64,000 nt of DNA from Haloplanus natans DSM 17983 (lineage in GTDB: Archaea > Halobacteriota > Halobacteria > Halobacteriales > Haloferacaceae): positions 558,001-622,000 of the forward strand of contig NZ_KE386573.1 in NCBI RefSeq assembly GCF_000427685.1, given 5' to 3'. This document shows positions 1 to 64,000 of this stretch, one piece after another. Below the pieces are notes generated by a model that had not been told where the DNA came from, ran no database searches, and saw only the letters and a list, made by a program, of their open reading frames with translations. How positions within the stretch are numbered: position 1 is the stretch's first letter; every line of letters starts with the position of its first letter. The translations under genes and the position numbers were made by a program.

Positions 1-586
1 ACCTCCAGCGCGTTTCCCCCGGCTCCTCGAGGCAATTCGGCTCCTCCGGCTCCTGTACGCACATCACCGCGTTGCGTTGCGTATCAAAATGGCTCCGGAG
101 GTTGATCGTGAGATAGTCGTATCCCGGTCCGAGCGTTGCCTGAGTGGAGTGCGTGGAGACGTTTTGAGCGATAGTTTCCTCTCTCGACGAACCTTCGTCC
201 GTCGTCACCGTCCGCGTCTCCGTCGTCCAGTAGGCTACCCGCACGATCACCTCTTTCTGCTCCGCGTTGTACCCGCGTTTGCTCCACAGCTGGAGCTTAT
301 CTCGGTTGACCGTCCGGCCTTTCTCCAGGTACCGCCAGCTCGGAGATTTCTCTCCCTCCTGGACGAGCAGCCCCGTAGGGAGCACTTTCACCGCGTACTC
401 TGAGTACGAGCCCGCTGCTCGGACCGACGGCGGAGCGTTCGCTGGATGCTGACCGTTCGGCCGCAGCTGCTCCAGCGTGAGATCCGTCACACTCCCGCCG
501 GACTGACCGGCCACCGGTCCGACCGCTCCGAGCCCGAGGCTCCCCGTCACGATCACGACCGCCAGGAGTGCGACGGAGCGCCTCAC
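1..586 (-). CDS. Secreted protein of the membrane-protein operon, 3' end beyond window
   Basis: The frame is open from a GTG start at 586 to the window edge, giving 195 codons and no stop. The start overlaps the stop of the preceding gene as GTGA, which fixes it. The first residues are Arg-Arg followed by a hydrophobic stretch (SVALLAVVIVTGSLGLGAVG) and then VAGQSGG, a typical Sec signal peptide, so the protein should be exported. The mature part is polar and rich in Thr, Glu and Tyr. Two Cys lie near the visible end, in MCVQEPEEPNCLEE. I do not recognise a family. As the last visible gene of a seven-gene operon of membrane and secreted proteins, it is probably part of the same structure. Confidence 0.75.
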   Translation of the reverse strand, partial: MRRSVALLAVVIVTGSLGLGAVGPVAGQSGGSVTDLTLEQLRPNGQHPANAPPSVRAAGSYSEYAVKVLPTGLLVQEGEKSPSWRYLEKGRTVNRDKLQLWSKRGYNAEQKEVIVRVAYWTTETRTVTTDEGSSREETIAQNVSTHSTQATLGPGYDYLTINLRSHFDTQRNAVMCVQEPEEPNCLEEPGETRWR

Positions 587-1014
587 TCCTGGACCCTCCA
601 CGCGACTGCCAGGAGCAGCGCGAATAGCCCGATAAGGCTAAACTGCCACCAGAGTACCGTGATCTCCCCCGACAGCCCGATAGCACCGAGACCGATAGTC
701 ACGAGTCCGGCCGTGAACACCGGGAGATCCGGGACGAACTGGAGTAGCATCCCGACGCCCTTCGCGCCGGTCACACCCGCCGACGCCAGCCCACCGAGCG
801 CACCGACGAGCGCCACGCCGAGCAGGTTAAACCAGCTCCCGAAGCCGCTTTTCGCGTTTTCTGCGAACCCCGAGACCGCCTCGGAGCGATCCTCCGCGTC
901 CTCGTAGGCGTCGTACGCCCACGCCGTTGCTACCAGCCCGAGCACTCCCGTCAGCGAGAGCCCCGGATGATTGAAAGCCCACGTTGCGGCTCCAGAGAGC
1001 CACTCTATCGGCAT
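583..1014 (-). CDS. Small four-segment membrane protein
   Basis: This 143-residue protein has hydrophobic segments at about residues 18-37, 61-83, 99-114 and 119-138. A charged acidic loop (DAYEDAEDRSEA) lies between the first two. It is Gly/Ala rich, as expected of a compact integral membrane protein. It has no recognisable family motif. Its stop overlaps the start of the downstream secreted protein by GTGA, so the two are probably translated together. It is one of five consecutive small hydrophobic proteins following the spike-like gene. A role as a structural membrane protein of a virus or vesicle is inferred from this context only. Confidence 0.75.
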   Translation of the reverse strand: MPIEWLSGAATWAFNHPGLSLTGVLGLVATAWAYDAYEDAEDRSEAVSGFAENAKSGFGSWFNLLGVALVGALGGLASAGVTGAKGVGMLLQFVPDLPVFTAGLVTIGLGAIGLSGEITVLWWQFSLIGLFALLLAVAWRVQE

Positions 1015-1035
1015 GATCGGTACCTCCGTCTCTTG

Positions 1036-1302
1036 TTACGTTTCATCGTTCGTGTCTCCTAAATCGAGAGCTCGGCCGACCCCGTAGAGCAGGAACGCCA
1101 ACAGGAATAACGGACCGAGCTTAGGGAACGCCGCGAACTTCGGCGCGATAAAGCGGTTGTACGCTCCGAGGAGCGGGAACCAGATTTGCTCCGTGGTGAG
1201 CGCCCACGAGCCGATCCCGCCGAGCGTCCCCACGATCCACGTTCCCGCCGCCGTGATCACCGCGCCGACTCCGCCAGCTCCCTTTTTTCCTAATTCAACC
1301 AT
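1036..1302 (-). CDS. Small two-segment membrane protein
   Basis: This is an 88-residue protein. It has a Lys/Gly-rich start (MVELGKKGAGG), one hydrophobic segment at residues 12-35 and a second at 62-79, then an acidic tail (LDLGDTNDET). Its ATG overlaps the end of the preceding gene by 13 bases, which supports coupled translation within the operon. The sequence between the segments (WFPLLGAYNRFIAPKFAAFPKLG) is aromatic and basic. I do not recognise a family. It belongs with the run of small hydrophobic proteins between 583 and 2591. Confidence 0.7.
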   Translation of the reverse strand: MVELGKKGAGGVGAVITAAGTWIVGTLGGIGSWALTTEQIWFPLLGAYNRFIAPKFAAFPKLGPLFLLAFLLYGVGRALDLGDTNDET

Positions 1303-1754
1303 GATCCTATTCCATCCCGTACGCCGTCCGCACCGGGAATCACCGAGATCCCCGCGTAGACGAGCACGTAGATCACTCCGACCGCGATTGATCCCGCTAT
1401 CACGGCCGCGATTGCCGACGCTATCGGTGCTCCGAGACCGCCCGAGACTGCGATCTCATAGACCGGATCGTAGATCAACCCCGGCACCGTTCGGAGCGCC
1501 TCTCCGACTGGACCGAGCCCCTCGAGGAGACTGTCCACCGCCAGGGAGATCTGTCCCGTGACGATTGAAACCGCCTCAAGTACGAGACCGATCAGGTACC
1601 CCGCGAGATCGAACACCTCTCGCACCACGAACTCACCGAGGTTGTTACGAATCCACCGTTGCGGATTCGTTGCTATCGTGATGAGCGTGTTTACCAGTGG
1701 TACCAGCGGTCTAAGATCTAAGATCCAGTCCGGGATCGTCGGGCCGTCAGCCAT
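1290..1754 (-). CDS. Small membrane protein of the operon
   Basis: I chose the ATG at 1754 (MADGPTIPDWILDLRPLVP), which overlaps the stop of the preceding gene as TAATG. An upstream extension in this frame reads as Arg/Gly-rich nonsense antisense-type sequence and was dropped. The 154-residue product has a hydrophobic N-terminal segment, an amphipathic middle (VFDLAGYLIGLVLEAVSIVTG) and a long hydrophobic C-terminal segment (PIASAIAAVIAGSIAVGVIY and onward). No family is recognised. Gene order and overlap place it in the same polycistron as its neighbours. Confidence 0.72.
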   Translation of the reverse strand: MADGPTIPDWILDLRPLVPLVNTLITIATNPQRWIRNNLGEFVVREVFDLAGYLIGLVLEAVSIVTGQISLAVDSLLEGLGPVGEALRTVPGLIYDPVYEIAVSGGLGAPIASAIAAVIAGSIAVGVIYVLVYAGISVIPGADGVRDGIGSWLN

Positions 1755-2152
1755 TACGGAGTCACCCGATCCGAGAGCACCGAGAGGATTGCTACCACGG
1801 CCGCGATCTCCGCCCCGAGCAGTATCGGAGCAAAGACCGGAGACGCCTCGAGAGCAGCGCGGAACGCCGATCCCCACGCCAGTTGAGCCGCCTCTCCAGC
1901 TCCACCGATCAGTCCCGTGAGTAGATCCGATACGAGCCTCTCCAGCCACGAGAGCACGCGGACGTGCGCCTCTACGTAGGCGTTAAGTACGGCGGTGATC
2001 CCGCCCACGAGCGCCAGCCACGCCCCTCCCGCAAGCGTGCCGAGGAGCTTCCCCCACCGGATCCAGTTGTCACCAGTGCCGACGTACTGAGAGGGATTGA
2101 ATACGCTCGTCCCCCCGGATCCGGATCGTTTGAAAGGGTCGCTCAGGCCCAT
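1754..2152 (-). CDS. Small membrane protein of the operon
   Basis: This 132-residue protein starts with a soluble, Gly/Ser-rich head (MGLSDPFKRSGSGGTS). Hydrophobic segments follow at about residues 37-60 (LGTLAGGAWLALVGGITAVL) and 106-126 (VFAPILLGAEIAAVVAILSV), with a weaker one between them. The ATG lies one base past the stop of the preceding gene, and its own stop overlaps the next start. No family is recognised. Its size and topology resemble the small membrane proteins of tail-less haloarchaeal viruses, but that is a resemblance of type and not a shown homology. Confidence 0.72.
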   Translation of the reverse strand: MGLSDPFKRSGSGGTSVFNPSQYVGTGDNWIRWGKLLGTLAGGAWLALVGGITAVLNAYVEAHVRVLSWLERLVSDLLTGLIGGAGEAAQLAWGSAFRAALEASPVFAPILLGAEIAAVVAILSVLSDRVTP

Positions 2153-2153
2153 C

Positions 2154-2591
2154 CTATTCCTCCTCGTTATCGTCCGCGTTGAGTCCGATCACCGGGATGT
2201 TGGTACCCGTGCCGAGGAAGTCCGAATCGCGTCGATCCAGGAACCACACGAGCATCCCCACGGTTCCGAGCACCGCGGCCGCGAATACCATGATCACGAA
2301 CGGGCCGAGCGTATTCCACGGCTCGAGCCCGACCGCGGTTGCCGCGGTGTTCCACACGTCCTGGAGAGCTCGGCCGGGAGCTCGGAGAAACCCGAAGGTC
2401 AGCGCGATACTGGACTCCGTGAGAGCGTCCACGTTGCCCGTCACGAACCCCGCCAGCGCCTCACCGATCCCGATAAAGATGGCAAAGAACGCCAGCACGA
2501 GCCCACCGAGCCCGTTTATGAACACTTGGCCGAATCCACCCTGGGATTCCGCCTCGTTGATGTAGGTCAGCGCGTCGTCCAGCCGAGCCAT
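2154..2591 (-). CDS. Small membrane protein directly after the spike-like gene
   Basis: This 145-residue protein has a soluble N-terminus (MARLDDALTYINEAESQGGF), a long hydrophobic stretch with two close segments (INGLGGLVLAFFAIFIGIGE), an amphipathic middle (FGFLRAPGRALQDVWNTA), and another segment (PFVIMVFAAAVLGTVGMLVW). It ends in a polar acidic tail (ADDNEEE). It begins three bases after the stop of the spike-like gene. In pleolipoviruses a small multi-segment membrane protein is encoded next to the spike. This gene is the best positional candidate here, although family membership is unproven. Confidence 0.75.
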   Translation of the reverse strand: MARLDDALTYINEAESQGGFGQVFINGLGGLVLAFFAIFIGIGEALAGFVTGNVDALTESSIALTFGFLRAPGRALQDVWNTAATAVGLEPWNTLGPFVIMVFAAAVLGTVGMLVWFLDRRDSDFLGTGTNIPVIGLNADDNEEE

Positions 2592-2594
2592 AAT

Positions 2595-4061
2595 CTACCC
2601 GCCTCGTTTGATCAGCCCGAGCGTAGTTAGGAGCCCCACGATACCGCCGACGGCCCAGTTGTAGGCGCTCGTGAACGGGTTGCTCCCGCCCGAGCTCCAG
2701 AAGCCACCGCCGCCGGTATTCTGGAGAGCGTCCACCTCCTCCTCAAGCAGCGTCGGTGTGATCTGGACGACATACGTCGTTCCGCTTTGGCCCGTTGCGT
2801 CCAGCGTGATCGTGTTTCCTTGCTCACCGAGATCGCTCGAGGCGTCTACCCACGAGCTATCAGCGATCTCGGAGGTGGCTGTCTCACCGACGCCCTCCAC
2901 GTAGCGGAGTCGCTGGTACCGCTCACCAGCGAGAGCCTGCTCTGTGACGAGCTTCAGCTGGCCGTGCGTCAGCTCGTACGCCGTTTCCACGTTGATCCGT
3001 CCCTCGAGCACCAGTTTCGACGGGTACCCGCCGATGTTGTCCGCGTCCACGATCTCCGCGGAGTAATCGTCCGGCTGATCCTGGAGCCGGTAGCGAAGAT
3101 CGTAGATCTTCATGCGGCTTATCGTAGCGTCGTCGAATGTTTGACCGAGCGAATCCGGAGACGTGACGTTGATTATCCCGCCAGTCGGCCGCTCCTCCAC
3201 CGTTTCGCTCGTCCAGTCTCCGTCAGCATCCTGGTAGCGGTGCGTACCGAACGACCACATGGACTTTCGCTCCGCGTTGAGCGCGGTGATTGTCACCTGA
3301 GCGTCCGAACCCGACACCCGAACAATCACCATCTGGATCCCGTCGAAAGAGCCGTCACCGGATCCCTCCACAGCGAGATCCCCGATCCGATGCTGGTAGA
3401 TCACGCCCGAGGCGGTCGCGTTTGCGATCACGTCTTTCGAGCTGGCGATCTGAGAGGAGTTGATAGACGGAGTGATCTCGTCACCGTCTCCGTCCTGGAG
3501 CACGATCTCCACCGTCGCACCAGCGTCCAGCTGCTCCACGTTTCCGATCAGCTGGAGCACTCGTTTGTTCGGATCCCTCGTCTCTGAGAGACCGGAATAC
3601 GTTGCGGTGGCCGTCCCGGTGTTCGAGCTGGTGGAGAACGTCAGCGACTCCACGCCCTCTCCGGTAGAGCCGTCGGTCTCCGAGACCGACACGCCGGAAG
3701 TCGTCCAGTCCGAGGCGTTTGTCCAGCTGGCGGAGTTGTTACTCTCTGAGCTCGTCCGAGGGAATTGATTAAAATCCGATTCGGAGATCCGGTCCGCTCG
3801 GATCCCTACGTCGTTGCCGCTCTCAGTCCCGTTGTGACGAGCCTCGAGCTCCACCACGTTGCCCTCGTTATTTTCGTACTCCAGCGTCTCCATCGTCTCC
3901 ATGTCGTGAGTGAGCTTCGTCAGCTCGTCTTCCTGGACGTACGTCGTGGGGTACTCCTCCGCGCTCGTGTTGACCGTCACCGCGGCCACCGCCGGCATTG
4001 CTACCGAGAGCACGAGCAGCGCCGCCAGCGCGAGAGCTCCCCCCCGCATCCGGGTATTCAT
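2595..4061 (-). CDS. Spike-like secreted protein with C-terminal membrane anchor
   Basis: This is the first and largest gene of the left-edge operon, at 488 residues. It has a classic signal peptide (MRGGALALAALLVLSVAMPAVA, cleavage near residue 26) and a long Ser/Thr/Asn/Asp-rich ectodomain with many N-x-S/T glycosylation sequons. An acidic stretch before the end (LLEEEVDALQ) is followed by a Gly-rich linker, and one membrane segment near residues 465-485 (NWAVGGIVGLLTTLGLIKRG) ends in basic residues. Signal peptide plus a single C-terminal anchor is the layout of pleolipovirus spike proteins, which are of similar length. It is also that of ordinary surface glycoproteins, so the viral reading rests on the downstream series of tiny membrane proteins. 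Confidence 0.8.
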   Translation of the reverse strand: MNTRMRGGALALAALLVLSVAMPAVAAVTVNTSAEEYPTTYVQEDELTKLTHDMETMETLEYENNEGNVVELEARHNGTESGNDVGIRADRISESDFNQFPRTSSESNNSASWTNASDWTTSGVSVSETDGSTGEGVESLTFSTSSNTGTATATYSGLSETRDPNKRVLQLIGNVEQLDAGATVEIVLQDGDGDEITPSINSSQIASSKDVIANATASGVIYQHRIGDLAVEGSGDGSFDGIQMVIVRVSGSDAQVTITALNAERKSMWSFGTHRYQDADGDWTSETVEERPTGGIINVTSPDSLGQTFDDATISRMKIYDLRYRLQDQPDDYSAEIVDADNIGGYPSKLVLEGRINVETAYELTHGQLKLVTEQALAGERYQRLRYVEGVGETATSEIADSSWVDASSDLGEQGNTITLDATGQSGTTYVVQITPTLLEEEVDALQNTGGGGFWSSGGSNPFTSAYNWAVGGIVGLLTTLGLIKRGG

Positions 4062-4330
4062 TGTCTCACTCCAGAACCGCCCCGCGTTACACTCTGATAC
4101 GATTCTCCTGGCTCGTTCGGCCTATTTCGGCCGATTTGAGTCCATTCCATTGCGATCTTACCCCATCGGCTTTACAGCCGACGGGGATCGGCCCGAGAAA
4201 CGAGCCGATGATTCTCTATCTGCTAAGTAGAACCCTCAATGATCGGAATCTTAGAAGATTAGGGATGCTCTTACAAGATCATGTATGCGGTGACAAGTTT
4301 ATGCGAGATCATGCATGAGGCTCTCTCGTA
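4062..4330. promoter_or_regulatory. Divergent control region between membrane operon and AbrB gene
   Basis: This 269-base gene-free stretch separates the two divergent units and so must hold both promoters. Near the AbrB start (about 4270-4320) two similar words recur: ACAAGATCATGTATGCGG and, after TGACAAGTTTATGCG, AGATCATGCATGAGG. The shared GATCATG(T/C)ATG core is almost palindromic and looks like paired operator half-sites. Binding by the neighbouring AbrB-type protein is an inference. I did not find one unambiguous TATA box for the minus-strand operon. Confidence 0.4.
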
Positions 4331-4534
4331 ATGGCAGCCGAGAAAGAGGGGGAGAACCAGAACGGAGATCTCGTGAAGGTGCAGCACGATGAAAGCGCGG
4401 GCCGGTACCACGTCACTCTCCCCGTGGATTGGGTCCGTGAGAACGGAATTACCGAGGGAGAACAGCTTTACGTTGGAGATAGCGACTCCGAGGAGTCCAC
4501 GGGAATCCTCGAGCGCGTCTCCAATCTCTTTTGA
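4331..4534 (+). CDS. AbrB/SpoVT-type DNA-binding protein
   Basis: This is a 67-residue protein. Its core (LVKVQHDESAGRYHVTLPVD, then WVRENGITEGEQLYVGDSDS) matches the swapped-hairpin AbrB/SpoVT fold, with a strand, the LPxxW turn, a short helix and the G-D-x-L/Y-V-like strand. Such proteins bind DNA as dimers and act as small regulators or as antitoxins. No toxin partner gene is adjacent. The gene is divergent from the membrane-protein operon, and near-repeat words just upstream make autoregulation or control of that operon likely. It ends in a short hydrophobic tail (ILERVSNLF). Confidence 0.75.
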   Translation: MAAEKEGENQNGDLVKVQHDESAGRYHVTLPVDWVRENGITEGEQLYVGDSDSEESTGILERVSNLF

Positions 4535-5087
4535 TAACCGGTATCTATCACAATCCAGAGAGGTAGACGATGGATTCTCCCCCCGGATCCATCTTAAGCA
4601 AACTGGTAGTTTTTTCGAGACCGCATGACGGCGGTGGAGTCGTACGCGCGCGATTTAGCGCGTTTGGTACCACCCGCCCAAAATAGAGGGGTTATCTACA
4701 AATCCAGTACTACTGCGTTTTCAGCCTATCACCGGCTGCGCTCCCAAAGGCTGTATGCCGACGGTTCGGTGTTTGCACTCACAGAGCTGTCGGGCGTCAT
4801 CTCGTTGATGTCCACGTCCGAGCTCTCAATTCGCCAGTCAACATAGTCGGCCGTCGCGTCAAGTTGACACTGCGGGTCTTGGTGCTCGATTGAGACACAA
4901 TAATATCTGGCGATCTTATGCCCAGGGTTGAGTGTATATAAATGAAAAAGTAACACACAGGCTGTGCGTTCACTCCAGTCCACGCACAGGAACGGACTTC
5001 TCGTTTCCGACTTCCGTATTAAATCGTCACGCTGTAGGGATGACCGACCATCTTGAGCTGAAATAGCCGTCGCTAACTGGATTACGC
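4535..5087. other. Gene-poor 550-base stretch, possible decayed gene on minus strand
   Basis: I see no convincing intact gene here. On the minus strand, roughly 4729-4960, one frame reads as protein-like sequence with normal composition (for example YYCVSIEHQDPQCQLDATAD, ending ...PSAYSLWERSR). It lacks a credible start and lies in unusually AT-rich DNA. It may be the tail of a decayed gene. A short plus-strand frame at 4625-4846 has a possible start but no recognisable product. The segment separates the membrane-protein/AbrB unit from the S-layer gene and would be a natural place for an element junction, but I found no attachment repeat. Confidence 0.35.
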
Positions 5088-5127
5088 CAATAAAAGAATC
5101 CGCACCGGGTGACCGCTTTCGGCGGTC
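5088..5127 (-). terminator. Hairpin terminator after the S-layer gene
   Basis: Reading the minus strand just past the S-layer stop, the sequence GACCGCCGAAAGCGGTC forms a 6-7 bp GC stem with a GAAA-type loop (5111-5127). About 12 bases later a T-rich run (GGATTCTTTTATT, 5088-5100) follows. Stem plus T-run right behind a highly expressed gene fits an intrinsic terminator. Confidence 0.6.
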
Positions 5128-5140
5128 AGTCGTGATTGGC

Positions 5141-8089
5141 TTAGTTGTCGCGCCGGGCGGCCAGCAGCGCAGCCGCGATGAGCGCGATGACCGCGACGAG
5201 GGCACCGAAGCCGGGACCGCCGCCCTCAGTGGGCGTCGGCGTGGCCGTTGCCGTGTCCGTCGGCTCCGGCGTCGCCGTCGGTTCCGGCGTCGGCTCCGGC
5301 GTCGGCTCCGGCGTCTCCGTCGGAGTCGGCTCCGGCGTCGCCGTCGGTTCCGGCGTCGCAGTCTGGCGGTTCTGGACGATCTCCACGGTCTCGGTGTCCG
5401 TGTTGTAGCTGTCGTCGGACTCGAGCGTGTACGTGCCCGTCTGCACGTCCTCGAGTGCCAGCGAGACCTGGTAGGTGCCGTCCATCGACCAACTGTCCGT
5501 AGTGGTCAGGGCGACGGAGTCACCCTCCTGGGTCAGCAGCTCCACGGTGATCGCGTTGTCGTCCGGCACGAGGTTCGTACTGCCCTCGACGACCATCGTG
5601 TCGTCGACGGCGATCGGGTTGACACCCGAGGCCTCGGCGCCTTCGGGGTAGACGTTCTGGATCGTCGTCTGCGCGTCAGCGTAGCGGAACTGCTGGGTCA
5701 CCATCCGGTCGTCGCTCGCGACTTCCTCGGTCGTCTGATCGAGGATGCGCGCACGGATCTGGTCACCCGTCAGGCCCGCGTTGCTGAGGTTGGTCTCGAC
5801 GAACGTCGAGAGGCTACCGCCCGGGATCGTGCCGTCACCGTAGTCGCCGTCACGGCCCGGGATCAGGACGTGCACGCTGACCTGACCCTCTTGGAGGCCC
5901 TGACCGCCGGAGACGCTGAGTTCGTCTTCCTCGAACGTGTTGTCGTCGTCCACCGAGATGGACTCGTAGTTCGCGTTCCCACGCTCGCCGACGAAGATCA
6001 CGTCGACGTTCTGGTTACCCAGAGCCGTCCCGGTGACGTTCACTTCGTCGTCCTCGATGGCCACCTGGCCACCGACCGTCTGGACGGTTGCGCTCAGTTC
6101 GGTGTCGACCACACGGAGGGACTTCTGACTGCTCGTCCCCGTGTTGAACGCCGAGACGTTGAGCGACGAGTCGGGGTTACCCGTACCACCCGCGTCGGCC
6201 GTGTCGATCACGCCGATGCGGTAGCTGCCGGGCAGCGAGAGGATCTCGTTACCTCCGCCGTCACCCTCCGAGAGGATGACGTCTTCGACTTCGAACGTGT
6301 CGTCAGCGTCGACGCTGATCGACCCGTCGACCGGACCGCTGCTGGCACCGTCGTTACCGGTTTCGGTACCGTCGACGTCCAGAAGCTGGTAGTCGCCCTG
6401 GCGCCGGATGTAGAGCGAGACATCGTCGATGCCCTGACTCGCGGAACCATTGATGGTCACTTCACTGCCGACCACGTAGGTGTTGTCCGGAGTCTCGAGG
6501 GAGACCTCACCTTCTTCGACGGTGAGCGTCGGGTCGTCTTCGGGCTCCTGCCCGTTGACGATCTCCGTCGGATTCGTGCCCGACGCGTGGAGGTCAACAT
6601 CGACGTCGGTCGTATCGAGGTACTGCGTCTCGATCTGACCGACACCGACGCCCGTGTCGTCGTCGATGGTGACGTTGGCGTAGGCGTACTCCACGGTGCC
6701 GACGGTGTCACCGTTGCTGATCTCCGTCCGGGTGAGCACGCTGTTGGAAGCGTTGATCAGGCCGACATCGTTCGTGTCACCGACCTGGCGGAAGATGCGC
6801 GCCGAGTCGAGGTTGCTGTTGGTGTCACGGAAGTCTTCGGCGTCGATGACCACGTAGTGGTTGTCACCAGCGTCCGACCCACGGAGCGTGAAGGTCACGT
6901 CCTCACCGCGCGTGGCCGTTTCCATGTCGAGGTCGTTGGTGATGTCGTCGTCACCGGTGACGGTGATTGTCGTCGACTCGGTCGCCGACCCGAAGTCGAG
7001 GTCGTCGCTCCCAGCGACGGTGACCGTGTAGGTCCCCGTCCCGAGGTCGGTCAGGTCGAGGTTCCAGGTGACGTCCTCACCGTCGGTGTTGGCGCCCTTG
7101 ACCGCGGGGCCACCGTTCTGGGTGAGCGCGTCGCCGGTCACGTCGAGGCCGGTGTCGTCCTCGACGGTCAGTTCGATGTTCTCGGACTCCTCGTAGTTGT
7201 AGTCGGCCACGACGTCGAGGTCACCGGAACCGGTTCCGGTGGTGGGACCGCTAGGGCCACCCTCGCCCTCGCGGACGGAGCCGCCAGCGATGTCCTCGCC
7301 GTTCGTGTTGAGGATTTCGAGGTCCTCGATCTGGGGCTGCAGGACCGTCACGCCGTAGACGCTGTCCTGGAACTGGTCGGGACCGTTCTCGTCGTACTGG
7401 CCGGTCGCCTGGTCGTCGTCGATCGGGATCGTGAGGGTCTGGCCCTCGGCGCCACCGCTGACGCCGATCAGGGAGTCGACCTTGCTCCCGGTGGAGTCGA
7501 CGAACGTGATGTCTTCCTCACCCTGGAAGACGGTGGAGCCATTGTAGACCTCACCGCCGCCCGAGCCCGGAGATTCCCGGGTTGGCTGGACAAGATCGAA
7601 GGTCGGCGAAGCCGACACCGATCCATTATTCGCTGCGGAGATCGGGACGCTGACACCGCTCTGAGCGGTGTTAAGGCCCGTGGTGTCGTGCGTCAGGGTG
7701 AGTTCAAGCGTATCACTATCATTTCCAACAGTGTTACCGCTCTCAGTGACCGGCACGGAAACCGTGCCGCCTGCGAGAGAGGCACTACCAGCGGATAGGT
7801 CGGTGCTTCCAGTGAAAGAAGCCCCACTGACCGTGGTCGAGACGCCACCTGGGACGTTCGACAGGTCAAATTCAATCGTGTCGCTTGTGCTGTTATTGAG
7901 CTCTACATCCACCGCAATCGTCTGCGACGCCGACGAACGCTGAAGTGTAACGTCATCGGCGGACGCACCGCTGAGGTTAGTTGCCTCAGCTGCAGCCGTT
8001 CCAGACAGCGCCACGGTGCCAGCGAAAACTGAGAACACCATAAGCGCGGCCAAAATGACTGCGCGGATTTTCTGATTATAGTCTGTCAT
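5141..8089 (-). CDS. csg: S-layer (surface) glycoprotein with PGF sorting signal
   Basis: I chose the ATG at 8089 (MTDYNQKIRAVILAALMVFS), which gives a 982-residue precursor. The frame is open further upstream, but only this start begins with the typical haloarchaeal surface-glycoprotein signal peptide, ending GTAAAEA near residue 35. The ectodomain is acidic and rich in N-x-S/T sequons. A segment with IPIDDDQATGQYDENG followed by LQPQIEDLEILNTNGEDIAG resembles the conserved N-terminal part of the Haloferax cell-surface glycoprotein. The end has a Thr/Pro/Glu stalk (repeats of TPEP, likely O-glycosylated), then PGF at residues 959-961, a hydrophobic segment and RRDN. This is the tripartite signal cut and lipid-anchored by archaeosortase ArtA. 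DNA for roughly the first 170 residues is clearly less GC-rich than the rest. Confidence 0.93.
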   Translation of the reverse strand: MTDYNQKIRAVILAALMVFSVFAGTVALSGTAAAEATNLSGASADDVTLQRSSASQTIAVDVELNNSTSDTIEFDLSNVPGGVSTTVSGASFTGSTDLSAGSASLAGGTVSVPVTESGNTVGNDSDTLELTLTHDTTGLNTAQSGVSVPISAANNGSVSASPTFDLVQPTRESPGSGGGEVYNGSTVFQGEEDITFVDSTGSKVDSLIGVSGGAEGQTLTIPIDDDQATGQYDENGPDQFQDSVYGVTVLQPQIEDLEILNTNGEDIAGGSVREGEGGPSGPTTGTGSGDLDVVADYNYEESENIELTVEDDTGLDVTGDALTQNGGPAVKGANTDGEDVTWNLDLTDLGTGTYTVTVAGSDDLDFGSATESTTITVTGDDDITNDLDMETATRGEDVTFTLRGSDAGDNHYVVIDAEDFRDTNSNLDSARIFRQVGDTNDVGLINASNSVLTRTEISNGDTVGTVEYAYANVTIDDDTGVGVGQIETQYLDTTDVDVDLHASGTNPTEIVNGQEPEDDPTLTVEEGEVSLETPDNTYVVGSEVTINGSASQGIDDVSLYIRRQGDYQLLDVDGTETGNDGASSGPVDGSISVDADDTFEVEDVILSEGDGGGNEILSLPGSYRIGVIDTADAGGTGNPDSSLNVSAFNTGTSSQKSLRVVDTELSATVQTVGGQVAIEDDEVNVTGTALGNQNVDVIFVGERGNANYESISVDDDNTFEEDELSVSGGQGLQEGQVSVHVLIPGRDGDYGDGTIPGGSLSTFVETNLSNAGLTGDQIRARILDQTTEEVASDDRMVTQQFRYADAQTTIQNVYPEGAEASGVNPIAVDDTMVVEGSTNLVPDDNAITVELLTQEGDSVALTTTDSWSMDGTYQVSLALEDVQTGTYTLESDDSYNTDTETVEIVQNRQTATPEPTATPEPTPTETPEPTPEPTPEPTATPEPTDTATATPTPTEGGGPGFGALVAVIALIAAALLAARRDN

Positions 8090-8202
8090 GTTTTGCGTTG
8101 TTGTCTGCAGTGACAGTTCAGAGGTGGATCCTCTTCCGTGTCGAGTTTGTGGGCAGGCTGACCGCCAGCCCCCACGGGTAGGGGTATCATCGGATTTACC
8201 GA

Positions 8203-8215
8203 GGTAATATAAGTG
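8203..8215 (-). promoter_or_regulatory. TATA box of the S-layer gene
   Basis: On the minus strand CTTATATTA (8205-8213) is a near-ideal archaeal TATA box. Transcription would start near 8180. This implies an untranslated leader of about 90 bases before the ATG at 8089, unlike the mostly leaderless genes around it. Long leaders are known for S-layer mRNAs. Confidence 0.65.
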
Positions 8216-8281
8216 CTTTGTGGATTCTAATTTATCGTCTGCCAACAAGAATCAGAGATCGAAATACACCTAAGCAATAAC

Positions 8282-9886
8282 GTGATAGTGAGTATATCTG
8301 TGGTACGCCGCTTCATCTCAGAAAGAGAGTTGGCCGAAACGTACGGCCCGAATAAAGGATGGCAGACGGTTGAACAGTACCGAGAGGCACATCGACTTCG
8401 CAAGGAGAACCCGGATTTAGCCCGAGCCGAAATCGCTCGAAGAGTAGACCGTCCGGCAAGCGCAGTTCGTGGATGGTTGGTGGAAGACAAGACGCCGAAG
8501 CCGGTAAAGGCATTAAATGAAGCCCATCAGCGGGGATGGATTGATATAGAACCCACATCAGAACAATTCAGAGCAATTAATCAACTCGTAGCGTGGATCT
8601 TCTCGGGAGGAGGCGTTGCGGAACGCGCTTTTACACCTCACTTCTCCGTGGATGATTCACTCACGCTATCGACTGTTTCTCAACTTTTGCGATGGGTTGA
8701 TCTAACATATCGAATCGATAGTGATCGGCCAGAACGTGGAACTGTTGTCATCCCGCGTCAAGCAGCATCGGTGTTTGGACGGGTACTGTATGTCCTTGGT
8801 GTACCGAGGGGAGTCAAAGCTCATAAACAGAAATTAGGATTACCGGAGTATTTGACCACGCTCGCTGAGGAACATCAGCGAGATTTCTTAAGAGTGTATG
8901 TACTGAACCGTGGACGAGACCTCCGCAAAAATAACATCACGGGAACGTACTTACACAGCCTCCGATCCGAAACGTTCTGTGAAGAAATCAAAAATTTAAT
9001 CGAGTCTGTAACGGAAGGGACAGCGACTGTTGGAAGTAAGAAAGAGGTATGGATCTCAGCCAACTCAGTTCGTGACCTTGCTGGAGGCAGGCCAGTTCGT
9101 CCAGCAATAGCCACGGGGGTAGCCTTTGGTTCGCTCACTCCTCCGACTGAACGCGCTTTTGCTTCTACTTACAGAGTAGGCAAGAACCCTGGAGGCTATC
9201 GATATCTTCACTTGTATGAACAAGTGAGTGAAAGTGACGAGACCGGGTATAAATTAATGAAGCAAATCGATGATCTCAAACTGTCATCGATACAAAGCTG
9301 GGGTCAAGGTAGCCGACCGTATGTAAAAAATGGGACGGAGGCTGTACGCGAACTTGGATGGATTACTCCCACAGCAGAGGGAAAAACTGCGCTTGCACTC
9401 ACCTCATTAGTTGCGTGGGTGTTCGCGCGCGGATCAATTCGTTCGGATAGTCATTACCCTGTGTTCAGCATTAACTCTTGTGACCACCGAACATCTTTTG
9501 AAGAAATTGCTGATACGCTGAATCTTTCATATGAGATTATCCGTGAGGATGACCCTGATCGTGCTGGTGAGGCTCGTCCAACTGACAATAGCTCCGTTCT
9601 TGGACGGCTACTCTCGGTTCTCGGAGCTCCATTAGGAAAAAAGAGTGAACTTACGCACTTTCCGCCAGCGTATCTATATTATTACCCCAGACACGCTCGC
9701 CGATTTGTCGAAACGTGGTGCATACACTATGCTAATAGAGATGGTAAATTAACAATAACTATCCCACCTCGGCTAGGGGAACGATTTGCAGATGGGCTTG
9801 AGATTCTTCTGACTGAACAGTTATGTTGGCAGACCACTCGAACAGGAAAACGTGAATTTGAGACGATTAGAGACGGTAACAACTAA
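8282..9886 (+). CDS. HTH protein with two degenerate LAGLIDADG-like domains
   Basis: This is a 534-residue protein from a GTG start at 8282. Residues about 40-65 (ARAEIARRVDRPASAVRGWL) form a helix-turn-helix. Two similar halves follow, near residues 90-265 and 365-530. Each opens with a LAGLIDADG-like helix (NQLVAWIFSGGGV; TSLVAWVFARGSI) and has a second one after a conserved stretch (VLYVLGVPRGVKAHKQKLGL then FLRVYVLNRG; LLSVLGAPLGKKSELTHFPP then FVETWCIHYANRDG). The order matches homing-endonuclease lobes, but the catalytic acidic residue at the helix end is missing in at least three of four motifs. It is therefore probably a DNA-binding protein derived from a homing enzyme. The DNA is visibly lower in GC than all neighbours, suggesting transfer. 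It is divergent from the S-layer gene. An active nuclease remains possible. Confidence 0.7.
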   Translation: MIVSISVVRRFISERELAETYGPNKGWQTVEQYREAHRLRKENPDLARAEIARRVDRPASAVRGWLVEDKTPKPVKALNEAHQRGWIDIEPTSEQFRAINQLVAWIFSGGGVAERAFTPHFSVDDSLTLSTVSQLLRWVDLTYRIDSDRPERGTVVIPRQAASVFGRVLYVLGVPRGVKAHKQKLGLPEYLTTLAEEHQRDFLRVYVLNRGRDLRKNNITGTYLHSLRSETFCEEIKNLIESVTEGTATVGSKKEVWISANSVRDLAGGRPVRPAIATGVAFGSLTPPTERAFASTYRVGKNPGGYRYLHLYEQVSESDETGYKLMKQIDDLKLSSIQSWGQGSRPYVKNGTEAVRELGWITPTAEGKTALALTSLVAWVFARGSIRSDSHYPVFSINSCDHRTSFEEIADTLNLSYEIIREDDPDRAGEARPTDNSSVLGRLLSVLGAPLGKKSELTHFPPAYLYYYPRHARRFVETWCIHYANRDGKLTITIPPRLGERFADGLEILLTEQLCWQTTRTGKREFETIRDGNN

Positions 9887-9911
9887 TCCTTTACCAATAT
9901 ACGTCTGTTAT

Positions 9912-10250
9912 TTATCCGAATCCAGCCCACCAACCTGGTCGAACCTTATCCGGCGGTCTCGTCCTTGGAGCCGGCCGTCGCAACTCTGCGTTCACTTCGC
10001 CCTCCAGATACAACTCACCCCACGTCGTGATCTCGTAGTGATTGTCTAGCTCTCTCCGCTCGTACACATCAACGAAGCCAGCCTCAACGAGCATCCAGCA
10101 CCGCCGTTCGATCCACCGTCGTTTGTTCCGCATCCCCGCCTCGAGCGCGATCTCCCACGCGCTCGCCTTGGAAACGTCGGCAAGAAATTCGAGTATCCGA
10201 TCATCGGTGAACTGCATCCAGCACCCGCTCCGGCGAATCACGTCGCTCAT
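9912..10250 (-). CDS. Winged-helix repressor-like protein (phiH1 repressor type)
   Basis: This 112-residue protein opens with MSDVIRRSGCWMQFTDDRIL, then EFLADVSKASAWEIALEAGM, a helix-turn-helix start, and a wing (VDVYERRELDNHYEITTWGE). Short proteins beginning W-M-x-x-x-D-D-R-I/L-E are the phiH1-repressor-like winged-helix family, common in haloarchaeal viruses and integrated elements. The C-terminal tail is Pro/Arg rich (RRPAPRTRPPDK). Its ATG lies one base past the stop of the paralogous gene upstream, so the two are co-transcribed. They are probably regulators of the adjacent integration module. Confidence 0.8.
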   Translation of the reverse strand: MSDVIRRSGCWMQFTDDRILEFLADVSKASAWEIALEAGMRNKRRWIERRCWMLVEAGFVDVYERRELDNHYEITTWGELYLEGEVNAELRRPAPRTRPPDKVRPGWWAGFG

Positions 10251-10251
10251 G

Positions 10252-10542
10252 CTACGCCTGAGCCTTCCCGTTCCCGTTTTCGCTCTTGTCGGTGAGTTCC
10301 TCAGCGTTCAGCTCTTCATCCAGGTAGGCTTGACCCTCTTGTGTGATCGTATAGACTCCGTTCGGTAGACGGTTGAGGAGGCCGTGGTCGGCGAGTTTGG
10401 AAAGCCGGCGAGAAATCTGAGCGTTGCTAATATGCACGTAGCCACTGTCTTCGGCTGTTTTTGGAGATATATGCCCCTCCGAACGGGCGAGTTCCAATAG
10501 ACGGTCATCCCATAGTACCATCCACGGAGCGGATTTCCTCAT
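10252..10542 (-). CDS. Winged-helix repressor-like protein (phiH1 repressor type), paralogue
   Basis: The 96-residue product begins MRKSAPWMVLWDDRLLELAR and continues with a helix-turn-helix (SNAQISRRLSKLADHGLLNR) and a wing (GVYTITQEGQAYLDEEL). It belongs to the same winged-helix family as the gene behind it and shares the opening W-M-x-x-x-D-D-R-L/I-L/E signature, so the pair looks like a tandem duplication that has diverged. The pair is divergent from the integrase operon, which is the usual arrangement of repressor and integrase in temperate elements. Which promoters it controls is not visible. Confidence 0.82.
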   Translation of the reverse strand: MRKSAPWMVLWDDRLLELARSEGHISPKTAEDSGYVHISNAQISRRLSKLADHGLLNRLPNGVYTITQEGQAYLDEELNAEELTDKSENGNGKAQA

Positions 10543-10756
10543 TGATATTGTGCTAACACACTCGCCTCTCTTTTTCCATTGATTACTGTATTAGAATTGC
10601 ACTACTAATCTAATAATGCGTCGTTACATTTATGCAGAGAAAGTGTGCAAGTGTTGGTGCGGACCGACGCGAGACTCTGTTGGCACTTTGTGAATCAGTT
10701 GGTGACGCGGGCGGTGGAACCAGCACCACCCGCGCTACGGTTCCGCGATCAGAACG

Positions 10757-10939
10757 ATGATCGGAACCTCTGCGGGATCTACCTCCCGCACGACCGACGA
10801 GGTAACGCATTCAAATAGTCCTGACGACGGCAGTTGCACGTTCTGCACTGCCGACGCCGAGGGGTACGACGCTCGGGCCGAGGCTCCCTCCTGTCGCCGG
10901 TGTGCGGCCGCCCACTCTGCCGGAGGTGCATCGGAGTGA
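10757..10939 (+). CDS. Small Cys-pair (zinc-ribbon-like) protein of the integrase operon
   Basis: This is a 60-residue protein. It has a CTFC pair near residue 27 and a CRRC pair near residue 46, a spacing that suits a zinc ribbon. The flanks are Ser/Thr and Ala rich. Its stop overlaps the GTG start of the next gene as GTGA, making it the first gene of a four-gene overlapping operon that ends with the integrase. The family is not recognised. Confidence 0.6.
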   Translation: MIGTSAGSTSRTTDEVTHSNSPDDGSCTFCTADAEGYDARAEAPSCRRCAAAHSAGGASE

Positions 10940-11259
10940 TCGACACCGACGAACTCTCCGAGGAAGAGATCAGCGCCGTCGTCAACACCCGGATGTTTCA
11001 GAAGGCCCTCGCCTACCGGCGGCTCGCCGATGGGATCGGTGTCCTCGAGGATGAAGACCAAGTGTTCGAATCGCTCGTCACGTCGATCACGAAACAGCAC
11101 ACCTCGGTGACGACCGAAGCCTCTACGCGGGAGTTCTTCCGGCTGTTCCGCGAGGAAGTCGAGACGTTCACCGAGGAGCTGGCGGACGAGGAGCAAAACG
11201 GCGGCGATGCTGGCGATTTGCGCGATCTCGTCACCGAAGACGGGAGGGGTTCGCGGTGA
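10936..11259 (+). CDS. Small acidic protein of the integrase operon
   Basis: I chose the GTG at 10936, overlapping the previous stop, and not the upstream start in the same frame, which reads as Arg/Cys-rich noise over the preceding gene. The 107-residue product is acidic and mostly helical (SEEEISAVVNTRMFQKALAY, then FFRLFREEVETFTEELADEE). In the pleolipovirus SNJ2, two small proteins co-transcribed with the integrase are needed for integration. This protein and the next are positional candidates for such accessory factors. Homology is not established here. Confidence 0.65.
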   Translation: MIDTDELSEEEISAVVNTRMFQKALAYRRLADGIGVLEDEDQVFESLVTSITKQHTSVTTEASTREFFRLFREEVETFTEELADEEQNGGDAGDLRDLVTEDGRGSR

Positions 11260-11444
11260 TCGACGCCGAGCCCTTCGCCTCTTTCGACAACGGAGTGGCG
11301 TGGTACTACGAGTCCGACGACGCCGACTCGGTACGCTACGAGGGTACTGTGGAGCTATATTCGGGGTGGGTTCGGCTCGTCGATCCGCTCGGTATCTCGA
11401 CGTGGGTTCCGCGCGAGCGCGTTGAGCAGGTGCACGAACGATGA
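11256..11444 (+). CDS. Small acidic protein immediately before the integrase
   Basis: This 62-residue protein starts with a GTG that overlaps the previous stop (GTGA), and its own stop overlaps the integrase start (ATGA). The sequence (YEGTVELYSGWVRLVDPLGI, STWVPRERVEQVHER) looks like a small all-beta fold. No named family is recognised. Strict overlap on both sides indicates co-translation with the integrase. It is the second candidate for an integration accessory protein. Confidence 0.68.
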   Translation: MIDAEPFASFDNGVAWYYESDDADSVRYEGTVELYSGWVRLVDPLGISTWVPRERVEQVHER

Positions 11445-12499
11445 GCGACGGACCGACCGACCTTTCGCCCCGTGAGGCGGCGAAGCGGTATCTGGACCGG
11501 CGCCGTCGGGAGCTCACCGACGAGTCCGTGGACTCGTACTACTATCGGCTGAAACTCTGGTGGGAATGGTGTGAGCGGGAGGGGATCACCTCCGTCCAGA
11601 ATCTGACCGGCTGGACGTTCGAGCTGTACGAAGGCTACCGCTCCGGACTCGGTGTCGCTACGAGTACGCTCCACGGGGAAATGGAGACGCTCCAGCAGCT
11701 CGTGGAGTACCTCGAGCGGATCGGCGCCGTGGAGGAAGGGCTCGCCGAGAAGGTGAACGTTCCCGAGGTGCCGGAAGACGAGAAGTCACGGGATACGAAG
11801 CTCGAGACGGGCCGGGCAATCGGCCTGATCAAACACTACCGGGAGAGCTCGGAACTCTACGGAACGCGGTTCCACGCGCTCCTCGAGCTGGCGTGGCACA
11901 CGGCCGCCCGCTTGGGCGCGCTTCGCGCGCTTGATCTACGCGATTACCATCCCGGTGAGGGATTTGTGGAGTTCGTCCACCGAGCAGAGACGAGTACGCC
12001 ACTCAAAAACAAGCTGAAAGGCGAGCGGACTGTCGCTCTCCGGGAGCCGGTCTGTGAGACGCTGAACGCGTACATCCGGCACCACCGTCGGGACGCACAC
12101 GACGACGCCGGTCGTGAACCGCTGTTCGCCTCGTTTCAGGGGAACCGCCCATCTACGGGTACGCTTCGGACGTGGATGTACCGGGCCACTCAGCCATGTA
12201 TGCGCGGCTCCTGCCCTCACGGGATGAATCCGGCCACCTGCGACTATCGATCTCATAATCAAGCGAGCCAGTGCCCGTCCGTCCGAGCACCTCACCACGT
12301 CCGGACTGGCTCGCTGACGTGGCACCGAGATCGTGGTGTCCCGAAGGAAGTCACCGCCGAGCGAGCGAACGCGTCCACTCGCGTGATCGACCGATACTAC
12401 GACAAAGCGACTCAGCGCGAGCGGATGGAACTGCGCCGACGACCGCACCTGGACAAACTATCACTTGACGATGATATCGATTCGGAAACGGATGAGTAG
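11441..12499 (+). CDS. Tyrosine recombinase (SNJ2-type integrase candidate)
   Basis: This is a 352-residue site-specific recombinase. The N-terminal helical core-binding domain covers residues 10-115 (AAKRYLDRRRRELTDESVDS). The catalytic domain has Arg157 (TAARLGALRALDLRD), a Lys in the beta-hairpin (TPLKNKLKGERTVAL), His285-x-x-Arg288 (PHHVRTGSLTWH), His295, and the nucleophile Tyr at 319/320 (VIDRYYDK). Between Lys and His lies an insertion with four Cys (253, 258, 267, 278), probably a zinc site, a feature I associate with haloarchaeal integrases. An operon of small overlapping genes ahead of it matches the integration module of pleolipovirus SNJ2. The gene ends about 570 bases before the CRISPR array. 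No tRNA gene serving as attachment site is visible near it. Confidence 0.9.
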   Translation: MSDGPTDLSPREAAKRYLDRRRRELTDESVDSYYYRLKLWWEWCEREGITSVQNLTGWTFELYEGYRSGLGVATSTLHGEMETLQQLVEYLERIGAVEEGLAEKVNVPEVPEDEKSRDTKLETGRAIGLIKHYRESSELYGTRFHALLELAWHTAARLGALRALDLRDYHPGEGFVEFVHRAETSTPLKNKLKGERTVALREPVCETLNAYIRHHRRDAHDDAGREPLFASFQGNRPSTGTLRTWMYRATQPCMRGSCPHGMNPATCDYRSHNQASQCPSVRAPHHVRTGSLTWHRDRGVPKEVTAERANASTRVIDRYYDKATQRERMELRRRPHLDKLSLDDDIDSETDE

Positions 12500-12870
12500 C
12501 GTACGTCAGATGGTCGGATTTGCCGCCTGTTGCATCCCGGGCGGTCCCATTCATTTATTACGGAATTAGCCCCTGAGGCGCGCGTTCGGGGCTCTCGTAC
12601 CACGATCCGCGAGCGGTCGCTGGAGGTGGTCGGGATGAACCGTGTCCTCGAGCTCAATCCACCGACTTGCTCTCTCTGCCCTCTCGAAAGGGAACAAATA
12701 ATGACTGGTTGCCATGTGGCCCGAGCCGGTGAGGTGGTGACAGGAGAGCAAGACCTGGGTTAGACACCCTTCGGGGTCGACTGAGCTCCCCGTCCTTCCG
12801 TCGAGAATTGCGGCTCAATCAGCCTGGGATGTCGGCAGGTCGAACAAAATTTCACACCCCACTAAGCGAG
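12500..12870. other. Gene-free stretch between integrase and CRISPR leader
   Basis: I see no credible gene, tRNA or tRNA fragment in these 370 bases. Two weak hairpins are present: GCCCC...GGGGC around 12570-12595 and GACACCCTTCGGGGTC around 12764-12779. If the integrase belongs to an element inserted here, one attachment site should fall in or close to this stretch, but a single junction cannot be recognised without the partner repeat. Confidence 0.4.
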
Positions 12871-13071
12871 CGCATACATTTGGGCATGGACGCATCACTC
12901 ACGGCTCCAGCCGGACCTGAATGCGACTACATCGAAATATACGAATCCGATCGCCAGATCTGTGTGCCCTATCAGTCGACCCCCCCGGGGGTTCGGAGGT
13001 TACTGGAGGTCGACGGAAATTACTTGAGCCAGGCAGCAGATATTGGGTCTGTGTGCCCGAAATTGGGCATG
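12871..13071 (+). promoter_or_regulatory. CRISPR leader
   Basis: This is the non-coding stretch directly before the first intact repeat. The opposite end of the array carries the decayed repeat, so the leader and the youngest spacers are on this side and transcription runs to the right. It has a moderately AT-rich part and, next to the array, a near-duplicated word (ATTGGGTCTGTGTGCCC and AAATTGGGCATG), which may serve as the promoter-proximal or integration motif. A short frame that crosses the leader into the first repeat is not considered a gene. Confidence 0.6.
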
Positions 13072-14607
13072 GTTACAGACGGACCCTTGTGGGGTTGAAG
13101 CATCTCAGCGTTACAGATGGCGTAGGCTCGCGACTCGGTTACAGACGGACCCTTGTGGGGTTGAAGCACCTAGCCTAATCAGTCTAATGCAATATGCACG
13201 TTCGTTACAGACGGACCCTTGTGGGGTTGAAGCTCGGTTCGAGATCGTGACGACAGCGCCCACGCGTGCGTTACAGACGGACCCTTGTGGGGTTGAAGCG
13301 ACGAGTCCTGCGACGGCAAGGCGATCCCCGACAGCGTTACAGACGGACCCTTGTGGGGTTGAAGCTTTGGCGACAACACGACGGTGAGGCGGTCCGATGA
13401 GTTACAGACGGACCCTTGTGGGGTTGAAGCTTCTAACCAATCATCTACGTCGGCTTCCCGCCAAGTTACAGACGGACCCTTGTGGGGTTGAAGCGAGGTA
13501 AAGTCGACGGTGAAGGCGTACGAGGGAGAGTTACAGACGGACCCTTGTGGGGTTGAAGCGTCGAGGAGGTCGTCCGCTTCCTGCGGCAGTGGCACGGTTA
13601 CAGACGGACCCTTGTGGGGTTGAAGCATCACGACATTGGCTGTGTAGACCGACGCGTCGGTTACAGACGGACCCTTGTGGGGTTGAAGCGCGACGGGCGC
13701 CACTATCGGATTCGCGTCCCGGAGGGGTTACAGACGGACCCTTGTGGGGTTGAAGCCGACCGCGAGTGGTGGGGGCAACTCCCGCGCTGGTGTTACAGAC
13801 GGACCCTTGTGGGGTTGAAGCCGGTCACGTCGACCCTCCTCCGAGCGTCGACTGATTGTTACAGACGGACCCTTGTGGGGTTGAAGCCGCACGAAGTCGG
13901 GCGCGCCGATCTCCTCCCAGAGCGTTACAGACGGACCCTTGTGGGGTTGAAGCCGTCTTCGACTGGTGCTCGCGTAGGTTGAACTCCTCGTTACAGACGG
14001 ACCCTTGTGGGGTTGAAGCAATCAGTTCGACGACGCGGTCCGCGTCGCCTTCGAGTTACAGACGGACCCTTGTGGGGTTGAAGCTCCGCGATGAGGATGT
14101 CCATGTCGTCGTACCCCTCGGTTACAGACGGACCCTTGTGGGGTTGAAGCGGTGTCGAGTCGTTGGGAGCCGTATCGTAGCCGTTGTTACAGACGGACCC
14201 TTGTGGGGTTGAAGCAGGACGCGATGAGCGATGGGGAACTCCCGTTTGACGTTACAGACGGACCCTTGTGGGGTTGAAGCACCCGGTTGTCGAGGTTTTC
14301 GAGGAACGCTCGAATCGTTACAGACGGACCCTTGTGGGGTTGAAGCGTCGGCACGAATCCCGAGTACGCGGATGTCCCAGCGTTACAGACGGACCCTTGT
14401 GGGGTTGAAGCGGCCTCGGCGCGCTGGCGGAGGTAGTCCTCGATATCGTTACAGACGGACCCTTGTGGGGTTGAAGCACGCTCGTCGAGCCACTCCATCA
14501 CCTTCGCGCGGGTTACAGACGGACCCTTGTGGGGTTGAAGCAGCGTCTCGCCGAAGCCGATCACGAGATCAAGTCCGGTTGCAGATGGACCCCGTCTCGA
14601 TCCGGGT
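13072..14607 (+). CRISPR. CRISPR array, 23 intact 30-bp repeats plus one decayed terminal repeat
   Basis: The repeats are identical, starting GTTACAGACG and ending GGGGTTGAAGC, 30 bases each. They begin at 13072, 13138, 13204, 13270, 13336, 13401, 13465, 13530, 13597, 13660, 13727, 13792, 13858, 13924, 13990, 14055, 14121, 14186, 14251, 14317, 14382, 14448 and 14512. The 23 spacers are 33-37 bases, mostly 35-36. A last copy at 14578 keeps only its first half (GTTGCAGATGGACCC) and marks the old end. The sequence is the haloarchaeal type I-B class, whose 8-base crRNA handle is the end of the repeat. No cas gene lies within the window, so processing and interference must depend on genes elsewhere. 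Several spacers read like conserved protein-coding DNA, as expected of viral targets. Confidence 0.97.
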
Positions 14608-14656
14608 GGTCGACGCGGAAGACAAGTGCTTTCTTCGCCTGCCCCGAGGTTGGGTC

Positions 14657-14848
14657 ATGCGCCTCCGCTCGTTGCTCGAACGGATTCCGTGGTGGGGGTA
14701 CGGCGCCGTCGGCGTTCTGTATCTTTCCCTCCTTGCCGTTCGGCTGTTCGAGGGGTCGTTGCTCTCTACACCCGGACTGATCGTTCGGCTCTTGCTCGGC
14801 TGGTGGCTCGTCCTCGTGGGCTACCTGAAATACTACGGCTACGTCTGA
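14657..14848 (+). CDS. Small two-segment membrane protein
   Basis: This 63-residue protein begins MRLRSLLERIPWWGYGAVGV. It has two hydrophobic segments (YGAVGVLYLSLLAVRL; LIVRLLLGWWLVLVGYL) and aromatic residues at the ends. An upstream ATG at 14585 lies inside the decayed CRISPR repeat and would add 24 polar residues, so I prefer the internal start, which opens with a basic residue run ahead of the first segment. The family is not recognised. Confidence 0.6.
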   Translation: MRLRSLLERIPWWGYGAVGVLYLSLLAVRLFEGSLLSTPGLIVRLLLGWWLVLVGYLKYYGYV

Positions 14849-14888
14849 TCGAAAACGATTATGTACCCGTCCGTCGAGTCGGGAACCG

Positions 14889-15449
14889 ATGCCCTCCAGT
14901 CGATTGCCCACCCTCCTCGTGAGCGTCGTCGCCGCGTGTTCGCTCGCCGGCGTCGCCGCCGCACAGCCGGAGATGGGGTCCGAATTCGGTCTCGCCGCGC
15001 GTACCGCCCTCCGATTCGTCGTCGTCCTCGCGATCAACCTCGTTCTCGGCGGGGCGTTGCTCCTCCTCGCGCCGGCGTACGCCCGGCGGATGGTGGCCGC
15101 CATCCGCGAGGACACCGGCGGCGCCTTCCTCTGGGGCCTGCTCGTCGGCATCGCCGTCCCCATCGCGCTCGTGTTGATCGCCATCACGATCATCGGTCTG
15201 GTACTCACGATTCCGGGCCTGATCGTGCTGTTTTTTCTCGGCTTGATCGGTAACGCGGTCACCGTCTGCTGGGTCGGCGGACGCCTGACCGGGCGCGACG
15301 ACCCCGATGGGGTCGCCGTCGGCACCGGCGCCGTGGCCCTCGCCGTGGTGGGTGCCGTCCCCATTCTGGGGAACCTCGTGACGACGCTGCTCGGCTTCTT
15401 CGGCCTCGGCGTCGTCGGGCGTGATCTCTACCGCTCCTGGCAGGACTAG
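14889..15449 (+). CDS. Multi-pass membrane protein with signal peptide
   Basis: This is a 186-residue protein. It starts with a cleavable-looking signal (LPTLLVSVVAACSLAGVAAA, then QPEMGSE), followed by about four long hydrophobic segments near residues 42-65, 83-103, 105-125 and 143-175. Gly-rich turns and conserved-looking pairs (IPGLIVLFFLGLIGNAV, PILGNLVTTLLGFFGLG) resemble the C-terminal membrane domain found in archaeal and bacterial polymer-forming (bactofilin-like) membrane proteins. The function is unknown. It is followed after 33 bases by an alpha/beta hydrolase gene in the same direction. Confidence 0.75.
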   Translation: MPSSRLPTLLVSVVAACSLAGVAAAQPEMGSEFGLAARTALRFVVVLAINLVLGGALLLLAPAYARRMVAAIREDTGGAFLWGLLVGIAVPIALVLIAITIIGLVLTIPGLIVLFFLGLIGNAVTVCWVGGRLTGRDDPDGVAVGTGAVALAVVGAVPILGNLVTTLLGFFGLGVVGRDLYRSWQD

Positions 15450-15482
15450 GATGTTTTAGTCACCCGCCCACGACCCGGCCGT

Positions 15483-16295
15483 ATGCGATCACGAACGGTC
15501 ACCGGCGGCGGTGGGGTCGAGATTCACGTCGAGGAGCACGGGCCGCGGGACGCCCACCCGATCCTCCTGATCCACGGCTTCTCGCAGTCCCGTCTCGCGT
15601 GGACGCCCCAGTTCGAGTCGACACTCGCCGACGACTACCGCCTCGTCGCCATGGACTGTCGGGGCCACGGGTCGTCGGGGACGCCGGCCGACCCGGACGC
15701 CTACCGCGATTCGGCCCTCTGGGCCGACGACGTGCGCGCCGTCGTAGAGGGGTTGGACGCCCCCACCCTCGTCGGCTGGTCGTATGGCGGCCTCGTCGTC
15801 TCGGATTACCTCGCCACCCACGGCGACGACGCGGTTTCGGGCGTCGTCCTCGTCGACGGTATCACGGAGAAGGGGACCGCCGACGCCGATCGGTTCGCGG
15901 GCGAGCGGTTCGTCGCCCTCGATCCGGGCTTCCGGTCGACCGACGCCGCGGAGAGCGTCGCCGCCCTCGACGCCTTCGTCGACCTCTGTGTCGCGTGTGC
16001 TCTCGACGACGCGGATCGGTACCGGATGCTCGGCTACAACGTCGCCGTCCCGCCGTTCGTCCGCGCGGCGATGCAGGACCGGACGGTCGAACACGAGACG
16101 GCCCTGGCCGCAATCGAGACGACGGTCCTGTTGCTTCACGGCACGGCCGACGCTGTAGTCCGACCGGCCGCGGCACGAAAGCACGCCGACCTGTTCCCGA
16201 ACGCGACGCTCGAACTGTACGATGGCGTCGGTCACTCGCCGTTTTTCGAGACACCGGATCGATTCGAGGCGGACCTGCGCGCGTTCGTCGAGTAG
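15483..16295 (+). CDS. Alpha/beta-hydrolase fold enzyme
   Basis: This 270-residue protein has the full hydrolase pattern. It has the HGFSQSRLAW oxyanion loop, the nucleophile elbow GWSYGG (Ser near residue 101), the acid in HGTADAVV, and the His in GVGHSPFFETPDRF close to the C-terminus. The type is that of the haloperoxidase/esterase/epoxide-hydrolase group, and the substrate cannot be read from sequence. The ATG at 15481-15485 follows a haloarchaeal-type spacer and fits the family start (MRSRTVTGGGGVEIHVEEHG). It converges on the minus-strand zinc-finger gene with no gap between the stop codons. Confidence 0.88.
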   Translation: MRSRTVTGGGGVEIHVEEHGPRDAHPILLIHGFSQSRLAWTPQFESTLADDYRLVAMDCRGHGSSGTPADPDAYRDSALWADDVRAVVEGLDAPTLVGWSYGGLVVSDYLATHGDDAVSGVVLVDGITEKGTADADRFAGERFVALDPGFRSTDAAESVAALDAFVDLCVACALDDADRYRMLGYNVAVPPFVRAAMQDRTVEHETALAAIETTVLLLHGTADAVVRPAAARKHADLFPNATLELYDGVGHSPFFETPDRFEADLRAFVE

Positions 16296-16931
16296 TCACT
16301 CCGTCGCCCGCAGGCCGGGGTGACCGTCGACGACGGCGGCACCCAGGTCCCGAGCGTCGGCGGGGTAGAACGACTCGAACGCGGCGACGAACTCACGGGC
16401 GCGTTCGCGGGGCGCCCCCCGCGGCACGGCTTCGAGGACCGACTCGCCGTCCACGAGCAGGCGGAGTCGTGGTTCGGGATCGGTCGGTGGCGTCGTCTCG
16501 ACGCGCAGGTCGTCCTCGGTCCGGTCGAAGCCCGCCCCGGCCGTCGACGGGGTGTGTGTCCACGCGGACGGCAGATCGACGCCCGCACTCAGATCGGCCA
16601 GAAACGTCGCGAACACCTCCTCACAGCCCTGGCAGAGCGGGTACGTCCCCTGCGAGACGACGCGGTCGTCGACGACGCTCGCGAGGTCGACCCGTCCCGT
16701 CTCGTCGGCGGTTCGATCACAGAAACTACAGGCGTCGGCGTCCGGGTCCCGTGGCTGCCAGTGTCGAGTCAGGTCGACCACGTCCGGCCGACAGCCGTCA
16801 CAGACGAACGTCGTGTCGGGGAGTGTCACGTCCGGATCGACCCGCTGGCGCATCCGAATCCGGCCGTGGCGACGGTCGGGCGACCGCCGAAAGTGGCTCC
16901 CGCAGGCGTGACAGCGTCTGATTGGACGCAT
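16296..16931 (-). CDS. Multi-zinc-finger protein
   Basis: I chose the ATG at 16931 (MRPIRRCHACGSHFRR), which gives 211 residues. The frame is open far upstream, but that part is antisense to the kinase gene. Four CxxC pairs are present: residues 7/10, 44/47, 68/71 and 100/103. They can build two zinc ribbons. The C-terminal 100 residues are acidic and carry no recognised motif. Such proteins are usually haloarchaea-specific and bind nucleic acid or protein. I cannot assign a role. It is divergent from the kinase-enolase pair. Confidence 0.72.
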   Translation of the reverse strand: MRPIRRCHACGSHFRRSPDRRHGRIRMRQRVDPDVTLPDTTFVCDGCRPDVVDLTRHWQPRDPDADACSFCDRTADETGRVDLASVVDDRVVSQGTYPLCQGCEEVFATFLADLSAGVDLPSAWTHTPSTAGAGFDRTEDDLRVETTPPTDPEPRLRLLVDGESVLEAVPRGAPRERAREFVAAFESFYPADARDLGAAVVDGHPGLRATE

Positions 16932-17030
16932 ACCCACGACTCGCGCTCTGACGAGCATAACCGTTTCCCGGCCCGTCGGACGGGCGTCGGACGGGAACCG
17001 TGAAGTAGGCGCGCGGAGTCGGGCGAGACG

Positions 17031-18056
17031 ATGACCGAATCCACCTTCACACCGGAGGCGGCAATCGCCCACCTCCGGGCACGAGGTGTCGTCCCGCCCG
17101 ACGCAGACGCGACCGCCCGATCGCTCGGCGGCGGCGTCTCGAATCACGTCCATCAGGTCACCTGGGACGACGACTGCCTCGTCGTGAAGCGTCCGCTCCC
17201 GAACCTCGCCGTCGACGACGACTGGCCGGCCGATGTGGACCGCGTCCACAACGAAGCCGCGGCCATCCGTACCTACGGCGCCGTCCTCGACGACGCGGGC
17301 GTCGCGGCGCGTGTCCCCCGAGTCGTCAGCGAGACGGGCGACCCGGACCACGTCGTCGCCATCGAGTGTGCACCCGACGGGGCGGGAATGTGGAAGGCCG
17401 AACTGCTCGACGGCCGCGTCGACGCCGGCGTTGCGGCCGTCGTCGGCGAGGTACTCGGTGTCGTCCACGACGCCACGGCGACCGACGACGCGGTCCGGGA
17501 GCGCTTCGCCAGCAAGCGCCCTTTCGACCAGTTGCGCGTCGACCCCTACCACCGAACGACTGCGGAGCGCAACCCGGACGTGGCCGACGCCATCCACGAC
17601 GAAATCCGGCGTCTGCTGGACACCTCGCGGACGCTCGTCCACGGCGACTACAGTCCGAAGAACGTCCTCGTCGACCGGGCAAACGGCACGACGCCGTGGA
17701 TTCTCGACTTCGAGGTGGCCCACTGGGGCGACCCGGCCTTCGACACCGCGTTCATGCTCAACCACCTGTATATCAAGTCCATCCACAACCACGCACAGCA
17801 CGACGCCTACGCGGACGCCGCCGACCGGTTCTGGACGGCCTACGACGCCGCCGTCGGCTGGGACATCGAGCGCGAGACGGTCGCCGAACTCGCCGTCCTG
17901 ATGCTCGCACGCGTCGACGGCAAGTCGCCCGTCGAGTACGTCGACGGGACGGTTGCGAACGCCCTCCGCCGCGTCGCCAAACGCACCCTCCGTGGCGACG
18001 CCGAGACCCTGGCCGCGTTCGCGGGCCTCGCCCGCGAGGAGGCCGCGGCGCTATGA
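17031..18056 (+). CDS. Aminoglycoside-phosphotransferase-family small-molecule kinase
   Basis: This 341-residue protein has the APH/choline-kinase fold. Lys53 (CLVVKRPLP) is the ATP-binding lysine and Glu75 (HNEAAAIR) its partner. VHGDYSPKNVLVD carries the catalytic Asp206, and ILDFEVAHWGDPAFD the magnesium-binding Asp226. The family phosphorylates hydroxyl groups of small molecules such as choline, methylthioribose, homoserine and sugars. The substrate cannot be named from the motifs. Its stop codon overlaps the start of the enolase-like gene (ATGA), so both are made together. A kinase product feeding the enolase-like enzyme is the natural hypothesis. Antibiotic resistance is an unlikely role in this setting. 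Confidence 0.85.
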   Translation: MTESTFTPEAAIAHLRARGVVPPDADATARSLGGGVSNHVHQVTWDDDCLVVKRPLPNLAVDDDWPADVDRVHNEAAAIRTYGAVLDDAGVAARVPRVVSETGDPDHVVAIECAPDGAGMWKAELLDGRVDAGVAAVVGEVLGVVHDATATDDAVRERFASKRPFDQLRVDPYHRTTAERNPDVADAIHDEIRRLLDTSRTLVHGDYSPKNVLVDRANGTTPWILDFEVAHWGDPAFDTAFMLNHLYIKSIHNHAQHDAYADAADRFWTAYDAAVGWDIERETVAELAVLMLARVDGKSPVEYVDGTVANALRRVAKRTLRGDAETLAAFAGLAREEAAAL

Positions 18057-19339
18057 GGATCGACGCCGTCGACGCTTGGGAAGTCCTGGACTCGCGGGGC
18101 GACCCCACGGTCCGGGTTCGCGTGGATGCGGGCGACGCGAGCGGCACGTTCACCGTCCCCGCCGGGGCCAGTACGGGCGCTCACGAGGCGGTCGAGCGCC
18201 GCGACGGCGGCGACCGCTACGGCGGGCGGGGCGTGCGCGACGCCTGTGTGGCCGTCCGAAACGACCTCGCGTCCGCTGTCGAGGGGCGGCCGGTGACCGA
18301 TCAGGAAGGGATCGACGCGGCCCTCGTCGACCGCGACGGCACCGACGACCTCTCGACCCTCGGCGCCAACGCCGTCCTCGGGGTTTCGGGGGCTGTCGCT
18401 CACGCCGCCGCGGACGCGACGGGTCGCCCGCTCTACGAGGTGCTCGCGCCCGATTCGGGGTCGGGCGACCTGCCGATGCCCATGATCAACGTCCTGAGTG
18501 GCGGCCTCCACGCCGCGGCCGATCTGCCGATCCAGGACTTCCTCGCCGTGCCCGTCGGCGCCGGGACGTACCCCGACGCCCTCGAAACCGTGTGGGAGGT
18601 GCGGCGGGCGGCCGGCGCGCGCATCGGCGCGGAACGGCGTTCCGGGGGCGACCACCCGCCCGCCGTCGCCGACGAGGGAGGCTTCGTCCCGCCCGTCGCC
18701 GACGCGGACGCGGCCTTCGAGTTGCTGGTCGGCGCCATCCGCGACGCGGGCTACGACCCCGGCGACGAGGTCGCCATCGCCGTCGACGTGGCGGCGACCC
18801 ATTTCTACGACGCCGACGCCGACGGGTACGCGCTCGCCGGCGAGACGCTCGACCGGGCGGCGATGATCGACCGCGTCGTCGGCTGGATCGACGACTACCC
18901 CGTCCGCTCGGTCGAGGACCCCCTCGCGGAGGACGACTGGGCGGGCTGGGAACGGCTGGCCGACCGCGTCGGCGACCGGGTGCAGTTGCTCGGCGACGAT
19001 CTGCTGGCGACGAACGCCGACCGGCTGGACCGAGCCGTCGCGTCGGGCGCCGCCAACGCCGCCCTCGTCAAGCCGAATCAGGCGGGGACGATCACGCGTA
19101 CGCGTCGCGTCCTCGAGGCGGCTCAGGACGCGGACTGGGCGCCCGTCGTCTCCGCGCGCTCCGGCGAGACCTGCGACTGGACCATCGCGGATCTGGCCGT
19201 CGCCCTCGACGCCGGACAGATCAAGATCGGCTCGCTCGCCCGGTCGGAACGCCTCGCGAAGTACAACCGCTTGCTCGGCATCGACCGCGCCTCAGACGGC
19301 GGGTTCGCCGGTGAGGCGGCGCTGGCGCCGCGCGAGTAA
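18053..19339 (+). CDS. Divergent enolase-superfamily paralogue
   Basis: This is a 428-residue protein of full enolase length. It retains the metal ligands (Asp245 in AVDVAATHFYD, Glu288 in SVEDPLAEDDW, Asp315 in QLLGDDLLATN), the acid Glu208 (VADEGGF), the base Lys340 (LVKPNQAGTITRT) and Lys391 (GQIKIGSLARSERLAKYN). However, the residue matching yeast Glu168 is Asp162 (PIQDFLAV) and that matching His373 is Ala368 (VSARSGET, normally SHRSGET). The loop around His153 reads GGLHAAAD. Canonical haloarchaeal enolase normally sits in the rpsB ribosomal cluster, so this is probably a second, specialised copy acting on a modified phosphorylated acid, or a weak enolase. The start is fixed by the ATGA overlap with the kinase. 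Confidence 0.85.
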   Translation: MRIDAVDAWEVLDSRGDPTVRVRVDAGDASGTFTVPAGASTGAHEAVERRDGGDRYGGRGVRDACVAVRNDLASAVEGRPVTDQEGIDAALVDRDGTDDLSTLGANAVLGVSGAVAHAAADATGRPLYEVLAPDSGSGDLPMPMINVLSGGLHAAADLPIQDFLAVPVGAGTYPDALETVWEVRRAAGARIGAERRSGGDHPPAVADEGGFVPPVADADAAFELLVGAIRDAGYDPGDEVAIAVDVAATHFYDADADGYALAGETLDRAAMIDRVVGWIDDYPVRSVEDPLAEDDWAGWERLADRVGDRVQLLGDDLLATNADRLDRAVASGAANAALVKPNQAGTITRTRRVLEAAQDADWAPVVSARSGETCDWTIADLAVALDAGQIKIGSLARSERLAKYNRLLGIDRASDGGFAGEAALAPRE

Positions 19340-19363
19340 CCCTCCGCGACGGCTTCCGGGGAC

Positions 19364-19435
19364 GCCACGGCTCGACGCCCCCCAAGGGGTCGCGCCCGCG
19401 GACGCGACCGAGACACCCCGCCGTCGAGCCGCGGC
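19364..19435. other. Nested inverted repeat after the enolase-like gene
   Basis: Outer arms GCCACGGCTCGACG (19364-19377) and CGTCGAGCCGCGGC (19422-19435) pair with one mismatch. Inside them GGTCGCG (19388-19394) pairs with CGCGACC (19403-19409), and a CCCC...GGGG pair can form as an alternative. In RNA this makes a two-tier GC-rich stem starting about 25 bases after the stop codon. It could be a terminator or a structured 3' end. No T-run follows. Confidence 0.5.
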
Positions 19436-19554
19436 GCCCGTGCCGTCCGCCGCGGACACCGTACACAGGCCCACGACCCGGTGGAAATTGAGTGCTTTGG
19501 CGTTACTCTCGTTACGACCAATACTTACACGTGGCCGCCGCGTGATCGGCGGCT

Positions 19555-20328
19555 ATGAACGTCGCCGAGCGCGTCCACGTGATGCCGCTGGGGTTCGAGC
19601 ACGACCGGATCGTCGAGCCGGCCGTCGAGTACCGCGCGGATCGGGTGATCCTCTTGGACTGGATCGCGGACGATATCGACCGCCCGTCGTACCACGACGA
19701 CGTGTTCGCCGATCTGTCGGCGGCGGGCATCGACACGGAGCGGCGGGACTGCCGGCTGTTCGATCTCTATGACTCCATCGGGGTCATCGCCGACATCGTG
19801 ACCGCGGAGGCGACGCCGGACGACGACGCCGACGTCGCCAACGAGGTGTACGTGAATCTCGCGACCGGGAGTAAGATCACCGCCATCGGCGGGATGATCG
19901 CCTGCATGGTGACCGGCGCCGCCAGCCCCTACTACGTCCGGGCCGAACGCTACGCGTCGGGGGCGGAGCCGGTCGGCTACGGGATGGAACTCGCCATCGA
20001 TCTGCCGACGTATCCGATGGACTGCCCGGACCGCCAACAGGTCGCCGTTCTCGACCGGGTGGTCGAAGCCGGACCACAGTCGAAAAAGGGGCTGATCCGC
20101 TTCGGCGCCGACCGCGACCTTCCATTCATCCGCGACTGTGACCGTCCGTTCGACGCCGCGGGCAAGCCGACCAAGCAGTCCTACGCGCGGCTCCGCCGAC
20201 ACGTCGTCGATCCGCTCGCCGACCGCGGGTTCGTCGCCGTCGAGTCCGTCGGCACGACGCGCCAGGTTCGGGCGACCGAAGCCGGCCGGAACGCCCGTAC
20301 GGCCTTCGCGTTCCTACTCGACGGCTAG
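19555..20328 (+). CDS. CARF-like/winged-helix regulator (HFX_2341, DUF6293 type)
   Basis: This is a 257-residue protein. Residues 1-150 form a Rossmann-like domain that begins RVHVMPLGFEHDRIVEP and contains NLATGSKITAIGGMIACM at 101-118. That corresponds to the N-x-T-G-G/S-K ligand loop of CARF domains, which sense cyclic oligoadenylates in CRISPR systems. The C-terminal 85 residues are a winged helix (KPTKQSYARLRRHVVDPLAD, then VRATEAGR). The layout matches the haloarchaeal HFX_2341-type regulators. It lies 5 kb from an array without nearby cas genes. Whether it senses a CRISPR signal or a metabolite is unknown. Its stop codon overlaps that of the converging gene in a shared CTAG. Confidence 0.75.
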   Translation: MNVAERVHVMPLGFEHDRIVEPAVEYRADRVILLDWIADDIDRPSYHDDVFADLSAAGIDTERRDCRLFDLYDSIGVIADIVTAEATPDDDADVANEVYVNLATGSKITAIGGMIACMVTGAASPYYVRAERYASGAEPVGYGMELAIDLPTYPMDCPDRQQVAVLDRVVEAGPQSKKGLIRFGADRDLPFIRDCDRPFDAAGKPTKQSYARLRRHVVDPLADRGFVAVESVGTTRQVRATEAGRNARTAFAFLLDG

Positions 20329-20672
20329 AGCTCGTCGAGCAACGCGTCGAACCGGTCGTCGTCGTCGAGCGCCGTGACCAGCGTCGACGTGTCGAGTCCC
20401 GGTTCGTATTCGGGGCGCCCCTTTCCGACGGGGGAGTCGCTCCCGTCCGTCGCCATCCGCACCAGATCGTCGGCTTCGAGCTCGTTGAGCGCGCGCGTGG
20501 TCGCCGCTTCGGAGACGGACCCCACCACGTCGGCGTCGACGGCGTCGACGTGTCGGGAGCAGGCGCGGGCGATTTCGCCCGCGTGCGCGGGAGTGTTTCC
20601 GTCCGCCGCGAGCCGGGCGATGCTGATCAGCGCGAGTCGCTGTGTGAGCGTCGTCGAGTCGAGGTCGGCCAT
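20325..20672 (-). CDS. Stand-alone winged-helix protein resembling the Cdc6/Orc1 C-terminus
   Basis: I chose the ATG at 20672 (MADLDSTTLTQRLALISIAR), which gives 115 residues. The pattern LALISIARLAADGNTPAHAG, then EIARACSRH and TRALNELEADDLVRM, matches the winged-helix domain at the C-terminus of haloarchaeal Orc1/Cdc6 initiators, here without the AAA+ ATPase. It could be a replication-related DNA-binding protein or an independent regulator. It converges on the CARF-like gene with overlapping stops and lies downstream of, and in the same direction as, no other gene. Confidence 0.65.
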   Translation of the reverse strand: MADLDSTTLTQRLALISIARLAADGNTPAHAGEIARACSRHVDAVDADVVGSVSEAATTRALNELEADDLVRMATDGSDSPVGKGRPEYEPGLDTSTLVTALDDDDRFDALLDEL

Positions 20673-20695
20673 ACGTGTCGTACGACCCCCGATCC

Positions 20696-22375
20696 TCAAA
20701 ATCGTACCCCATTGTCCTCGACGGTGGGCGTCGCCCACGAGACGACGAGTCGGACCCCGTCCCGGTAGTCGGGATCGACCGTCGCGTGCCAGCCGTGGAC
20801 CTGCGCGAGCGTCCTGACCATCGGGAGCGCCGTCCCGGTCGTCGTGTTCGCCACCGCGTCGCCGTAGTCGAAGTAGCGCTCGGGATCGCCCGTTATCGGG
20901 TCGCCGTCGCCCGTGATCGTGACGCCGCCGTCCCGGTGTTCGACGACCACCCGTGACGCCCCGTTGTCGAGGACGAATTCGAACGCGCGCGCGGACAGGA
21001 GTTCGAGCCGGGCGCCGTCGGCCTCGACCGTCCCGTCGCCGTCGACGGTGAGGGTGGCACCGCGGCCGTCGGCGTCGGCCGTGGGCCAGGCCGCCCACAC
21101 CGTCTCGCGGACGCCCACGGGCTCGGTATCGGTCATCGTCCGCCCGTACTGTGCCAGCGTCGCGAAGTCGTTCATGAGGCGCGTGGTCCGGTCGGTCGTC
21201 TCGGTCGCCGTTCGGAGGGCGTCACGGGCGTCGGCCACGTTTCCATCCTCCAACTGCGCCATTGCCCACCGGACGTTGCCCCGGACGATCGTCACGGCGT
21301 TGCGGAGTTCGTGGCGCATCCCTTCGGAGAGGTCCTCGAGTTGCCGGTTGTGCCGTTCGAGTTCCCGGCGCTGGCGCTCGATCCGCGTCACGTCGGAGAA
21401 GACGACGATGCGCCCGAGCGAGCCCTGTCTGACGTCGAACGCCTTCTCGCTCACCACGTAGTGACGGCGTTCGCTCCCCCCGCCCGCGCCGTCGACATCG
21501 AGGCTGACCACGTCGCCCTCGGTGTCGAGCGCCGCGGCCAGCGCCGGCACCGCGTCGACCGGATCGCCGACCGCGCCGTCGAGGGCGGGAAAGAGGCGCC
21601 GCGCCGCGTGGTTGTACTCGCGAATCCGCCGGCCATCGTCGAGAAACACCGTCGGTCCCTGGACGCCATCGGTGAGTTGGACGGCGAAGAAGCGATCCTC
21701 GTAGACGAAAAGGACGCCGAGGGTAAAGGCCGCCACGCCGAGGGGAGCGTGGATCATATCGAGTAGGAGCGGCGTCGCGTAGCCGACGATGTCGAGCACG
21801 ACCGGGAGGCCGGCGAGGCCCACTAGGCCCGCGAGGGGCGTCGCGTCGTACTCCGATTCGGCGAACGCCTCGAAGAGCGCGAACATCCCGATGCCGGCGA
21901 GCAGGTAGGAGATGCCGGTGACGATCCAGTGGAACAGCCCCTGCCGGATCGCCAGGTGTGGGAACGGCGCGGCGACGACGGCAGTGGTGAAATAGAGGTT
22001 GTGAAACGGGTTGGTGACCTTCACAGCGACGACGGCGAGATAGAGGACGACCGCGGCGCGCCGGTACGCGGGCCGTCGGTGGTACGTCCGCCCGGTGTAC
22101 GCGGAGCAGAAGTAGAGCCAGGCGAAGACCGTGCTGAACCCGAGTATCAGCCCGCCGAGATACACCGCCGTCTTCAACTCGATCGAGGGGACGACTAGGA
22201 GGACGGCGTGGCTGATGGCCCAGCCTCCGCTCGTCGCGAGGAGCGCGATCAATCCGTTGCGGGTGTCGTCGTCCTCGATTCGACGGCCGTAGACGGCGCC
22301 AACGGTACAGACGGTGCCCGCGATCGCGAACAGGAGCCCGTACGCGATGGCGGGAGCCACTCCAACTACGAACAC
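20696..22375 (-). CDS. 7TM-PAS sensor histidine kinase
   Basis: I chose the GTG at 22375, which gives 559 residues. Upstream frame sequence is antisense to the cold-shock and secreted-protein genes. Seven hydrophobic segments fill residues 1-225 (the HisKA_7TM-type sensor). A PAS domain follows at about 240-340 (VFLDDGRRIREYNHAARRLF), then the dimerisation helix with the phospho-acceptor His in SEGMRHELRNAVTIVRGN, and a HATPase domain (FEFVLDNGASRVVVEH; FDYGDAVANTTTGTALPM). It is membrane bound and probably senses a membrane-soluble signal. No response regulator gene is adjacent, so it is an orphan kinase. Its HATPase G-boxes look shortened. Confidence 0.85.
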   Translation of the reverse strand: MFVVGVAPAIAYGLLFAIAGTVCTVGAVYGRRIEDDDTRNGLIALLATSGGWAISHAVLLVVPSIELKTAVYLGGLILGFSTVFAWLYFCSAYTGRTYHRRPAYRRAAVVLYLAVVAVKVTNPFHNLYFTTAVVAAPFPHLAIRQGLFHWIVTGISYLLAGIGMFALFEAFAESEYDATPLAGLVGLAGLPVVLDIVGYATPLLLDMIHAPLGVAAFTLGVLFVYEDRFFAVQLTDGVQGPTVFLDDGRRIREYNHAARRLFPALDGAVGDPVDAVPALAAALDTEGDVVSLDVDGAGGGSERRHYVVSEKAFDVRQGSLGRIVVFSDVTRIERQRRELERHNRQLEDLSEGMRHELRNAVTIVRGNVRWAMAQLEDGNVADARDALRTATETTDRTTRLMNDFATLAQYGRTMTDTEPVGVRETVWAAWPTADADGRGATLTVDGDGTVEADGARLELLSARAFEFVLDNGASRVVVEHRDGGVTITGDGDPITGDPERYFDYGDAVANTTTGTALPMVRTLAQVHGWHATVDPDYRDGVRLVVSWATPTVEDNGVRF

Positions 22376-22516
22376 GTGTCCCCGGCCTATCCGGCGGGCA
22401 CTAACTAATGCTTCGGTTGCTCCGGGCGCCCGGTTCGGCGTTCGTGGGTGCGAGTTGTCCGGGGCGAAAGCTATGACGGAAGCCTTATCCCTCGGCGGGG
22501 GCTCTATTCGATTGCA

Positions 22517-22711
22517 ATGGCAACTGGTACGGTTGATTTCTTCAACGACACTGGCGGTTACGGCTTTATCGAGACTGAGGACGCGGACGACGACGTGTTC
22601 TTCCACATGGAAGACGTGGGCGGCCCGGACCTCGAAGAAGGACAGGAACTCGAATTCGAAATCGAGGACTCCCCCAAGGGTCCGCGCGCGACGAACGTCG
22701 TCCGCCTCTAA
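22517..22711 (+). CDS. cspA: Cold-shock-domain protein
   Basis: The 64-residue product starts MATGTVDFFNDTGGYGFIET and shows both RNA-binding motifs, GYGFI and DVFFHM, on a five-strand OB fold (TNVVRL at the end). It binds single-stranded nucleic acid and acts as an RNA chaperone. It is acidic, as usual for haloarchaeal versions. The ATG at 22517 gives the standard family length. The in-frame upstream extension is not conserved-looking. A weak TATA-like CCTTATCC sits at about 22484-22491, so the mRNA would be leaderless. Confidence 0.95.
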   Translation: MATGTVDFFNDTGGYGFIETEDADDDVFFHMEDVGGPDLEEGQELEFEIEDSPKGPRATNVVRL

Positions 22712-22850
22712 GGCGTCGACCGTTTCTCGTTCGTAATTCGATTTTTCCCGGACGCAACGTCCCCGAGCGACGGCGCCGCGTCGATTCTCACCGCTGAGAA
22801 CGAAGCCCACACGTTGAAACCCTGTGACCCCGAAGAGTCGGCCACCGTTC

Positions 22851-24419
22851 ATGGGATCGCTCGCCGTCCGTCTCGTCCTCTCGGCGCTGCTCGTCGCCAC
22901 GGTGGTACCGACGGGTACCGCCGCGGCGTCGCCCTCGATTACTCTGACAGTCGAGGGCACGACGGTGGCCAACGGCGAGTCGACGCTGGTCGAAACCGAC
23001 CCCGACGTTCGCGTGCGCGTCGACGCCGCCGACCCCATCCGGGTGGTCGCCGTCCGTCTCGACGGGACGACCGTCCACCGGGCCACGCCGAACACCACGT
23101 CGTTCGACGCCTCGCTCGACCTCACCGTGACGAGCGGCGACCACACCCTCACGGTCGTCGCCGAGACTGAGACGGTCACGACCCACGAGGTGACGGTGAC
23201 GAAAGACGCCGAGCGGCCGTACGTCCGCTATACGGCGCCGTTCGAGACCGACCAGTACGCGCCGCCGCCGGAGACGGCGACGGTGAACCGCTCCCGGGTC
23301 GTCCTCCGGGGTAACTTCACCGACGTGACCGGCGTCACGCATCTCCGCATCAGACGCACGACGACGTACGATGTCGGCGGCCTGACCCGTAACGACACGG
23401 AGATTTACACTCAGGGGGAGCTCAACGGCTCGTTCGCCCAGCCCATCTTCCTCGGCCTCGGCCGGAACACGATCACGGCCCGGTACTACGACGGCCTGGG
23501 CCACCAGCGAGTGCACAACTTCTCGGTCGTCGTCGAGGACACCGCACCCCCGACGCTGTCGAACCTCTCGGCGGTCCGGCAGTCGCCCACGTCGCTTCGC
23601 ATCGCTGGCGTCGCGACCGACAACGGACAACTCCGGAACGTCTCGATACGCCCCCGAAATCGGTCCCGAACCGGGAACCGCTCTAGCGTGGCGGTTCCGA
23701 TCGCCCCGTGGAGCGAGAAGCCGGACCGTGACCGTCTACGACACCGGTTCGCCCGGAACCTGTCGCTGTACACCGGCGTGACGGCCGTCGTCGTCTCGGC
23801 GAGCGACACCGCCGGCAACACCGTCGAGCGGGTGGTGACCGTCCGGCGGACGGTCGCGCCCGACCTCCGTCTCGACCCCACGGGAACGCGCTTCGTGACC
23901 GAGGGGACGGTCGTCGTCCGGGGGCGCGCGACCGACGGCGAAATCGTCTCGGTGAGCGTCGAGACGGTCGATCCCGACACCGGCGAGGTGGTCGACATCG
24001 CCACCGTCCACGGCGGCGAGACGGTGACCGACCTCTCCTTCGAGCGCCGCCTCGACGCCCCCGACGGGCGGCACGCGACGATCCGCCTGCGCGTCGTCGA
24101 CAGTGCGGGGACCGAACACGTCCGTACGGTCGACCGGCAGTTGACGGTCGAGACGGCGACGGCTACGCCGACGACGGCCCCGACCCCGACGGCGACGCCC
24201 GCGCCGACGGCGACGCCCGCGCCGACGGCGACGCCGGCCCCGGCCCCGGAGTCGGGGGGGCTGACGATCCCCATAATCGGGGTTACGGTGTCGATTCCGT
24301 CGGTTCTCGGCACTTCGATCCCGGTGCCAGTCCCCTTCGTCGGCCCGTTCGACGTGCCGGTCGTTCCGGTCGCGGGACTCGCCGTCGTCGGCCTCGGGGC
24401 CGTCGCCCGGGCGCGTTGA
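22851..24419 (+). CDS. Large secreted beta-rich surface protein
   Basis: The ATG at 22851 gives a signal peptide (MGSLAVRLVLSALLVATVVP, cleavage after TAAA) and 522 residues. A GTG at 22824 would add nine. The body is built of repeated Ig-like or cadherin-like beta modules (phrases such as VSVETVDPDTGEVVDIATVH and HTLTVVAETETVTTHEVTV). A Thr/Ala/Pro stalk follows near residues 440-475 (TPAPTATPAPTATPAP), then a hydrophobic Pro/Val-rich C-terminus (VPVPFVGPFDVPVVPVAGLA) ending ARAR. The stalk plus terminal segment resembles the PGF-CTERM layout, but the PGF tripeptide is absent, so anchoring may be by a plain membrane helix. The role is unknown. Confidence 0.8.
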   Translation: MGSLAVRLVLSALLVATVVPTGTAAASPSITLTVEGTTVANGESTLVETDPDVRVRVDAADPIRVVAVRLDGTTVHRATPNTTSFDASLDLTVTSGDHTLTVVAETETVTTHEVTVTKDAERPYVRYTAPFETDQYAPPPETATVNRSRVVLRGNFTDVTGVTHLRIRRTTTYDVGGLTRNDTEIYTQGELNGSFAQPIFLGLGRNTITARYYDGLGHQRVHNFSVVVEDTAPPTLSNLSAVRQSPTSLRIAGVATDNGQLRNVSIRPRNRSRTGNRSSVAVPIAPWSEKPDRDRLRHRFARNLSLYTGVTAVVVSASDTAGNTVERVVTVRRTVAPDLRLDPTGTRFVTEGTVVVRGRATDGEIVSVSVETVDPDTGEVVDIATVHGGETVTDLSFERRLDAPDGRHATIRLRVVDSAGTEHVRTVDRQLTVETATATPTTAPTPTATPAPTATPAPTATPAPAPESGGLTIPIIGVTVSIPSVLGTSIPVPVPFVGPFDVPVVPVAGLAVVGLGAVARAR

Positions 24420-24471
24420 CGTCGACCGCCACAGGGATTAATTGTCGCGATCGTATACGTTTGACGAGGTG

Positions 24472-25043
24472 ATGACATCGCCACCGCCCGCCCCGTCAGC
24501 ACGCTCTACCTGACAGACACGGCCACGACGGTCGACGCCGACCAGTGTGTCCGCGCCGCGCCGTCGCCGTCCGGGTCGGCGCCGCTCGTCGTCGCCTTCG
24601 AGGGGTCGCCCGCCCGGTGGCTGGACGCGTGGCGGACCGCCGTCGACGACCCCTCCCGAGCGACGTTTCTCGTCGCCGACGCCGCCGAGTGGCTCGCCGG
24701 CAACCCGAAAGAACGGATCGAGTCGATGGCCGCCCCCGACACCACCGTCCGGACTCCGGTCGTCGACTCGCCCGGCAACCTCACCGACCTCGGCGTCACC
24801 CTGCTGGACGCGCTGGAGGCACACGACGCGGCCGACGCGCGGACCATCCTCTGTTGCCAGTCGCTGACGGTCCTGTTGCAGTATTCGGCGACCGACGAGG
24901 TGTTCCAGTTCCTCCACACCCTCGACGGCCACCTCGACCGCTTCGACGCGACGGGTCATTTCCACCTCCACGCGGACGCCCACGACGCGGAGACGGTCGC
25001 CACGCTGTCGCCGCTGTTCGATCGGGTGCGCAACGACGACTGA
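24472..25043 (+). CDS. DUF7504/RecA-like haloarchaeal protein with unresolved or shifted start
   Basis: The protein-like frame runs from about 24471 to the stop at 25043, reading STLYLTDTATTVDADQCVRA through LTVLLQYSATDEVFQFLHTL and FHLHADAHDAETVATLSPLF. This is the pattern of the haloarchaeal DUF7504-type family, likely a degenerate RecA/KaiC-like signalling domain. No ATG, GTG or TTG occurs in this frame before 24726. The obvious start, ATG at 24472 (MTSPPPA), is in a different frame and stops after 13 codons. A single-base change in the C-rich run at about 24485-24500 would join them. Either the gene is frameshifted, the sequence has an error, or only the 105-residue part from 24726 is made. 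Confidence 0.6.
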
Positions 25044-25104
25044 CCACGCCGCCGCGCATCGCTCCCGTCGACATCATTATTTTGCCGGCCTCTCTGCCTG
25101 TGCT

Positions 25105-25863
25105 ATGGTATCGGATACCTCTCTCGACGGAACGGTGTCACTGGTCACTGGAGCGGGCGGCGCCATCGGCGGCGGCATCGCGAAACACCTCGCCGCCGCG
25201 GGAAGCGACGTGGTGTTGGCGGTCCACAACGACGAGGACGTCGCCGACGAGATCAGGGCTCTCGGCAGCCGAGCGCATACGGTTGCGGTCGACGTCAGCG
25301 ACGCCGAGAGCGTCGACGCGCTGATCGAGGAGACGGTCGCGGAGTTCGGTCGGCTCGACGTGGTCGTGAACAACGCCGGCACCCTCACCGTCGGCTCCGT
25401 CAAGGATCTCGACGAGAGCGACTGGGACCGCGTCATGGACGTGAACGCGAAGGGGACCTTTCTGGTCTCACAGGCGGCCATCCCGCACCTCCGAGAGACG
25501 GCGGGGACGATCATCAACGTCTCCTCCATCTCGGGGATGATCGCCGCGCCGGAGCACAGCCACTACGGCGCGTCGAAACACGCCGTTAACGGACTCACGA
25601 AGTCGCTGGCGATCGAACTCGCATCCGACGACATCACGGTCAACGCGCTCTGTCCCGGCATCGTCCCCTCGAAGATGTGGACCGAGGTGCTGGCACCGCA
25701 CAAGGAGGAGTCGTACGAGGAGACAGTCGAGCGACTGATCCCGCTCGGGCGGGACCAGAGCCCCGAGGACATGGGCGAGGCAGCCGTCTACCTGGCGACG
25801 AGCGACAACGTCACCGGCGAGGAACTCACCGTCGACGGCGGTATCGTTCGGGATATCGTGTAG
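25105..25863 (+). CDS. Short-chain dehydrogenase/reductase
   Basis: This 252-residue classical SDR has the nucleotide loop TGAGGAIGGGIAKHL near residue 16, and DVS at the end of the fourth strand's context. NNAG is near 90, the catalytic Ser is in INVSSISG, and Tyr-x3-Lys is in HYGASK. It ends with the family's C-terminal signature GEELTVDGGI. Acidic residues after the second strand cannot decide between NADH and NADPH with certainty. The substrate is unknown, and the FabG-like type reduces keto groups or oxidises alcohols. It stands alone between the DUF7504-type gene and a converging small membrane protein gene. Confidence 0.9.
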   Translation: MVSDTSLDGTVSLVTGAGGAIGGGIAKHLAAAGSDVVLAVHNDEDVADEIRALGSRAHTVAVDVSDAESVDALIEETVAEFGRLDVVVNNAGTLTVGSVKDLDESDWDRVMDVNAKGTFLVSQAAIPHLRETAGTIINVSSISGMIAAPEHSHYGASKHAVNGLTKSLAIELASDDITVNALCPGIVPSKMWTEVLAPHKEESYEETVERLIPLGRDQSPEDMGEAAVYLATSDNVTGEELTVDGGIVRDIV

Positions 25864-25911
25864 GCTCCGCGCGGCCGCGCGTTCCGGACGGATCGGCGGC
25901 GCCGCCGTCGC

Positions 25912-26151
25912 TCACCCGAGCCCGAGCGCCGCGTAGCCGAAGTACCCTCCGGCTGCGACGAGGCCGACGCCGAGGGCCTGCACGAGTCGACGCCAGCGGT
26001 CGGGGACGGCGTCGGTGCCGTACTCGCCGTCGCGGCCGGGTGGTCGGCGACCGGCGGTCTGGACACGGACGACGGCCCCGGGGGCGGCGAGGCAGACGGC
26101 CCCGAGCAGGAGGCCGAGAACGGCGGCCAGCAGCGTCCGGGCGTCGGTCAT
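25912..26151 (-). CDS. Small membrane protein coupled to HtpX
   Basis: This 79-residue protein has two hydrophobic segments (TLLAAVLGLLLGAVCLAAPG; VQALGVGLVAAGGYFGYAAL) joined by a polar loop with GRRPPGRDGEYGTDAVPDRW. Its ATG overlaps the HtpX stop (ATGA), so it is translated with the protease. Family not recognised. It may be a partner or substrate adaptor of the protease, by position only. Confidence 0.72.
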   Translation of the reverse strand: MTDARTLLAAVLGLLLGAVCLAAPGAVVRVQTAGRRPPGRDGEYGTDAVPDRWRRLVQALGVGLVAAGGYFGYAALGLG

Positions 26152-26975
26152 CGACTCCGGAGGCGTTCGATCCGCTTCTCGACCGGCGGGTGTGTCGACA
26201 GGAGGCTGGCGAGCCCGCCACGGTTATCGAAGATACAGAGTGCAGCGGTCTGCGAGTCGATCCGGCCCTCCCGACCCTGGGCACCCCGGCTGATCTTCTC
26301 GAGTGCGCGGGCGAGGGGTTCGCCGCTCCCGATGGCCTCGGCGGCGTCGCCGTCGGCGACGTACTCGCGGTACCGCGAGATGGCGAAGACAAAGAGCATC
26401 ACCAGCATCTGGGTGAGTTGGCCGACGACGATGGCGAGAAAGAAGTCGGCGATGTCGTTGTCACCGGTGAGGAGGACGGCCCACTGGGCGACGATGGCGA
26501 CGATGGAGGCGACTCCCTGACCGAGCACCATCATCACCACGTCGCGGTTGCGGATGTGGGCGAGTTCGTGGGCCAGGACGCCCTCCACCTCGTCGGTGTC
26601 GAGTGTCCGCAGGAGCTCCTCGCTGACGACGACGGTTCCCGCGCCCTTGCGCCCGATGGCGAAGGCGTTGGGGACGCCCATGCTCGCGATCATGAGGCGG
26701 GGTTTGTCGATGCCCATGTCCCGCGAGAGCGATTCGACGCGGCGGTGTAGGTCGGGGGCGCGCTCCTCCAGGAGGTCCTCGGCGCCGACGCTTCGAAGCG
26801 CCATCCACTTGCCGAGTTTGTACTGGACGCCGACGAAGAGGACGCTCCCGACGATCACCAGCGGGAGCACGTCGGTTCCGAACATCCCCATGACGACGGC
26901 TGCGGCGACCGCGTAGAAGGCGAACAGGATCGATCCGACGACCGCCATCCGGGCTTTGAGTCCGAGGTGGCGCAT
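26148..26975 (-). CDS. htpX: HtpX-like membrane zinc metalloprotease
   Basis: This 275-residue protein has two N-terminal membrane segments (residues 8-32 and 36-52). The zinc site HELAH is at 136-140, followed by IRNRD, and two further hydrophobic segments sit around 145-200, with the third ligand in the EYVADGDAAEAIGSG region. It belongs to peptidase family M48B, which degrades damaged membrane proteins under stress. The length is normal for the archaeal group. It is divergent from the SMC operon and overlaps a small membrane protein gene at its 3' end. Confidence 0.93.
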   Translation of the reverse strand: MRHLGLKARMAVVGSILFAFYAVAAAVVMGMFGTDVLPLVIVGSVLFVGVQYKLGKWMALRSVGAEDLLEERAPDLHRRVESLSRDMGIDKPRLMIASMGVPNAFAIGRKGAGTVVVSEELLRTLDTDEVEGVLAHELAHIRNRDVVMMVLGQGVASIVAIVAQWAVLLTGDNDIADFFLAIVVGQLTQMLVMLFVFAISRYREYVADGDAAEAIGSGEPLARALEKISRGAQGREGRIDSQTAALCIFDNRGGLASLLSTHPPVEKRIERLRSR

Positions 26976-27036
26976 GGGTGTGTCTCCGGCGTCGAGGCAC
27001 TAATGGTCGGCGGTCGAGACCGAATGTCTGACGTAG

Positions 27037-27044
27037 CTTTATAC
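27037..27044 (+). promoter_or_regulatory. TATA box ahead of the SMC operon
   Basis: CTTTATAC lies 24-31 bases before the ATG at 27068, the spacing expected for a leaderless haloarchaeal transcript. No other strong TATA box appears before smc, so this promoter probably serves the coiled-coil gene, smc and scpA. Confidence 0.55.
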
Positions 27045-27067
27045 GTCCGGGGCGACCCTGTTTGTCC

Positions 27068-27367
27068 ATGAGCAACAGGGTGGAGGAGCTCGAATCCCAG
27101 GTCGCGGAGCTGCAGGCCGCCGTCGACGGCCTCACCGAGGAACTCGTCGAGACGCGGGAACGCCTCCGACAACTAGAGGAAGGGGAGGGCGTCGACAACT
27201 CGCGGACTCCCGGGCGCCGCGACTCGCCACACGCCGACGTCGAACACGCCGACTCGGAGCCCGCCCCCGAGACGGAGACGGCAGACGAGACGGAGGCGGA
27301 GACCGAGACCGAGGCGGAAGACGACGACGGCTCCGACTCCGACGGGAACGACATCATCGTCGCCTGA
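27068..27367 (+). CDS. Short coiled-coil acidic protein upstream of smc
   Basis: This is a 99-residue protein. Residues 2-40 form a clear heptad coiled coil (NRVEELESQVAELQAAVDGL, then LVETRERLRQLEEG). The remainder is disordered and very acidic (repeats of ETE/EAE and DDDGSDSD). I chose the ATG at 27068 over a TTG six bases earlier. Only 18 bases separate it from smc, so the two are co-transcribed. The coiled coil suggests a dimeric helper of the SMC complex or a small structural protein, but no defined function is known to me. Confidence 0.75.
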   Translation: MSNRVEELESQVAELQAAVDGLTEELVETRERLRQLEEGEGVDNSRTPGRRDSPHADVEHADSEPAPETETADETEAETETEAEDDDGSDSDGNDIIVA

Positions 27368-27385
27368 TCGGGGTCACCGCCCCCC

Positions 27386-30300
27386 ATGCACATCTCAGAG
27401 CTGGTACTCGACGACTTCAAGAGCTTCGGCCGGAAGACGCGAATCCCCTTCTACGAGGACTTCACCGTCATCACCGGCCCCAACGGCTCCGGGAAGAGCA
27501 ACATCATCGACGGCGTGCTCTTCGCGCTCGGTCTGGCCCGCACCCGCGGCATCCGCGCCGAGAAGCTGACGGACCTCATCTACAACCCCGGCCACGAGGA
27601 CGAGTCGGATCGCTCCGGCCCCCGCGAGGCCAGCGTGACCGTCGTCCTCGACAACGGCGACGGCACGCTCGACCGCTCGCAGGTGGTCAACGCCGCCGGC
27701 ACCGAGGACGTGGGTGACGTGGACGAAATCGCCGTCAAGCGCCGCGTCAAGGAGACCGAGGAGAACTACTACTCCTACTACTACCTCAACGGCCGGTCGG
27801 TCAACCTCTCGGACATCCGCGACCTGCTGGCGCAGGCGGGCGTGACACCGGAGGGGTACAACGTCGTCATGCAGGGCGACGTGACCGAGATCATCAACAT
27901 GTCGGCCGGGCAACGGCGCACCATTATCGACGAAATCGCGGGCGTCGCGGAGTTCGACGCCAAAAAGGAGGACGCCTACGAGGAGTTGGCAGTCGTCGAA
28001 GAGCGCATCGACGAGGCCGACCTCCGCATCGAGGAGAAGGAAGACCGCCTCGAGCAACTGGAAGACGAACGCGAGACGGCACTTGAGTACCAGTCGCTCC
28101 GTGAGGAGAAGGCGGAGTACGAGAGCTACCGGAAGGCCGCGGAACTGGAGGAAAAGCGGACGGCACTGGAGCGGACGGGCAAGCGCATCGAGGCGACGGA
28201 ACAGGAACTCGCGGACCGGCAGGCGACCCTCGACGAGAAGGCCGCCGCCGTCTCGGCGCTGGAGGACGAACTCGACGACCTCACCCGCGAAATCGAGCGC
28301 AAAGGCGAGGACGAACAGCTCCGAATCAAAGGCGAAATCGAGGAGCTGAAAGGCGAGATCGGTCGGTTGGAGGCGACCATCGAGAACCAGGAGGAGAAAA
28401 TCGAGGACGCCGAGGCGGAGCGTCGCGAGGCGTTCGTCTCCCTCGACGGCAAGACCGAAGAACTCGACGAGCTGGAAGAGGAGATCCGGTCGATCAAGGT
28501 CGAGAAGGCGTCGGTCAAAGGCGACATCGAGGCGAAGGAGTCGGAACTCGCGGAGGTCGAAGCGGAGATAGAGAGCGTCGACACCGCCTTCGACGAACTC
28601 AAAGACGAACTCGCCGAGCGCAAAACCGAGTTGGAGGAACGGAAGACCGAGCGCAACGACGCCCAGCGGGAGAAAGACCGCCTGCTCGACGAGGCGCGTC
28701 GGCGCTCGAACCGGATCAGCGAGGCGCAAGCGGAGTTGGAGGCGGCCCACGAACGGATTCCGGAGTTACAGGCCGACCTCTCCGATCTGCACGGCGAACT
28801 CGACCGGGCGGAAAAAAACCGCGAGAAGATCCAGTCGGCGATCGCCGACCTCCGCGAGGAGAAGGCCGAATTGAGCGATCGGCTCGACGAAATCGAGGAC
28901 GACCTCCGCGCGAAACAGAACGAGTACGCGGAACTGGAGGCCCGCGCCAGCCGCGACGGCGACGATTCGTGGCCGCGGTCCGTGACGACAGTGCTGAACG
29001 CCGGCATCGACGGCGTCCACGGCGCAGTCGGCCAGTTGGGCAGTGTCGACGCCGAGTACGCCACCGCCTGCGAGACGGCGGCGGGCGGCCGGTTGGCGAA
29101 CGTCGTCGTCGACGACGACGGCGTCGGCTCGGCCTGCATCGACTACCTCAAGTCCCGGTCGGCGGGCCGGGCGACCTTCCTCCCGATCACCGAGATGGAT
29201 CGGCGGGGACTGCCACGGAAGCCGTCCGACCCGGGCGTCGTCGACTTCGCGCGCAACCTCGTCGACTACGACGACCGCTACGCCGGCGTCTTCTCTTATG
29301 TCCTCGGCTCGACGCTCGTCGTCGAGGACATGGCGACGGCGCGGGAGTTCATGGGGGACTATCGGATGGTGACACTCGACGGCGACCTGGTCGAGAAAAG
29401 CGGCGCGATGACCGGCGGCTCCGGCGGTGGATCGCGGTACTCCTTCACCAAAAGCGGGAAGGGGCGGCTCGAACGCCTCGCGGAGCAGATCAGTTCGCTG
29501 GAGGACGACCGCCGGCGCGTCCGCGAGGAGATCCGCGACGTGGAATCGCGACTGGACGACGCCCGCGACCGCAAGAGCGACGCGACCGACCGCGTCCGCG
29601 ACCTCGAAGGCGACATCGAGGACGTGGACGGCGAGATCGAGACGACAGAGGGCGAAATCGAGTCGCTGGAGGCCGAACTCGACGACCTCCGAACCGAGCG
29701 CGACGAGGTGGACGCCGAGATGGGCGACCTCGAGGACCGCATCGCGACGCTCGACGGCGAGATCGAGGGCATCGAAGCCGATATCGAAGAGTTAGAGGCC
29801 GAGCTCGCGGACTCCCGCGTGCCCGAACTCACGGCCGAGAAGGAGGCCATCGAGAGCGACATCGACGAGCTGGACGGTCGGATGGACGACCTCGACGCCC
29901 GCCTCAACGAGAAACAGGTCGAGGTCGAGTACGCCGAGGAGGCGATCGACGACCTCGAAGCCACTATCGAGGCGGCCAAGGGCCGCAAGGCCGAGGCCGA
30001 GGAGCGGATCGAGGCGGTCGAGGCCGACATCGCGGAGCACGAGGCGACCCTCGAGGAGAAACGCGCCGCCATCGAGGATCTGGAGGACGAACTCGCGGAT
30101 CTCAAGGAGGAGCGTCGCGACCTCCAGTCGGATCTGCGCGAGGCACGGGCGGAGCGCGACGAGGCCCGCGAGCGGGTGGCCGAGGTGGAGTCGGAGATCG
30201 ACGACCTCGAAGAGGAGCGCGAGCGACTGGAGTGGGAGATCGACGAACTCGAAGGCGAGGTCGGCGACTACGACCCCGAGGAGATTCCGGACCACGACGA

Positions 30301-30961
30301 GGTGGCGGAGGCGATCGAACGGCTGCAGGCCGAGATGGACGCGCTGGAGCCGGTGAACATGCTCGCCATCGAGGAGTACGACGAGGTGGAGGCGGCCCTC
30401 GAGGACTTACAGGAGCGCCGCGACACCCTCGTCGACGAGCGCGACGGCATCGAGGAGCGGATCGAGGGGTACGAGGACCGGAAAAAGGAGACGTTCATGT
30501 CGGCGTTCGACGCCATCGACGCCCACTTTCAGGACATCTTCGAGCGGCTGTCGGCGGGGACGGGCGAGTTGCACCTGGAGAACGAGGCCGACCCCTTCGA
30601 CGGTGGGCTGACGATGAAGGCCGAACCGGGCGATAAGCCGATCCAGCGGCTGGACGCCATGAGCGGCGGGGAGAAGTCGCTGACGGCGCTCGCCTTCATC
30701 TTCGCCATTCAGCGCCACAACCCCGCGCCCTTCTACGCGCTGGACGAGGTGGACGCCTTCCTCGACGCCGCCAACGCCGAGCGGGTAGGCGAGATGGTCG
30801 ACGACCTGGCGGGCGACGCGCAGTTCGTCGTCGTCTCGCATCGCTCCGCGCTCCTGGATCGCTCCGAACGCGCCATCGGCGTGACGATGCAGGGCGACAA
30901 CGTGAGCGCCGTGACCGGGATTCGGCTGGACGGCGAGGCGGAGGTGCCCGCGGATGACTGA
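27386..30961 (+). CDS. smc: Chromosome segregation ATPase SMC
   Basis: This 1191-residue protein is of full SMC length. The Walker A motif GPNGSGKS is at 31-38, and the Q-loop region is QGDVTEIINMSAGQRR. Two long coiled coils (about 170-510 and 660-1010) flank the hinge domain at about 520-650 (DGVHGAVGQLGSVDAEYATA and onward). The C-terminal head has the signature LDAMSGGEKSLTALAF and Walker B FYALDEVDAFLDAAN. It loops and compacts chromosomal DNA together with kleisin ScpA. Its end overlaps the start of scpA by 8 bases. Confidence 0.98.
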   Translation: MHISELVLDDFKSFGRKTRIPFYEDFTVITGPNGSGKSNIIDGVLFALGLARTRGIRAEKLTDLIYNPGHEDESDRSGPREASVTVVLDNGDGTLDRSQVVNAAGTEDVGDVDEIAVKRRVKETEENYYSYYYLNGRSVNLSDIRDLLAQAGVTPEGYNVVMQGDVTEIINMSAGQRRTIIDEIAGVAEFDAKKEDAYEELAVVEERIDEADLRIEEKEDRLEQLEDERETALEYQSLREEKAEYESYRKAAELEEKRTALERTGKRIEATEQELADRQATLDEKAAAVSALEDELDDLTREIERKGEDEQLRIKGEIEELKGEIGRLEATIENQEEKIEDAEAERREAFVSLDGKTEELDELEEEIRSIKVEKASVKGDIEAKESELAEVEAEIESVDTAFDELKDELAERKTELEERKTERNDAQREKDRLLDEARRRSNRISEAQAELEAAHERIPELQADLSDLHGELDRAEKNREKIQSAIADLREEKAELSDRLDEIEDDLRAKQNEYAELEARASRDGDDSWPRSVTTVLNAGIDGVHGAVGQLGSVDAEYATACETAAGGRLANVVVDDDGVGSACIDYLKSRSAGRATFLPITEMDRRGLPRKPSDPGVVDFARNLVDYDDRYAGVFSYVLGSTLVVEDMATAREFMGDYRMVTLDGDLVEKSGAMTGGSGGGSRYSFTKSGKGRLERLAEQISSLEDDRRRVREEIRDVESRLDDARDRKSDATDRVRDLEGDIEDVDGEIETTEGEIESLEAELDDLRTERDEVDAEMGDLEDRIATLDGEIEGIEADIEELEAELADSRVPELTAEKEAIESDIDELDGRMDDLDARLNEKQVEVEYAEEAIDDLEATIEAAKGRKAEAEERIEAVEADIAEHEATLEEKRAAIEDLEDELADLKEERRDLQSDLREARAERDEARERVAEVESEIDDLEEERERLEWEIDELEGEVGDYDPEEIPDHDEVAEAIERLQAEMDALEPVNMLAIEEYDEVEAALEDLQERRDTLVDERDGIEERIEGYEDRKKETFMSAFDAIDAHFQDIFERLSAGTGELHLENEADPFDGGLTMKAEPGDKPIQRLDAMSGGEKSLTALAFIFAIQRHNPAPFYALDEVDAFLDAANAERVGEMVDDLAGDAQFVVVSHRSALLDRSERAIGVTMQGDNVSAVTGIRLDGEAEVPADD

Positions 30962-31787
30962 TCACGACTACGTCCCCGACGACGTGAGCCTCCCGGGCAC
31001 GGACGACGACGAGGTCGAACCCGTCGAAATCCTCGTCCAGTTGGCCGAGGACGGCGAAATCGACCCGTGGGACGTCGACATCGTCGACGCCACCGACGCC
31101 TTCCTCGACCGACTGGACGAGACGGATCTCCGAACCTCGGGTCGGGCGCTCTTTTATGCGAGCGTCCTCCTGCGGATGAAAAGCGACGCCTTGCTGAACG
31201 ACGGTCCCGAGGAGCCGGAGCCGGAGCCGTGGGAGGTGGCGATGGAGGGCGGCGACCCCGACGTCGACGGCCCGGACCCCATCGACGCCCTCGACGCCGA
31301 ACTCGACCGTCGGCTGGACCGCAAGCACGCCCGCGGGTCGCCGGAGACGCTCGACGAACTCGTCCGGGAACTTCGCGAGGCCGAGCGCGACTCGTGGTGG
31401 AAGGAGTCGCGGTCGTACGACACCTCGGCGTCGCCACAGGGGTACGACCGCGGGACCCAGACCCTCGACTATCGCTCCGCGGACGACTTCCGCGAGGGGG
31501 GAGAGCCGACCGAGGGCGACGTAACCGGCACGACCCACACCGAGGACATCGAGTCGACCATCGACGACGTGCGGGAGACCGTGCGCACCCACTACGACGC
31601 CGGCCGCGCCGAAGTGCTGTTCGCGGAGGTGCGCGAGGCCGGCGGCGCGCCCGTCGACACCTTCCTCGCCTTGCTCTTTCTGGCACACCGCGGCGAGATC
31701 CGGCTGCGTCAGGACGACCTGTTCGGCGACCTGTGGATTCGCGATCCGGCGGCGCCGAGAGTCGGTGACGAAGCCGTGGCAGACTGA
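30954..31787 (+). CDS. scpA: Kleisin ScpA, SMC partner
   Basis: The 277-residue product has the kleisin N-terminal domain (EPVEILVQLAEDGEIDPWDV, then LRTSGRALFYASVLLRMKSD), an acidic variable middle, and a C-terminal winged helix (EAGGAPVDTFLALLFLAHRG, then EIRLRQDDLFGDLWI). It bridges the two SMC heads. The eight-base overlap with smc ensures joint production. No ScpB gene follows. Either the organism lacks it or it lies elsewhere, and in many haloarchaea the third subunit is not obvious. Confidence 0.95.
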   Translation: MTDHDYVPDDVSLPGTDDDEVEPVEILVQLAEDGEIDPWDVDIVDATDAFLDRLDETDLRTSGRALFYASVLLRMKSDALLNDGPEEPEPEPWEVAMEGGDPDVDGPDPIDALDAELDRRLDRKHARGSPETLDELVRELREAERDSWWKESRSYDTSASPQGYDRGTQTLDYRSADDFREGGEPTEGDVTGTTHTEDIESTIDDVRETVRTHYDAGRAEVLFAEVREAGGAPVDTFLALLFLAHRGEIRLRQDDLFGDLWIRDPAAPRVGDEAVAD

Positions 31788-31845
31788 GGGTGACGCGCGA
31801 CTGGTGAAGAGACCCACCGCTTCGAGCCGTGAGGCGACGACGCCG

Positions 31846-32082
31846 TCACTCCCGAACGGGAACGGTGTCGGTGACGACGAGGAGGATGGCGAGACCCAGG
31901 ACCGCGAGCAGGAGGACGGCGACGCGAACGTCGAGCAACAGGTCGGCGGCGGCGGCGATGCCGGTCTCGTGGGCGAGTTCGACCGTCTCGCGCCTGGCGA
32001 CCGCGTAGGGTGGGATGTGGACTGCGGCTAGAACCGCCACGACGACGACGAGCAGGTAGTCGAGTCCGTCTCTCTCTCGCAT
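31846..32082 (-). CDS. Small membrane protein
   Basis: I chose the ATG at 32082 (MRERDGLDYLLVVVVAVLAA), giving 78 residues. There are two hydrophobic segments: residues 9-25, and the C-terminal stretch LLLDVRVAVLLLAVLGLAIL. A possible cytosolic loop carries RRETVELAHE. Family not recognised. It converges on scpA across a 58-base gap. Confidence 0.65.
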   Translation of the reverse strand: MRERDGLDYLLVVVVAVLAAVHIPPYAVARRETVELAHETGIAAAADLLLDVRVAVLLLAVLGLAILLVVTDTVPVRE

Positions 32083-32161
32083 CGCTCGGCCGTCGGCGGC
32101 GCGGTGGCTTAAGCGTCGTGGCCCGATTATCAACTGTGGTCGCGGCGGGACGGCGGGCCGC

Positions 32162-32337
32162 TCAGAGTGTCGGCCGCTCGTCGAGGACGAGTCGAACCCC
32201 GAAGCCGACGAGGACGCTCCCGCTCAGATATCGGAACGCCCGGCGCGCCCGCGCCGACTCGAGGAGCGCGCCACGCCGGTGAGATAGCCGAGGCTCAGGC
32301 CGGCGGGGACGAAGGCGGCGAGGGTCGTGAGGTCCAT
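32162..32337 (-). pseudogene. LysE/RhtB-family exporter remnant
   Basis: On the minus strand the ATG at 32337 opens with MDLTTLAAFVPAGLSLGYLT, like the N-terminus of LysE-type amino-acid exporters, and then runs into nonsense and a stop. In another frame the same stretch ends with ESARARRAFRYLSGSVLVGF followed by GVRLVLDERPTL and a stop at 32162, like the family's C-terminus. The usual 200-residue protein has therefore lost about 140 residues and the two ends are fused out of frame. A palindromic element lies directly upstream. Confidence 0.75.
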
Positions 32338-32343
32338 CCGTTC

Positions 32344-32427
32344 ATACGGATTATTGTAACTGTTTCCCGGTGGGTCGCCGAGACGATCCGCCGACCCACC
32401 GGTAACGACTCACAATAACCCGTATCA
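32344..32427. repeat. Palindromic 3'-end element, copy A
   Basis: Two 37-base arms (32344-32380 and 32389-32425) around an 8-base loop AGACGATC match at 30 of 37 positions. The core is CCGGTGGGTCGCCG, flanked by TTATTGTAACTG on one arm and TTATTGTGAGTC on the other. The outer end holds the stop codon of the transporter gene that reads into it from the right. Related copies are at 47.4, 49.3, 59.8 and 60.8 kb. Confidence 0.8.
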
Positions 32428-33384
32428 GACCAGCACCCCCGACTCCAACAGCGCGATGAGAAGGGTCAGGACGGGGACGCTCAACAGCGTGGTGACGAGC
32501 ACCGTCGTGCTGACGTATTCGGCGACCGAGAGGCCGTTACCGGCTGACTCGCCCCCGAACTCGACGACGAGGAGGAGGGGCGTGATGGCCGCGGGCGTCG
32601 CACACTCGAGGACGAATGTGCGCGCGACGGTGGGGTCTCGAAAGCCAACGGCGAGGGCGATACCGACGCCGACGGCGGGGGCGACGGCCATCTTCAGGAC
32701 GCTCGCGATGCCGACTTGCGAGAGCGCGGCGCCGTAGTCGGTGTCGGCGAGTTGGATGCCGAGGATCAGGAGCATGATGGGGATGGAGGCGTTGCCGACG
32801 AGCGCGAGCGTCGCCATCGCGGTGCTCTCGTCGGGGGGGACGACCCCGAGATAGCGCGCGAGGACGGCGGCGACGACGGCGTAGACCAGCGGAATCTTGA
32901 GCGCGCGTTTCATGCCGCCGATCCCGTGGGTGCCGCCGCTCCGCTGGGCGATGTAGACGCCGCCGGTGTAGAGCAGGATGGCCTGGGCGGTCAGGTAGAC
33001 GACGGCCGTACTCCGGCCGGTGGCGCCGAAGGCGAACTCGGTGAGCGGGATGCCGTAGTTGCCGGAGTTGGGGAAGGCACTCACGAGGACGACCGCGCTC
33101 AGAATGGGTTCGTCGAGGCCGAACAGCCGGCCGACGGCCTCGGAGACGACGACCATCGCGACGAGATACACGGCGGTGGCGACGCCGATACGGGCGAGTG
33201 TCGCCCCCCCGAAGCTCGCGGTGGCGATGCTGTGGAAGATGAGCGCCGGGACGAGGACGTACACCGTGACGGTGTTGAGGGGGTCGATGTCGATATCGCG
33301 GAGGCGGCCGAGGACGACGCCGACGCCCGCGAGGGCGATGATGGGGAGGATGGCCGTCGCGAAGATGGAAAACAGCGACGTCAC
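32425..33384 (-). CDS. Auxin-efflux-carrier (AEC) family transporter
   Basis: This is a 319-residue integral membrane protein with about ten hydrophobic segments in two five-helix halves. It carries the small-residue motif typical of the AEC family (VVLVSAFPNSGNYGIPLTEF, with the N-x-G-N-x-G crossover signature) and a second half ending in PAITPLLLVVEFGGESAGNG. It probably exports or moves organic anions such as malate, though the substrate is unknown. The TGA stop lies inside the terminal bases of palindromic copy A. It is followed in the same direction by the PRTase gene further upstream. Confidence 0.88.
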   Translation of the reverse strand: MTSLFSIFATAILPIIALAGVGVVLGRLRDIDIDPLNTVTVYVLVPALIFHSIATASFGGATLARIGVATAVYLVAMVVVSEAVGRLFGLDEPILSAVVLVSAFPNSGNYGIPLTEFAFGATGRSTAVVYLTAQAILLYTGGVYIAQRSGGTHGIGGMKRALKIPLVYAVVAAVLARYLGVVPPDESTAMATLALVGNASIPIMLLILGIQLADTDYGAALSQVGIASVLKMAVAPAVGVGIALAVGFRDPTVARTFVLECATPAAITPLLLVVEFGGESAGNGLSVAEYVSTTVLVTTLLSVPVLTLLIALLESGVLV

Positions 33385-33438
33385 GCGGCGCTCACCCCGT
33401 CCGTCGCCGTCGTCCGCTGGCGTGATCTCCGGACCACG

Positions 33439-34131
33439 CTACGCCAGGCGCCAGCGGTCGTTTCCCGTGGGTTCGATCACGTCGCGGCGCTCCATCTCGG
33501 CGAGCACCTCGTCGAGTCGGTCGGGTTGGGCGATCTCCATCTCGATGCGCTGGACGTCGTGGTCGGCGGCCAGGCGCGTTCGGATCGCCGCCCGGTCGAA
33601 CGTCTCCGCGTCCGTGCGTGCCATGACGCCCTCGATCAGATCGATCATGTCCTCGATGAAGTTCCAGGGGTAGACGATCCACGCCCACTCGTCGAGGCGT
33701 TCGCCGACGAAATCGGGGTCGAACTCGCTGGTCGAGAGCAGTTGCAGGGTGGCCGTCCGCACTTCGTCGGCGTCGCGGTCGGTGACGTACTCGTAGGCGT
33801 GACGCAGCGACTCGCCCGTGTCCGCGATGTCGTCGACGATCAACACGTCCTTACCCGCGACGCTCCCCTCGGGCATCGGATACCGCACCTCGGGGTCGGC
33901 GCCTTTCGACGCCGTGCCGACGTAATGTTCCATCTTGAGGCTGGTGAGGTCGTCGAGGCCGAGGAAGTCACAGCAACAGCGGCCGGCGAACCAGCCGCCA
34001 CGGGCGAGGGCGACGATCACGTCGGGGTCGAACTCCGCGGTCCGCACCTCGTCGGCCACGTCCCGGCAGAGCCCGTAGATGTACTCCCAGTTGGTGATCG
34101 TGCAAGTGAAGTCGTCCGGGAGGTCGCTCAT
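33439..34131 (-). CDS. Purine-type phosphoribosyltransferase
   Basis: I chose the ATG at 34131 (MSDLPDDFTCTITNWEYIYG), which gives 230 residues. The PRPP-binding signature DVLIVDDIADTGESL is at about 95-109, and an active-site flexible loop (YVGTASKGADPEVRY) lies ahead of it. VIVALARGGWFAG is the first PRPP loop. This is the COG2236-like hypoxanthine/xanthine group of salvage enzymes. The C-terminal 45 residues (LDEVLAEMERRDVIEPTGND) form an extra winged-helix-like tail, which could make it regulatory. The exact base is undetermined. Confidence 0.88.
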   Translation of the reverse strand: MSDLPDDFTCTITNWEYIYGLCRDVADEVRTAEFDPDVIVALARGGWFAGRCCCDFLGLDDLTSLKMEHYVGTASKGADPEVRYPMPEGSVAGKDVLIVDDIADTGESLRHAYEYVTDRDADEVRTATLQLLSTSEFDPDFVGERLDEWAWIVYPWNFIEDMIDLIEGVMARTDAETFDRAAIRTRLAADHDVQRIEMEIAQPDRLDEVLAEMERRDVIEPTGNDRWRLA

Positions 34132-34219
34132 GGCGGCGAGTCCGACGGCCGACGGGTAAGGGTTTACGTTTCGCCGAACCGCCCAACGCCTTTTATCGCC
34201 CCCGCTCCACGTCGGTGGC

Positions 34220-35122
34220 ATGGACACGCGCCGCACCCTGTTGATCGACGCGTTCGCGGCCGACCCGCTCGCGGGCAACCCGGCTGGCGTCGTCCCCGAC
34301 GCCGACGGCCTCGACGCCGAACGGATGGGACAGGTCGCCCGCGAACTATCGGCGAGCGAGACGGCCTTTCTCACCGACGCCGCCGACGTGGACCGTCGCA
34401 TCCGGTATTTCACGCCGACACAGGAGGTCGACCTCTGCGGGCACGCCACCATCGCCAGCCTCGTCCACCTCCACGACGAGGGGACACTCGACGCTGGCGA
34501 GGGGCGACTGCGGACGAACGCGGGGATCATCGACGTCGAGGTGACCGACGAGGGCGTGGCGTGGATGGGGACCGGCGAGCCGTCGGTCGAGGTGGTCGAC
34601 CTCGATTACGAGCGGGTGGGCGCAGCACTCGGCATCGACCCCGCGGCGATGCAGGACGTGGGCGCGGACGTCCCGGCAGCGGTGGCGACGGTCGGGTTAC
34701 CGTTCCTGATCGTGCCCGTCAACTTCCTCGAACGGCTGGGCGAGGCCGATCCGGATATGGACGCGGTCGAGAAACTGGCGGCCGAGTACGGCGCCACCGG
34801 CGTCTACGCGTTCACCTTCGACGCGCTGGACGCGGACTCGACGCTCCACGCGCGGATGTGGGCGCCGGGGGCGGGCGTGCCGGAGGACCCGGTGACGGGC
34901 ACCGCGAGCGGTGCCTGCGGAGCCTACCTCCACGCGGTCGACGCCTTCGACGACCCGCCCGCCCAGATGCGGTTCGAACAGGGCCACTTCGTCGACCGAC
35001 CGGGGCTGGTTCGGGTGGAAGTCGATGGCGATAGCGTCCGTGTGGGCGGGCGCGCGGTGACGGCACTCGACGGCTCCCTCGCCGTCCCGCCGGCCGACAG
35101 CGACGACATCCTCGAGGCGTAG
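34220..35122 (+). CDS. PhzF-family isomerase/epimerase
   Basis: This 300-residue protein has the diaminopimelate-epimerase-like double fold. It shows DAFAADPLAGNPAGVV at the start, the catalytic Glu47 in SASETAFL, VDLCGHATIAS, and the second-half signature EDPVTGTASGACGAYLHAVD. PhzF relatives isomerise small acids without cofactor, and the true substrate in archaea is not known. The ATG at 34220 follows a TATA-like TTTTATCG at about 34191-34198. It is divergent from the PRTase gene and 136 bases before the pps start. Confidence 0.92.
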   Translation: MDTRRTLLIDAFAADPLAGNPAGVVPDADGLDAERMGQVARELSASETAFLTDAADVDRRIRYFTPTQEVDLCGHATIASLVHLHDEGTLDAGEGRLRTNAGIIDVEVTDEGVAWMGTGEPSVEVVDLDYERVGAALGIDPAAMQDVGADVPAAVATVGLPFLIVPVNFLERLGEADPDMDAVEKLAAEYGATGVYAFTFDALDADSTLHARMWAPGAGVPEDPVTGTASGACGAYLHAVDAFDDPPAQMRFEQGHFVDRPGLVRVEVDGDSVRVGGRAVTALDGSLAVPPADSDDILEA

Positions 35123-35258
35123 GGCGTCCCGTCGCCGCCGACTCCGCGCATGCCGCCGGCACTCCCACCGAGACCCCGCGCCACGGCGTCACATGGATCG
35201 CCCTAAATGCGCGCTCCGAAACCTTCTTTATCGCGCTGGTGGGAGTCCTGCGTACGAA

Positions 35259-37535
35259 ATGGCTGTAGCTTGGCTGGAGGACGTTCGGTCCACCGATCTG
35301 GGGACGGTCGGTGGCAAGGCGGCTTCGCTCGGCGAACTCACGGGGGCCGGTCTTCCCGTCCCACCGGGATTCGTCGTCACCGCCGGCACCTACCGTACCT
35401 TCATCGAGGACGCCGGTATCGACGAGGAACTGTTCTCGGCGGTCGACGTCGACTCCGAGGACTCGGCGGCGCTCGAAGCGGCCCACGAGCGCGCCCACGA
35501 ACTCATCGTCGAGACGGAGGTACCCGAACACGTACGCGAGGAGATCGTCGAGGCGTACCGGTCGATGGGCGACGGGGAGACGTTCGTCGCCGTCCGGTCG
35601 TCGGCGACCGCGGAGGACCTGCCCGACGCCTCCTTCGCCGGCCAGCAGGAGACGTTCCTCAACGTCACCGAGGACGACCTGGTCGACCGGGTACAGGAGT
35701 GCTGGGCGTCGCTGTTCTCCCAGCGAGCCATCTACTACCGGAATCAGAAGGGGTTCCCACACGACGAGGTGGACATCGCCGTCGTCGTCCAGACGATGGT
35801 CGACGCCGAGAAAAGCGGCGTGATGTTCACGAGTCACCCCTCGACCGGCGACCCGCGGATCATCATCGAGGCGGCGTGGGGGCTGGGCGAGGCGGTCGTC
35901 GCCGGCGCCGTCTCGCCGGACAACTACGTCGTCGACCGCACGACGGGTGAGATAGAGACGATGACGGTCGCGACGAAGAAGGTGATGCACGTCAAGGACG
36001 ACGAGACGGGCGAGACCGTCGAGCGTGAGGTCCCCGGGGACAAACGCGATCAGCAGGTGCTCACGCAGGCGGAGATCGACCGCCTGATCGAACTCGGCAA
36101 GAAAGTCGAGGACCACTACGGCGAACCACAGGACGTGGAGTGGGCGGTCGCCGGCGGCGAGGTGTATATGCTTCAGTCCCGTCCGATCACGACCATCGAC
36201 GACGGGGCGAGCAGTACGGCCCAGGGCGAAAGCGAGGACGAGGCCGAGAGCGACGACGACCTCCTGCTCTCCGGCCTCGGCGCGAGTCCCGGCACGGCCG
36301 CCGGTGCCGTCCGAATCGTCACGAAACTCGACCATCTCGATCAGGTGAGCGAGGGTGACGTGATCGTCACCGAGATGACGATGCCCGACATGGTGCCGGC
36401 GATGAAGCGCGCGGCCGCCATCGTCACCGACGAGGGCGGGATGACCTCGCACGCGGCCATCGTCTCCCGCGAACTCGGCGTGCCGGCCGTCGTCGGCTGT
36501 GGCGGCGCGACCCGCACGCTGGAGGACGGACAGATGGTCACCGTCGACGGCGAGATGGGGACGGTCCGCAACGGGACGCTCGCTACCGACGACCCCGTCG
36601 TCGAACCCGGCAGTAACGACGACGACCCGGTCGGCACGCGGCCCAAACCCGTCACTGCGACGGAGGTGAAGGTGAACGTCTCCATCCCCGAGGCGGCGTC
36701 CCGCGCCGCCCAGACGGGTGCCGACGGCGTTGGCCTCCTCCGGATCGAACATCTCGTCCTCTCGCTGGGGAAGACTCCGGAACGCTACATCGCGGACGAG
36801 GGCTCCGAGGCGTACGTGACGGAACTGATGGACGGCGTCCGCACGGTGGCCGAGGAGTTCTACCCACGGCCGGTTCGGGTGCGCACCCTCGACGCCCCGA
36901 CCGACGAGTTCCGACAACTGGAGGGCGGCGAGGACGAACCGGACGAACACAACCCGATGCTCGGCTACCGGGGCATCCGACGGAGCCTCGACCGGCCGGA
37001 GGTGTTCGAACACGAACTCGAGGCGTTCAAACGCCTCTACGAGATGGGCTACGACAACCTCGAGATCATGTTCCCGCTCGTCACCGACGGCGAGGACGTG
37101 GCCGCGGCCCGCGAGCACATGGCGTCGGTCGGTATCGACCCCACGAAGCGCGACTGGGGCGTCATGATCGAGACGCCGGCCAGCGCGATGGGCGTCGAGG
37201 ACATCATCGACGAAGGCGTCGACTTCGTCTCATTCGGGACGAACGACCTCACGCAGTACGTCCTCGCGGTGGACCGCAACAACGAACACGTCTCGGACCG
37301 GTTCGACGAACTCCACCCCCAGGTGCTCGCCATCATGGGCGACACCATCGACGCCTGTCGCGCGGCGGGCGTCGACACCAGCATCTGCGGGCAGGCCGGC
37401 TCCCACCCCGAGATGGTCGACTTTCTGGTCCGCAAGGGGATCACCTCGATCAGCGCCAACATCGACGCCGTGGCCGACGTATTCGAGAAGGTCGACCGCG
37501 TCGAGGAGCAGCTCATCCTCGATTCGGTGCGGTAG
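35259..37535 (+). CDS. ppsA: Phosphoenolpyruvate synthase
   Basis: I chose the ATG at 35259 ([20 protein letters not shown]), which gives 758 residues. The N-terminal nucleotide-binding domain spans about 1-330 ([29 protein letters not shown]). The swivelling domain has the phospho-His in [17 protein letters not shown], and the C-terminal TIM barrel has the Cys acid in [11 protein letters not shown] and PEP-binding segments ([20 protein letters not shown]). It converts pyruvate, ATP and water to PEP, AMP and phosphate for gluconeogenesis. A TATA-like TTCTTTATCG lies about 30 bases before this start, which argues against the longer frame from 35193. Confidence 0.97.
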
Positions 37536-37579
37536 GGCGGAACGCAACGGCTAAACGCCCCCGCTGGCTGTGTGGTAGC

Positions 37580-38635
37580 ATGACGCAGGCGGTTCCGCAG
37601 ACGTTCGACCGCGTCCTCTCCAGCATGTGTACCCGCCCGCACCCGGCGGCACGGGCGGCGGCCGAGCGGTTTCTCGAGACGAACCCCGGCGACCCCGAGA
37701 CGTATCGCTCGGTCGCTCGGCTGGAGGCGGACGTGGTCGAGTGGTTGGGCGAGGTGACGGGCCTCGACCGGCCCCACGGCTACGTCGCCAGCGGGGGGAC
37801 GGAAGCCAACGTACAGGCGGTGCGGGCGGCGCGCAACCGGGCCGACGCGGCCGACCCGAACGTCGTCGCGCCCGAGAGCATCCACTTCAGCTTTCAGAAG
37901 GCCGCGGAGGTGCTCGATGTCGACCTGCGGACCGCGCCGGTCGACACGGACCGGAGAGCGGACCCGGCGGCGATGGCCGACCTGGTCGACTCGGACACCG
38001 CGCTGATCGTCGGCGTCGCGGGGACGACGGAGTACGGACGCGTCGACCCGATTCCGGCGCTCGCGGACCTCGCGGCCGACGCCGACGCCTTCCTCCACGT
38101 CGATGCCGCGTGGGGCGGGTTCGCGCTCCCCTTCACCGACCACGAGTGGCACTTCGGCCACGCCGCCGTCGACACGATGACCATCGACCCGCACAAACTC
38201 GGACGGGCGGCCGTACCGGCGGGTGGCTTCCTCGCCCGCGAGGGGGCGACGATGGACGCGCTGGCGGTCGAGACGCCGTATCTGGAGTCCACGTCGCAGG
38301 CGACGCTCACGGGGACCCGGAGCGGCGCGGGGGTGGCAAGCGCCGCGGCGGCGCTGGCCGAACTCTGGCCCGACGGCTACCGCGACGCGTTCGACCGCGC
38401 ACGGGCGAACGCCGAGTGGGTCGCGAGCGCTCTCGCCGACCGCGGCGTCGACGTGGTCGACCCCGTTCTCCCGCTGGTCGCGGCCGACCTCCCCGGCGAC
38501 CTGTTCGACGCGCTGACCGAGCGCGGGTGGCGCCTCGCCCGGACCGCCCGCGGAGAACTCCGCATCGTGTGTATGCCACACGTCACTCGCGAGATGCTGA
38601 TCGAGTTCGTCGACGACCTCGACGACTGCCGGTGA
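37580..38635 (+). CDS. mfnA: PLP-dependent decarboxylase (MfnA type)
   Basis: This is a 351-residue group II amino-acid decarboxylase. The PLP lysine is in [11 protein letters not shown], the Asp that binds the pyridine nitrogen is in [10 protein letters not shown], and the substrate-side segment is in [20 protein letters not shown]. The archaeal MfnA group decarboxylates tyrosine or aspartate. In haloarchaea without methanofuran, the likely use is beta-alanine for coenzyme A. It starts 44 bases after pps in the same direction and may share its transcript. Confidence 0.9.
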
Positions 38636-38679
38636 ACGGAACCTGAAAGACTTACGTCGCCGCCGTTGGAGAGGGAGGT

Positions 38680-39216
38680 GTGGAGACACTGGTCCCCCTC
38701 CTCGCGTTCGACCTCCCCGGGTTCGAGTGGTTGACACGGCTCGTCGAGACGGCGACAGGATGGGGCGGGCTGGCGATCATCTTCGTCTACTCGTTTCTCA
38801 TCGCCTTCGCACTTCCCGGCGTCAGCGAGGTGGTCCTCCTCGCGCCCCTCGATCTCGGCCTGTCGACCGAGCTACGGCTGGCGGTGATCATCCTCACCTC
38901 CGCCGCCGGCAAGGCGGTCGGGAGTGTCTTCGCCTTCCACATCGGCCAGGAGGCCAAGGAGGCCGGACCGATCATCAAGGCGCTCCGACGCTCCCGCTTC
39001 GACGTGATCGGCTGGTCCGAACGCCGGACCGTCGATGTCGCCCGCCGCTGGGGCTACGCCGGCCTCGCGCTTGCGCTCTCGGTTCCCTTCTTCCCAGACA
39101 CGCTCTCCATCTACGCGTTCGCCGTGCTGGAGGAGGATTACTACCGTTTCGCCGCGGCGACGTTCGTCGGGAGCGTGGGTCGGCTGCTGGTGACGCTGGG
39201 GCTGAGCGCGGGCGTC

Positions 39217-39231
<15 letters not shown>
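38680..39231 (+). CDS. DedA/YqaA-type (VTT domain) membrane protein
   Basis: This 183-residue protein starts at a GTG with a Shine-Dalgarno-like GGAGG five bases ahead, unusual in this mostly leaderless context. Hydrophobic segments near 25-50, 62-80, 125-145 and 160-182 and the motif FALPGVSEVVLLAPLDLGLS fit the VTT/SNARE-associated fold, which includes lipid scramblase- and transporter-like proteins. A conserved-looking loop FDVIGWSERRTVDVARRWG lies before the C-terminal segments. It converges on the GST-like gene, with a 15-base overlap of the coding ends. Confidence 0.82.
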
Positions 39232-41226
<1,995 letters not shown>

Positions 41227-41232
41227 GGGCCA

Positions 41233-41994
41233 GTGGTCGGGACCGTCACCCTCTACCGCGCGCCGACGACGCCCGCGGACGCCGACGCCATCGCCGATTG
41301 GCTTCGCGACCGGATCGACGGCGAGGTACGGGTGCGGGACCGGTTGCTGGGCTCCGTCAACGACAGCGACGCCCTCGCCGAGGACCTCGCCGCCGCCCGC
41401 GTCACCGACCCCTACGACCGCGAGACGGGGACGACGTTGGTCGGTATCGTCCGGTACGAGGAGCGGGCGCTGGCGAAGCCCGAACGCGCGGGCGGCGTCG
41501 TCTACGACGGCCGCGTGGTCGGACGGGCGCTGAACGCTCGTCTCCCCGACGACCAAGGGCTCGACCACCTCCACGTCCCCCTGCTCGACCGCGTCCTCGG
41601 GACGTGGGGCGGGCACGACGGCCGGTGGCACAAGCGGGTGGCCGTCTTCGGCCAACCGTCCCTCGTTTCCGTTCCCGGGCTGTACGAGGCGCCCGCGAAG
41701 CCCGAGGCGTACTACGAGGAAAAGAGCAAACACGCCATGCTGACGGGCGACGCGCCGCCGCGTGAGGTGCTGGAGGCCGACATCGAGGGCGACTTCCTCG
41801 TCGCCGACGATCCGCGGACGACCGAGGCGTTGAAGGGGTACGTCCTCGCCGCCGTTGACTTCGTGGAGACGGGATCGGCCTTCTGTGACGACGAGCGGTG
41901 TCGGCTGTACGACGCGCACCGACAACCCGGCGTGGTGCAGGCGCAACTGCGCGACCCCGAGTTCTGTGCGGCGCATGCCGAACGGTACGGGTAG
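41233..41994 (+). CDS. Conserved haloarchaeal protein of unknown function with Cys/His end
   Basis: This 253-residue protein begins at a GTG six bases after thi4 and is probably on its transcript. It has an acidic N-terminal half and a stretch LPDDQGLDHLHVPLLDRVLG. C-terminal Cys (FCDDERCRLYDAHRQ then FCAAHAERYG) could bind zinc, in a spacing reminiscent of archaemetzincin ends. No HExxH protease motif is present. I know no function. Position right behind Thi4 suggests either a link to thiamine supply or simple read-through. Confidence 0.72.
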   Translation: MVGTVTLYRAPTTPADADAIADWLRDRIDGEVRVRDRLLGSVNDSDALAEDLAAARVTDPYDRETGTTLVGIVRYEERALAKPERAGGVVYDGRVVGRALNARLPDDQGLDHLHVPLLDRVLGTWGGHDGRWHKRVAVFGQPSLVSVPGLYEAPAKPEAYYEEKSKHAMLTGDAPPREVLEADIEGDFLVADDPRTTEALKGYVLAAVDFVETGSAFCDDERCRLYDAHRQPGVVQAQLRDPEFCAAHAERYG

Positions 41995-42015
41995 CGACCG
42001 CGGTGGCCCGACGCC

Positions 42016-42696
42016 TCACCGACGCCCGGCGCTCAGGTAGACGAACCCGCCGAGTCGCGTCTCGTGGTTCGTCTCGGCACACGCTCCCAACATCGTTCGG
42101 TGCGCCGCCGCCACCCGCCGATCGAGCACCCCCGTCGGCGACTCGCCGTGGTGGGCCGCCGTGCCTGGCGGCGACGACGCGCGGACGGCGAGCCGAAAGA
42201 GCGGGTTGATGACGCGTCCGGGGAGCCGGTAGCTCCGCGCGAGGTCGAGGAGCGCGATCCGGTCGGGATCGAGCGTCGAGAGCCAGTTTTCGACCGCCGC
42301 CGCGGGGTCGGGGAGCATCCCCATCAGGAAGCTCGCGGCGACGGCGTCCGCGTCCCGAAGCGGGAGCCGCGTGCCGTCGCCCCGGCAGACTATCACGTTC
42401 TCCCAGCCGGCGCGGTCGATCCGGGCGCGAGCGCGGATGAGGGCGCCGGGCGCGAAGTCGACGCCGACGACGGTCCCCTCGCTGCCGACCCGGTCACGGA
42501 GATACGGCAGGGTCGCGCCGGTGCCACAGCCGATATCGACGACGGTGTCGCCGGGCGCGGGGTCGAGCACGTCGACGAGCGCGGTTCGGAGGCGGCGAAC
42601 GCCCGGCGCGTGGGTCGCGAGGCGGTCGTAGCCGGGCGCCCACCGCGAGTAGAAGGCCTGCGCGGCGCTCGCCCGGTCCGGCTCGGGGGCAGTCAT
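42016..42696 (-). CDS. SAM-dependent methyltransferase
   Basis: I chose the ATG at 42696 ([20 protein letters not shown]), which overlaps the thiR stop as ATGA and gives 226 residues. The class I fold shows motif I VVDIGCGTGATLPYL, the acidic end of strand 2 in VVGVDFAPGAL, and GDGTRLPLRDA. The opening YSRWAPGYDRL is typical of the UbiE/demethylmenaquinone-like group. The substrate is unknown. It is the last gene of a dcd-thiR-methyltransferase operon in which all junctions overlap by four bases. Confidence 0.87.
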   Translation of the reverse strand: MTAPEPDRASAAQAFYSRWAPGYDRLATHAPGVRRLRTALVDVLDPAPGDTVVDIGCGTGATLPYLRDRVGSEGTVVGVDFAPGALIRARARIDRAGWENVIVCRGDGTRLPLRDADAVAASFLMGMLPDPAAAVENWLSTLDPDRIALLDLARSYRLPGRVINPLFRLAVRASSPPGTAAHHGESPTGVLDRRVAAAHRTMLGACAETNHETRLGGFVYLSAGRR

Positions 42697-43619
42697 CCGG
42701 CGATATCGCGGACGACCCGCGCGGCGGCGGGCGCGTCGGCCGCGAGCACGTAGGTGATGGGTTCGATGCCGAAGCCGCCGGTCTGATAGAGGACGAAGGG
42801 GGCGTCGGGGCCGGCGTCGCGGACGGCGTCGACGACGGCCGGTCGGGTCGTCCCGCGGCCGCCCTCCCCGTCCCGCCCGGCCTCGAACTCGACGGTCGGG
42901 TAGCCCGCCGCCCGCAGGTCGTCGACGAGCGCCGGATCGTAGCGGACGTTCACGGCGCCGCGGACGGCCGCGCCGGCGGTGCGGGCCGAGAGGAGGATGG
43001 AAGCGACGTGTTCGCTGACGCCGAACTCGGGGTCGGAGGGAACTGTCGCCGTCCCGCGCACGTCGAAGATGCGCCCGGGGACACCCGCGACATCCTCCAC
43101 GTCGGTCGCGTCGGGCAGGCATTCGACGAGGTTGGAGCCGACGTTGGGGACGAGCCCCGCGAACCCGGAGGCGTTGCGGAGGATGCGGAGGCCACGGCGC
43201 ACCGAGGAACGGACCTGCTCGGTGGTGCGTGCCCCGCTCTCGGGGTCGTGGACGTCGAAGGAGGCGTCGTACTCGCGGAGTTCGGGCATCCGCTCGCGGT
43301 GGCGCTCGGCGAGCAGGTCGCCGTTCTCGAGTTGGCGGATCAGCACCTCGATTTCGATGAGCGCCTGCACGCGGCTCACGTCGCCGGTCGCCAGCCCGTC
43401 GCCGACCCGTTCGACGAGTGCCCGGACACGCTCGTCGTCGCTGATCGCGTCGCTGGTCGCTACGTCGCCGTGGGCGTACTTCGAGACGGCGGACTGGGAG
43501 ATACCGAGGGCGTCGGCCACCTCGCGCTGGGTGAAGCCGCGCTCGCGGAGGTCGGCGGCGAGCATCGATCGGACCGTCGGGAGGAACTCCTCGACGACGA
43601 TTTCCTCGACGAACTTCAT
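42693..43619 (-). CDS. thiR: ThiR, thiamine-sensing transcriptional repressor (HTH + ThiN)
   Basis: This is a 308-residue protein. Residues 29-49 ([20 protein letters not shown]) are a Cro/XRE-type helix-turn-helix. Residues about 120-308 ([20 protein letters not shown], then [20 protein letters not shown] and [20 protein letters not shown]) are a ThiN domain, the archaeal thiamine-phosphate synthase fold. Fusion of the two defines ThiR, which binds a thiamine phosphate and represses thiamine genes. The perfect palindrome at the thi4 start is its likely target. The start overlaps the dcd stop (ATGA). A purely enzymatic ThiN role is less likely because the HTH is intact. Confidence 0.9.
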
Positions 43620-44197
43620 GACTCGAACTCGGGGTCGTCCCCGATGCGGGAGGCCTGGGGGCCGCGCTGGTCCTGGTACTTCGAACCGCGCTCGCTCCCG
43701 TACGGCCGCTCGGCGGGCGAGGAGAGTTCGGTAAAAACGAGCTGTGAGACGCGCATGCCGGGTGTGAGCGCGACGGGAGCGGTGCCGAGATTGGAGAGTT
43801 CGAGCGTCACCTGCCCGCGGTAGCCGGGGTCGACGAAGCCGGCAGTGGCGTGGACGACGACGGCGAGGCGGCCCAGTGAGGAGCGTCCCTCGACGTTCGC
43901 GACGAGGTCTGCGGGCATCTCGACGCGCTCTTTCGTGGTGCCGAGGACGAAGTCCCCGGGATGGAGGATGAACTCGGCTCCGTCCTCGACGACCGTCTCC
44001 GAGATGTACTCGCCCACTTCCCCCTCGTCGGTCGGGTGGATACAGGAGATGTTCGTGCGCTGGAACTCCAGGAACTCCGAGCCGAGACGGAGGTCGACGC
44101 TGGCCGGCTGGACCTGCTGATCGATGTCGTCGAGGGGGTCGATCACGAGATCACCCTCGCGGAGACGGGCGAGGATGTCGGTGTCCGACAGGATCAT
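43616..44197 (-). CDS. dcd: dCTP deaminase
   Basis: I chose the ATG at 44197 ([20 protein letters not shown]), which gives 193 residues, normal for the family. It shows [15 protein letters not shown], the active-site segment [20 protein letters not shown], and [16 protein letters not shown] with the catalytic Glu. It ends with the nucleotide-closing tail [20 protein letters not shown]. It makes dUTP from dCTP for thymidylate synthesis. Some archaeal relatives also cleave dUTP. It heads the operon with thiR. Confidence 0.95.
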
Positions 44198-44347
44198 ACT
44201 TAGCCGGGCGGTGTCGAGGGGTAAAATCTCCCCGGTCGGCGTCGTGGGGGCACCTCCGTCGGCGTTCGGTGCCGTTCGAGGCAATTCCTGACGCGACCGT
44301 GAAGGAAAGGACAACGCTTTTTTGAGACGGTGCGAAATCGGTACGAT

Positions 44348-45481
44348 ATGTCTGATGAGGTCAAGCGGGGGCTGGAGGGTGTAGTCGTCTCCGAGTCCCG
44401 GCTGAGCTACATCGACGGCGACGCCGGCGAGTTGGGCTACCGCGGGTACGCCATCGAGGACTTCGCACGCGAAGCGACGTACGAGGAGGTGTTGTCACTG
44501 CTCTGGAACGGCGAGTGGCCGACCCGCGGCGAACACGACGAGTTCGCCGCCCGCTTGGCCGCCGAACGTGACCTCGATCCGGCCGTCTACGACCTCATCG
44601 AGGAACTCGCGGCGCGGGAGGAGAACCCGATGGCGATGATGCGGACGGTCACCTCCGCGCTCTCGGCGTACGACCCGGATGCCGACGCCGACCCGGACGA
44701 CCGGGAGGCGAATCTGGCGAAGGGCTGTCGGATCACGGCCAAACTCCCGACGGCGCTCGCCGCTTTCGCCCGCCTTCGAGACGGCGACGACCCCGTTGCC
44801 CCCCGCGAGGACCTCGGCCACGCCGCGAACTTCCTCTACATGCTGAACGGTGAGGAGCCCGACGGGGTGGCCGCCGAGACGTTCGACACCGCGCTAGTGC
44901 TCCACGCCGACCACGGCCTCAACGCCTCGACGTTCTCGGCGATGGTGACCACGTCGACGATGTCGGACCTCCACAGCGGCGTCACGAGCGCCATCGGGAC
45001 GCTCGCTGGCGGGCTCCACGGCGGCGCCAACCAGAACGTCATGCGGATGCTGAAAGAGATAGACGAGAGCGACGCGGACCCGGACGACTGGATCGAGGCG
45101 GCCGTCGAGGACGGCCGGCGCATCCCCGGCTTCGGCCACCGCGTCTACAACGTCCGCGACCCTCGTGCGGGCATTCTGGAGACGTACTCGGAGCGTCTGG
45201 GCGACGAGGCCGGTGACCGCAAGTGGTACGAGTACTCCGTCACCATCGAGGAGTACATGGACGGGAAAGGGCTCGCACCCAACGTCGACTTCTACTCCGC
45301 GTCGATGTACTACCAGATGGGGATTCCGATGGATCTCTACACGCCCATCTTCGCGCTGTCGCGGGTCGGCGGGTGGATCGCTCACATGCTCGAACAGTAC
45401 GAGGACAACCGGCTCATCCGTCCACGCGCCCACTACGTCGGCGAGCGAGGGCGCGAGTTCGTCCCCCTCGACGAGCGGTAA
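44348..45481 (+). CDS. citZ: Citrate synthase
   Basis: I chose the ATG at 44348 ([20 protein letters not shown]), which gives 377 residues. The frame opens 18 bases earlier. The catalytic set is visible: His in [17 protein letters not shown], His in [10 protein letters not shown], and Asp in [25 protein letters not shown] is the CoA-binding loop. It condenses oxaloacetate and acetyl-CoA in the TCA cycle. A TATA-like GCTTTTTTGAG lies about 25-35 bases upstream, fitting a leaderless start. It is divergent from the dcd operon. Confidence 0.97.
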
Positions 45482-45495
45482 CTGACCCCCGTCGT

Positions 45496-45888
45496 ATGGA
45501 TATTTTCGTCTACGGCACCCTCACCGAACCCGAGCGAGTGGCGTCGGTTGTCGACGCCTTCGTCTTCGTCGGTGCTGCGGTACTGGAGGGTTGTCACCCC
45601 GTCGCCGGTCGGTATCCGACGCTCGCTCCCGGCGGCGAGACGGCCGGACGACTCCTGCGGACCGACGACGTGGGCGCCCTCGACGCCTACGAGGGCGTCG
45701 ACGAGGGGCTCTACGTCCGCCTCTCGGCGCCCCGGACCGACGGCGGGGTTGCCGCCGTCTACGTCGGTGACCCCGACGCCCTCAACGTCGAGGACGCGGT
45801 CGACTGGCCCGGGACGGGCCCGTTCACCGAGCGCGTCCGGCGGTATTTCGAGGCCGAATCGGTGGTCGTCCGGCCGGAACACTCTTGA
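45496..45888 (+). CDS. Gamma-glutamylcyclotransferase-like protein
   Basis: This 130-residue protein starts MDIFVYGTLTEPERVASVVD. YGTL is the substrate-binding signature of the GGCT/AIG2 fold, and the acid expected in the middle is in DAYEGVDEGLYVRL. The family releases 5-oxoproline from gamma-glutamyl amines. Haloarchaea make gamma-glutamylcysteine, a plausible substrate. It starts 14 bases after citrate synthase and is probably co-transcribed. About 230 AT-richer bases with a TATA-like GTTTATATCC near 45959-45968 but no gene follow it. Confidence 0.88.
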   Translation: MDIFVYGTLTEPERVASVVDAFVFVGAAVLEGCHPVAGRYPTLAPGGETAGRLLRTDDVGALDAYEGVDEGLYVRLSAPRTDGGVAAVYVGDPDALNVEDAVDWPGTGPFTERVRRYFEAESVVVRPEHS

Positions 45889-46090
45889 TGGATGGGCGTG
45901 GGAACCGATATCATCCCGCCGCAGTCCTCTACTTTCACTTTCACCGCGCCTTCATGACGTTTATATCCCTCCACGACTATCAGTTAGTTGCACGTCACAC
46001 GCGTGCATTCCCCCTCTTTACACCCGCGAGCCGCTGGACTCCGTCCCGCGGCAGTTGGACCCCGCCTCGACGGCGTCGTGTGTGACGGAT

Positions 46091-46098
46091 ACTATAAA
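46091..46098 (+). promoter_or_regulatory. TATA box of ilvA
   Basis: ACTATAAA lies 23-30 bases before the ATG at 46121, the expected distance for a leaderless transcript. It supports the upstream of the two candidate start codons (46121 over 46130). Confidence 0.6.
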
Positions 46099-46120
46099 CC
46101 GTTAACAGCCACCGGCGGGT

Positions 46121-47359
46121 ATGGGTGGTATGATCTCGTACGAGGACGTGCTCGACGCCCAGGAGCGGGTCGCGGGCGTCGCGCGTCACACACCGCTGGA
46201 ATACTCGTTCGCCTTCTCGGATATGACCGGCGCCGACGTGCATCTCAAACTGGAGAACTTTCAGCGCACGGGCGCGTTCAAGATCCGGGGCGCGATCAAC
46301 CGCATCGAAACGCTCTCGGACGAGGCGAAAGAGGCGGGCGTCGTCACCGCGAGCGCCGGCAACCACGCCCAGGGCGTCGCGCTCGCGGCGACGCGAGCGG
46401 GCGTCGACTCCAAGATCGTCATGCCCGAGCACGCGCCGGTGTCGAAGGTGAAAGCGACCGAGCGCTACGGCGGCGAGGCGATCCTCCACGGAGCGGACTA
46501 CAGCGATGCACAGGCGGAGGCGCACCGAATCGAACGCGAGGAGGGCCGGACGTACGTCCACGCGTTCGACGACGAGATGGTGATGGCCGGGCAGGGAACC
46601 ATCGGCCTCGAAATCGTCGAGGACTGCCCCGACGTGGAGACGGTGATCGTCCCCATCGGCGGCGGCGGCCTGATCTCCGGTATCGCGACGGCGGTGAAGG
46701 CCCACGACCCCGACATCCGCGTGATCGGCGTCCAGGCCGAAGGGGCCTCTAGCGCCGCCGAGTCGCTCCGGAAAGGGGAGATCTACGAGCGCGAGAGCGT
46801 CGACACCATCGCGGACGGCATCGCCACCCGCCGGATCGGCGACCGCACGTTCGAGGTGATCAAAGAGCGCGTCGACGAGGTGGTAACCGTCGACGACGAA
46901 TCCGTCGCCATCGCGTTGACCTACCTGCTCGAACGCGAGAAGGCGCTGGCGGAGGGGGCGGGTGCCATCTCGCTTGCCGCCCTCCTCTCCGGCGCCATCG
47001 AGTACGAGGAAGGCGAGATCATCGTCCCGGCGCTCTGTGGCGGGAACATCGACCTCAACATGCTGACGACGGTGGTGATGCGAGGGCTGGTGGCGACGGG
47101 GCGGTATCTCCGGTTCCGCACCATCCTGAAAGACCAGCCGGGCGCGCTCGTCGACCTGGGGACGATCATCGCGGACCTCCGCGCGAACATCACGGCGTTT
47201 CACCACGACCGCACCTCGCGGGACGTGGCGATGAACGATGCACGAGTCGAACTCGAAGTCGAGACCCGCGGACCGGAACACGTCGACGAACTGCTCTCGA
47301 CGCTGCGCGCCGAGGGCTACGAAGTGGAAATCGTCAACGGCTACCAGATGTCGGTGTGA
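46121..47359 (+). CDS. ilvA: Threonine ammonia-lyase (threonine deaminase)
   Basis: This is a 412-residue PLP enzyme. Lys54 (FQRTGAFKIRGAINR) binds PLP, SAGNHAQGVA holds the cofactor phosphate side, and PIGGGGLISG is the phosphate loop at about 185-194. Residues 330-412 (RTILKDQPGALVDLGTIIAD and onward) are a single ACT regulatory domain, as in the short catabolic or archaeal type. It converts threonine to 2-oxobutanoate and ammonia, the entry to isoleucine. It is followed by ridA, whose product clears the reactive enamine made by this enzyme. A diverged palindromic element separates the two genes. Confidence 0.95.
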   Translation: MGGMISYEDVLDAQERVAGVARHTPLEYSFAFSDMTGADVHLKLENFQRTGAFKIRGAINRIETLSDEAKEAGVVTASAGNHAQGVALAATRAGVDSKIVMPEHAPVSKVKATERYGGEAILHGADYSDAQAEAHRIEREEGRTYVHAFDDEMVMAGQGTIGLEIVEDCPDVETVIVPIGGGGLISGIATAVKAHDPDIRVIGVQAEGASSAAESLRKGEIYERESVDTIADGIATRRIGDRTFEVIKERVDEVVTVDDESVAIALTYLLEREKALAEGAGAISLAALLSGAIEYEEGEIIVPALCGGNIDLNMLTTVVMRGLVATGRYLRFRTILKDQPGALVDLGTIIADLRANITAFHHDRTSRDVAMNDARVELEVETRGPEHVDELLSTLRAEGYEVEIVNGYQMSV

Positions 47360-47432
47360 CCATCGGGATCATCGTAACTGTCCATGGGATTCTCGCCGGG
47401 GCGATCCGGCGAGAAGCATAATGACTACCGAT
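47357..47432. repeat. Palindromic 3'-end element, diverged copy E
   Basis: It starts at the ilvA stop codon. The left arm CATCGGGATCATCGTAACTG and then TTCTCGCCGG pairs in part with the right arm, whose complement reads CATCGGTAGTCATTATGC and TTCTCGCCGG. The ATCGTAACTG word and the hairpin centre match the other copies, while the core differs (TGGGATTCTCGCC for GGTGGGTCGCC). It may instead be a plain terminator hairpin. Confidence 0.55.
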
Positions 47433-47490
47433 GAACCCTATCCTGCCGGCGATACCTACTTTTAACAGACCGCCGCCCCACCGGACGGCC

Positions 47491-47871
47491 GTGAAACGAA
47501 CCATCAGCACGGACGACGCCCCGGCGGCCGTGGGCGCGTACAGCCAGGCGACGACGAACGGCTCCCTCCTCTTTACCGCGGGTCAGCTTCCGCTGACGAC
47601 CGAGGGGGAACTCCTCGACGACGAGTCGGTGGCCACCCAGACGGAGCAGTCTCTCGACAACGTGATGGCGATTCTCGCCGAAGAGGATGCCGACGCGAGC
47701 GACCTGCTGAAAGTGACCATCTTCCTCGACGACATCGAGGATTTCGACGAGATGAACGAGACGTACGGGACGTACTTCGACGCGGAGCCGCCGGCCCGGA
47801 GCGCGGTCGAAGTCGGGAACGTGCCGAAGGGCGCGGCCCTCGAAATCGAGGCCATCGCCGACGTAGAGTGA
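47491..47871 (+). CDS. ridA: RidA, reactive enamine/imine deaminase
   Basis: The 126-residue product starts at a GTG at 47491 (KRTISTDDAPAAVGAYSQAT). It shows the YjgF/RidA signatures LFTAGQLPLTTEGELLDDES, then LKVTIFLDDIEDFDEMNETY, and PPARSAVEVGNVPKGAALEI with the catalytic Arg. It hydrolyses 2-aminocrotonate released by IlvA. A TATA-like ACTTTTAA is present at about 47458-47465, giving its own leaderless start. The neighbour relation with ilvA is functional. Confidence 0.95.
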   Translation: MKRTISTDDAPAAVGAYSQATTNGSLLFTAGQLPLTTEGELLDDESVATQTEQSLDNVMAILAEEDADASDLLKVTIFLDDIEDFDEMNETYGTYFDAEPPARSAVEVGNVPKGAALEIEAIADVE

Positions 47872-47941
47872 GACGTACAGCTGTCGGGCGGACCGCCCGC
47901 CCGTCGCAGCGACCGACCGGTATGGCCGCTCCCCTGCTCGG

Positions 47942-48142
47942 ATGACGCCACAAACGAAATCCAGTCTGCTGTGGGGGCTGGTGGGCGCGCTCGCGTTCCT
48001 CGTGCTCGTCCAGGGCTACCGGCTCGTCGCCGGCTCCCTGCGGATCGGTCCCGTCGCCGTGGGAGGGCTCGCCCTCCTCGTCGGCGCCGCCGCGGCGGGG
48101 GTCACCTACGTCCTCGAACCGCGGCTAAACGGAAGGAGTTAA
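47942..48142 (+). CDS. Small two-segment membrane protein
   Basis: This 66-residue protein has two hydrophobic segments (LLWGLVGALAFLVLVQGY; IGPVAVGGLALLVGAAAAGV) and a short basic end (EPRLNGRS). Family not recognised by function. Comparable tiny proteins are widespread in haloarchaea. It lies 26 bases before tRNA-Ser on the same strand. Confidence 0.7.
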   Translation: MTPQTKSSLLWGLVGALAFLVLVQGYRLVAGSLRIGPVAVGGLALLVGAAAAGVTYVLEPRLNGRS

Positions 48143-48168
48143 AAGGTCGAGCGGTTAGTCGTAACTGA

Positions 48169-48249
48169 GCCGGGATGGCCGAGTGGTAAGGCGCACGCCT
48201 GGAAAGCGTGTTCCCTCTGGGATCCAGGGTTCAAATCCCTGTCCCGGCG
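48169..48249 (+). tRNA. tRNA-Ser (anticodon GGA)
   Basis: The acceptor arms GCCGGGA and TCCCGGC pair over 7 bp, followed by discriminator G. The D-arm is GCC-GAGTGGTAAG-GC. The anticodon stem CACGC/GCGTG encloses loop CTGGAAA with anticodon GGA. The long variable arm TTCCCTCTGGGAT is typical of tRNA-Ser, and the T-arm is CAGGG-TTCAAAT-CCCTG. CCA is not encoded. A TTTTT run follows directly. There is no intron. Confidence 0.97.
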
Positions 48250-48282
48250 TTTTTCCACACGCCGACAACCTCGACCCGCGTG

Positions 48283-48483
48283 TCAGCCCGCTACTCCCCC
48301 CATCGCGTCCCGTGGCATGACGAGATGTCCGCCACAGGCCGGACAGCGGTCCAGCGACCCCGTCACGCCCGTCGTTGCCCGACGTTCGTCGTAGTCGCAA
48401 TCGGTACAGATCCACTCCGCGACGTGTCGGCGTACCGGCGACGGCTCGACGGGGGCGTCCGTGCTGCCCTCTCTCAGTGACAT
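48283..48483 (-). CDS. Small zinc-ribbon protein
   Basis: The 66-residue product (ATG at 48483) has WICTDCDYDERR and DRCPACGGHLVM, a C-x2-C...C-x2-C ribbon, within an otherwise polar sequence. A minus-strand TATA box AAGTATTTAT at 48501-48510 lies about 20 bases upstream, which supports this start over the longer frame. It may bind RNA, DNA or protein. Function unknown. Confidence 0.75.
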   Translation of the reverse strand: MSLREGSTDAPVEPSPVRRHVAEWICTDCDYDERRATTGVTGSLDRCPACGGHLVMPRDAMGGVAG

Positions 48484-48678
48484 GATAACGACTAACACGC
48501 ATAAATACTTAACATATTCGGCTATCTGCCGAAATAATCGGCCAGCACGCTGACTGTTCGCCCAAGATACACACGAAACGTCCAACTTCTCGTCTCCGAC
48601 TGAGGTGGGACGACCGATCCGCGGCCCTCGGAATCGGAGAAAGGTTCATGTGACGGGGGCGCGTGGGTTTGCGTGACA

Positions 48679-48816
48679 ATGCCTGACACGAAAAGTGGCC
48701 GCGAGCGAAACGGGAAGAACAAGCGCGCACAGTTGCGCCAGCAACTGTACGAGGAAGAACTCGAATCGCTCGACGAGGAGGGGGACCTGCCGGAGTTCGG
48801 CGAGGACGAGGAGTAG
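48679..48816 (+). CDS. Very small charged protein
   Basis: This 45-residue frame starts at an ATG at 48679 and ends with TAG at 48814. It has a basic N-terminal half (TKSGRERNGKNKRAQLRQQL) and an acidic C-terminal half (EEELESLDEEGDLPEFGEDE). The codon usage (third-position G/C) and the sharp charge division suggest a real gene, not chance. Probably a single long helix. Function unknown. Confidence 0.6.
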   Translation: MPDTKSGRERNGKNKRAQLRQQLYEEELESLDEEGDLPEFGEDEE

Positions 48817-48919
48817 TTCGCGGCCGACGACTAGCGGGTGGTCACGATTTTTCACGATTTCGTCGCGTTCACGCCGCGCCGTCGGCGCGCTTATAACGGC
48901 CCCGGCCGAATCAGTCCCC

Positions 48920-49315
48920 GTGCCACTCCGTGCGAACTACGCGACGATGTACGTCGGCGCGCAACTCGCGCCGGAGACACGGAAACTCGACCTCGACTGG
49001 GCCGACGACGTCGGTGACGAGACGGCCGCCCTCGAGTTCGAGGTGCCGACGGCCGAGGCGACTGACGGCTACGTCGGCATTCAGGCGTTCGACGTGGGTG
49101 AGTACGGCCACGAGATTCTGATCAACGGCGACCCGATGAGCGGCTTCGACATCCCGCCCAACGAGGGGTGGCAGTACTGGGTCGACACCTTCGGCGACGC
49201 CGTCTCCCTTTCCGAGGGGCACAACAGCGTCCGGATCGTTCGCGACGAGGAGACGACCGACGCCTTCGCCGTCGGCACCGTCACGGTCCACTGGAAGGAA
49301 CCCGTCGGCGACTGA
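48920..49315 (+). CDS. Haloarchaeal beta-sandwich-like protein of unknown function
   Basis: The 131-residue product starts at the GTG at 48920 (PLRANYATMYVGAQLAPETR). The upstream frame overlaps the small charged gene and is not used. Alternating hydrophobic strands (LDLDWADDVGDETAALEFEV; YVGIQAFDVGEYGHEILING; GHNSVRIVRDEETTDAFAVG) look like a jelly-roll or carbohydrate-binding type sandwich. No signal peptide is present, so it acts in the cytoplasm. Function unknown. Palindromic copy B starts at its stop codon. Confidence 0.75.
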   Translation: MPLRANYATMYVGAQLAPETRKLDLDWADDVGDETAALEFEVPTAEATDGYVGIQAFDVGEYGHEILINGDPMSGFDIPPNEGWQYWVDTFGDAVSLSEGHNSVRIVRDEETTDAFAVGTVTVHWKEPVGD

Positions 49316-49390
49316 TCCGGATTACTGTAACTGTGTCCCGGCGGTTCGCCGTAGTGGTCCGGCGAACCCACCGGTACTGACTTAGAATCC
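49313..49390. repeat. Palindromic 3'-end element, copy B
   Basis: It starts with the TGA of the preceding gene. The left arm has GGATTACTGTAACTG and CCCGGCGGTTCGCCG. The complement of the right arm has GGATTCTAAGTC and ACCGGTGGGTTCGCCGG. The plan is the same as copies A and C. It lies upstream of the thermosome promoter, so it also separates the two transcription units. Confidence 0.75.
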
Positions 49391-49577
49391 ATTGTCGCCT
49401 CCGACCGGTTCGAGTCCTCGTCAGGGGATATTTAAAAACAGCCGAAAGCTATGTCATGCGTCGAACCGCGGTTCGTGATAACAGTTGCCAAGACGGCCAA
49501 AGGACCGGCTACGTCTCTCGATTAGTCGACTCCGTCGCTCCGGTAGCCCCGCCGCGTTCGACGCCGCCTATCAAATA

Positions 49578-49588
49578 CTTTTATATAG
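49578..49588 (+). promoter_or_regulatory. TATA box of the thermosome gene
   Basis: CTTTTATATAG is the strongest TATA-like word in this part of the window. It lies 27-37 bases before the ATG, so the mRNA should be leaderless or nearly so. Thermosome genes are heat-shock induced in haloarchaea. Whether the AT-rich flank CTATCAAATA acts as the heat-responsive BRE cannot be judged from one promoter. Confidence 0.7.
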
Positions 49589-49614
49589 AAGGACAAACAA
49601 TCGTTCGATGAACT

Positions 49615-51276
49615 ATGAGCCAGCGAATGCAGCAGGGTCAGCCGATGATCATCATGGGCGAGGACGCCCAGCGCGTCAAGGACAAGGACGCACAAGAGTA
49701 CAACATCTCGGCGGCCCGCGCCGTTGCGGAGTCGGTACGCTCGACGCTCGGCCCGAAGGGGATGGACAAGATGCTCGTCGACTCGATGGGCACCGTCACC
49801 ATCACCAACGACGGCGTGACCATCCTTCAGGAGATGGACATCGACAACCCGACGGCCGAGATGATCGTCGAGGTTGCCGAGACACAGGAGGACGAGGCCG
49901 GCGACGGCACGACCACCGCCGTCGCCATCGCGGGTGAGCTCCTGAAAGAGGCCGAGGACCTCCTCGATCAGGACATCCACCCGACGGCCATCATCAAGGG
50001 CTTCAACATGGCCTCGGAGAAGGCCCGCGAGGAAGTCGACGACATCGCCACCCGCGTCGACCCCTCCGACGAGGCCCTCCTCCGGAACGTCGCCGAGACG
50101 TCGATGACGGGCAAGAGCTCCGAACTCGACAAGGAACTCCTCGCCGAACTCGTCGTCGAGGCGGTTCAGGCGGTCACCGTCGAGGCCGACGACGGCTCCC
50201 ACGTCGTCGACCTCGGCTTCGTCGAGATCGAAACCCAGACCGGCCGGTCAGCCTCGGAGTCCGAACTCCTCAACGGCGCGGTCATCGATAAGGACCCCGT
50301 CAACGACGATATGCCCGTCGAGTTCGACGCGGCGGATGTACTCCTGCTGAACGATCCGATCGAGGTCGAGGAGACGGACGCCGATACGTCGGTCAGTATC
50401 GACAGCCCCGACCAGCTCCAGCAGTTCCTCGACAGCGAGGAACGACAGCTTCGCGAGAAAGTCGATCAGATCGTCGCGACGGGCGCCGACGTCGTCTTCT
50501 GTCAGAAAGGCATCGACGACCTCGCCCAGTACCTCCTCGCGAAGGAGGGCATCCTCGCCGTGCGCCGGACGAAAAAATCCGACATGGGCTTCCTGCAGGA
50601 GATCCTCGGCGCCGAAATCGTCTCCGATCTCGACTCCGCGACGGACGCCCACCTCGGCCACGGTTCGATCTCGCGTGACGCCGACGCCGGCCTGTTCTAC
50701 GTCGAGGGCGACGACGCCCACGGCGTGACGCTCCTCCTGCGTGGCTCCACCGAGCACGTCGTCGACGAACTCGAACGTGGCATCCAGGACGCCCTCGATG
50801 TCGTGTCGTCCACCGTCTCCGACGGCCGCGTGCTCGCCGGCGGCGGCGCCATCGAGGTCGAGGTTGCCGGTCGCCTCCGCGACTACAGCGACGACATCAG
50901 CGGGCGCGAGCAGCTCGCGGTCAACGCCTTCGCCGACGCGCTCGAGGTCGTCCCCCGCGTGCTCGCCGGCAACGCCGGCCTCGACAGCATCGACACGCTC
51001 GTCTCGCTCCGCGCAGCCCACGAAGACGGCGACGTTCACGCCGGCCTCGACGTCTTCTCCGGCGACGTGGTCGACACCTACGAGGCGGGCGTCGTCGAAC
51101 CCGCCCACTCCAAGGAGCAGGCGCTCTCCTCGGCCACCGAGGCCGCGAACCTCGTCCTGAAAATCGACGACATCATCGCCGCGGGCGACCTCTCGACGTC
51201 CGGCGACGACGACGAGGGCGGCCCCGGCGGCGCCGGCGGCATGGGCGGTATGGGTGGCATGGGCGGCGCGATGTGA
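49615..51276 (+). CDS. thsA: Thermosome (group II chaperonin) subunit
   Basis: This is a 553-residue protein. ATP-binding signatures are [32 protein letters not shown] and [16 protein letters not shown]. The intermediate and apical domains follow, with the helical lid, and the second equatorial part has [20 protein letters not shown]. The C-terminus has the Gly/Met-rich tail [13 protein letters not shown] found in chaperonin chambers. It folds proteins in an ATP-driven double ring. Several paralogues are usual in haloarchaea, and this sequence alone does not tell which one it is. Confidence 0.97.
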
Positions 51277-51356
51277 CGTAAGCGCGCACCCTCACAGCCA
51301 CGCTCCGAATCCGAACCGACACAAAACCCTTATTTTCGCCAGCGGTACGACGCGTT

Positions 51357-52286
51357 ATGCCCTCCAGCAGACGCACCCTCTTGACCAGCCTCGGCGCCGC
51401 GCTGACCGGCCTCGCCGGCTGTCTCGATTTCGGCGGCGGACCGGACCGAACTGCGACGCCCACGCGGACCCCGGTGTCGACGCCTACGACCCCCGCTATC
51501 ACCGATACGGCACTCGGCAACGCCGTCGCCCTCGACACCGACGGCGACGGGCGGGGCGACGGGATGGCCGTCGTCGTCTCCGACCTCGTTTCCGCTCACT
51601 CGATCCGGTATCTGACTGCACCGGACGCCTTCGGCGTCGTCGACGCCGGTCGAGGGCAGTTCGTCCTCGTCCGGGTCGCCGCCAGGGGCGAGGGCACTCC
51701 ACCGGCCTCCGACGCGTTCTCGCTCGTCGCCGACGGAACGGCGTACGACGCCGGGATCGAGGCCGTCGGCCCCGCCCGCGTCGACGCTCCCGTGTCCGGT
51801 CGGCCCTACGGTGGGTCCGACCGGCGGGGCTACCTCGGTTTCCGGGTGCCTGCCCCCCTCGACGCGGACGCGGTGGCGATCCATCTCGCCGAGACGGGCC
51901 GGTGGACGGTTCCCGACTCGGCGGCCGACTCCCTCCGCTCCCCGCCGCCCGCCTTCGAGACGACCCTCACCGTCCCGGACGGCGTCGCCGCCGACGAGGC
52001 CATCCCCGTTCGCCTCGACGTGGCGAACGTGGGCGACGGCCTCGGCACGTTCCACGGCGCCGTCAACCACCAGGGGCCGCTCTACGCCGCCGACGGTTTC
52101 TCGTTTTCCCTCCCACCCGGCGAGTCGACGACCCACGAGGCGGCGGTCGGATACTACCGCGGGAGCGACTCTCCCCCCGACCGCGTCCAGTTCGCCGTCG
52201 TCGGCCCGGGACTCTCGGAATCCGTCTCGGTACGGATCGAGGGCGGCGGGACGCCGGAGCGAACGGCGACGGGAACTTCGAACTAG
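51357..52286 (+). CDS. Tat-secreted lipoprotein
   Basis: This 309-residue protein begins MPSSRRTLLTSLGAALTGLA then GCLDFGG. The twin Arg followed by a hydrophobic stretch and the lipobox LAGC is the haloarchaeal Tat lipoprotein signal. After a Thr/Pro linker (TATPTRTPVSTPTTP) the body has two beta-rich domains, the second with a CARDB-like pattern (PVRLDVANVGDGLGTFHGAV). It is held on the outer face of the membrane. It may be a solute- or ligand-binding surface protein. No transporter is adjacent. Confidence 0.88.
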   Translation: MPSSRRTLLTSLGAALTGLAGCLDFGGGPDRTATPTRTPVSTPTTPAITDTALGNAVALDTDGDGRGDGMAVVVSDLVSAHSIRYLTAPDAFGVVDAGRGQFVLVRVAARGEGTPPASDAFSLVADGTAYDAGIEAVGPARVDAPVSGRPYGGSDRRGYLGFRVPAPLDADAVAIHLAETGRWTVPDSAADSLRSPPPAFETTLTVPDGVAADEAIPVRLDVANVGDGLGTFHGAVNHQGPLYAADGFSFSLPPGESTTHEAAVGYYRGSDSPPDRVQFAVVGPGLSESVSVRIEGGGTPERTATGTSN

Positions 52287-52330
52287 ATCATTGCACAACT
52301 GATACGTTGGCCGCGCTGCTACGTCGTCGC

Positions 52331-53317
52331 ATGGAGACCCTCCTGCTGAACGCCGACGCGGTGGACGACCACTCGCCGATGCCGGCCGTCGTCGACGCCG
52401 TGCGCGACGCCTTCGCGGCCCACGCCCGCGGCGACGCGGTCATGCCGCCGAAGTCGTACGTCGACCTCCCGCAGTACGGCGGCGACTTCCGGTCGATGCC
52501 GGCGTACCTGCAGACCGACGACTGGGACGCCGCGGGGCTGAAGTGGGTGAACTCCCACCCGGAGAATCCGCGCCGCCACGACCTGCCGACGGTCATGGCG
52601 ACGATGTGTTACTCCGACCCCGAGACGGGATTTCCCCTCGCGATCATGGACGGGACGACGCTGACGACGAAACGGACGGGCGCGGCCGCCGCGGTGGCTA
52701 CCGACCGTCTCGCCGTCCGGGACGCGTCGACGCTCGGTCTGGTGGGCGCGGGCGTTCAGGCGGGCGCCCAACTCGACGCCATCCTGACCGTGCGCCCCAT
52801 CGAGACGGTGGTCGTCGCGGACGCCGACGCGGAACGGGCGCGGGCGTTCGTCGAGACGATCGGTGACCGCGTCGACGCCCGCGTCGGATCGACCCCCGAG
52901 GCCGTCGCCTGCGACGTGGTGTCGACGACGACGCCGGTCCGTGAGCCCATCGTCGACGCCGAGGCGGTCGGTGACCACACCCACGTCAACGCCGTCGGCG
53001 CCGACGCGCCGGGGAAACACGAACTCGCCGACTGCCTGCTGATGGCGGCGACACTCGTCGTCGACGACCGGGAGCAGTGTACGCACTCGGGCGAAATCAA
53101 CGTCCCCTACGCCGCCGGCCGCCTCACCGACGACGACATTCACGCCGAACTCGGCGCGGTGGTGATCGGCGAGGCGACGGGTCGGACCGACGCCGACGGC
53201 GTCACCGTCTTCGACAGCACCGGCCTCGCGGTGCAGGACGTGGCGGCCGCCCACGTCGTCTACGAGAGGGCGTCGGCGGCCGGGGCGGGCGTCTCCTTCG
53301 ACTTACTGGGACGTTAG
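52331..53317 (+). CDS. Ornithine cyclodeaminase/archaeal alanine dehydrogenase family enzyme
   Basis: I chose the ATG at 52331 (METLLLNADAVDDHSPMPAV), giving 328 residues. The upstream frame is antisense-like. The active-site Lys lies in AAGLKWVNSHPENP, and TKRTGAAAAVATDRLAVRD precedes the NAD-binding loop LGLVGAGVQAGAQLDAI. VVVADADAERARAF ends strand 2, and VNAVGADAPGKHELA is the C-terminal catalytic segment. Members act as ornithine cyclodeaminase, alanine dehydrogenase or ketimine reductase, and sequence alone cannot separate these. It converges on the esterase gene with a 15-base overlap. Confidence 0.88.
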   Translation: METLLLNADAVDDHSPMPAVVDAVRDAFAAHARGDAVMPPKSYVDLPQYGGDFRSMPAYLQTDDWDAAGLKWVNSHPENPRRHDLPTVMATMCYSDPETGFPLAIMDGTTLTTKRTGAAAAVATDRLAVRDASTLGLVGAGVQAGAQLDAILTVRPIETVVVADADAERARAFVETIGDRVDARVGSTPEAVACDVVSTTTPVREPIVDAEAVGDHTHVNAVGADAPGKHELADCLLMAATLVVDDREQCTHSGEINVPYAAGRLTDDDIHAELGAVVIGEATGRTDADGVTVFDSTGLAVQDVAAAHVVYERASAAGAGVSFDLLGR

Positions 53318-54397
53318 GTGCCCGCGCATCCAGTCGGCCGCGTACGGACGGTACTGGGTGACCCGGTTCTTGCAGACGTGGTCGCCGTCGGGGTAGTAGA
53401 GTAGTTCGCCGTTGGGCGCCCGTTCGGCGATGCGTCTGGTCTGTTGTGGCGGCACGACCGTGTCGTTGCCGCCGGCGATCATGAGCGCCGGCGCGGTCAG
53501 ATCATCGATGTCGCCACGGAGCGTCAGTTGCTCGGTCACCTCGTCGGCCTCGACGAACGAGTCGGTGTGGCAGGCGTGGAGGAAGCCGTCGCGCATCGAG
53601 ACGGAACTGTAGAGGGAGGCGGGGCCGACGCTGAAGGGGCCGGCGAGGCCGACGCAGGCGTCGAACCGGTCGTCGTTCGCGGCCACGTATGGGGCGTAGA
53701 ACCCGCCGATCGAGACACCGTAGATTCCCAGCCGTGAGGCGTCGACACCGTCGATTCCTTCCACGTGATCGACGACGGCCGAGATGGCCTCGTGGTAATC
53801 CGGCGTCATCGGCCGGGAGTACCACATCTCGCCCTGGCCGGGGCCGTCGACGGCGAGTGTCGCGACTCCCCGGGCGTGGAAATCCGAGGACCGGGTGTGT
53901 TGCTCCTCTTTCGTCGAGTCCAGCCCGGAGAGGACGATCACCAGCGGCGACTCGTCGAGCCCTTCGGGTGTCGTGTCGGGCACGCGCAGGTAGCCGGGGA
54001 TGTCGGCCCCGCCCGGGAACGGCACCTCGATTCGCTCCGCTGGCGGGTCGAGATGCGGGGCGGCCTTCCCCCACAGTTCGACGCCGCGTCGGTGGGCCTC
54101 CTCGCGGCGGTCCTCGTCGGCGAACCACGCGAACGATCCGAAGTGGCAGTACATCGACGCCCGCAGGAACTGCTCGCCCGCCGTCGTCGAGTTGCCCGCC
54201 GCCTCTGCCTCCCGCCCGCGTTCCGCGTGCTCCTCGCCGACCGCCGCGAAGGCCCCACACCACTCGTCCCACGTCTCTATCTCCGCGCGCAGGTTCTGCA
54301 GGTCGTAGCGGTCGAGTTCCTTGGCGAGAAAGCGGGTCCACCAGCGGTCGAATTGGTTCGCGACGAACTCGCGGCCGCGTTCGTCGGTGTCGGTCAT
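53303..54397 (-). CDS. FrsA/DHPON-type alpha/beta hydrolase
   Basis: The 364-residue protein has a helical N-terminal cap (residues 1-125) and then the hydrolase core: PLVIVLSGLDSTKEE, the nucleophile in LGIYGVSIGGFYAPYVA, the acid in MIAGGNDTVVPPQQ, and the His in YYPDGDHVCKN. The N-terminal cap with VEHAERG and AEQFLRASMYCHFGSFAW matches the FrsA/2,6-dihydropseudooxynicotine-hydrolase group. It cleaves C-C, ester or amide bonds of unknown substrates. The 3' end overlaps the converging OCD-family gene. Confidence 0.88.
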   Translation of the reverse strand: MTDTDERGREFVANQFDRWWTRFLAKELDRYDLQNLRAEIETWDEWCGAFAAVGEEHAERGREAEAAGNSTTAGEQFLRASMYCHFGSFAWFADEDRREEAHRRGVELWGKAAPHLDPPAERIEVPFPGGADIPGYLRVPDTTPEGLDESPLVIVLSGLDSTKEEQHTRSSDFHARGVATLAVDGPGQGEMWYSRPMTPDYHEAISAVVDHVEGIDGVDASRLGIYGVSIGGFYAPYVAANDDRFDACVGLAGPFSVGPASLYSSVSMRDGFLHACHTDSFVEADEVTEQLTLRGDIDDLTAPALMIAGGNDTVVPPQQTRRIAERAPNGELLYYPDGDHVCKNRVTQYRPYAADWMRGHLTSQ

Positions 54398-54496
54398 CTG
54401 TGCCGGCTCCCGTCTCCCGTCGGCGATGAATCGTACACGGTAGCCGCAAGGTCGGAGACGATTTTGATAAGAATTTCTACGGCACGTGTAAACGGA

Positions 54497-54724
54497 TCAC
54501 TCCGCGCTCGGCGTGATGGCATCGAGGACTTTCGTTATCAGCCAGACCAGAACGAGGAACGGTAACAGCGGCACGAGAAGGATCAACATCCCGAGAAATA
54601 CGGTCCAGCCGATGGCGTCCATCTCAGCGTCGGCGCGGGCACGGAACGGTTCCCCGAGCGTTCGGTACACCGCTTTCACGGGTTCGAGCGTCGATTCGTC
54701 GGCCGCCGGTTCGGCGTCGCTCAT
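54497..54724 (-). CDS. Small membrane protein
   Basis: This 75-residue protein has an acidic N-terminus, an amphipathic stretch (VKAVYRTLGEPFRARADAEM) and one long hydrophobic C-terminal segment that could cross twice (IGWTVFLGMLILLVPLLPFL, then VLVWLITKVLDAI). Conserved-looking tiny membrane proteins of this kind are common in haloarchaea. Function unknown. It lies downstream of leuS on the same strand with a 45-base gap. Confidence 0.72.
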   Translation of the reverse strand: MSDAEPAADESTLEPVKAVYRTLGEPFRARADAEMDAIGWTVFLGMLILLVPLLPFLVLVWLITKVLDAITPSAE

Positions 54725-54769
54725 ACGACTGCAGTACGCCGCCGCCGCGGATAAATATTAGCGAGACGA

Positions 54770-57646
54770 CTATTCGAGGTGGATGGCCGGACGGAAGGGT
54801 ACTGCATTCCCCGCGCGTTCTCCGGGGTCCGGCGGATCGGCGTCCTCGGCGTACACCTCGACCGTGGCGTCGAACTCGTCTTCGAGGAACGGCACGGCCG
54901 CCTCGTAGACGGCCAGTTCGTCCATTCCCGCCAGCGTCTCGACCGTCTCGTCGTCGAGGTCACGCACGAGTTCCACCAAGTCGCCGACGAGGTCGTTGAC
55001 GGCCTCGCCGCGTTCCCGGAGGGCCGGATCGCTCATCGCCTCGCTCATCGCGGCGCCCACGTCCGGGCCAGCCTCGCGGACGGCGTCGAACACCCCCCGC
55101 TTCCAGTCCGCGGCGACGTACACCCGGATCGTCTCCGGATCGGTGCCGGTCACGTCGACGATGTCCGTCACGTCCTCGGTGAGGCGTTCGATCCGTCGCT
55201 CCTGGACCTCGACGGCCGGCCGCTCCAGGTCGGGGTCGACTTCGGGCCACGGCGCGTCCTCGGCCGCCGTCCCCGTCAACTCCTCGTGGAGTTCGTTCGC
55301 GAGGAAGGGGACGAAGGGCGCGAGGAGACGCAGCCGTGTCTCCAAGGCGTGTCTGAGCGTCCACTGTGCGCCCGGGTGGCTCCGATCGGTCCGGCGGCGG
55401 TACCACCGAAGCGACTCCTCGAAGCCGTAGAAGGCGGTCTGACTCGCCGCCCGCGTCTCGGAGTTCTCCATCGCCGTGGTCACGTCACGGACGGTGCGCT
55501 GTAGCTTCGACAGCAGCCACCGGTCGATGTCCTGGAGGTCGGGCGCCTCGTCGTCGAACGTCGACGCCGGCGCGTCGGGCAGCAGTTCAGTCGCCCGATT
55601 CCAGAACCGTTCGAGCTGGTTGCGGACGCTTTCGACCTGGCCCGCCCGCCAGTCGTAGTCCTGCCACGGCTCCGCGGAGTTGAGCAGGAAAAAGCGCACC
55701 GTGTCGGCGCCGTACTCCTCGATGGCCTCCCCCGGCAGAACGACGTGACCTTTCGAGGACGACATCTTCTCGCCCTCCAGCAGCCCCATCCCCATGATGA
55801 CGATGCCCGCCGGCCACTGCGGCTCCTCGAACAGCTCCGCGTGGTGAAACAGGTAGAACGTGAGGTGATTGGAGATGAGGTCGTTCGCGGAGAAGCGGTA
55901 GTCGACGGGGTACCAGTACAGCCACTCCTCGCGCAGGTCGAGCGCGCGTGGGTCGGGGTCCTCGACCGCCTCCGCCCCGTAAAAGAGGGCGTCGAAGAAG
56001 TCGCGGTCGAGGTCCTCGACCGGAATCTCGCGCAGGCCCGGCGCGACGGTGTAGTACGCCATGTAGATGGTCGAGTCCGACAGCGGCTCGATGACGAAGT
56101 CGTCGTCCCACGGCAGGCGCGTCCCCAGCCCGTAGTTGCGGATACAGGGCCACTCGTTCAGCCAGTCGATGGTGTGGTCGTACTCCCCTCTGGTGTTCTC
56201 GGGGATACACTCCATGTTCTCGACGACTCTCTTGGTTGCCGCCTTCCAGTCCTCGTCGTTGTACCGGAGGAACCAGGTGTCCTGTTCGGCCACCTCCACC
56301 TCGCCGCCACACCGACAGACGACCTCCTCGGAGAACTCGTACATCGTCCCGAAGTGGCCCGCGTCGACCCCCGCCTCGCGGTAGGCTTCGCGCACGTCCT
56401 CGATGATTTCGCCCGCGAACTCGCCGTAGTCGTCGTGGAGGCGGCCGGCGTGGAACTCGCGGTTGTACAGTTCTTTGGTCACGGCCTCCAGTTCGGGGTC
56501 GTTCGAGGACTCGATGCCGGCGCGTTCGACGGCATCTCTCGCCGGCACGTCGCCGTACCCCTCCACGTCGAGGATGGGGATCGGCTCGATGGCGTCGACG
56601 ACCGCGGGGTCGACGCCGTAGCGCTCCATGCGCGTGTCGTCCGCTTTCGCCTCCTGTAAGGCGAGGTAGTCGTCCGGGGAGTGCGCCGGCACCGACATGA
56701 CGACGCCGGTGGCGTTGTCGGGGTCGACGAACGCCGCCGGCAGAACCGGCACCTCGTCGCCGGTGACGGGGTTGGTGACCGACCGCCCGACGAGATCAGC
56801 GCCCGCGAACGTCTCCTCGACGGTCACGTCGTGGGCCTGCAGGCGGAGCTTCCGGGTCGCCGCCTCGCTCACGAGCCACGTCTCGCCGTCGACGGTCGCG
56901 CAGGCGTAGGTGCCCTCGGGGTCGACGTAGGCGTTTGTCACTCCGTGGACCGTTTCGGGCCGGAGCGTCGCCATCGGCACCACCGCATCGTCGAGGCCAA
57001 AGCGGATCAGGGTGTACTCCTGGTACTCCGCTTCCTCACCCTCCAGCAGGTCGTGGGTCGTGACTGGTTGCTGCTCGTTCGTGCAGTATTTGACCGGGTG
57101 GAGCCCCTTCTCCAGTCGGTTCCGGTCCCGCAGCGTCTCGTACTGCCAGGTGATGAACTTCGAGTAACGGTCGTCGTTCGTGGTGAACTCCCGGCGCCAG
57201 TCGATCGAGAGCCCGAGTGACTTCATCCCCTTCTTGTAATGTTCCTCGATGAAGTAGTGGGCGTAGCCCATCGGCGTCTCCAGATCCTGCAGGGTGGATT
57301 CGGGCACCTCGTAGGTGTCTCGGAGCACCGAAAGCTGTTTTTCCTCCCCTTTTTTCAGGCGTTCGACGGCGCCGATGATCGGCGTCCCCGTGACGTGCCA
57401 GGCGATCGGAAAGAGGACGTTGTCACCCCGTTGGCGCCGGTAGCGGGCGTACACGTCCGGCACGGTGTACGTCCGGGCGTGCCCGATGTGCATACCGCCG
57501 CTCGGGTACGGGTAGGGGACGGTGATGAACGTCACGTCCTCCTCGTTGCCCGAGGGTGGTGCCCCCTCGCTGTCCGCCTCGTACCGCCCCGTCTCCGCCC
57601 AGCGCTCCCGCCAGCGCTCCTCGATAGCCTGCGGGTCGTAGTCCAT
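54770..57646 (-). CDS. leuS: Leucyl-tRNA synthetase
   Basis: I chose the ATG at 57646 (MDYDPQAIEERWRERWAETG), which gives 958 residues. An ATG four codons earlier is possible. The class I motifs are present: HIGH at 53-56 (SGGMHIGHARTYTVPDVY) and KMSSS (LEGEKMSSSKGHVV). The large editing domain lies between them (MATLRPETVHGVTNAYVDPE, GVVMSVPAHSPDDYLALQ), with two zinc-type Cys (EVVCRCGGEVEV). It charges tRNA-Leu. It is the archaeal/eukaryotic form by length and domain order. It is divergent from the histidine kinase gene. Confidence 0.97.
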   Translation of the reverse strand: MDYDPQAIEERWRERWAETGRYEADSEGAPPSGNEEDVTFITVPYPYPSGGMHIGHARTYTVPDVYARYRRQRGDNVLFPIAWHVTGTPIIGAVERLKKGEEKQLSVLRDTYEVPESTLQDLETPMGYAHYFIEEHYKKGMKSLGLSIDWRREFTTNDDRYSKFITWQYETLRDRNRLEKGLHPVKYCTNEQQPVTTHDLLEGEEAEYQEYTLIRFGLDDAVVPMATLRPETVHGVTNAYVDPEGTYACATVDGETWLVSEAATRKLRLQAHDVTVEETFAGADLVGRSVTNPVTGDEVPVLPAAFVDPDNATGVVMSVPAHSPDDYLALQEAKADDTRMERYGVDPAVVDAIEPIPILDVEGYGDVPARDAVERAGIESSNDPELEAVTKELYNREFHAGRLHDDYGEFAGEIIEDVREAYREAGVDAGHFGTMYEFSEEVVCRCGGEVEVAEQDTWFLRYNDEDWKAATKRVVENMECIPENTRGEYDHTIDWLNEWPCIRNYGLGTRLPWDDDFVIEPLSDSTIYMAYYTVAPGLREIPVEDLDRDFFDALFYGAEAVEDPDPRALDLREEWLYWYPVDYRFSANDLISNHLTFYLFHHAELFEEPQWPAGIVIMGMGLLEGEKMSSSKGHVVLPGEAIEEYGADTVRFFLLNSAEPWQDYDWRAGQVESVRNQLERFWNRATELLPDAPASTFDDEAPDLQDIDRWLLSKLQRTVRDVTTAMENSETRAASQTAFYGFEESLRWYRRRTDRSHPGAQWTLRHALETRLRLLAPFVPFLANELHEELTGTAAEDAPWPEVDPDLERPAVEVQERRIERLTEDVTDIVDVTGTDPETIRVYVAADWKRGVFDAVREAGPDVGAAMSEAMSDPALRERGEAVNDLVGDLVELVRDLDDETVETLAGMDELAVYEAAVPFLEDEFDATVEVYAEDADPPDPGERAGNAVPFRPAIHLE

Positions 57647-57819
57647 ATTCCGCTCCAAGGTCCCCCGACCTAAAATAACTCCTATCCCGCCGGTCGCCCG
57701 ACGGCCCCACGATTATCGCCGTTGATGCCCGCAACGCCCCGGAGTAAGCACCGATTATACTCGCGGTAAGGGACGATTATATAACCGTTATCACATCAAC
57801 GTGGCGCCATGGGCACATC

Positions 57820-59262
57820 GTGAAGGTCCCGTCGCTCGGTCGACTGGTCGGTGCTGGCGTCGTTGCCGGCCTCGGCGTCGCGCTCGTCGCAGTCTGGGCC
57901 GTCGCGGTCGGCGGTCGTGCGTGGTGGGCGCCCACCGCCATCGCACCGCTCGGCCTCGCCGCCCTCCTCGTCGTCGCCGCCGGCTGGCTCTTCCGGAGTG
58001 ACCTCGACGGCCGGATTGCCGTCCGGGTCCCACTGACGACCCTCGTCGGGACCCTCGTGTTCGGCTCCTTCGGCGTGTTCGTCGCGACCGGCCTCCTCCA
58101 GCCGATTCCGGGCGATCGGTCGGTGCTGGTCGTGTTGCACTTCGTCAGCGTCGGCGGCGCCGTCGGCGTCCTCGTCGGTCTCTTCGCCGCGAGACAGGCG
58201 ACGACGATCGGGGCACTCCGGCGCTCCCGCGACGAGTATCACGACCTCTTCGACGGCGTCGGGGATACGGTGCTCGTCCACGACACCCGCGGCGTCGTCA
58301 TCGCCGCCAACGAGACGGCGCTCGACCGACTCGGCTACGACGCCGAGACGCTCACCGGGCGGCCGATCGAAGCGGTGGAAGGCGGGCCGGTGGCTACGGA
58401 TGCGGACACGGACGACCGCGACCGGACGCCACCCGACCGCATCGTCTACGAGACGGCCCACACGACCGCCGACGGCGAGACGATGCCGGTCGAGGTGAGC
58501 GCCACGCTCGTCCAGTACGGCGGGTCGCCGGCGGTGCTGTTGGTCGCACGTGATGTCGGCCGGCGCCGCGCCTCCGAGCGAGAACTCGCCCGCAAGCGCG
58601 ATCAGCTTCGCGCGCTCAACCGCGTCCTCCGCCACGACATCCGCAACGATATGCAGATCGTGCTCGGCCTCGGGCGCCTCCTCGACGAACACGTCGACGA
58701 GGAGGGCGAGGAGTATCTCCGGACGATCCTCGACACCGGCGAACACGTCGTCGAACTCACCCGGAGCTCCCGGGACCTTGCCCGGACGGTCGCCGGCGAG
58801 GCCGAACTCCCGCTGGAGGCGGTCTCGCTCCCCGAGACGTTACAGGCCGAACTCGACCGTCGGCGCGAGGCGTTCGGCCACGCCACCATCTCGCTTCGGG
58901 GCGAGGTTCCGGACGTGGACGTGCGGGCGAACGACCTGCTGGCGTCGGTGTTCCGGAACCTGCTGAACAACGCCGTCCAGCACAGCGACCGGGACGAACC
59001 GGCGGTGGAGATCAGCGCCGACATCACCCGTGGCGACCACACGGCGATCGTCCGCGTCGCCGACAACGGGCCGGGCATCCCGCCCGGTCGGCAGGAGACG
59101 GTGTTCGGAAAAGGCGAGAAAGGAATCGAGAGCGAGGGCACGGGCCTCGGACTCTATCTCGTTCAGTCGCTGATCGAGCATTACGGGGGCGCCGTGTGGA
59201 TCGAGGAGAACGAACCCCGGGGGACCGTCGTCGTCGTCGAACTTCCGGTCGTGGCGGAGTGA
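57820..59262 (+). CDS. Membrane PAS histidine kinase
   Basis: This 480-residue protein starts at a GTG. Four hydrophobic segments lie in residues 1-115, followed by a PAS domain at about 130-250 (YHDLFDGVGDTVLVHDTRGV; ERELARKRDQLRALN links on). The dimerisation helix has the phospho-acceptor His in RVLRHDIRNDMQIVLGLG. The HATPase domain has NLLNNAVQHSDRDEPAVEIS, DNGPGIPPGRQETVFGKGEK and GTGLGLYLVQSLIEHYGG. The end matches the kinase at 60814 almost word for word. No response regulator gene is adjacent. It probably acts through a distant regulator or by cross-talk. Confidence 0.92.
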   Translation: MKVPSLGRLVGAGVVAGLGVALVAVWAVAVGGRAWWAPTAIAPLGLAALLVVAAGWLFRSDLDGRIAVRVPLTTLVGTLVFGSFGVFVATGLLQPIPGDRSVLVVLHFVSVGGAVGVLVGLFAARQATTIGALRRSRDEYHDLFDGVGDTVLVHDTRGVVIAANETALDRLGYDAETLTGRPIEAVEGGPVATDADTDDRDRTPPDRIVYETAHTTADGETMPVEVSATLVQYGGSPAVLLVARDVGRRRASERELARKRDQLRALNRVLRHDIRNDMQIVLGLGRLLDEHVDEEGEEYLRTILDTGEHVVELTRSSRDLARTVAGEAELPLEAVSLPETLQAELDRRREAFGHATISLRGEVPDVDVRANDLLASVFRNLLNNAVQHSDRDEPAVEISADITRGDHTAIVRVADNGPGIPPGRQETVFGKGEKGIESEGTGLGLYLVQSLIEHYGGAVWIEENEPRGTVVVVELPVVAE

Positions 59263-59269
59263 CGGGGGA

Positions 59270-59701
59270 CTACTCCACGTCGATGTGGCGCACATCCACG
59301 TCTGCCTCGACGGGGATCGTCACCGTCAGGACGCCGTTGCGGTAGGTCGCCGAGGCGCCCTCGCCGGAGACGTCGCTGGGGAGACGGATCGTGCGGCGCA
59401 TCGCGTGGTGGTGACGCTCGCGGCGGACGTACGCGTCCTCGTCGATGCTGGACTCCGACTCGGCGTCGGCGCGGATCGTCAGGAGGTCGCCGTCGACCGA
59501 TATGTCGAAGTTACCCTTCTCGAAGCCGGGTACGTCGGCCGTCACGACGAGTTCGTCGTCGTGGTGAGTGATGTCGACCGCGAAGTCGGCCTCGTCGGAG
59601 CGGTAGCCGGGTCGGTTGTATCGGCCGAGTGCGCCCCAGCGGTCGCCGGTCATGCGCTCGAAGAGGTCGTCGAAGTCACCGAAGTAGTCGTTTGGTTGCA
59701 T
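59270..59701 (-). CDS. hsp20: Small heat-shock protein Hsp20
   Basis: I chose the ATG at 59701 (MQPNDYFGDFDDLFERMTGD), giving 143 residues. The alpha-crystallin domain covers about 38-130 (FAVDITHHDDELVVTADVPG; ESSIDEDAYVRRERHHHAMR; IRLPSDVSGEGASATYRNGV, then LTVTIPV). A His-rich patch lies in the loop. ATP-independent holdase forming oligomers. The stop is 8 bases from the end of the converging kinase gene. Palindromic copy C lies upstream of its promoter region. Confidence 0.95.
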   Translation of the reverse strand: MQPNDYFGDFDDLFERMTGDRWGALGRYNRPGYRSDEADFAVDITHHDDELVVTADVPGFEKGNFDISVDGDLLTIRADAESESSIDEDAYVRRERHHHAMRRTIRLPSDVSGEGASATYRNGVLTVTIPVEADVDVRHIDVE

Positions 59702-59807
59702 TGGTAATCGCCAACCCGGTATACGCCCGGCGAGGGCATAAATACCGCTGGCTGGGAGATAGCTATACGCACGGCAGCGAGGCTGAAGGGACTTTTGAGG
59801 CCGTTTC

Positions 59808-59890
59808 ATACTGTTTATGCTAACTGGTTACCGATGGGTCGCCAAGACGGTCCGGCGACCCACCGGTAATGACTCACATAAACACTATCA
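59808..59890. repeat. Palindromic 3'-end element, copy C
   Basis: The left arm is ATACTGTTTATGCTAACTG then GTTACCGATGGGTCGCC. The complement of the right arm is ATAGTGTTTATGTGAGTC then ATTACCGGTGGGTCGCC. The loop is about 8 bases. The outer right end (CTATCA) contains the stop codon of pheA. The element separates pheA from hsp20. It is the closest match to copy A, including the asymmetric TAACTG/GAGTC words on the two arms. Confidence 0.8.
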
Positions 59891-60697
59891 GACGACGTGG
59901 CGAGTGTCGTAGGAGCCGAGCCGACGCACCCAGCCGTTGGCGGCGATGTCCTCCACGTCCTCGACGGCCTCGCGGGCGTGGCGTTCGTAGAGACCGGCTT
60001 CGAAGTCGATGTGGAAGAGGTAGTCGCCGAGGCGGTCACCGGTGGGCCGTGACTCCACGCGCGAGAGGTTGATGTCGCGGTCCGCAAAGGCCTCCAGCAG
60101 TTCCAGAAGGAGCCCCGGATAGTTGGCGTTCGGATTGACGACGATCGTCGACTTCCCGCCGGCGTCGGAGCGCTCGTCGGCCGGCGAGATGGCGAAAAAG
60201 CGCGTGGCGTTGGAGTCGCGGTCCTGGATATCCGCCGCGAGCACCTGGAGGTCCTCCCCGGCGTTGTCGGGGTGGGCGATGGCGGCGACGCGGTCGTCAT
60301 CGCGGGCGCGCTCGACGCCGCGGGCCGTGCTCGCGACCGCTTCGAGCGTCACGTCGGGATACTCGGCTTCGAGGAAGGATCGACACTGGGCGAGCGCCTG
60401 TGAGTGGCTGGCGACGACGTCGAACGATTCCGACGCCGCGATCAGGGCGTGCCGGATCGGCGTCACGATCTCCTCGACGACGCCCACGTCGTAGTTGGCG
60501 AGGGCGTCGAGTGTCTCCGTGACGCTCCCCTCGATGCTGTTCTCGATGGGGACGACACCGCGCCGGTACTCGCCTTTGGCGACCGCCTCGACGATGGCGG
60601 TGACGGACTCGGTGAACGTCACCTCGTTCTCGTCGGCGACCGCCCGCGCGGCCCGGTGGGAGTACGTCCCCGCGGGCCCGAGCGTGATGGCTTCCAT
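59888..60697 (-). CDS. pheA: Prephenate dehydratase
   Basis: I chose the ATG at 60697 (MEAITLGPAGTYSHRAARAV), giving 269 residues. The periplasmic-binding-like catalytic part shows VVPIENSIEGSVTETLDAL, and the Thr-Arg-Phe motif is in SNATRFFAIS at about 163-172. The ACT domain (ANYPGLLLELLEAFADRDIN, then LSRVESRPTG) binds phenylalanine for feedback control. It makes phenylpyruvate. There is no chorismate mutase fusion, as usual in archaea. The stop codon lies in palindromic copy C. Confidence 0.96.
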   Translation of the reverse strand: MEAITLGPAGTYSHRAARAVADENEVTFTESVTAIVEAVAKGEYRRGVVPIENSIEGSVTETLDALANYDVGVVEEIVTPIRHALIAASESFDVVASHSQALAQCRSFLEAEYPDVTLEAVASTARGVERARDDDRVAAIAHPDNAGEDLQVLAADIQDRDSNATRFFAISPADERSDAGGKSTIVVNPNANYPGLLLELLEAFADRDINLSRVESRPTGDRLGDYLFHIDFEAGLYERHAREAVEDVEDIAANGWVRRLGSYDTRHVV

Positions 60698-60759
60698 GCC
60701 ACGGCGTTGCGCGGAGAGGGGCAAAAGCGCGTCGGGTCCCCGGCGGACGGTTACTGTCG

Positions 60760-60805
60760 TCACGGCGACCCACCGGTAATCAGTTACAATAAACGCTATC
60801 AGCTC
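60760..60805. repeat. Palindromic 3'-end element, half copy D
   Basis: Only one arm is present. Its complement reads GATAGCGTTTATTGTAACTG then ATTACCGGTGGGTCGCCGTG. That is an almost perfect match to the arms of copies A and C. The other arm is missing: left of 60760 the sequence leads straight to the pheA start. It begins 8-12 bases after the stop codon of the kinase gene that ends at 60814. Confidence 0.7.
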
Positions 60806-60813
60806 GGGGTCGA

Positions 60814-62235
60814 TCAGGCGAGTTGGAGGCGGACGTTGAAGACGCTCCCACGCGGCTCGTTGTCCTCGATCCAGACCGCGCCCCCGTAGTGGTCGACGAG
60901 CGTGTACACCAGATAGAGCCCCAGCCCCGTGCCCTCGCTCTCGAGGCCCTTCTCGCCTTTTCCGAACACGGCTTCCCGACGGTCGGGATCGATCCCCGGC
61001 CCGTCGTCGGCGATTTGCACCAGCACCCACTCGTCGTCCACCTCGGCCGACACCTCCACCGTCGGCTCGTCGCCGTCGTGGTGCTGGACGGCGTTGTTCA
61101 GCAGGTTCCGGAACACCGACCGGAGCATGTCGTTCGCCGTCACCTCGACCAGCGGGACGTTGCCGCGGGTCCGGATCGTGGCGTTCGGGTAGCTTCCGCT
61201 GGCCTCCCGCACCTCGCGGTCGAGGACGAACGACAGGTTCGTGGGTTCGAGGTCGTCGCCGGACTCGGCCACGAGTGCGTCCATCAACTCCCCCATCAGA
61301 TCGGTGAGCTCGATGACGTGCTCGGTTCGGGTCCGAATCGTCTCCAGATGTGGCTCCCCCGCCTCCGCGGAGATGTCGTCGAGCAGGTCGGCCATCCCCT
61401 GGACGAGCTGCATATCGTTGCGGATGTCGTGGCGGACGATCCGGTTGAGTAGTTCCAGCCGCTCGTTTTGCTCCTCGAGTACCTGCTGGTACTCCCGCGT
61501 CTCGGTCACGTCCTTGATGGCGCCGTCGATGTACGTCTCGCCCTCGGCGCTCCGGAACCGGCAGACGGTGACCAACCCCCAGAACCGGTCGCCGCTAAGG
61601 GTCCGGAGCTCCACCTTCTCGGTCACCACGTCCTGCTCGGCCAGCGCGTCGAAGAAGGCCCGGCAGTCGTCCTCGTCGTGGTACATCTCTTCTATGGGCG
61701 TCGACAGCAGGTCCACCTTCGACTCGGCGTCGAACAGGTCGACCATCGTCGGGTTGGCTTCGAGGAAGGTTCCCGCCGGATCGAACGTCGCCCGGAAGAT
61801 GCCCGTCGGGACGTGTTCGACCAGTTCCTCGAACCGGCCGAGTTCGTCCCGGCGACGTTTGCGTTCGGTCACGTCGCGGACGGTGGTCAGCACGCACTCC
61901 TCGCCGTCCAGATCGGCCAGCGACGCGGAGCATTCGGCCCAGAACGGTCCCGCGTCGCGGCGCCGTAGCCGCCACTCGACGGTCTCACCGTCGCCGCCAC
62001 GGGCCGCGGCCACCAGTTCCCTGACCGGATCGTCCGGTCCCCGGCCGGAGACGAGCAGGTCGTCGACCTCCCGCCCGGTCAGGTCGTCGCGCTCGATGCC
62101 GATCATGGACACGAACCGACCGTTGGCGTCGCGAACGACGCCCGTGTCCGGATCGACGACGAGCAGCCCGTCGGAGACGTGCTCGAAGAGCGCCCGGTAT
62201 CCCGATCCGGGATCGGTCATCGGCGTCTTGTTCAC
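60814..62235 (-). CDS. Soluble multi-PAS histidine kinase
   Basis: This 473-residue protein has no membrane segment. Two PAS domains (about 10-130, YRALFEHVSDGLLVVDPDTG; and 135-255, LVEHVPTGIFRATFDPAGTF) are followed by a dimerisation helix with His in NRIVRHDIRNDMQLVQGMA. The HATPase domain has NLLNNAVQHHDGDEPTVEVS, IADDGPGIDPDRREAVFGKG and GTGLGLYLVYTLVDHYGGAV. The kinase core is closely similar to that at 57820. Orphan with no adjacent receiver gene. An alternative start (MTDPGSGYRALF) lies five codons downstream. Confidence 0.93.
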   Translation of the reverse strand: MNKTPMTDPGSGYRALFEHVSDGLLVVDPDTGVVRDANGRFVSMIGIERDDLTGREVDDLLVSGRGPDDPVRELVAAARGGDGETVEWRLRRRDAGPFWAECSASLADLDGEECVLTTVRDVTERKRRRDELGRFEELVEHVPTGIFRATFDPAGTFLEANPTMVDLFDAESKVDLLSTPIEEMYHDEDDCRAFFDALAEQDVVTEKVELRTLSGDRFWGLVTVCRFRSAEGETYIDGAIKDVTETREYQQVLEEQNERLELLNRIVRHDIRNDMQLVQGMADLLDDISAEAGEPHLETIRTRTEHVIELTDLMGELMDALVAESGDDLEPTNLSFVLDREVREASGSYPNATIRTRGNVPLVEVTANDMLRSVFRNLLNNAVQHHDGDEPTVEVSAEVDDEWVLVQIADDGPGIDPDRREAVFGKGEKGLESEGTGLGLYLVYTLVDHYGGAVWIEDNEPRGSVFNVRLQLA

Positions 62236-62280
62236 GCCGGCTGTGAGGGAGAGATCGATATAAACCCGCTCCTCCGATTA

Positions 62281-62988
62281 TCACTGCGTATAACAGATGT
62301 CGACGAAGTTCCGCAGGATCGTCAGCCCCGTCTCCCCGCTCTTTTCGGGGTGGAACTGGGTCCCGAAGACCGTTCCGTCCTCGTTCGCGATAACCGCGGG
62401 GAACGTGCGGCCGTGGTCGGTCGTCGCGACGACCGCCTTGTCGTCGTCCGGGACGGCGTAGTAGGAGTGGACGAAGTAGGCGTACTCGTCGTCGACGGAG
62501 CCGCCGCCCGGACCCTCCCGGTCGGGCGCGTCCGCCGGGTCGACGCCGGAGACGAGCGGGTGGTCGCGCTCCACCGACAGTTCGTTCCAGCCCATGTGGG
62601 GCACCGTCTGGCCCTCGGCGAAGCGGACGTTCCGCCCGGGGACGAAATCGAGGCCGACGACGTCGCCCTCGCCGGCGTGGTCGGCCTCCTCGCTCGACGT
62701 GAGGAGCATCTGCATCCCGAGACAGATACCGAAGACGGGCTGGCCGCGGGAAACGGCGTCGGCGAGGGCGTCGCGGTACGGCCCGGCGTTTTCCATCCCC
62801 TCGCGGAACGCGCCGACGCCCGGGAGGACGATGCCGTCGGCGGCGGCGAAGTCGTCCGGGTCGTCGGTGATGGTCACGGACGCGCCGGCGCGTTCGAGGC
62901 CGCGCGTGGCCGACCGGAGGTTGCCGAGGCCGTAGTCGACGATGACCACGTCCGCCAGCGCCTCGGATGGGGGTCGGGACAGGCTCAT
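62281..62988 (-). CDS. hisH: Imidazole glycerol phosphate synthase, glutamine amidotransferase subunit
   Basis: The 235-residue class I glutaminase has the oxyanion strand VVIVDYGLGNLRSATRGL, the nucleophile Cys89 in GICLGMQMLL, and His213/Glu215 in TQFHPEKSGETG. HMGWNEL is the HisH interface motif. It supplies ammonia to HisF for histidine and purine by-product synthesis. A somewhat long acidic insertion (DPADAPDREGPGGGSVDDEY) is halophile-typical. HisF is not in the window. The intergenic 214 bases upstream hold no gene. Confidence 0.96.
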   Translation of the reverse strand: MSLSRPPSEALADVVIVDYGLGNLRSATRGLERAGASVTITDDPDDFAAADGIVLPGVGAFREGMENAGPYRDALADAVSRGQPVFGICLGMQMLLTSSEEADHAGEGDVVGLDFVPGRNVRFAEGQTVPHMGWNELSVERDHPLVSGVDPADAPDREGPGGGSVDDEYAYFVHSYYAVPDDDKAVVATTDHGRTFPAVIANEDGTVFGTQFHPEKSGETGLTILRNFVDICYTQ

Positions 62989-63202
62989 ACGCCACGTCGG
63001 TCCGCGGGGGGGAAGTGGTTTTCCGTTGCGGTAGGGATTATCGGCTCTGCTGAAATCCTCGGCCGCTGATCTGCGGTCGATCCAGTTCTGCAGACGGGGT
63101 GCGTACGGTGTCGGGCCTGCGTCGCCGACGCTTCACACTGTCCGGGCCGAGGGAGTTGATGGATTGAGTGTTTAATACGGTCCCCTGCTATAACCGATCT
63201 AC

Positions 63203-64000
63203 ATGGAAGACACTCCGGGCACTGAGGCTATTGCTGACAGCGGTGGAGTGACCGCTGGCGAGTCGAGAGGCGTTTACGAAGCGATCTTCCGTGAAATGAG
63301 TGACGCAGTCTTTCTCATCGATGTTGCACGATCCGACCACGACTACACGTTCACTTACCTGCGAAACAATACCTCACACCAACGGCGGACCGGTCTTTCC
63401 GAAGACGAGTTACGCGGACAGACTCCACGGGAACTTCTCGGTGACGAACAGGGCACAGTTGTTGCTGAAAACTACCGCCAGTGCGTCGACAAACGAAGGA
63501 CGATCGAGTACGAAGAGGAATTAGACCTACCGGGCGGGACGAGTCACTGGCAGACAAAGCTCACCCCGATTATTGATGCCGGAGACGTCACTCAAATCGT
63601 CGGCGTCGCACGGGACATAACGGAGCAAAAGGAGCAAGAACGGAAGCTAAAGCGCATCCATCGACGATTCGAAACCGTCATGGAAACCATGTCCGCAGCG
63701 GTATTTTTGAAGGACGCTGACGGCCAGTATCTCGTGATGAATCAGGCGTGCCGCGAACTGTTCGACGTCGAAGGTCAAGACATCGTCGGCTTGACCGATG
63801 ACGACCTCTTCCCGTCGGATACCGCGAGGCAGGCCAGAACGGACGACCAATGGGTCGTCGAGAACGGCGAGATGATCGAGATAGAGGAAACGATTCCAAC
63901 AACGGCAGGACACACCGTCCGGCTAACGCGGAAATCGCCGGTGTACGACGAAGATGGCGAGGTTGTTGCTCTCTGTGGGGTCTCCACCGACATCACCGAG
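63203..64000 (+). CDS. Multi-PAS sensor protein, 3' part beyond window
   Basis: 266 codons are visible from the ATG at 63203. The frame is open at the window end. Two PAS domains with PAC tails are present: about residues 25-145 (YEAIFREMSDAVFLIDVARS; VTQIVGVARDITEQKEQERK) and 150-266 (FETVMETMSAAVFLKDADGQ; VVALCGVSTDITE). More PAS or a histidine-kinase core should follow. No membrane segment is seen so far. It would be the fourth sensor protein in the window and the third within the last 6.5 kb. Confidence 0.88.
   Translation, partial: MEDTPGTEAIADSGGVTAGESRGVYEAIFREMSDAVFLIDVARSDHDYTFTYLRNNTSHQRRTGLSEDELRGQTPRELLGDEQGTVVAENYRQCVDKRRTIEYEEELDLPGGTSHWQTKLTPIIDAGDVTQIVGVARDITEQKEQERKLKRIHRRFETVMETMSAAVFLKDADGQYLVMNQACRELFDVEGQDIVGLTDDDLFPSDTARQARTDDQWVVENGEMIEIEETIPTTAGHTVRLTRKSPVYDEDGEVVALCGVSTDITE

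Follow-up and report, generated by a model that had tools for sequence, protein, structure and literature searches.

A conserved membrane-protein operon on an integrative element of Haloplanus natans, probably a particle-forming module with kinship to PAV1-type viruses

An operon encoding one spike-like protein and a run of small membrane proteins lies at the left edge of a window of 64,000 nucleotides from Haloplanus natans DSM 17983, and it raises the question of what kind of element these genes serve. A sequence-only reading had proposed an unfamiliar tail-less virus, a vesicle-forming element or a new surface machine. Our analysis placed the operon on a mobile element; between virus and vesicle, no capsid-protein homology was found. 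With a probability of about 0.6, we consider the operon to be the particle-forming module of a temperate element, most likely an enveloped tailless haloarchaeal virus that is kin to PAV1-type viruses through its ATPase and regulator.

The ORF check of the window showed seven ORFs, all on the minus strand, where the sequence-only reading had placed them (Table 1). Neighboring genes are separated by gaps of 1-3 bp or 21 bp or overlap by 1-19 bp, values which vary with the start chosen. The five small proteins had been described as almost entirely membrane; the hydropathy scan found membrane segments in all of them, but this wording was somewhat strong, as each has about one to three strong segments. 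Alignment of small membrane proteins a and b by hhalign gave a probability of 98.4. The seventh protein, previously taken to be secreted, has the expected signal peptide, but it is not simply secreted, since it also contains several internal membrane helices. Modelled on its Halobellus homologue, the protein consists of a signal peptide, a beta ectodomain, a transmembrane (TM) hairpin, a cytoplasmic domain, a second TM hairpin and a long C-terminal helix. Comparison of its structure with viral models gave no meaningful match, and matches to a tape-measure (PHROG) or cellular family were weak and partial and were discarded.

Table 1. Positions of the operon and of other element features in the window.
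Feature	Position	Strand	Remarks
~600-aa membrane protein, N-terminal part	<1..601	-	599 aa in full, runs past window edge
Small membrane protein e, 143 aa, 3 TM	583..1014	-	hydropathy scan
Small membrane protein d position, 88 aa, 1-2 TM	1036..1302	-	hydropathy scan
Small membrane protein c, 154 aa, 3 TM	1290..1754	-	ATG at 1754
Small membrane protein b, 132 aa, 2 TM	1754..2152	-	hydropathy scan
Small membrane protein a, 145 aa, 2 strong TM	2154..2591	-	paralogue of b
Spike-like surface protein, 488 aa	2595..4061	-	signal peptide, all-beta ectodomain, C-terminal membrane helix
Divergent AbrB/MazE-fold regulator	4331..4534	+	PF04014 E 2.9e-4, under curated cut-off
S-layer glycoprotein gene as cargo, 982 aa, HVO_2072 family	5141..8089	-	TIGR04216 746.7 bits (cut-off 400)
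Tyrosine integrase, 352 aa	11441..12499	+	PF00589 E 8.8e-6, 1 bit below curated cut-off
Right att repeat CCGGGCGGTCCCAT, 14 bp	12537..12550	+	copy of tRNA-Pro 3' end

Leftward extension showed that the operon goes on past the window edge with genes for a 310-aa tandem-duplicated helical protein, which had no match among solved structures, for a P-loop ATPase and for a surface protein of 878 aa. The ATPase gene supposed to be hidden by the window edge was thus located just beyond it. A replication gene and a VirB4/HerA-type ATPase had been suggested as genes to look for on this side; the ATPase proved to be of the PAV1 type, and no rolling-circle Rep or other replication gene was recognised in the element. 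There were no pilus, secretion or transporter genes along the operon, and no match to a cellular complex was obtained.

The signal peptide and C-terminal anchor proposed for the 488-residue protein were both present. Its AF2 model (pLDDT 84.5) comprises a beta ectodomain and an anchor, with the membrane helix at residues 465-485. A jelly-roll carbohydrate-binding-like (CBM-like) domain was detected in the ectodomain using Foldseek; the best PDB match was the HFTV1 turret, followed by carbohydrate-binding domains, and these matches span one domain only, with a query TM-score of about 0.2. On this model, the jelly-roll probably binds sugar.

The operon is contained in an element of about 23.5 kb at the 3' end of a tRNA-Pro gene. 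The left att copy lies outside the window (G000:C7:547029), and in a relative (G397) the site is empty, the right flank directly adjoining tRNA-Pro (81% over 232 columns, about 113 bp past the junction). Because the 14-bp att repeat, the tyrosine integrase and the empty site in the relative were all found, the element was assigned to insertion at tRNA-Pro, which bears out the idea that the operon belongs to a mobile element. The AbrB/MazE-fold regulator gene keeps its position beside the spike gene and recurs in related loci, and the element also encodes a DUF7845+HTH regulator (PF25227, E 2.2e-90). A contig of 16,546 bp from the same genome holds a second, diverged copy with the same gene set. 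This contig is likely circular; a terminal overlap was looked for and not found, and its end ORFs join only with a frame offset. When 148 genomes of the family were searched for CRISPR-spacer-like sequences matching the operon, no convincing match emerged.

The distribution of the module was examined using the ATPase, which was present in 62 of 392 genomes of the haloarchaeal order (about 16%, or approximately 1 in 6 sampled species). A profile search for the ATPase recovered the same bounded family; 72 further genomes with weak profile matches, which were partial and in most cases lay near the P-loop in long ATPases, were left out of the count. The gene order was kept in all 41 loci examined, and this recurrence indicates that the arrangement of the operon is more than chance. 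The ~600-aa protein, a ~260-aa protein and the ATPase were present in 30 of 30 named loci and the spike in 27 of these, and where they could be counted, 4-8 small ORFs lay between the spike and the ~600-aa protein. The relatives of the module sit on plasmids, several carriers being recorded as such, and on chromosomes, and some carry Orc1/Cdc6, MCM or recombinases. Chance-level matches aside, INPHARED phages gave no match, and IMG/VR gave none either when searched by the ATPase or when scanned with the plasmid relatives of PAV1.

Next, the ATPase was compared with known families. The hhalign probability against pTN2/pIRI48-type ATPases was 99.4 (E 4e-21, 271 columns), and the ATPase also matched phrog_22963 (E 1.2e-10), the family of the pIRI48 ATPase, which has been reported to be homologous to PAV1 ORF375 (PMC3543421). 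The ORF375-family ATPase was recognised via pIRI48, pTN2 and pP12-1, so that the tie to PAV1 itself runs through that report. A DUF7845+HTH protein has likewise been reported in PAV1 (PMC12934983), the haloarchaeal side of this link being the PF25227 match. PAV1 and the pTN2-type Thermococcales plasmids further resemble the element in their many membrane proteins, in the jelly-roll or lectin-like domains of their surface proteins and in a helical protein gene just upstream of the ATPase; the hosts here, however, are haloarchaeal. The 310-aa helical protein showed no sequence match to pIRI48 gp9, the PAV1-137 homologue, despite its position in tandem with the ATPase. The module has two large surface proteins, the PAV1-type counterpart of which is two large lectin-domain membrane proteins, and several of the small module proteins have two TM segments, the PAV1-type capsid being a hydrophobic alpha-helical hairpin. 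On these sequence comparisons, the ATPase and the DUF7845 regulator suggest a better kinship with PAV1-type spindle-shaped viruses than with pleolipoviruses.

Other spindle-shaped viruses were also compared. CDS26 of LSV-48N, a lemon-shaped virus of Haloferax, matched the DUF7845+HTH family (8e-112), and a homologue of its tyrosine integrase (1.3e-32) was present in some relatives of the element; LSV-48N (24.9 kb) is circular, as the element probably is, and likewise integrative. However, only these two proteins are common, and structural homology was rejected after HMM and profile-profile comparison, in which the structural genes and ATPases could not be aligned beyond the P-loop. The small membrane proteins did not match SSV1 VP, His1 VP21 or the LSV-48N membrane proteins, and membership in the Halspiviridae (His1) or Fuselloviridae (SSV1) was rejected, as HMM and profile-profile searches found no homologous capsid proteins. 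Capsid, spike and membrane proteins as a whole had no match among known virion proteins.

The membrane-rich composition of the module, with no recognised capsid protein, would also suit a plasmid which, in the manner of pR1SE, spreads within membrane vesicles that it encodes itself, the module making specialised vesicles and not infectious virions. Its presence on Haloarcula marismortui plasmids and on the small contig, together with the lack of ATPase matches in IMG/VR, is in keeping with this explanation, and pR1SE/apHPV elements, too, are haloarchaeal, occur as plasmids or integrated, and have large surface proteins. Nevertheless, we regard it as unlikely. In the published description, the pR1SE core gene list includes an S8 peptidase, and ORF25 is likened to VirB4/HerA (PMC10818511); the S8 peptidase was found in none of the ten module proteins, and the ATPase is of the PAV1 type. 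Membership in the apHPV group was rejected on the same two points.

Alternatively, a membrane complex that is conserved, has a single ATPase and is carried by both plasmids and integrated elements could be a conjugation or secretion machine, with the spike and the large protein as adhesins and the ATPase as motor. This is less likely still: no VirB4/VirD4/TrbE-like or relaxase family was present among the module proteins, the carriers were typed as non-mobilizable, and the ATPase is kin to the spindle-virus family.

We consider it highly improbable that the element is a divergent member of the Pleolipoviridae, a group whose profiles and spike structure the sequence-only reading had named for comparison. 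The outline is alike (spike and membrane proteins, then ATPase), as are integration at tRNA genes and haloarchaeal hosts, and in a single-sequence search HRPV-1 ORF6 weakly matched the profile of the ~600-aa protein (E 0.0036). However, no homologous core protein was detected: VP3, the VP4 spike, ORF6, ORF7 and the VP8 ATPase all failed the profile-profile tests (hhalign probability 7 or less), and the 50 best Foldseek matches of the spike named no pleolipovirus spike. Despite the single-sequence match, the ~600-aa protein was rejected as a fusion of pleolipovirus ORF6 and ORF7 (hhalign probability below 5). Least probable of all is a domesticated remnant serving the host as a surface structure, which the S-layer gene within the element and the many genomes with the module might suggest, but against which stand the empty site in the relative, the diverged second copy in the same genome, the integrase and the patchy distribution.

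If the operon is the particle-forming module of a PAV1-related virus, the element would excise and replicate as a circle, and the divergent AbrB-like regulator would control the operon. The small membrane proteins may gather in the membrane of the cell and give the envelope its shape. The duplicated helical protein and the ATPase may form a cytoplasmic complex that could bring in or package DNA, and the ~600-aa protein may connect this complex with the outer face. Particles would be released by budding without lysis, and the spike and the large protein on their surface would attach to the S-layer of a new host. If true, sequence-based virus catalogues would be missing a large group of probable viruses, which about one-sixth of sampled haloarchaeal species carry, laboratory strains among them, for instance Haloarcula marismortui, and haloarchaeal elements would be tied to hyperthermophile spindle-shaped viruses by a common ATPase and regulator.

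The S-layer cargo was also analyzed. The 982-aa S-layer glycoprotein has a halobacterial signal peptide and PGF-CTERM, and the S-layer gene of the host is present as a near-copy, with a diverged N-terminal part, in three elements. The resident S-layer gene is located at C7:54180. The variant gene on some elements might alter the receptor of the cell that carries it and in this way prevent superinfection. We put forward only tentatively, as less probable than the module reading itself, the wider idea of widespread undescribed PAV1-related enveloped viruses whose proviruses re-dress the host with an N-terminally replaced S-layer copy, thereby excluding rivals or altering their own receptor. The cargo offers a testable model for a provirus that alters the receptor of its host.

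The H. marismortui plasmids pNG100-pNG400 carry the ATPase, and the plasmid that was read (L063, taken to be pNG300) has the module gene order; these plasmids differ in being 33-50 kb, and their module genes are mostly annotated as hypothetical. By its published description, to which the likeness is confined, Halfvol2, an induced provirus of Haloferax volcanii, resembles the element: it is 12.3 kb in size and has ten TM proteins, tRNA integration and no known virus homologues (PMC7911831). A DUF7845 protein was found in H. volcanii.

The module lies in a mobile context and is integrated at tRNA-Pro. The seven ORFs of the sequence-only reading were present as it described them, and the operon ran on beyond the window's left edge. 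That reading had noted that the edge hides any replication or ATPase gene, and leftward extension revealed a P-loop ATPase there. The window itself spans G000:C7:558001-622000; the stretch used for this extension, L002, covers C7:543001-562500, and its positions equal window positions plus 15000. The tRNA-Pro 3' end, CCGGGCGGTCCCAT, was repeated at window 12537-12550, starting 38 bp past the tyrosine integrase gene. Joined, the left and right flanks corresponded to one continuous stretch (G397:C1:2757582-2757811; 81% across 232 columns, about 113 bp of it past the junction) in a relative from the same family, so the approximately 23.5 kb between them (C7:547029-570550) is an insertion. A 534-aa ORF in the element (window 8282-9886, + strand) gave no clear family match; the GC content there was low, about 49% compared with 60-70% in the surroundings.

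Features of the element, with positions in L002 or in the window
Feature	Position	Strand	Remark
tRNA-Pro gene	L002 3969-4041		
DUF7845+HTH protein, 563 aa	L002 5801-7492		convergent to operon
Small membrane ORFs	L002, after the 878-aa surface protein gene	-	
878-aa surface protein	L002 8743-11379	-	signal peptide and C-terminal helices
P-loop ATPase, 443 aa	L002 11555-12886	-	from ATG at 12886
310-aa protein	L002 12883-13815	-	just upstream of ATPase
599-aa protein, complete	L002 13802-15601	-	next in operon
Tyrosine integrase	window 11441-12499		PF00589, E 8.8e-6

The module is conserved across loci. Of the 392 genomes of the order, 62 had the ATPase (one by a fragment match only), and a profile search added only partial matches to other ATPases. 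One gene order was kept in 41 loci: a divergent AbrB-like gene, the spike, 4-8 small ORFs, the ~600-aa protein, the ~260-310-aa protein and the ATPase, followed by the large surface protein, a ~100-aa membrane protein and the DUF7845 protein. Exceptions included loci with an MCM helicase inserted, with the large protein relocated or with ends cut off by the contig. The ~600-aa, ~260-aa and ATPase genes were present in all 30 named loci of the species collection, whose genera include Haloarcula, Halorubrum, Halobellus, Halorussus and Natronomonas. Haloarcula marismortui plasmids also carried the module, and some relatives of the element encoded Orc1/Cdc6, MCM or recombinases. A second, diverged member with the same gene set was found in the window's genome on a 16,546-bp contig (G000:C3:1-16546); its ATPase was 44% identical to that of the element, operon genes lay at both contig ends, and the contig is probably circular. 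Halobaculum litoreum DT92 had two module copies on one chromosome record. The haloarchaeal module, in a form resembling that of Halobaculum litoreum, was also encoded on a 26.6-kb contig with the record title Rhizobium sp. S152, probably through contamination of that assembly.

Sequence comparison placed the ATPase and the regulator in kinship with the PAV1 type. The ATPase aligned with those of the Thermococcales plasmids pTN2 and pIRI48 (hhalign 99.4, E 4e-21, 271 columns) and matched phrog_22963, the family of the pIRI48 ATPase, whose gene is reported to be a homologue of PAV1 ORF375, in tandem with ORF137 (PMC3543421). The DUF7845+HTH protein matched PF25227 (E 2.2e-90); PAV1 is reported to have such a protein (PMC12934983, preprint), and LSV-48N, a lemon-shaped virus of Haloferax, has one as well. 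The ~260-310-aa protein consisted of a ~105-residue domain, judged helical by reading its sequence, duplicated in tandem (halves aligned at 99.4). It takes the same place in the gene order as PAV1-137, a dimer-forming four-helix bundle (PMC3603647), and since it had no sequence similarity to pIRI48 gp9, this analogy is positional only.

Small membrane proteins 1 and 2 of the operon were paralogues (98.4). The spike was modelled (pLDDT 84.5) as an all-beta ectodomain plus a helix at the C-terminus. Among PDB structures the Haloferax tailed virus 1 turret ranked first (E 4e-4), ahead of agarase, CBM28 and tailspike domains, and viral models yielded CenC/CBM proteins; these matches covered one domain only. 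The ~600-aa model (Halobellus homologue, pLDDT 78) combined a beta ectodomain and a cytoplasmic domain with two membrane hairpins and a long helix, and structure comparison gave no informative relatives. The comparison with pleolipovirus proteins that had been suggested from sequence was run, and no structural protein of the module matched pleolipoviruses, His1, SSV1 or LSV-48N. In the INPHARED phage collection, the ATPase and spike had no match and the ~600-aa protein had chance-level matches only; the ATPase was not found in IMG/VR, scanned twice. These negatives fall short of proving absence because such scans depend on conserved peptides. We propose that particles would form in the membrane, the ATPase complex would recruit DNA, the spike may bind sugar or the S-layer, and release would occur by budding. 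Sequence by itself would give a similar picture for a plasmid borne in vesicles, a reading that we consider unlikely.

The element also carried an S-layer glycoprotein gene of the HVO_2072 family (window 5141-8089, - strand; 746.7 bits, cut-off 400). Its product was 96% identical to that of the resident gene (C7:52981-55949) from residue 393 and 70% before; the first ~900 nucleotide columns were much diverged and the rest nearly identical. The resident copy had GGGG where the element copy has GG, so that in this assembly it is broken into parts of 403 and 586 aa, possibly through sequencing error. S-layer genes also lay beside the AbrB/spike end in two further elements (G136, L151:13974-16481; G263, L159:12062-14983), at 85% and 76%, respectively, to the resident copy; in both pairs divergence fell on the N-terminal part, mildly so in G136, and the C-terminal part was conserved. 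Such cargo could change the receptor or exclude superinfection, a proposed role of which the titles and abstracts listed by a literature search held no report. Four S-layer-type genes were seen in the scanned flanks against roughly 0.5 expected at a gene density that we assumed, and one of the four is probably outside its element. G296, a genome of the same genus, had about six S-layer-type paralogues (e.g. L175:12442-15408), one of them near its element and probably outside it.

Follow-up and report, generated by a model that had tools for sequence, protein, structure and literature searches.

The genome of Haloplanus natans DSM 17983 carries, within the window analysed here (the whole stretch of 64,000 nt), a gene for a small-molecule kinase, P0002, followed with overlapping stop and start codons by a gene for an enolase paralog, P0001. 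This finding is real, conserved and under-annotated: the same pairing is kept across two domains of life, and the paralog, indicated here as V, represents an enolase subfamily of its own, for which the kinase is an apparently obligate partner and a dehydrogenase a frequent one. We consider it somewhat better than an even chance, with a probability of about 0.55, that the dehydrogenase (where present), the kinase and the V enolase catalyze consecutive steps of one pathway, whose chemistry, step order and substrate we infer.

A sequence-only reading of the same DNA had described an overlapping kinase and enolase-like gene, with coordinates that hold on re-analysis (Table 1). Its expression "fused by overlap" is correct for the translational overlap in the window, but not for a kinase-enolase protein fusion; the fusions found elsewhere join the kinase to a dehydrogenase. 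That reading knew of no described pathway with this pair and, likewise, no published description of the pair or of its pathway was found in open-licence PMC papers.

Table 1. Positions in the window of the kinase-enolase pair and of its diagnostic residues; bracketed residue positions follow human/yeast enolase numbering.
Feature	Position	Strand	Basis
APH/methylthioribose-kinase-fold small-molecule kinase P0002, 341 aa	17031..18056	+	ORF and translation; PF01636, 68.5 bits; AF2 model
Kinase catalytic loop H204-G-D206-YSPK-N211	17640..17663	+	H204, G205, D206 and N211 invariant in 11 aligned kinases
Kinase D226-F-E228, DxE motif	17706..17714	+	D226 and E228 invariant in 11 aligned kinases
ATGA, overlap of enolase start and kinase stop, 4 nt	18053..18056	+	
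V-type enolase paralog P0001, 428 aa	18053..19339	+	PF00113, 268 bits; PF03952, 140 bits; tree
Codon Asp162 (Glu168 position)	18536..18538	+	D in 53/53 V, E in 23/23 canonical
Codon Ala206, Gly in canonical (GDEGG to ADEGG)	18668..18670	+	A in 53/53 V, G in 23/23 canonical
Codon Glu208, general acid (Glu211), kept	18674..18676	+	alignment; role as outlined in PMC4450660
Codon Lys340, general base (Lys345), kept	19070..19072	+	alignment; role as outlined in PMC4450660
Codon Ala368 (His373 position)	19154..19156	+	A in 53/53 V, H in 23/23 canonical

The kinase

P0002 belongs to the APH family: it exceeds the PF01636 cut-off of 23.2 bits and contains the HGDxxxxN loop. Its Pfam matches are APH, TCAD9 and EcKL only, with no match to MOFRL or DUF4147. 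The D226-F-E228 motif is presumably the metal-binding one. In structural comparison the AF2 model (mean pLDDT 85.4, built from 11 sequences) gave its best alignments with methylthioribose kinases, the nearest solved structures (Z about 31, with some 320 residues aligned), followed by PsiK (Z 27) and LxmK (Z 22). However, identity with 5-methylthioribose kinase (MtnK) is about 16%, and methionine-salvage genes were not noted in the contexts that were read; the sequence match to 2olc is weak (E 5e-7), and against TIGR01767, the 5-methylthioribose kinase family, P0002 scores 40.8 bits, below the cut-off of 275. The fold shared with these kinases does not assign the substrate. A role in methionine salvage, suggested by this likeness, was abandoned, since the family cut-off was missed and no mtn-type neighbours were noted.

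Enolase paralogs and the V subfamily

Three enolases are encoded in the host genome (G000). The canonical one (L003) adjoins ribosomal protein genes and shows the motifs QEF and SHRSGET; the window enolase shows QDF and SARSGET; the third paralog (L001), with QEH and SERSGQT, lies beside a MOFRL-type kinase. The window copy is thus not the sole enolase, a point that the sequence-only reading had left to be checked. Similarly, a further PF00113 match is present in 21 of 23 carrier genomes, with a full-length canonical copy read in 15 of these; in two MAGs the V copy is the sole enolase found.

In an enolase tree of 88 rows (53 V, 23 canonical, 11 of the third type and one Enterobacter plasmid copy), built after near-copies and sequences of less than 380 aa had been dropped, canonical and third-type enolases lie on one side of a branch with 100/99 support and every V row on the other; among the canonical rows, L101 was classed from QEF alone, its second motif being unmatched. 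The Enterobacter plasmid enolase has a very long branch and its placement is unsure.

In canonical enolase the base is Lys345 and the acid is Glu211, as outlined in PMC4450660; the key residues listed in PMC4356359 are His159, Glu168, Glu211, Lys345 and Lys396, and the equivalents of Glu168 and Glu211 touch the hydroxyl of 2-phosphoglycerate (2-PG), according to a section of PMC4667285. V enolases share with the canonical family (TIGR01060, PF00113/PF03952) the fold, the Mg ligands, Lys345, Glu211, Arg374/Ser375 and the lid Ser39, but differ from it by three fixed replacements, E168D, G209A and H373A, by the separate branch and by the APH-fold kinase partner. Indeed, these replacements occur together in all 53 distinct V enolases and in none of the 23 canonical ones, and at the thresholds used they are the only columns separating the two groups, corresponding to Asp162, Ala206 and Ala368 of P0001. 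Alignment bears out the earlier residue calls, namely the kept metal ligands (Asp245, Glu288 and Asp315), Glu208 and Lys340, and the Asp and Ala in place of Glu168 and His373; the third change, from Gly to Ala206, two residues ahead of the acid Glu208, had been overlooked. V shows no variation (53/53) in the base, the acid, the metal ligands, Ser40, His153, Arg369, Ser370 and Lys391. P0001 passes the TIGR01060 enolase equivalog cut-off (442.3 bits against 300) and, on the leaving-hydroxyl side, has Asp162 and Ala368 where a canonical enolase has Glu168 and His373.

The positions of Ala206 and Ala368, which we take to be Gly209 and His373 in canonical numbering, lie, we infer, near the leaving hydroxyl, to which His373 is presumably close. 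Judged from the alignment, the carboxylate and phosphate ends are kept and the leaving-group end is altered, a pattern suggesting that the C3 substituent or the leaving group differs from that of the canonical reaction.

Conservation of the pair

V enolases associate with one APH-fold kinase clade in haloarchaea and in several bacterial phyla. Within the genus, a window-type enolase is found in 7 of 12 genomes, with 79-100% identity; in G009 it is present as fragments only, at a locus (L174) that keeps synteny with the window, the kinase being gone and the enolase decayed. Among 148 genomes of the family, close kinase matches occur in those seven genus genomes and in G036, G083, G060 and G050, and nine further genomes give weak matches (E of 1e-5 or worse); the enolase start lies on the kinase stop in 11/11 close-match genomes. 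An additional, broken kinase copy is present in G001.

In a set of 292 Halobacteria genomes, the kinase is found at E <= 1e-20 in eight, and the DNA pattern for SARSGET at 31 places in 29 genomes. Thirty of these places were fetched: nine are in an enolase frame, belonging to the same eight kinase genomes and to the G009 remnant, which has no kinase, and the remaining 21 are not enolase. In G309 (L142) one contig still contains both kinase and V enolase, at a distance of 28 kb.

When 84,980 species genomes were scanned with the kinase as seed, 34 loci were obtained, 30 of which contain an enolase frame; none was found within the stretch examined at L048, L053, L068 and L079. By record titles, the bacterial loci belong to Chloroflexi, Actinobacteria, Acidobacteria, Planctomycetota and Proteobacteria, and further annotated loci came from plasmid records. 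The kinase lies in the same locus for 51 of the 53 distinct V enolases, and elsewhere in the genome for the other two (L142 in G309, and L122 in G153, which also carries kinase locus L053). As for arrangement, 36 of the 53 V loci are kinase-first with a 4-nt overlap (ATGA or GTGA, -3 offset), nine are otherwise kinase-first, four are enolase-first and two, in Rhizobium, have the genes on opposite strands.

Most of the 53 V loci were reached via the kinase, so V enolases were also sought from the enolase side. Outside Halobacteria this search gave a nearby kinase in 7/7 V enolases, three obtained by pattern search (L176, L177 and L178) and four by comparing P0001 with plasmids by tblastn (L180, L181, L184 and L185), whose plasmid records were also among the kinase-search matches; the kinase accompanies neither of the two canonical enolases of the same set (L182 and L183). 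V enolases are rare: in the class that includes Paraburkholderia, a strict pattern detected them in 3 of 321 genomes. Kinase and V enolase diverge together (r = 0.92, n = 49, 0/2000 permutations), a correlation that still includes shared species history. Chance pairing within one lineage is ruled out by the recurrence in distant taxa together with the enolase-side checks.

Genomic neighbourhoods

At two loci (L073 and L074) a D-2-hydroxyacid dehydrogenase constitutes the N-terminal half and the kinase the C-terminal half of one protein, as identified with Pfam; at three others (L070, L075 and L076), by ORF reading, the dehydrogenase also falls within the open frame of the kinase. This recurrent third partner was absent from the sequence-only reading.

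Among 40 neighbourhoods, a 2-hydroxyacid dehydrogenase was detected in 15 and undetected in 25, including the window; an FAH-family hydrolase occurs in 17, a cupin in 12, a VOC-type extradiol dioxygenase in 8, mandelate-racemase-type dehydratases in 5 and PEP carboxylase in 3, counts that indicate presence of a family and not its enrichment, since the reference proteins were drawn from the same loci. Neighbour genes are rough ORF picks, and names that lack Pfam or NCBIfam support were recognised by eye. The PEP carboxylase of the Rhizobium cluster is genuine (1124.9 bits, cut-off 815), and Pararhizobium has a PEP carboxylase match; the extradiol dioxygenase is HpaD-like, below cut-off. Haloarchaeal clusters contain sugar-acid dehydratases, HpcH/GarL-like aldolases, of which the GarL/HpaI-like ones are below cut-off, and TRAP or ABC transporters; in the Rhodococcus cluster a syringate/vanillate O-demethylase-like gene, also below cut-off, is present. 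Several actinobacterial, acidobacterial and haloarchaeal pairs show no obvious pathway neighbours, and in the window no dehydrogenase, FAH hydrolase, cupin, VOC dioxygenase, mandelate-racemase-type dehydratase or PEP carboxylase was found in the stretch examined.

The visible pathway contexts are mostly those of sugar-acid, hydroxy-acid or aromatic-acid catabolism, and they vary by lineage, from sugar-acid islands to ring-cleavage-like operons to none, as in the window, so that a single common substrate is not obvious. The sequence-only reading had proposed that the kinase phosphorylates a hydroxy acid or sugar acid, which the enolase-like protein then dehydrates. With a canonical enolase elsewhere in the genome, a conserved pairing and mostly acid-catabolism contexts, both of the refutations that could be tried by computation failed, and this proposal is partly supported.

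Relation to known systems

The arrangement of a glycerate 2-kinase (MOFRL or class I) and enolase follows the same formal logic, from hydroxy acid to 2-phospho acid to enol phosphate, and MOFRL kinases are a known glycerate 2-kinase class, both as presented in the relevant part of PMC2063504; P0002, however, is devoid of MOFRL/DUF4147 domains. In ACAD10 and ACAD11, as in the pair proposed here, a kinase domain activates a hydroxyl before elimination, as summarised in PMC11342911. The substrate, however, is a 4-hydroxyacyl-CoA, and the phosphate is expelled by an acyl-CoA dehydrogenase domain, not by an enolase. No acyl-CoA dehydrogenase domain was found by Pfam in P0001 or P0002, which sets the pair apart from ACAD10/11-type proteins. 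The bacterial LvaA-type proteins are the same kind of system as ACAD10/ACAD11. The lexapeptide dehydratase LxmKY acts on a peptide substrate with an unrelated lyase. It too includes a kinase of the same fold, in a two-part dehydratase complex, according to the title of its structure entry.

A proposed pathway and its alternatives

In the proposed pathway, a D-2-hydroxyacid dehydrogenase would, in many genomes, reduce a 2-oxo(-3-hydroxy) acid and so feed the kinase, which would phosphorylate the 2-hydroxyl of a sugar-acid-like 2,3-dihydroxy acid; the V enolase would then remove water across C2-C3 of the 2-phospho acid, yielding an enol phosphate homologous to phosphoenolpyruvate. The altered residues round the leaving hydroxyl would most likely make room for a C3 substituent, so that a substrate bigger than glycerate, with four carbons or more, is probable.

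Plain D-glycerate is less likely. If it were the substrate, the kinase would be a glycerate 2-kinase of a fourth class, unrelated to the others, the V enolase a dedicated 2-PG dehydratase producing PEP and the dehydrogenase a hydroxypyruvate reductase. The true PEP carboxylase of the Rhizobium cluster hints at such a C3 route, with PEP itself as product, and the Pararhizobium match agrees with it; moreover, the haloarchaeal GarL/HpaI-like aldolases, although below cut-off, could yield tartronate semialdehyde, standalone pairs in several lineages would require central metabolites only, and P0001 lies above the enolase equivalog cut-off. However, a MOFRL-type glycerate kinase is also present in 19 of the 23 carrier genomes checked, and canonical enolases usually are as well, so that a glycerate route is already available to these organisms. 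Indeed, a Paraburkholderia carrier of the V pair (G166) has an operon of MOFRL kinase, pyruvate kinase and enolase in which the enolase is canonical (QEF, GDEGG, SHRSGET). Nor does glycerate account for why three residues on the leaving-group side changed and became fixed. We therefore regard this alternative as rather unlikely and prefer, on the grounds of the MOFRL kinases and of the canonical enolase in the MOFRL operon, a C3-substituted 2,3-dihydroxy acid.

A different leaving group is a more doubtful explanation: the kinase would place its phosphate at C2 or C3, after which the V enolase would not expel hydroxide but that phosphate, sulfite, an amine or an alkoxide. Each of the three V changes is at, or presumably near, the leaving-group side, and phosphorylation followed by elimination is known for related kinase domains, those of ACAD10/11 (PMC11342911) and LxmK (Z 22). 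Conversely, V retains Ser40, Arg369 and Ser370, the residues for the C2 phosphate and second metal, and the acid Glu208, which fits a kept C2 phosphate and a protonated, poor leaving group.

It is very unlikely that V is a weak or moonlighting enolase whose pairing with the kinase is regulatory and does not reflect consecutive steps. V has lost Glu168 and His373, which is expected, in the case of His373 from mutant data, to weaken 2-PG turnover; yet the acid, the base and the metal and phosphate ligands are invariant in 53/53, co-occurrence persists where the two genes are unlinked, and the dehydrogenase is linked to them. Finally, an ordinary duplicate conferring tolerance to an inhibitor such as fluoride, with an unrelated kinase, was rejected as scarcely credible: extra plasmid enolases do adjoin fluoride exporters, but they are canonical (QEF/SHRSGET) with no phosphotransferase annotated alongside, while V has a fixed kinase pairing.

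Returning to the C3-substituted acid, a fuller proposal can be made only tentatively, at somewhat less than even odds: archaea and bacteria may share a previously undescribed ATP-dependent dehydroxylation, consisting of reduction of a 3-hydroxy-2-oxo acid, its C2 phosphorylation by an APH-fold hydroxy-acid kinase and the action of a C3-substituent-specific enolase, leading to a high-energy PEP homologue.

Implications for the enolase family

Enolase is treated as one reaction, and V relatives are labelled "eno, phosphopyruvate hydratase" in public plasmid records. Since the same pair recurs in distant bacteria, automatic annotation of V enolases probably assigns them an incorrect reaction, which may conceal an undescribed pathway of two or three steps. 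If V dehydrates something else, many annotations and metabolic models would be wrong at this point; the three-residue signature could be used to correct the annotations, and a new route for sugar acids or aromatic-derived acids, with a PEP-like intermediate, would become testable. If the substrate were instead glycerate, the kinase would differ from all three glycerate kinase classes given in the 2007 paper (PMC2063504). Should the proposed dehydroxylation route be true, V would constitute a branch of the enolase subgroup with a substrate other than 2-phosphoglycerate.

Surroundings and decay of the kinase-enolase pair

A CRISPR-like array, with repeats recurring every 63-67 nt, lies shortly upstream of the pair formed by the APH-fold kinase and the V-type enolase (V enolase), and an HFX_2341-like/DUF6293 gene is found shortly downstream of the latter. 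Two genomes of the same family carry damaged copies: in G001 a second kinase copy is split by an apparent IS200/IS605 element, encoding a TnpB-type protein (Pfam Cas12f1-like TNB), close to genes resembling fructose-bisphosphatase and aldolase; in G009 a locus syntenic with the window has lost the kinase and keeps a decayed V enolase; the two genes appear to share one fate.

Coordinates of the features discussed
Feature	Location	Source
CRISPR-like array, 23 repeat copies containing GTTACAGACGGACCCTTGTGGGGTTGAAGC	window 13049-14541	Haloplanus natans DSM 17983
HFX_2341-like/DUF6293 protein, winged-helix domain	window 19555-20328	Haloplanus natans DSM 17983
Second kinase copy, disrupted	L173:3798-6370	G001
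V enolase remnant, decayed	L174:4937-5356	G009
Cluster with divergent enolase-like protein	L085:8193-20873; also L186	Enterobacter chuandaensis plasmid (L085)
Extra canonical enolases	L093:2623-8456; L094:2902-7293	Massilia and Burkholderia plasmids
MOFRL glycerate kinase/pyruvate kinase/canonical enolase operon	L187:31-3879	Paraburkholderia
Third-type enolase/MOFRL kinase pair	L001:137-2745 (C7, about 2956550-2959160)	Haloplanus natans DSM 17983
Further third-type enolase/MOFRL kinase pairs	L011-L014, L016, L018-L021, L113, L188	

Enolases in other settings

A tblastn search of the plasmid collection with the V enolase matched 1119 records (683 from Escherichia), many only partially; coverage reached at least 80% in 334. 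In the Enterobacter chuandaensis plasmid cluster, which looks biosynthetic, the highly diverged enolase-like protein, annotated as hypothetical, is joined by a kinase of the APH family and by a 2-hydroxyacid dehydrogenase. Genes of the aminotransferase, U32-like, MFS and nucleotidyltransferase types are also present there, and at L186 an IS1 transposase adjoins a truncated phosphotransferase gene. The canonical plasmid enolases neighbor pyrophosphatase, DUF190, chloride-channel or CrcB fluoride-exporter genes, the context expected for fluoride tolerance. The Paraburkholderia operon is a ready-made unit leading from glycerate to pyruvate.

A second kinase-enolase pairing

The third enolase type, distinguished by a GRSRG lid and the replacements His159->Leu, His373->Glu and Glu377->Gln (11 of 11 distinct rows), adjoins a DUF4147/MOFRL kinase at all 12 loci inspected; it is a second kinase-enolase pairing, independent of the V pair. 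The additional lid arginines suggest that its substrate is more acidic.
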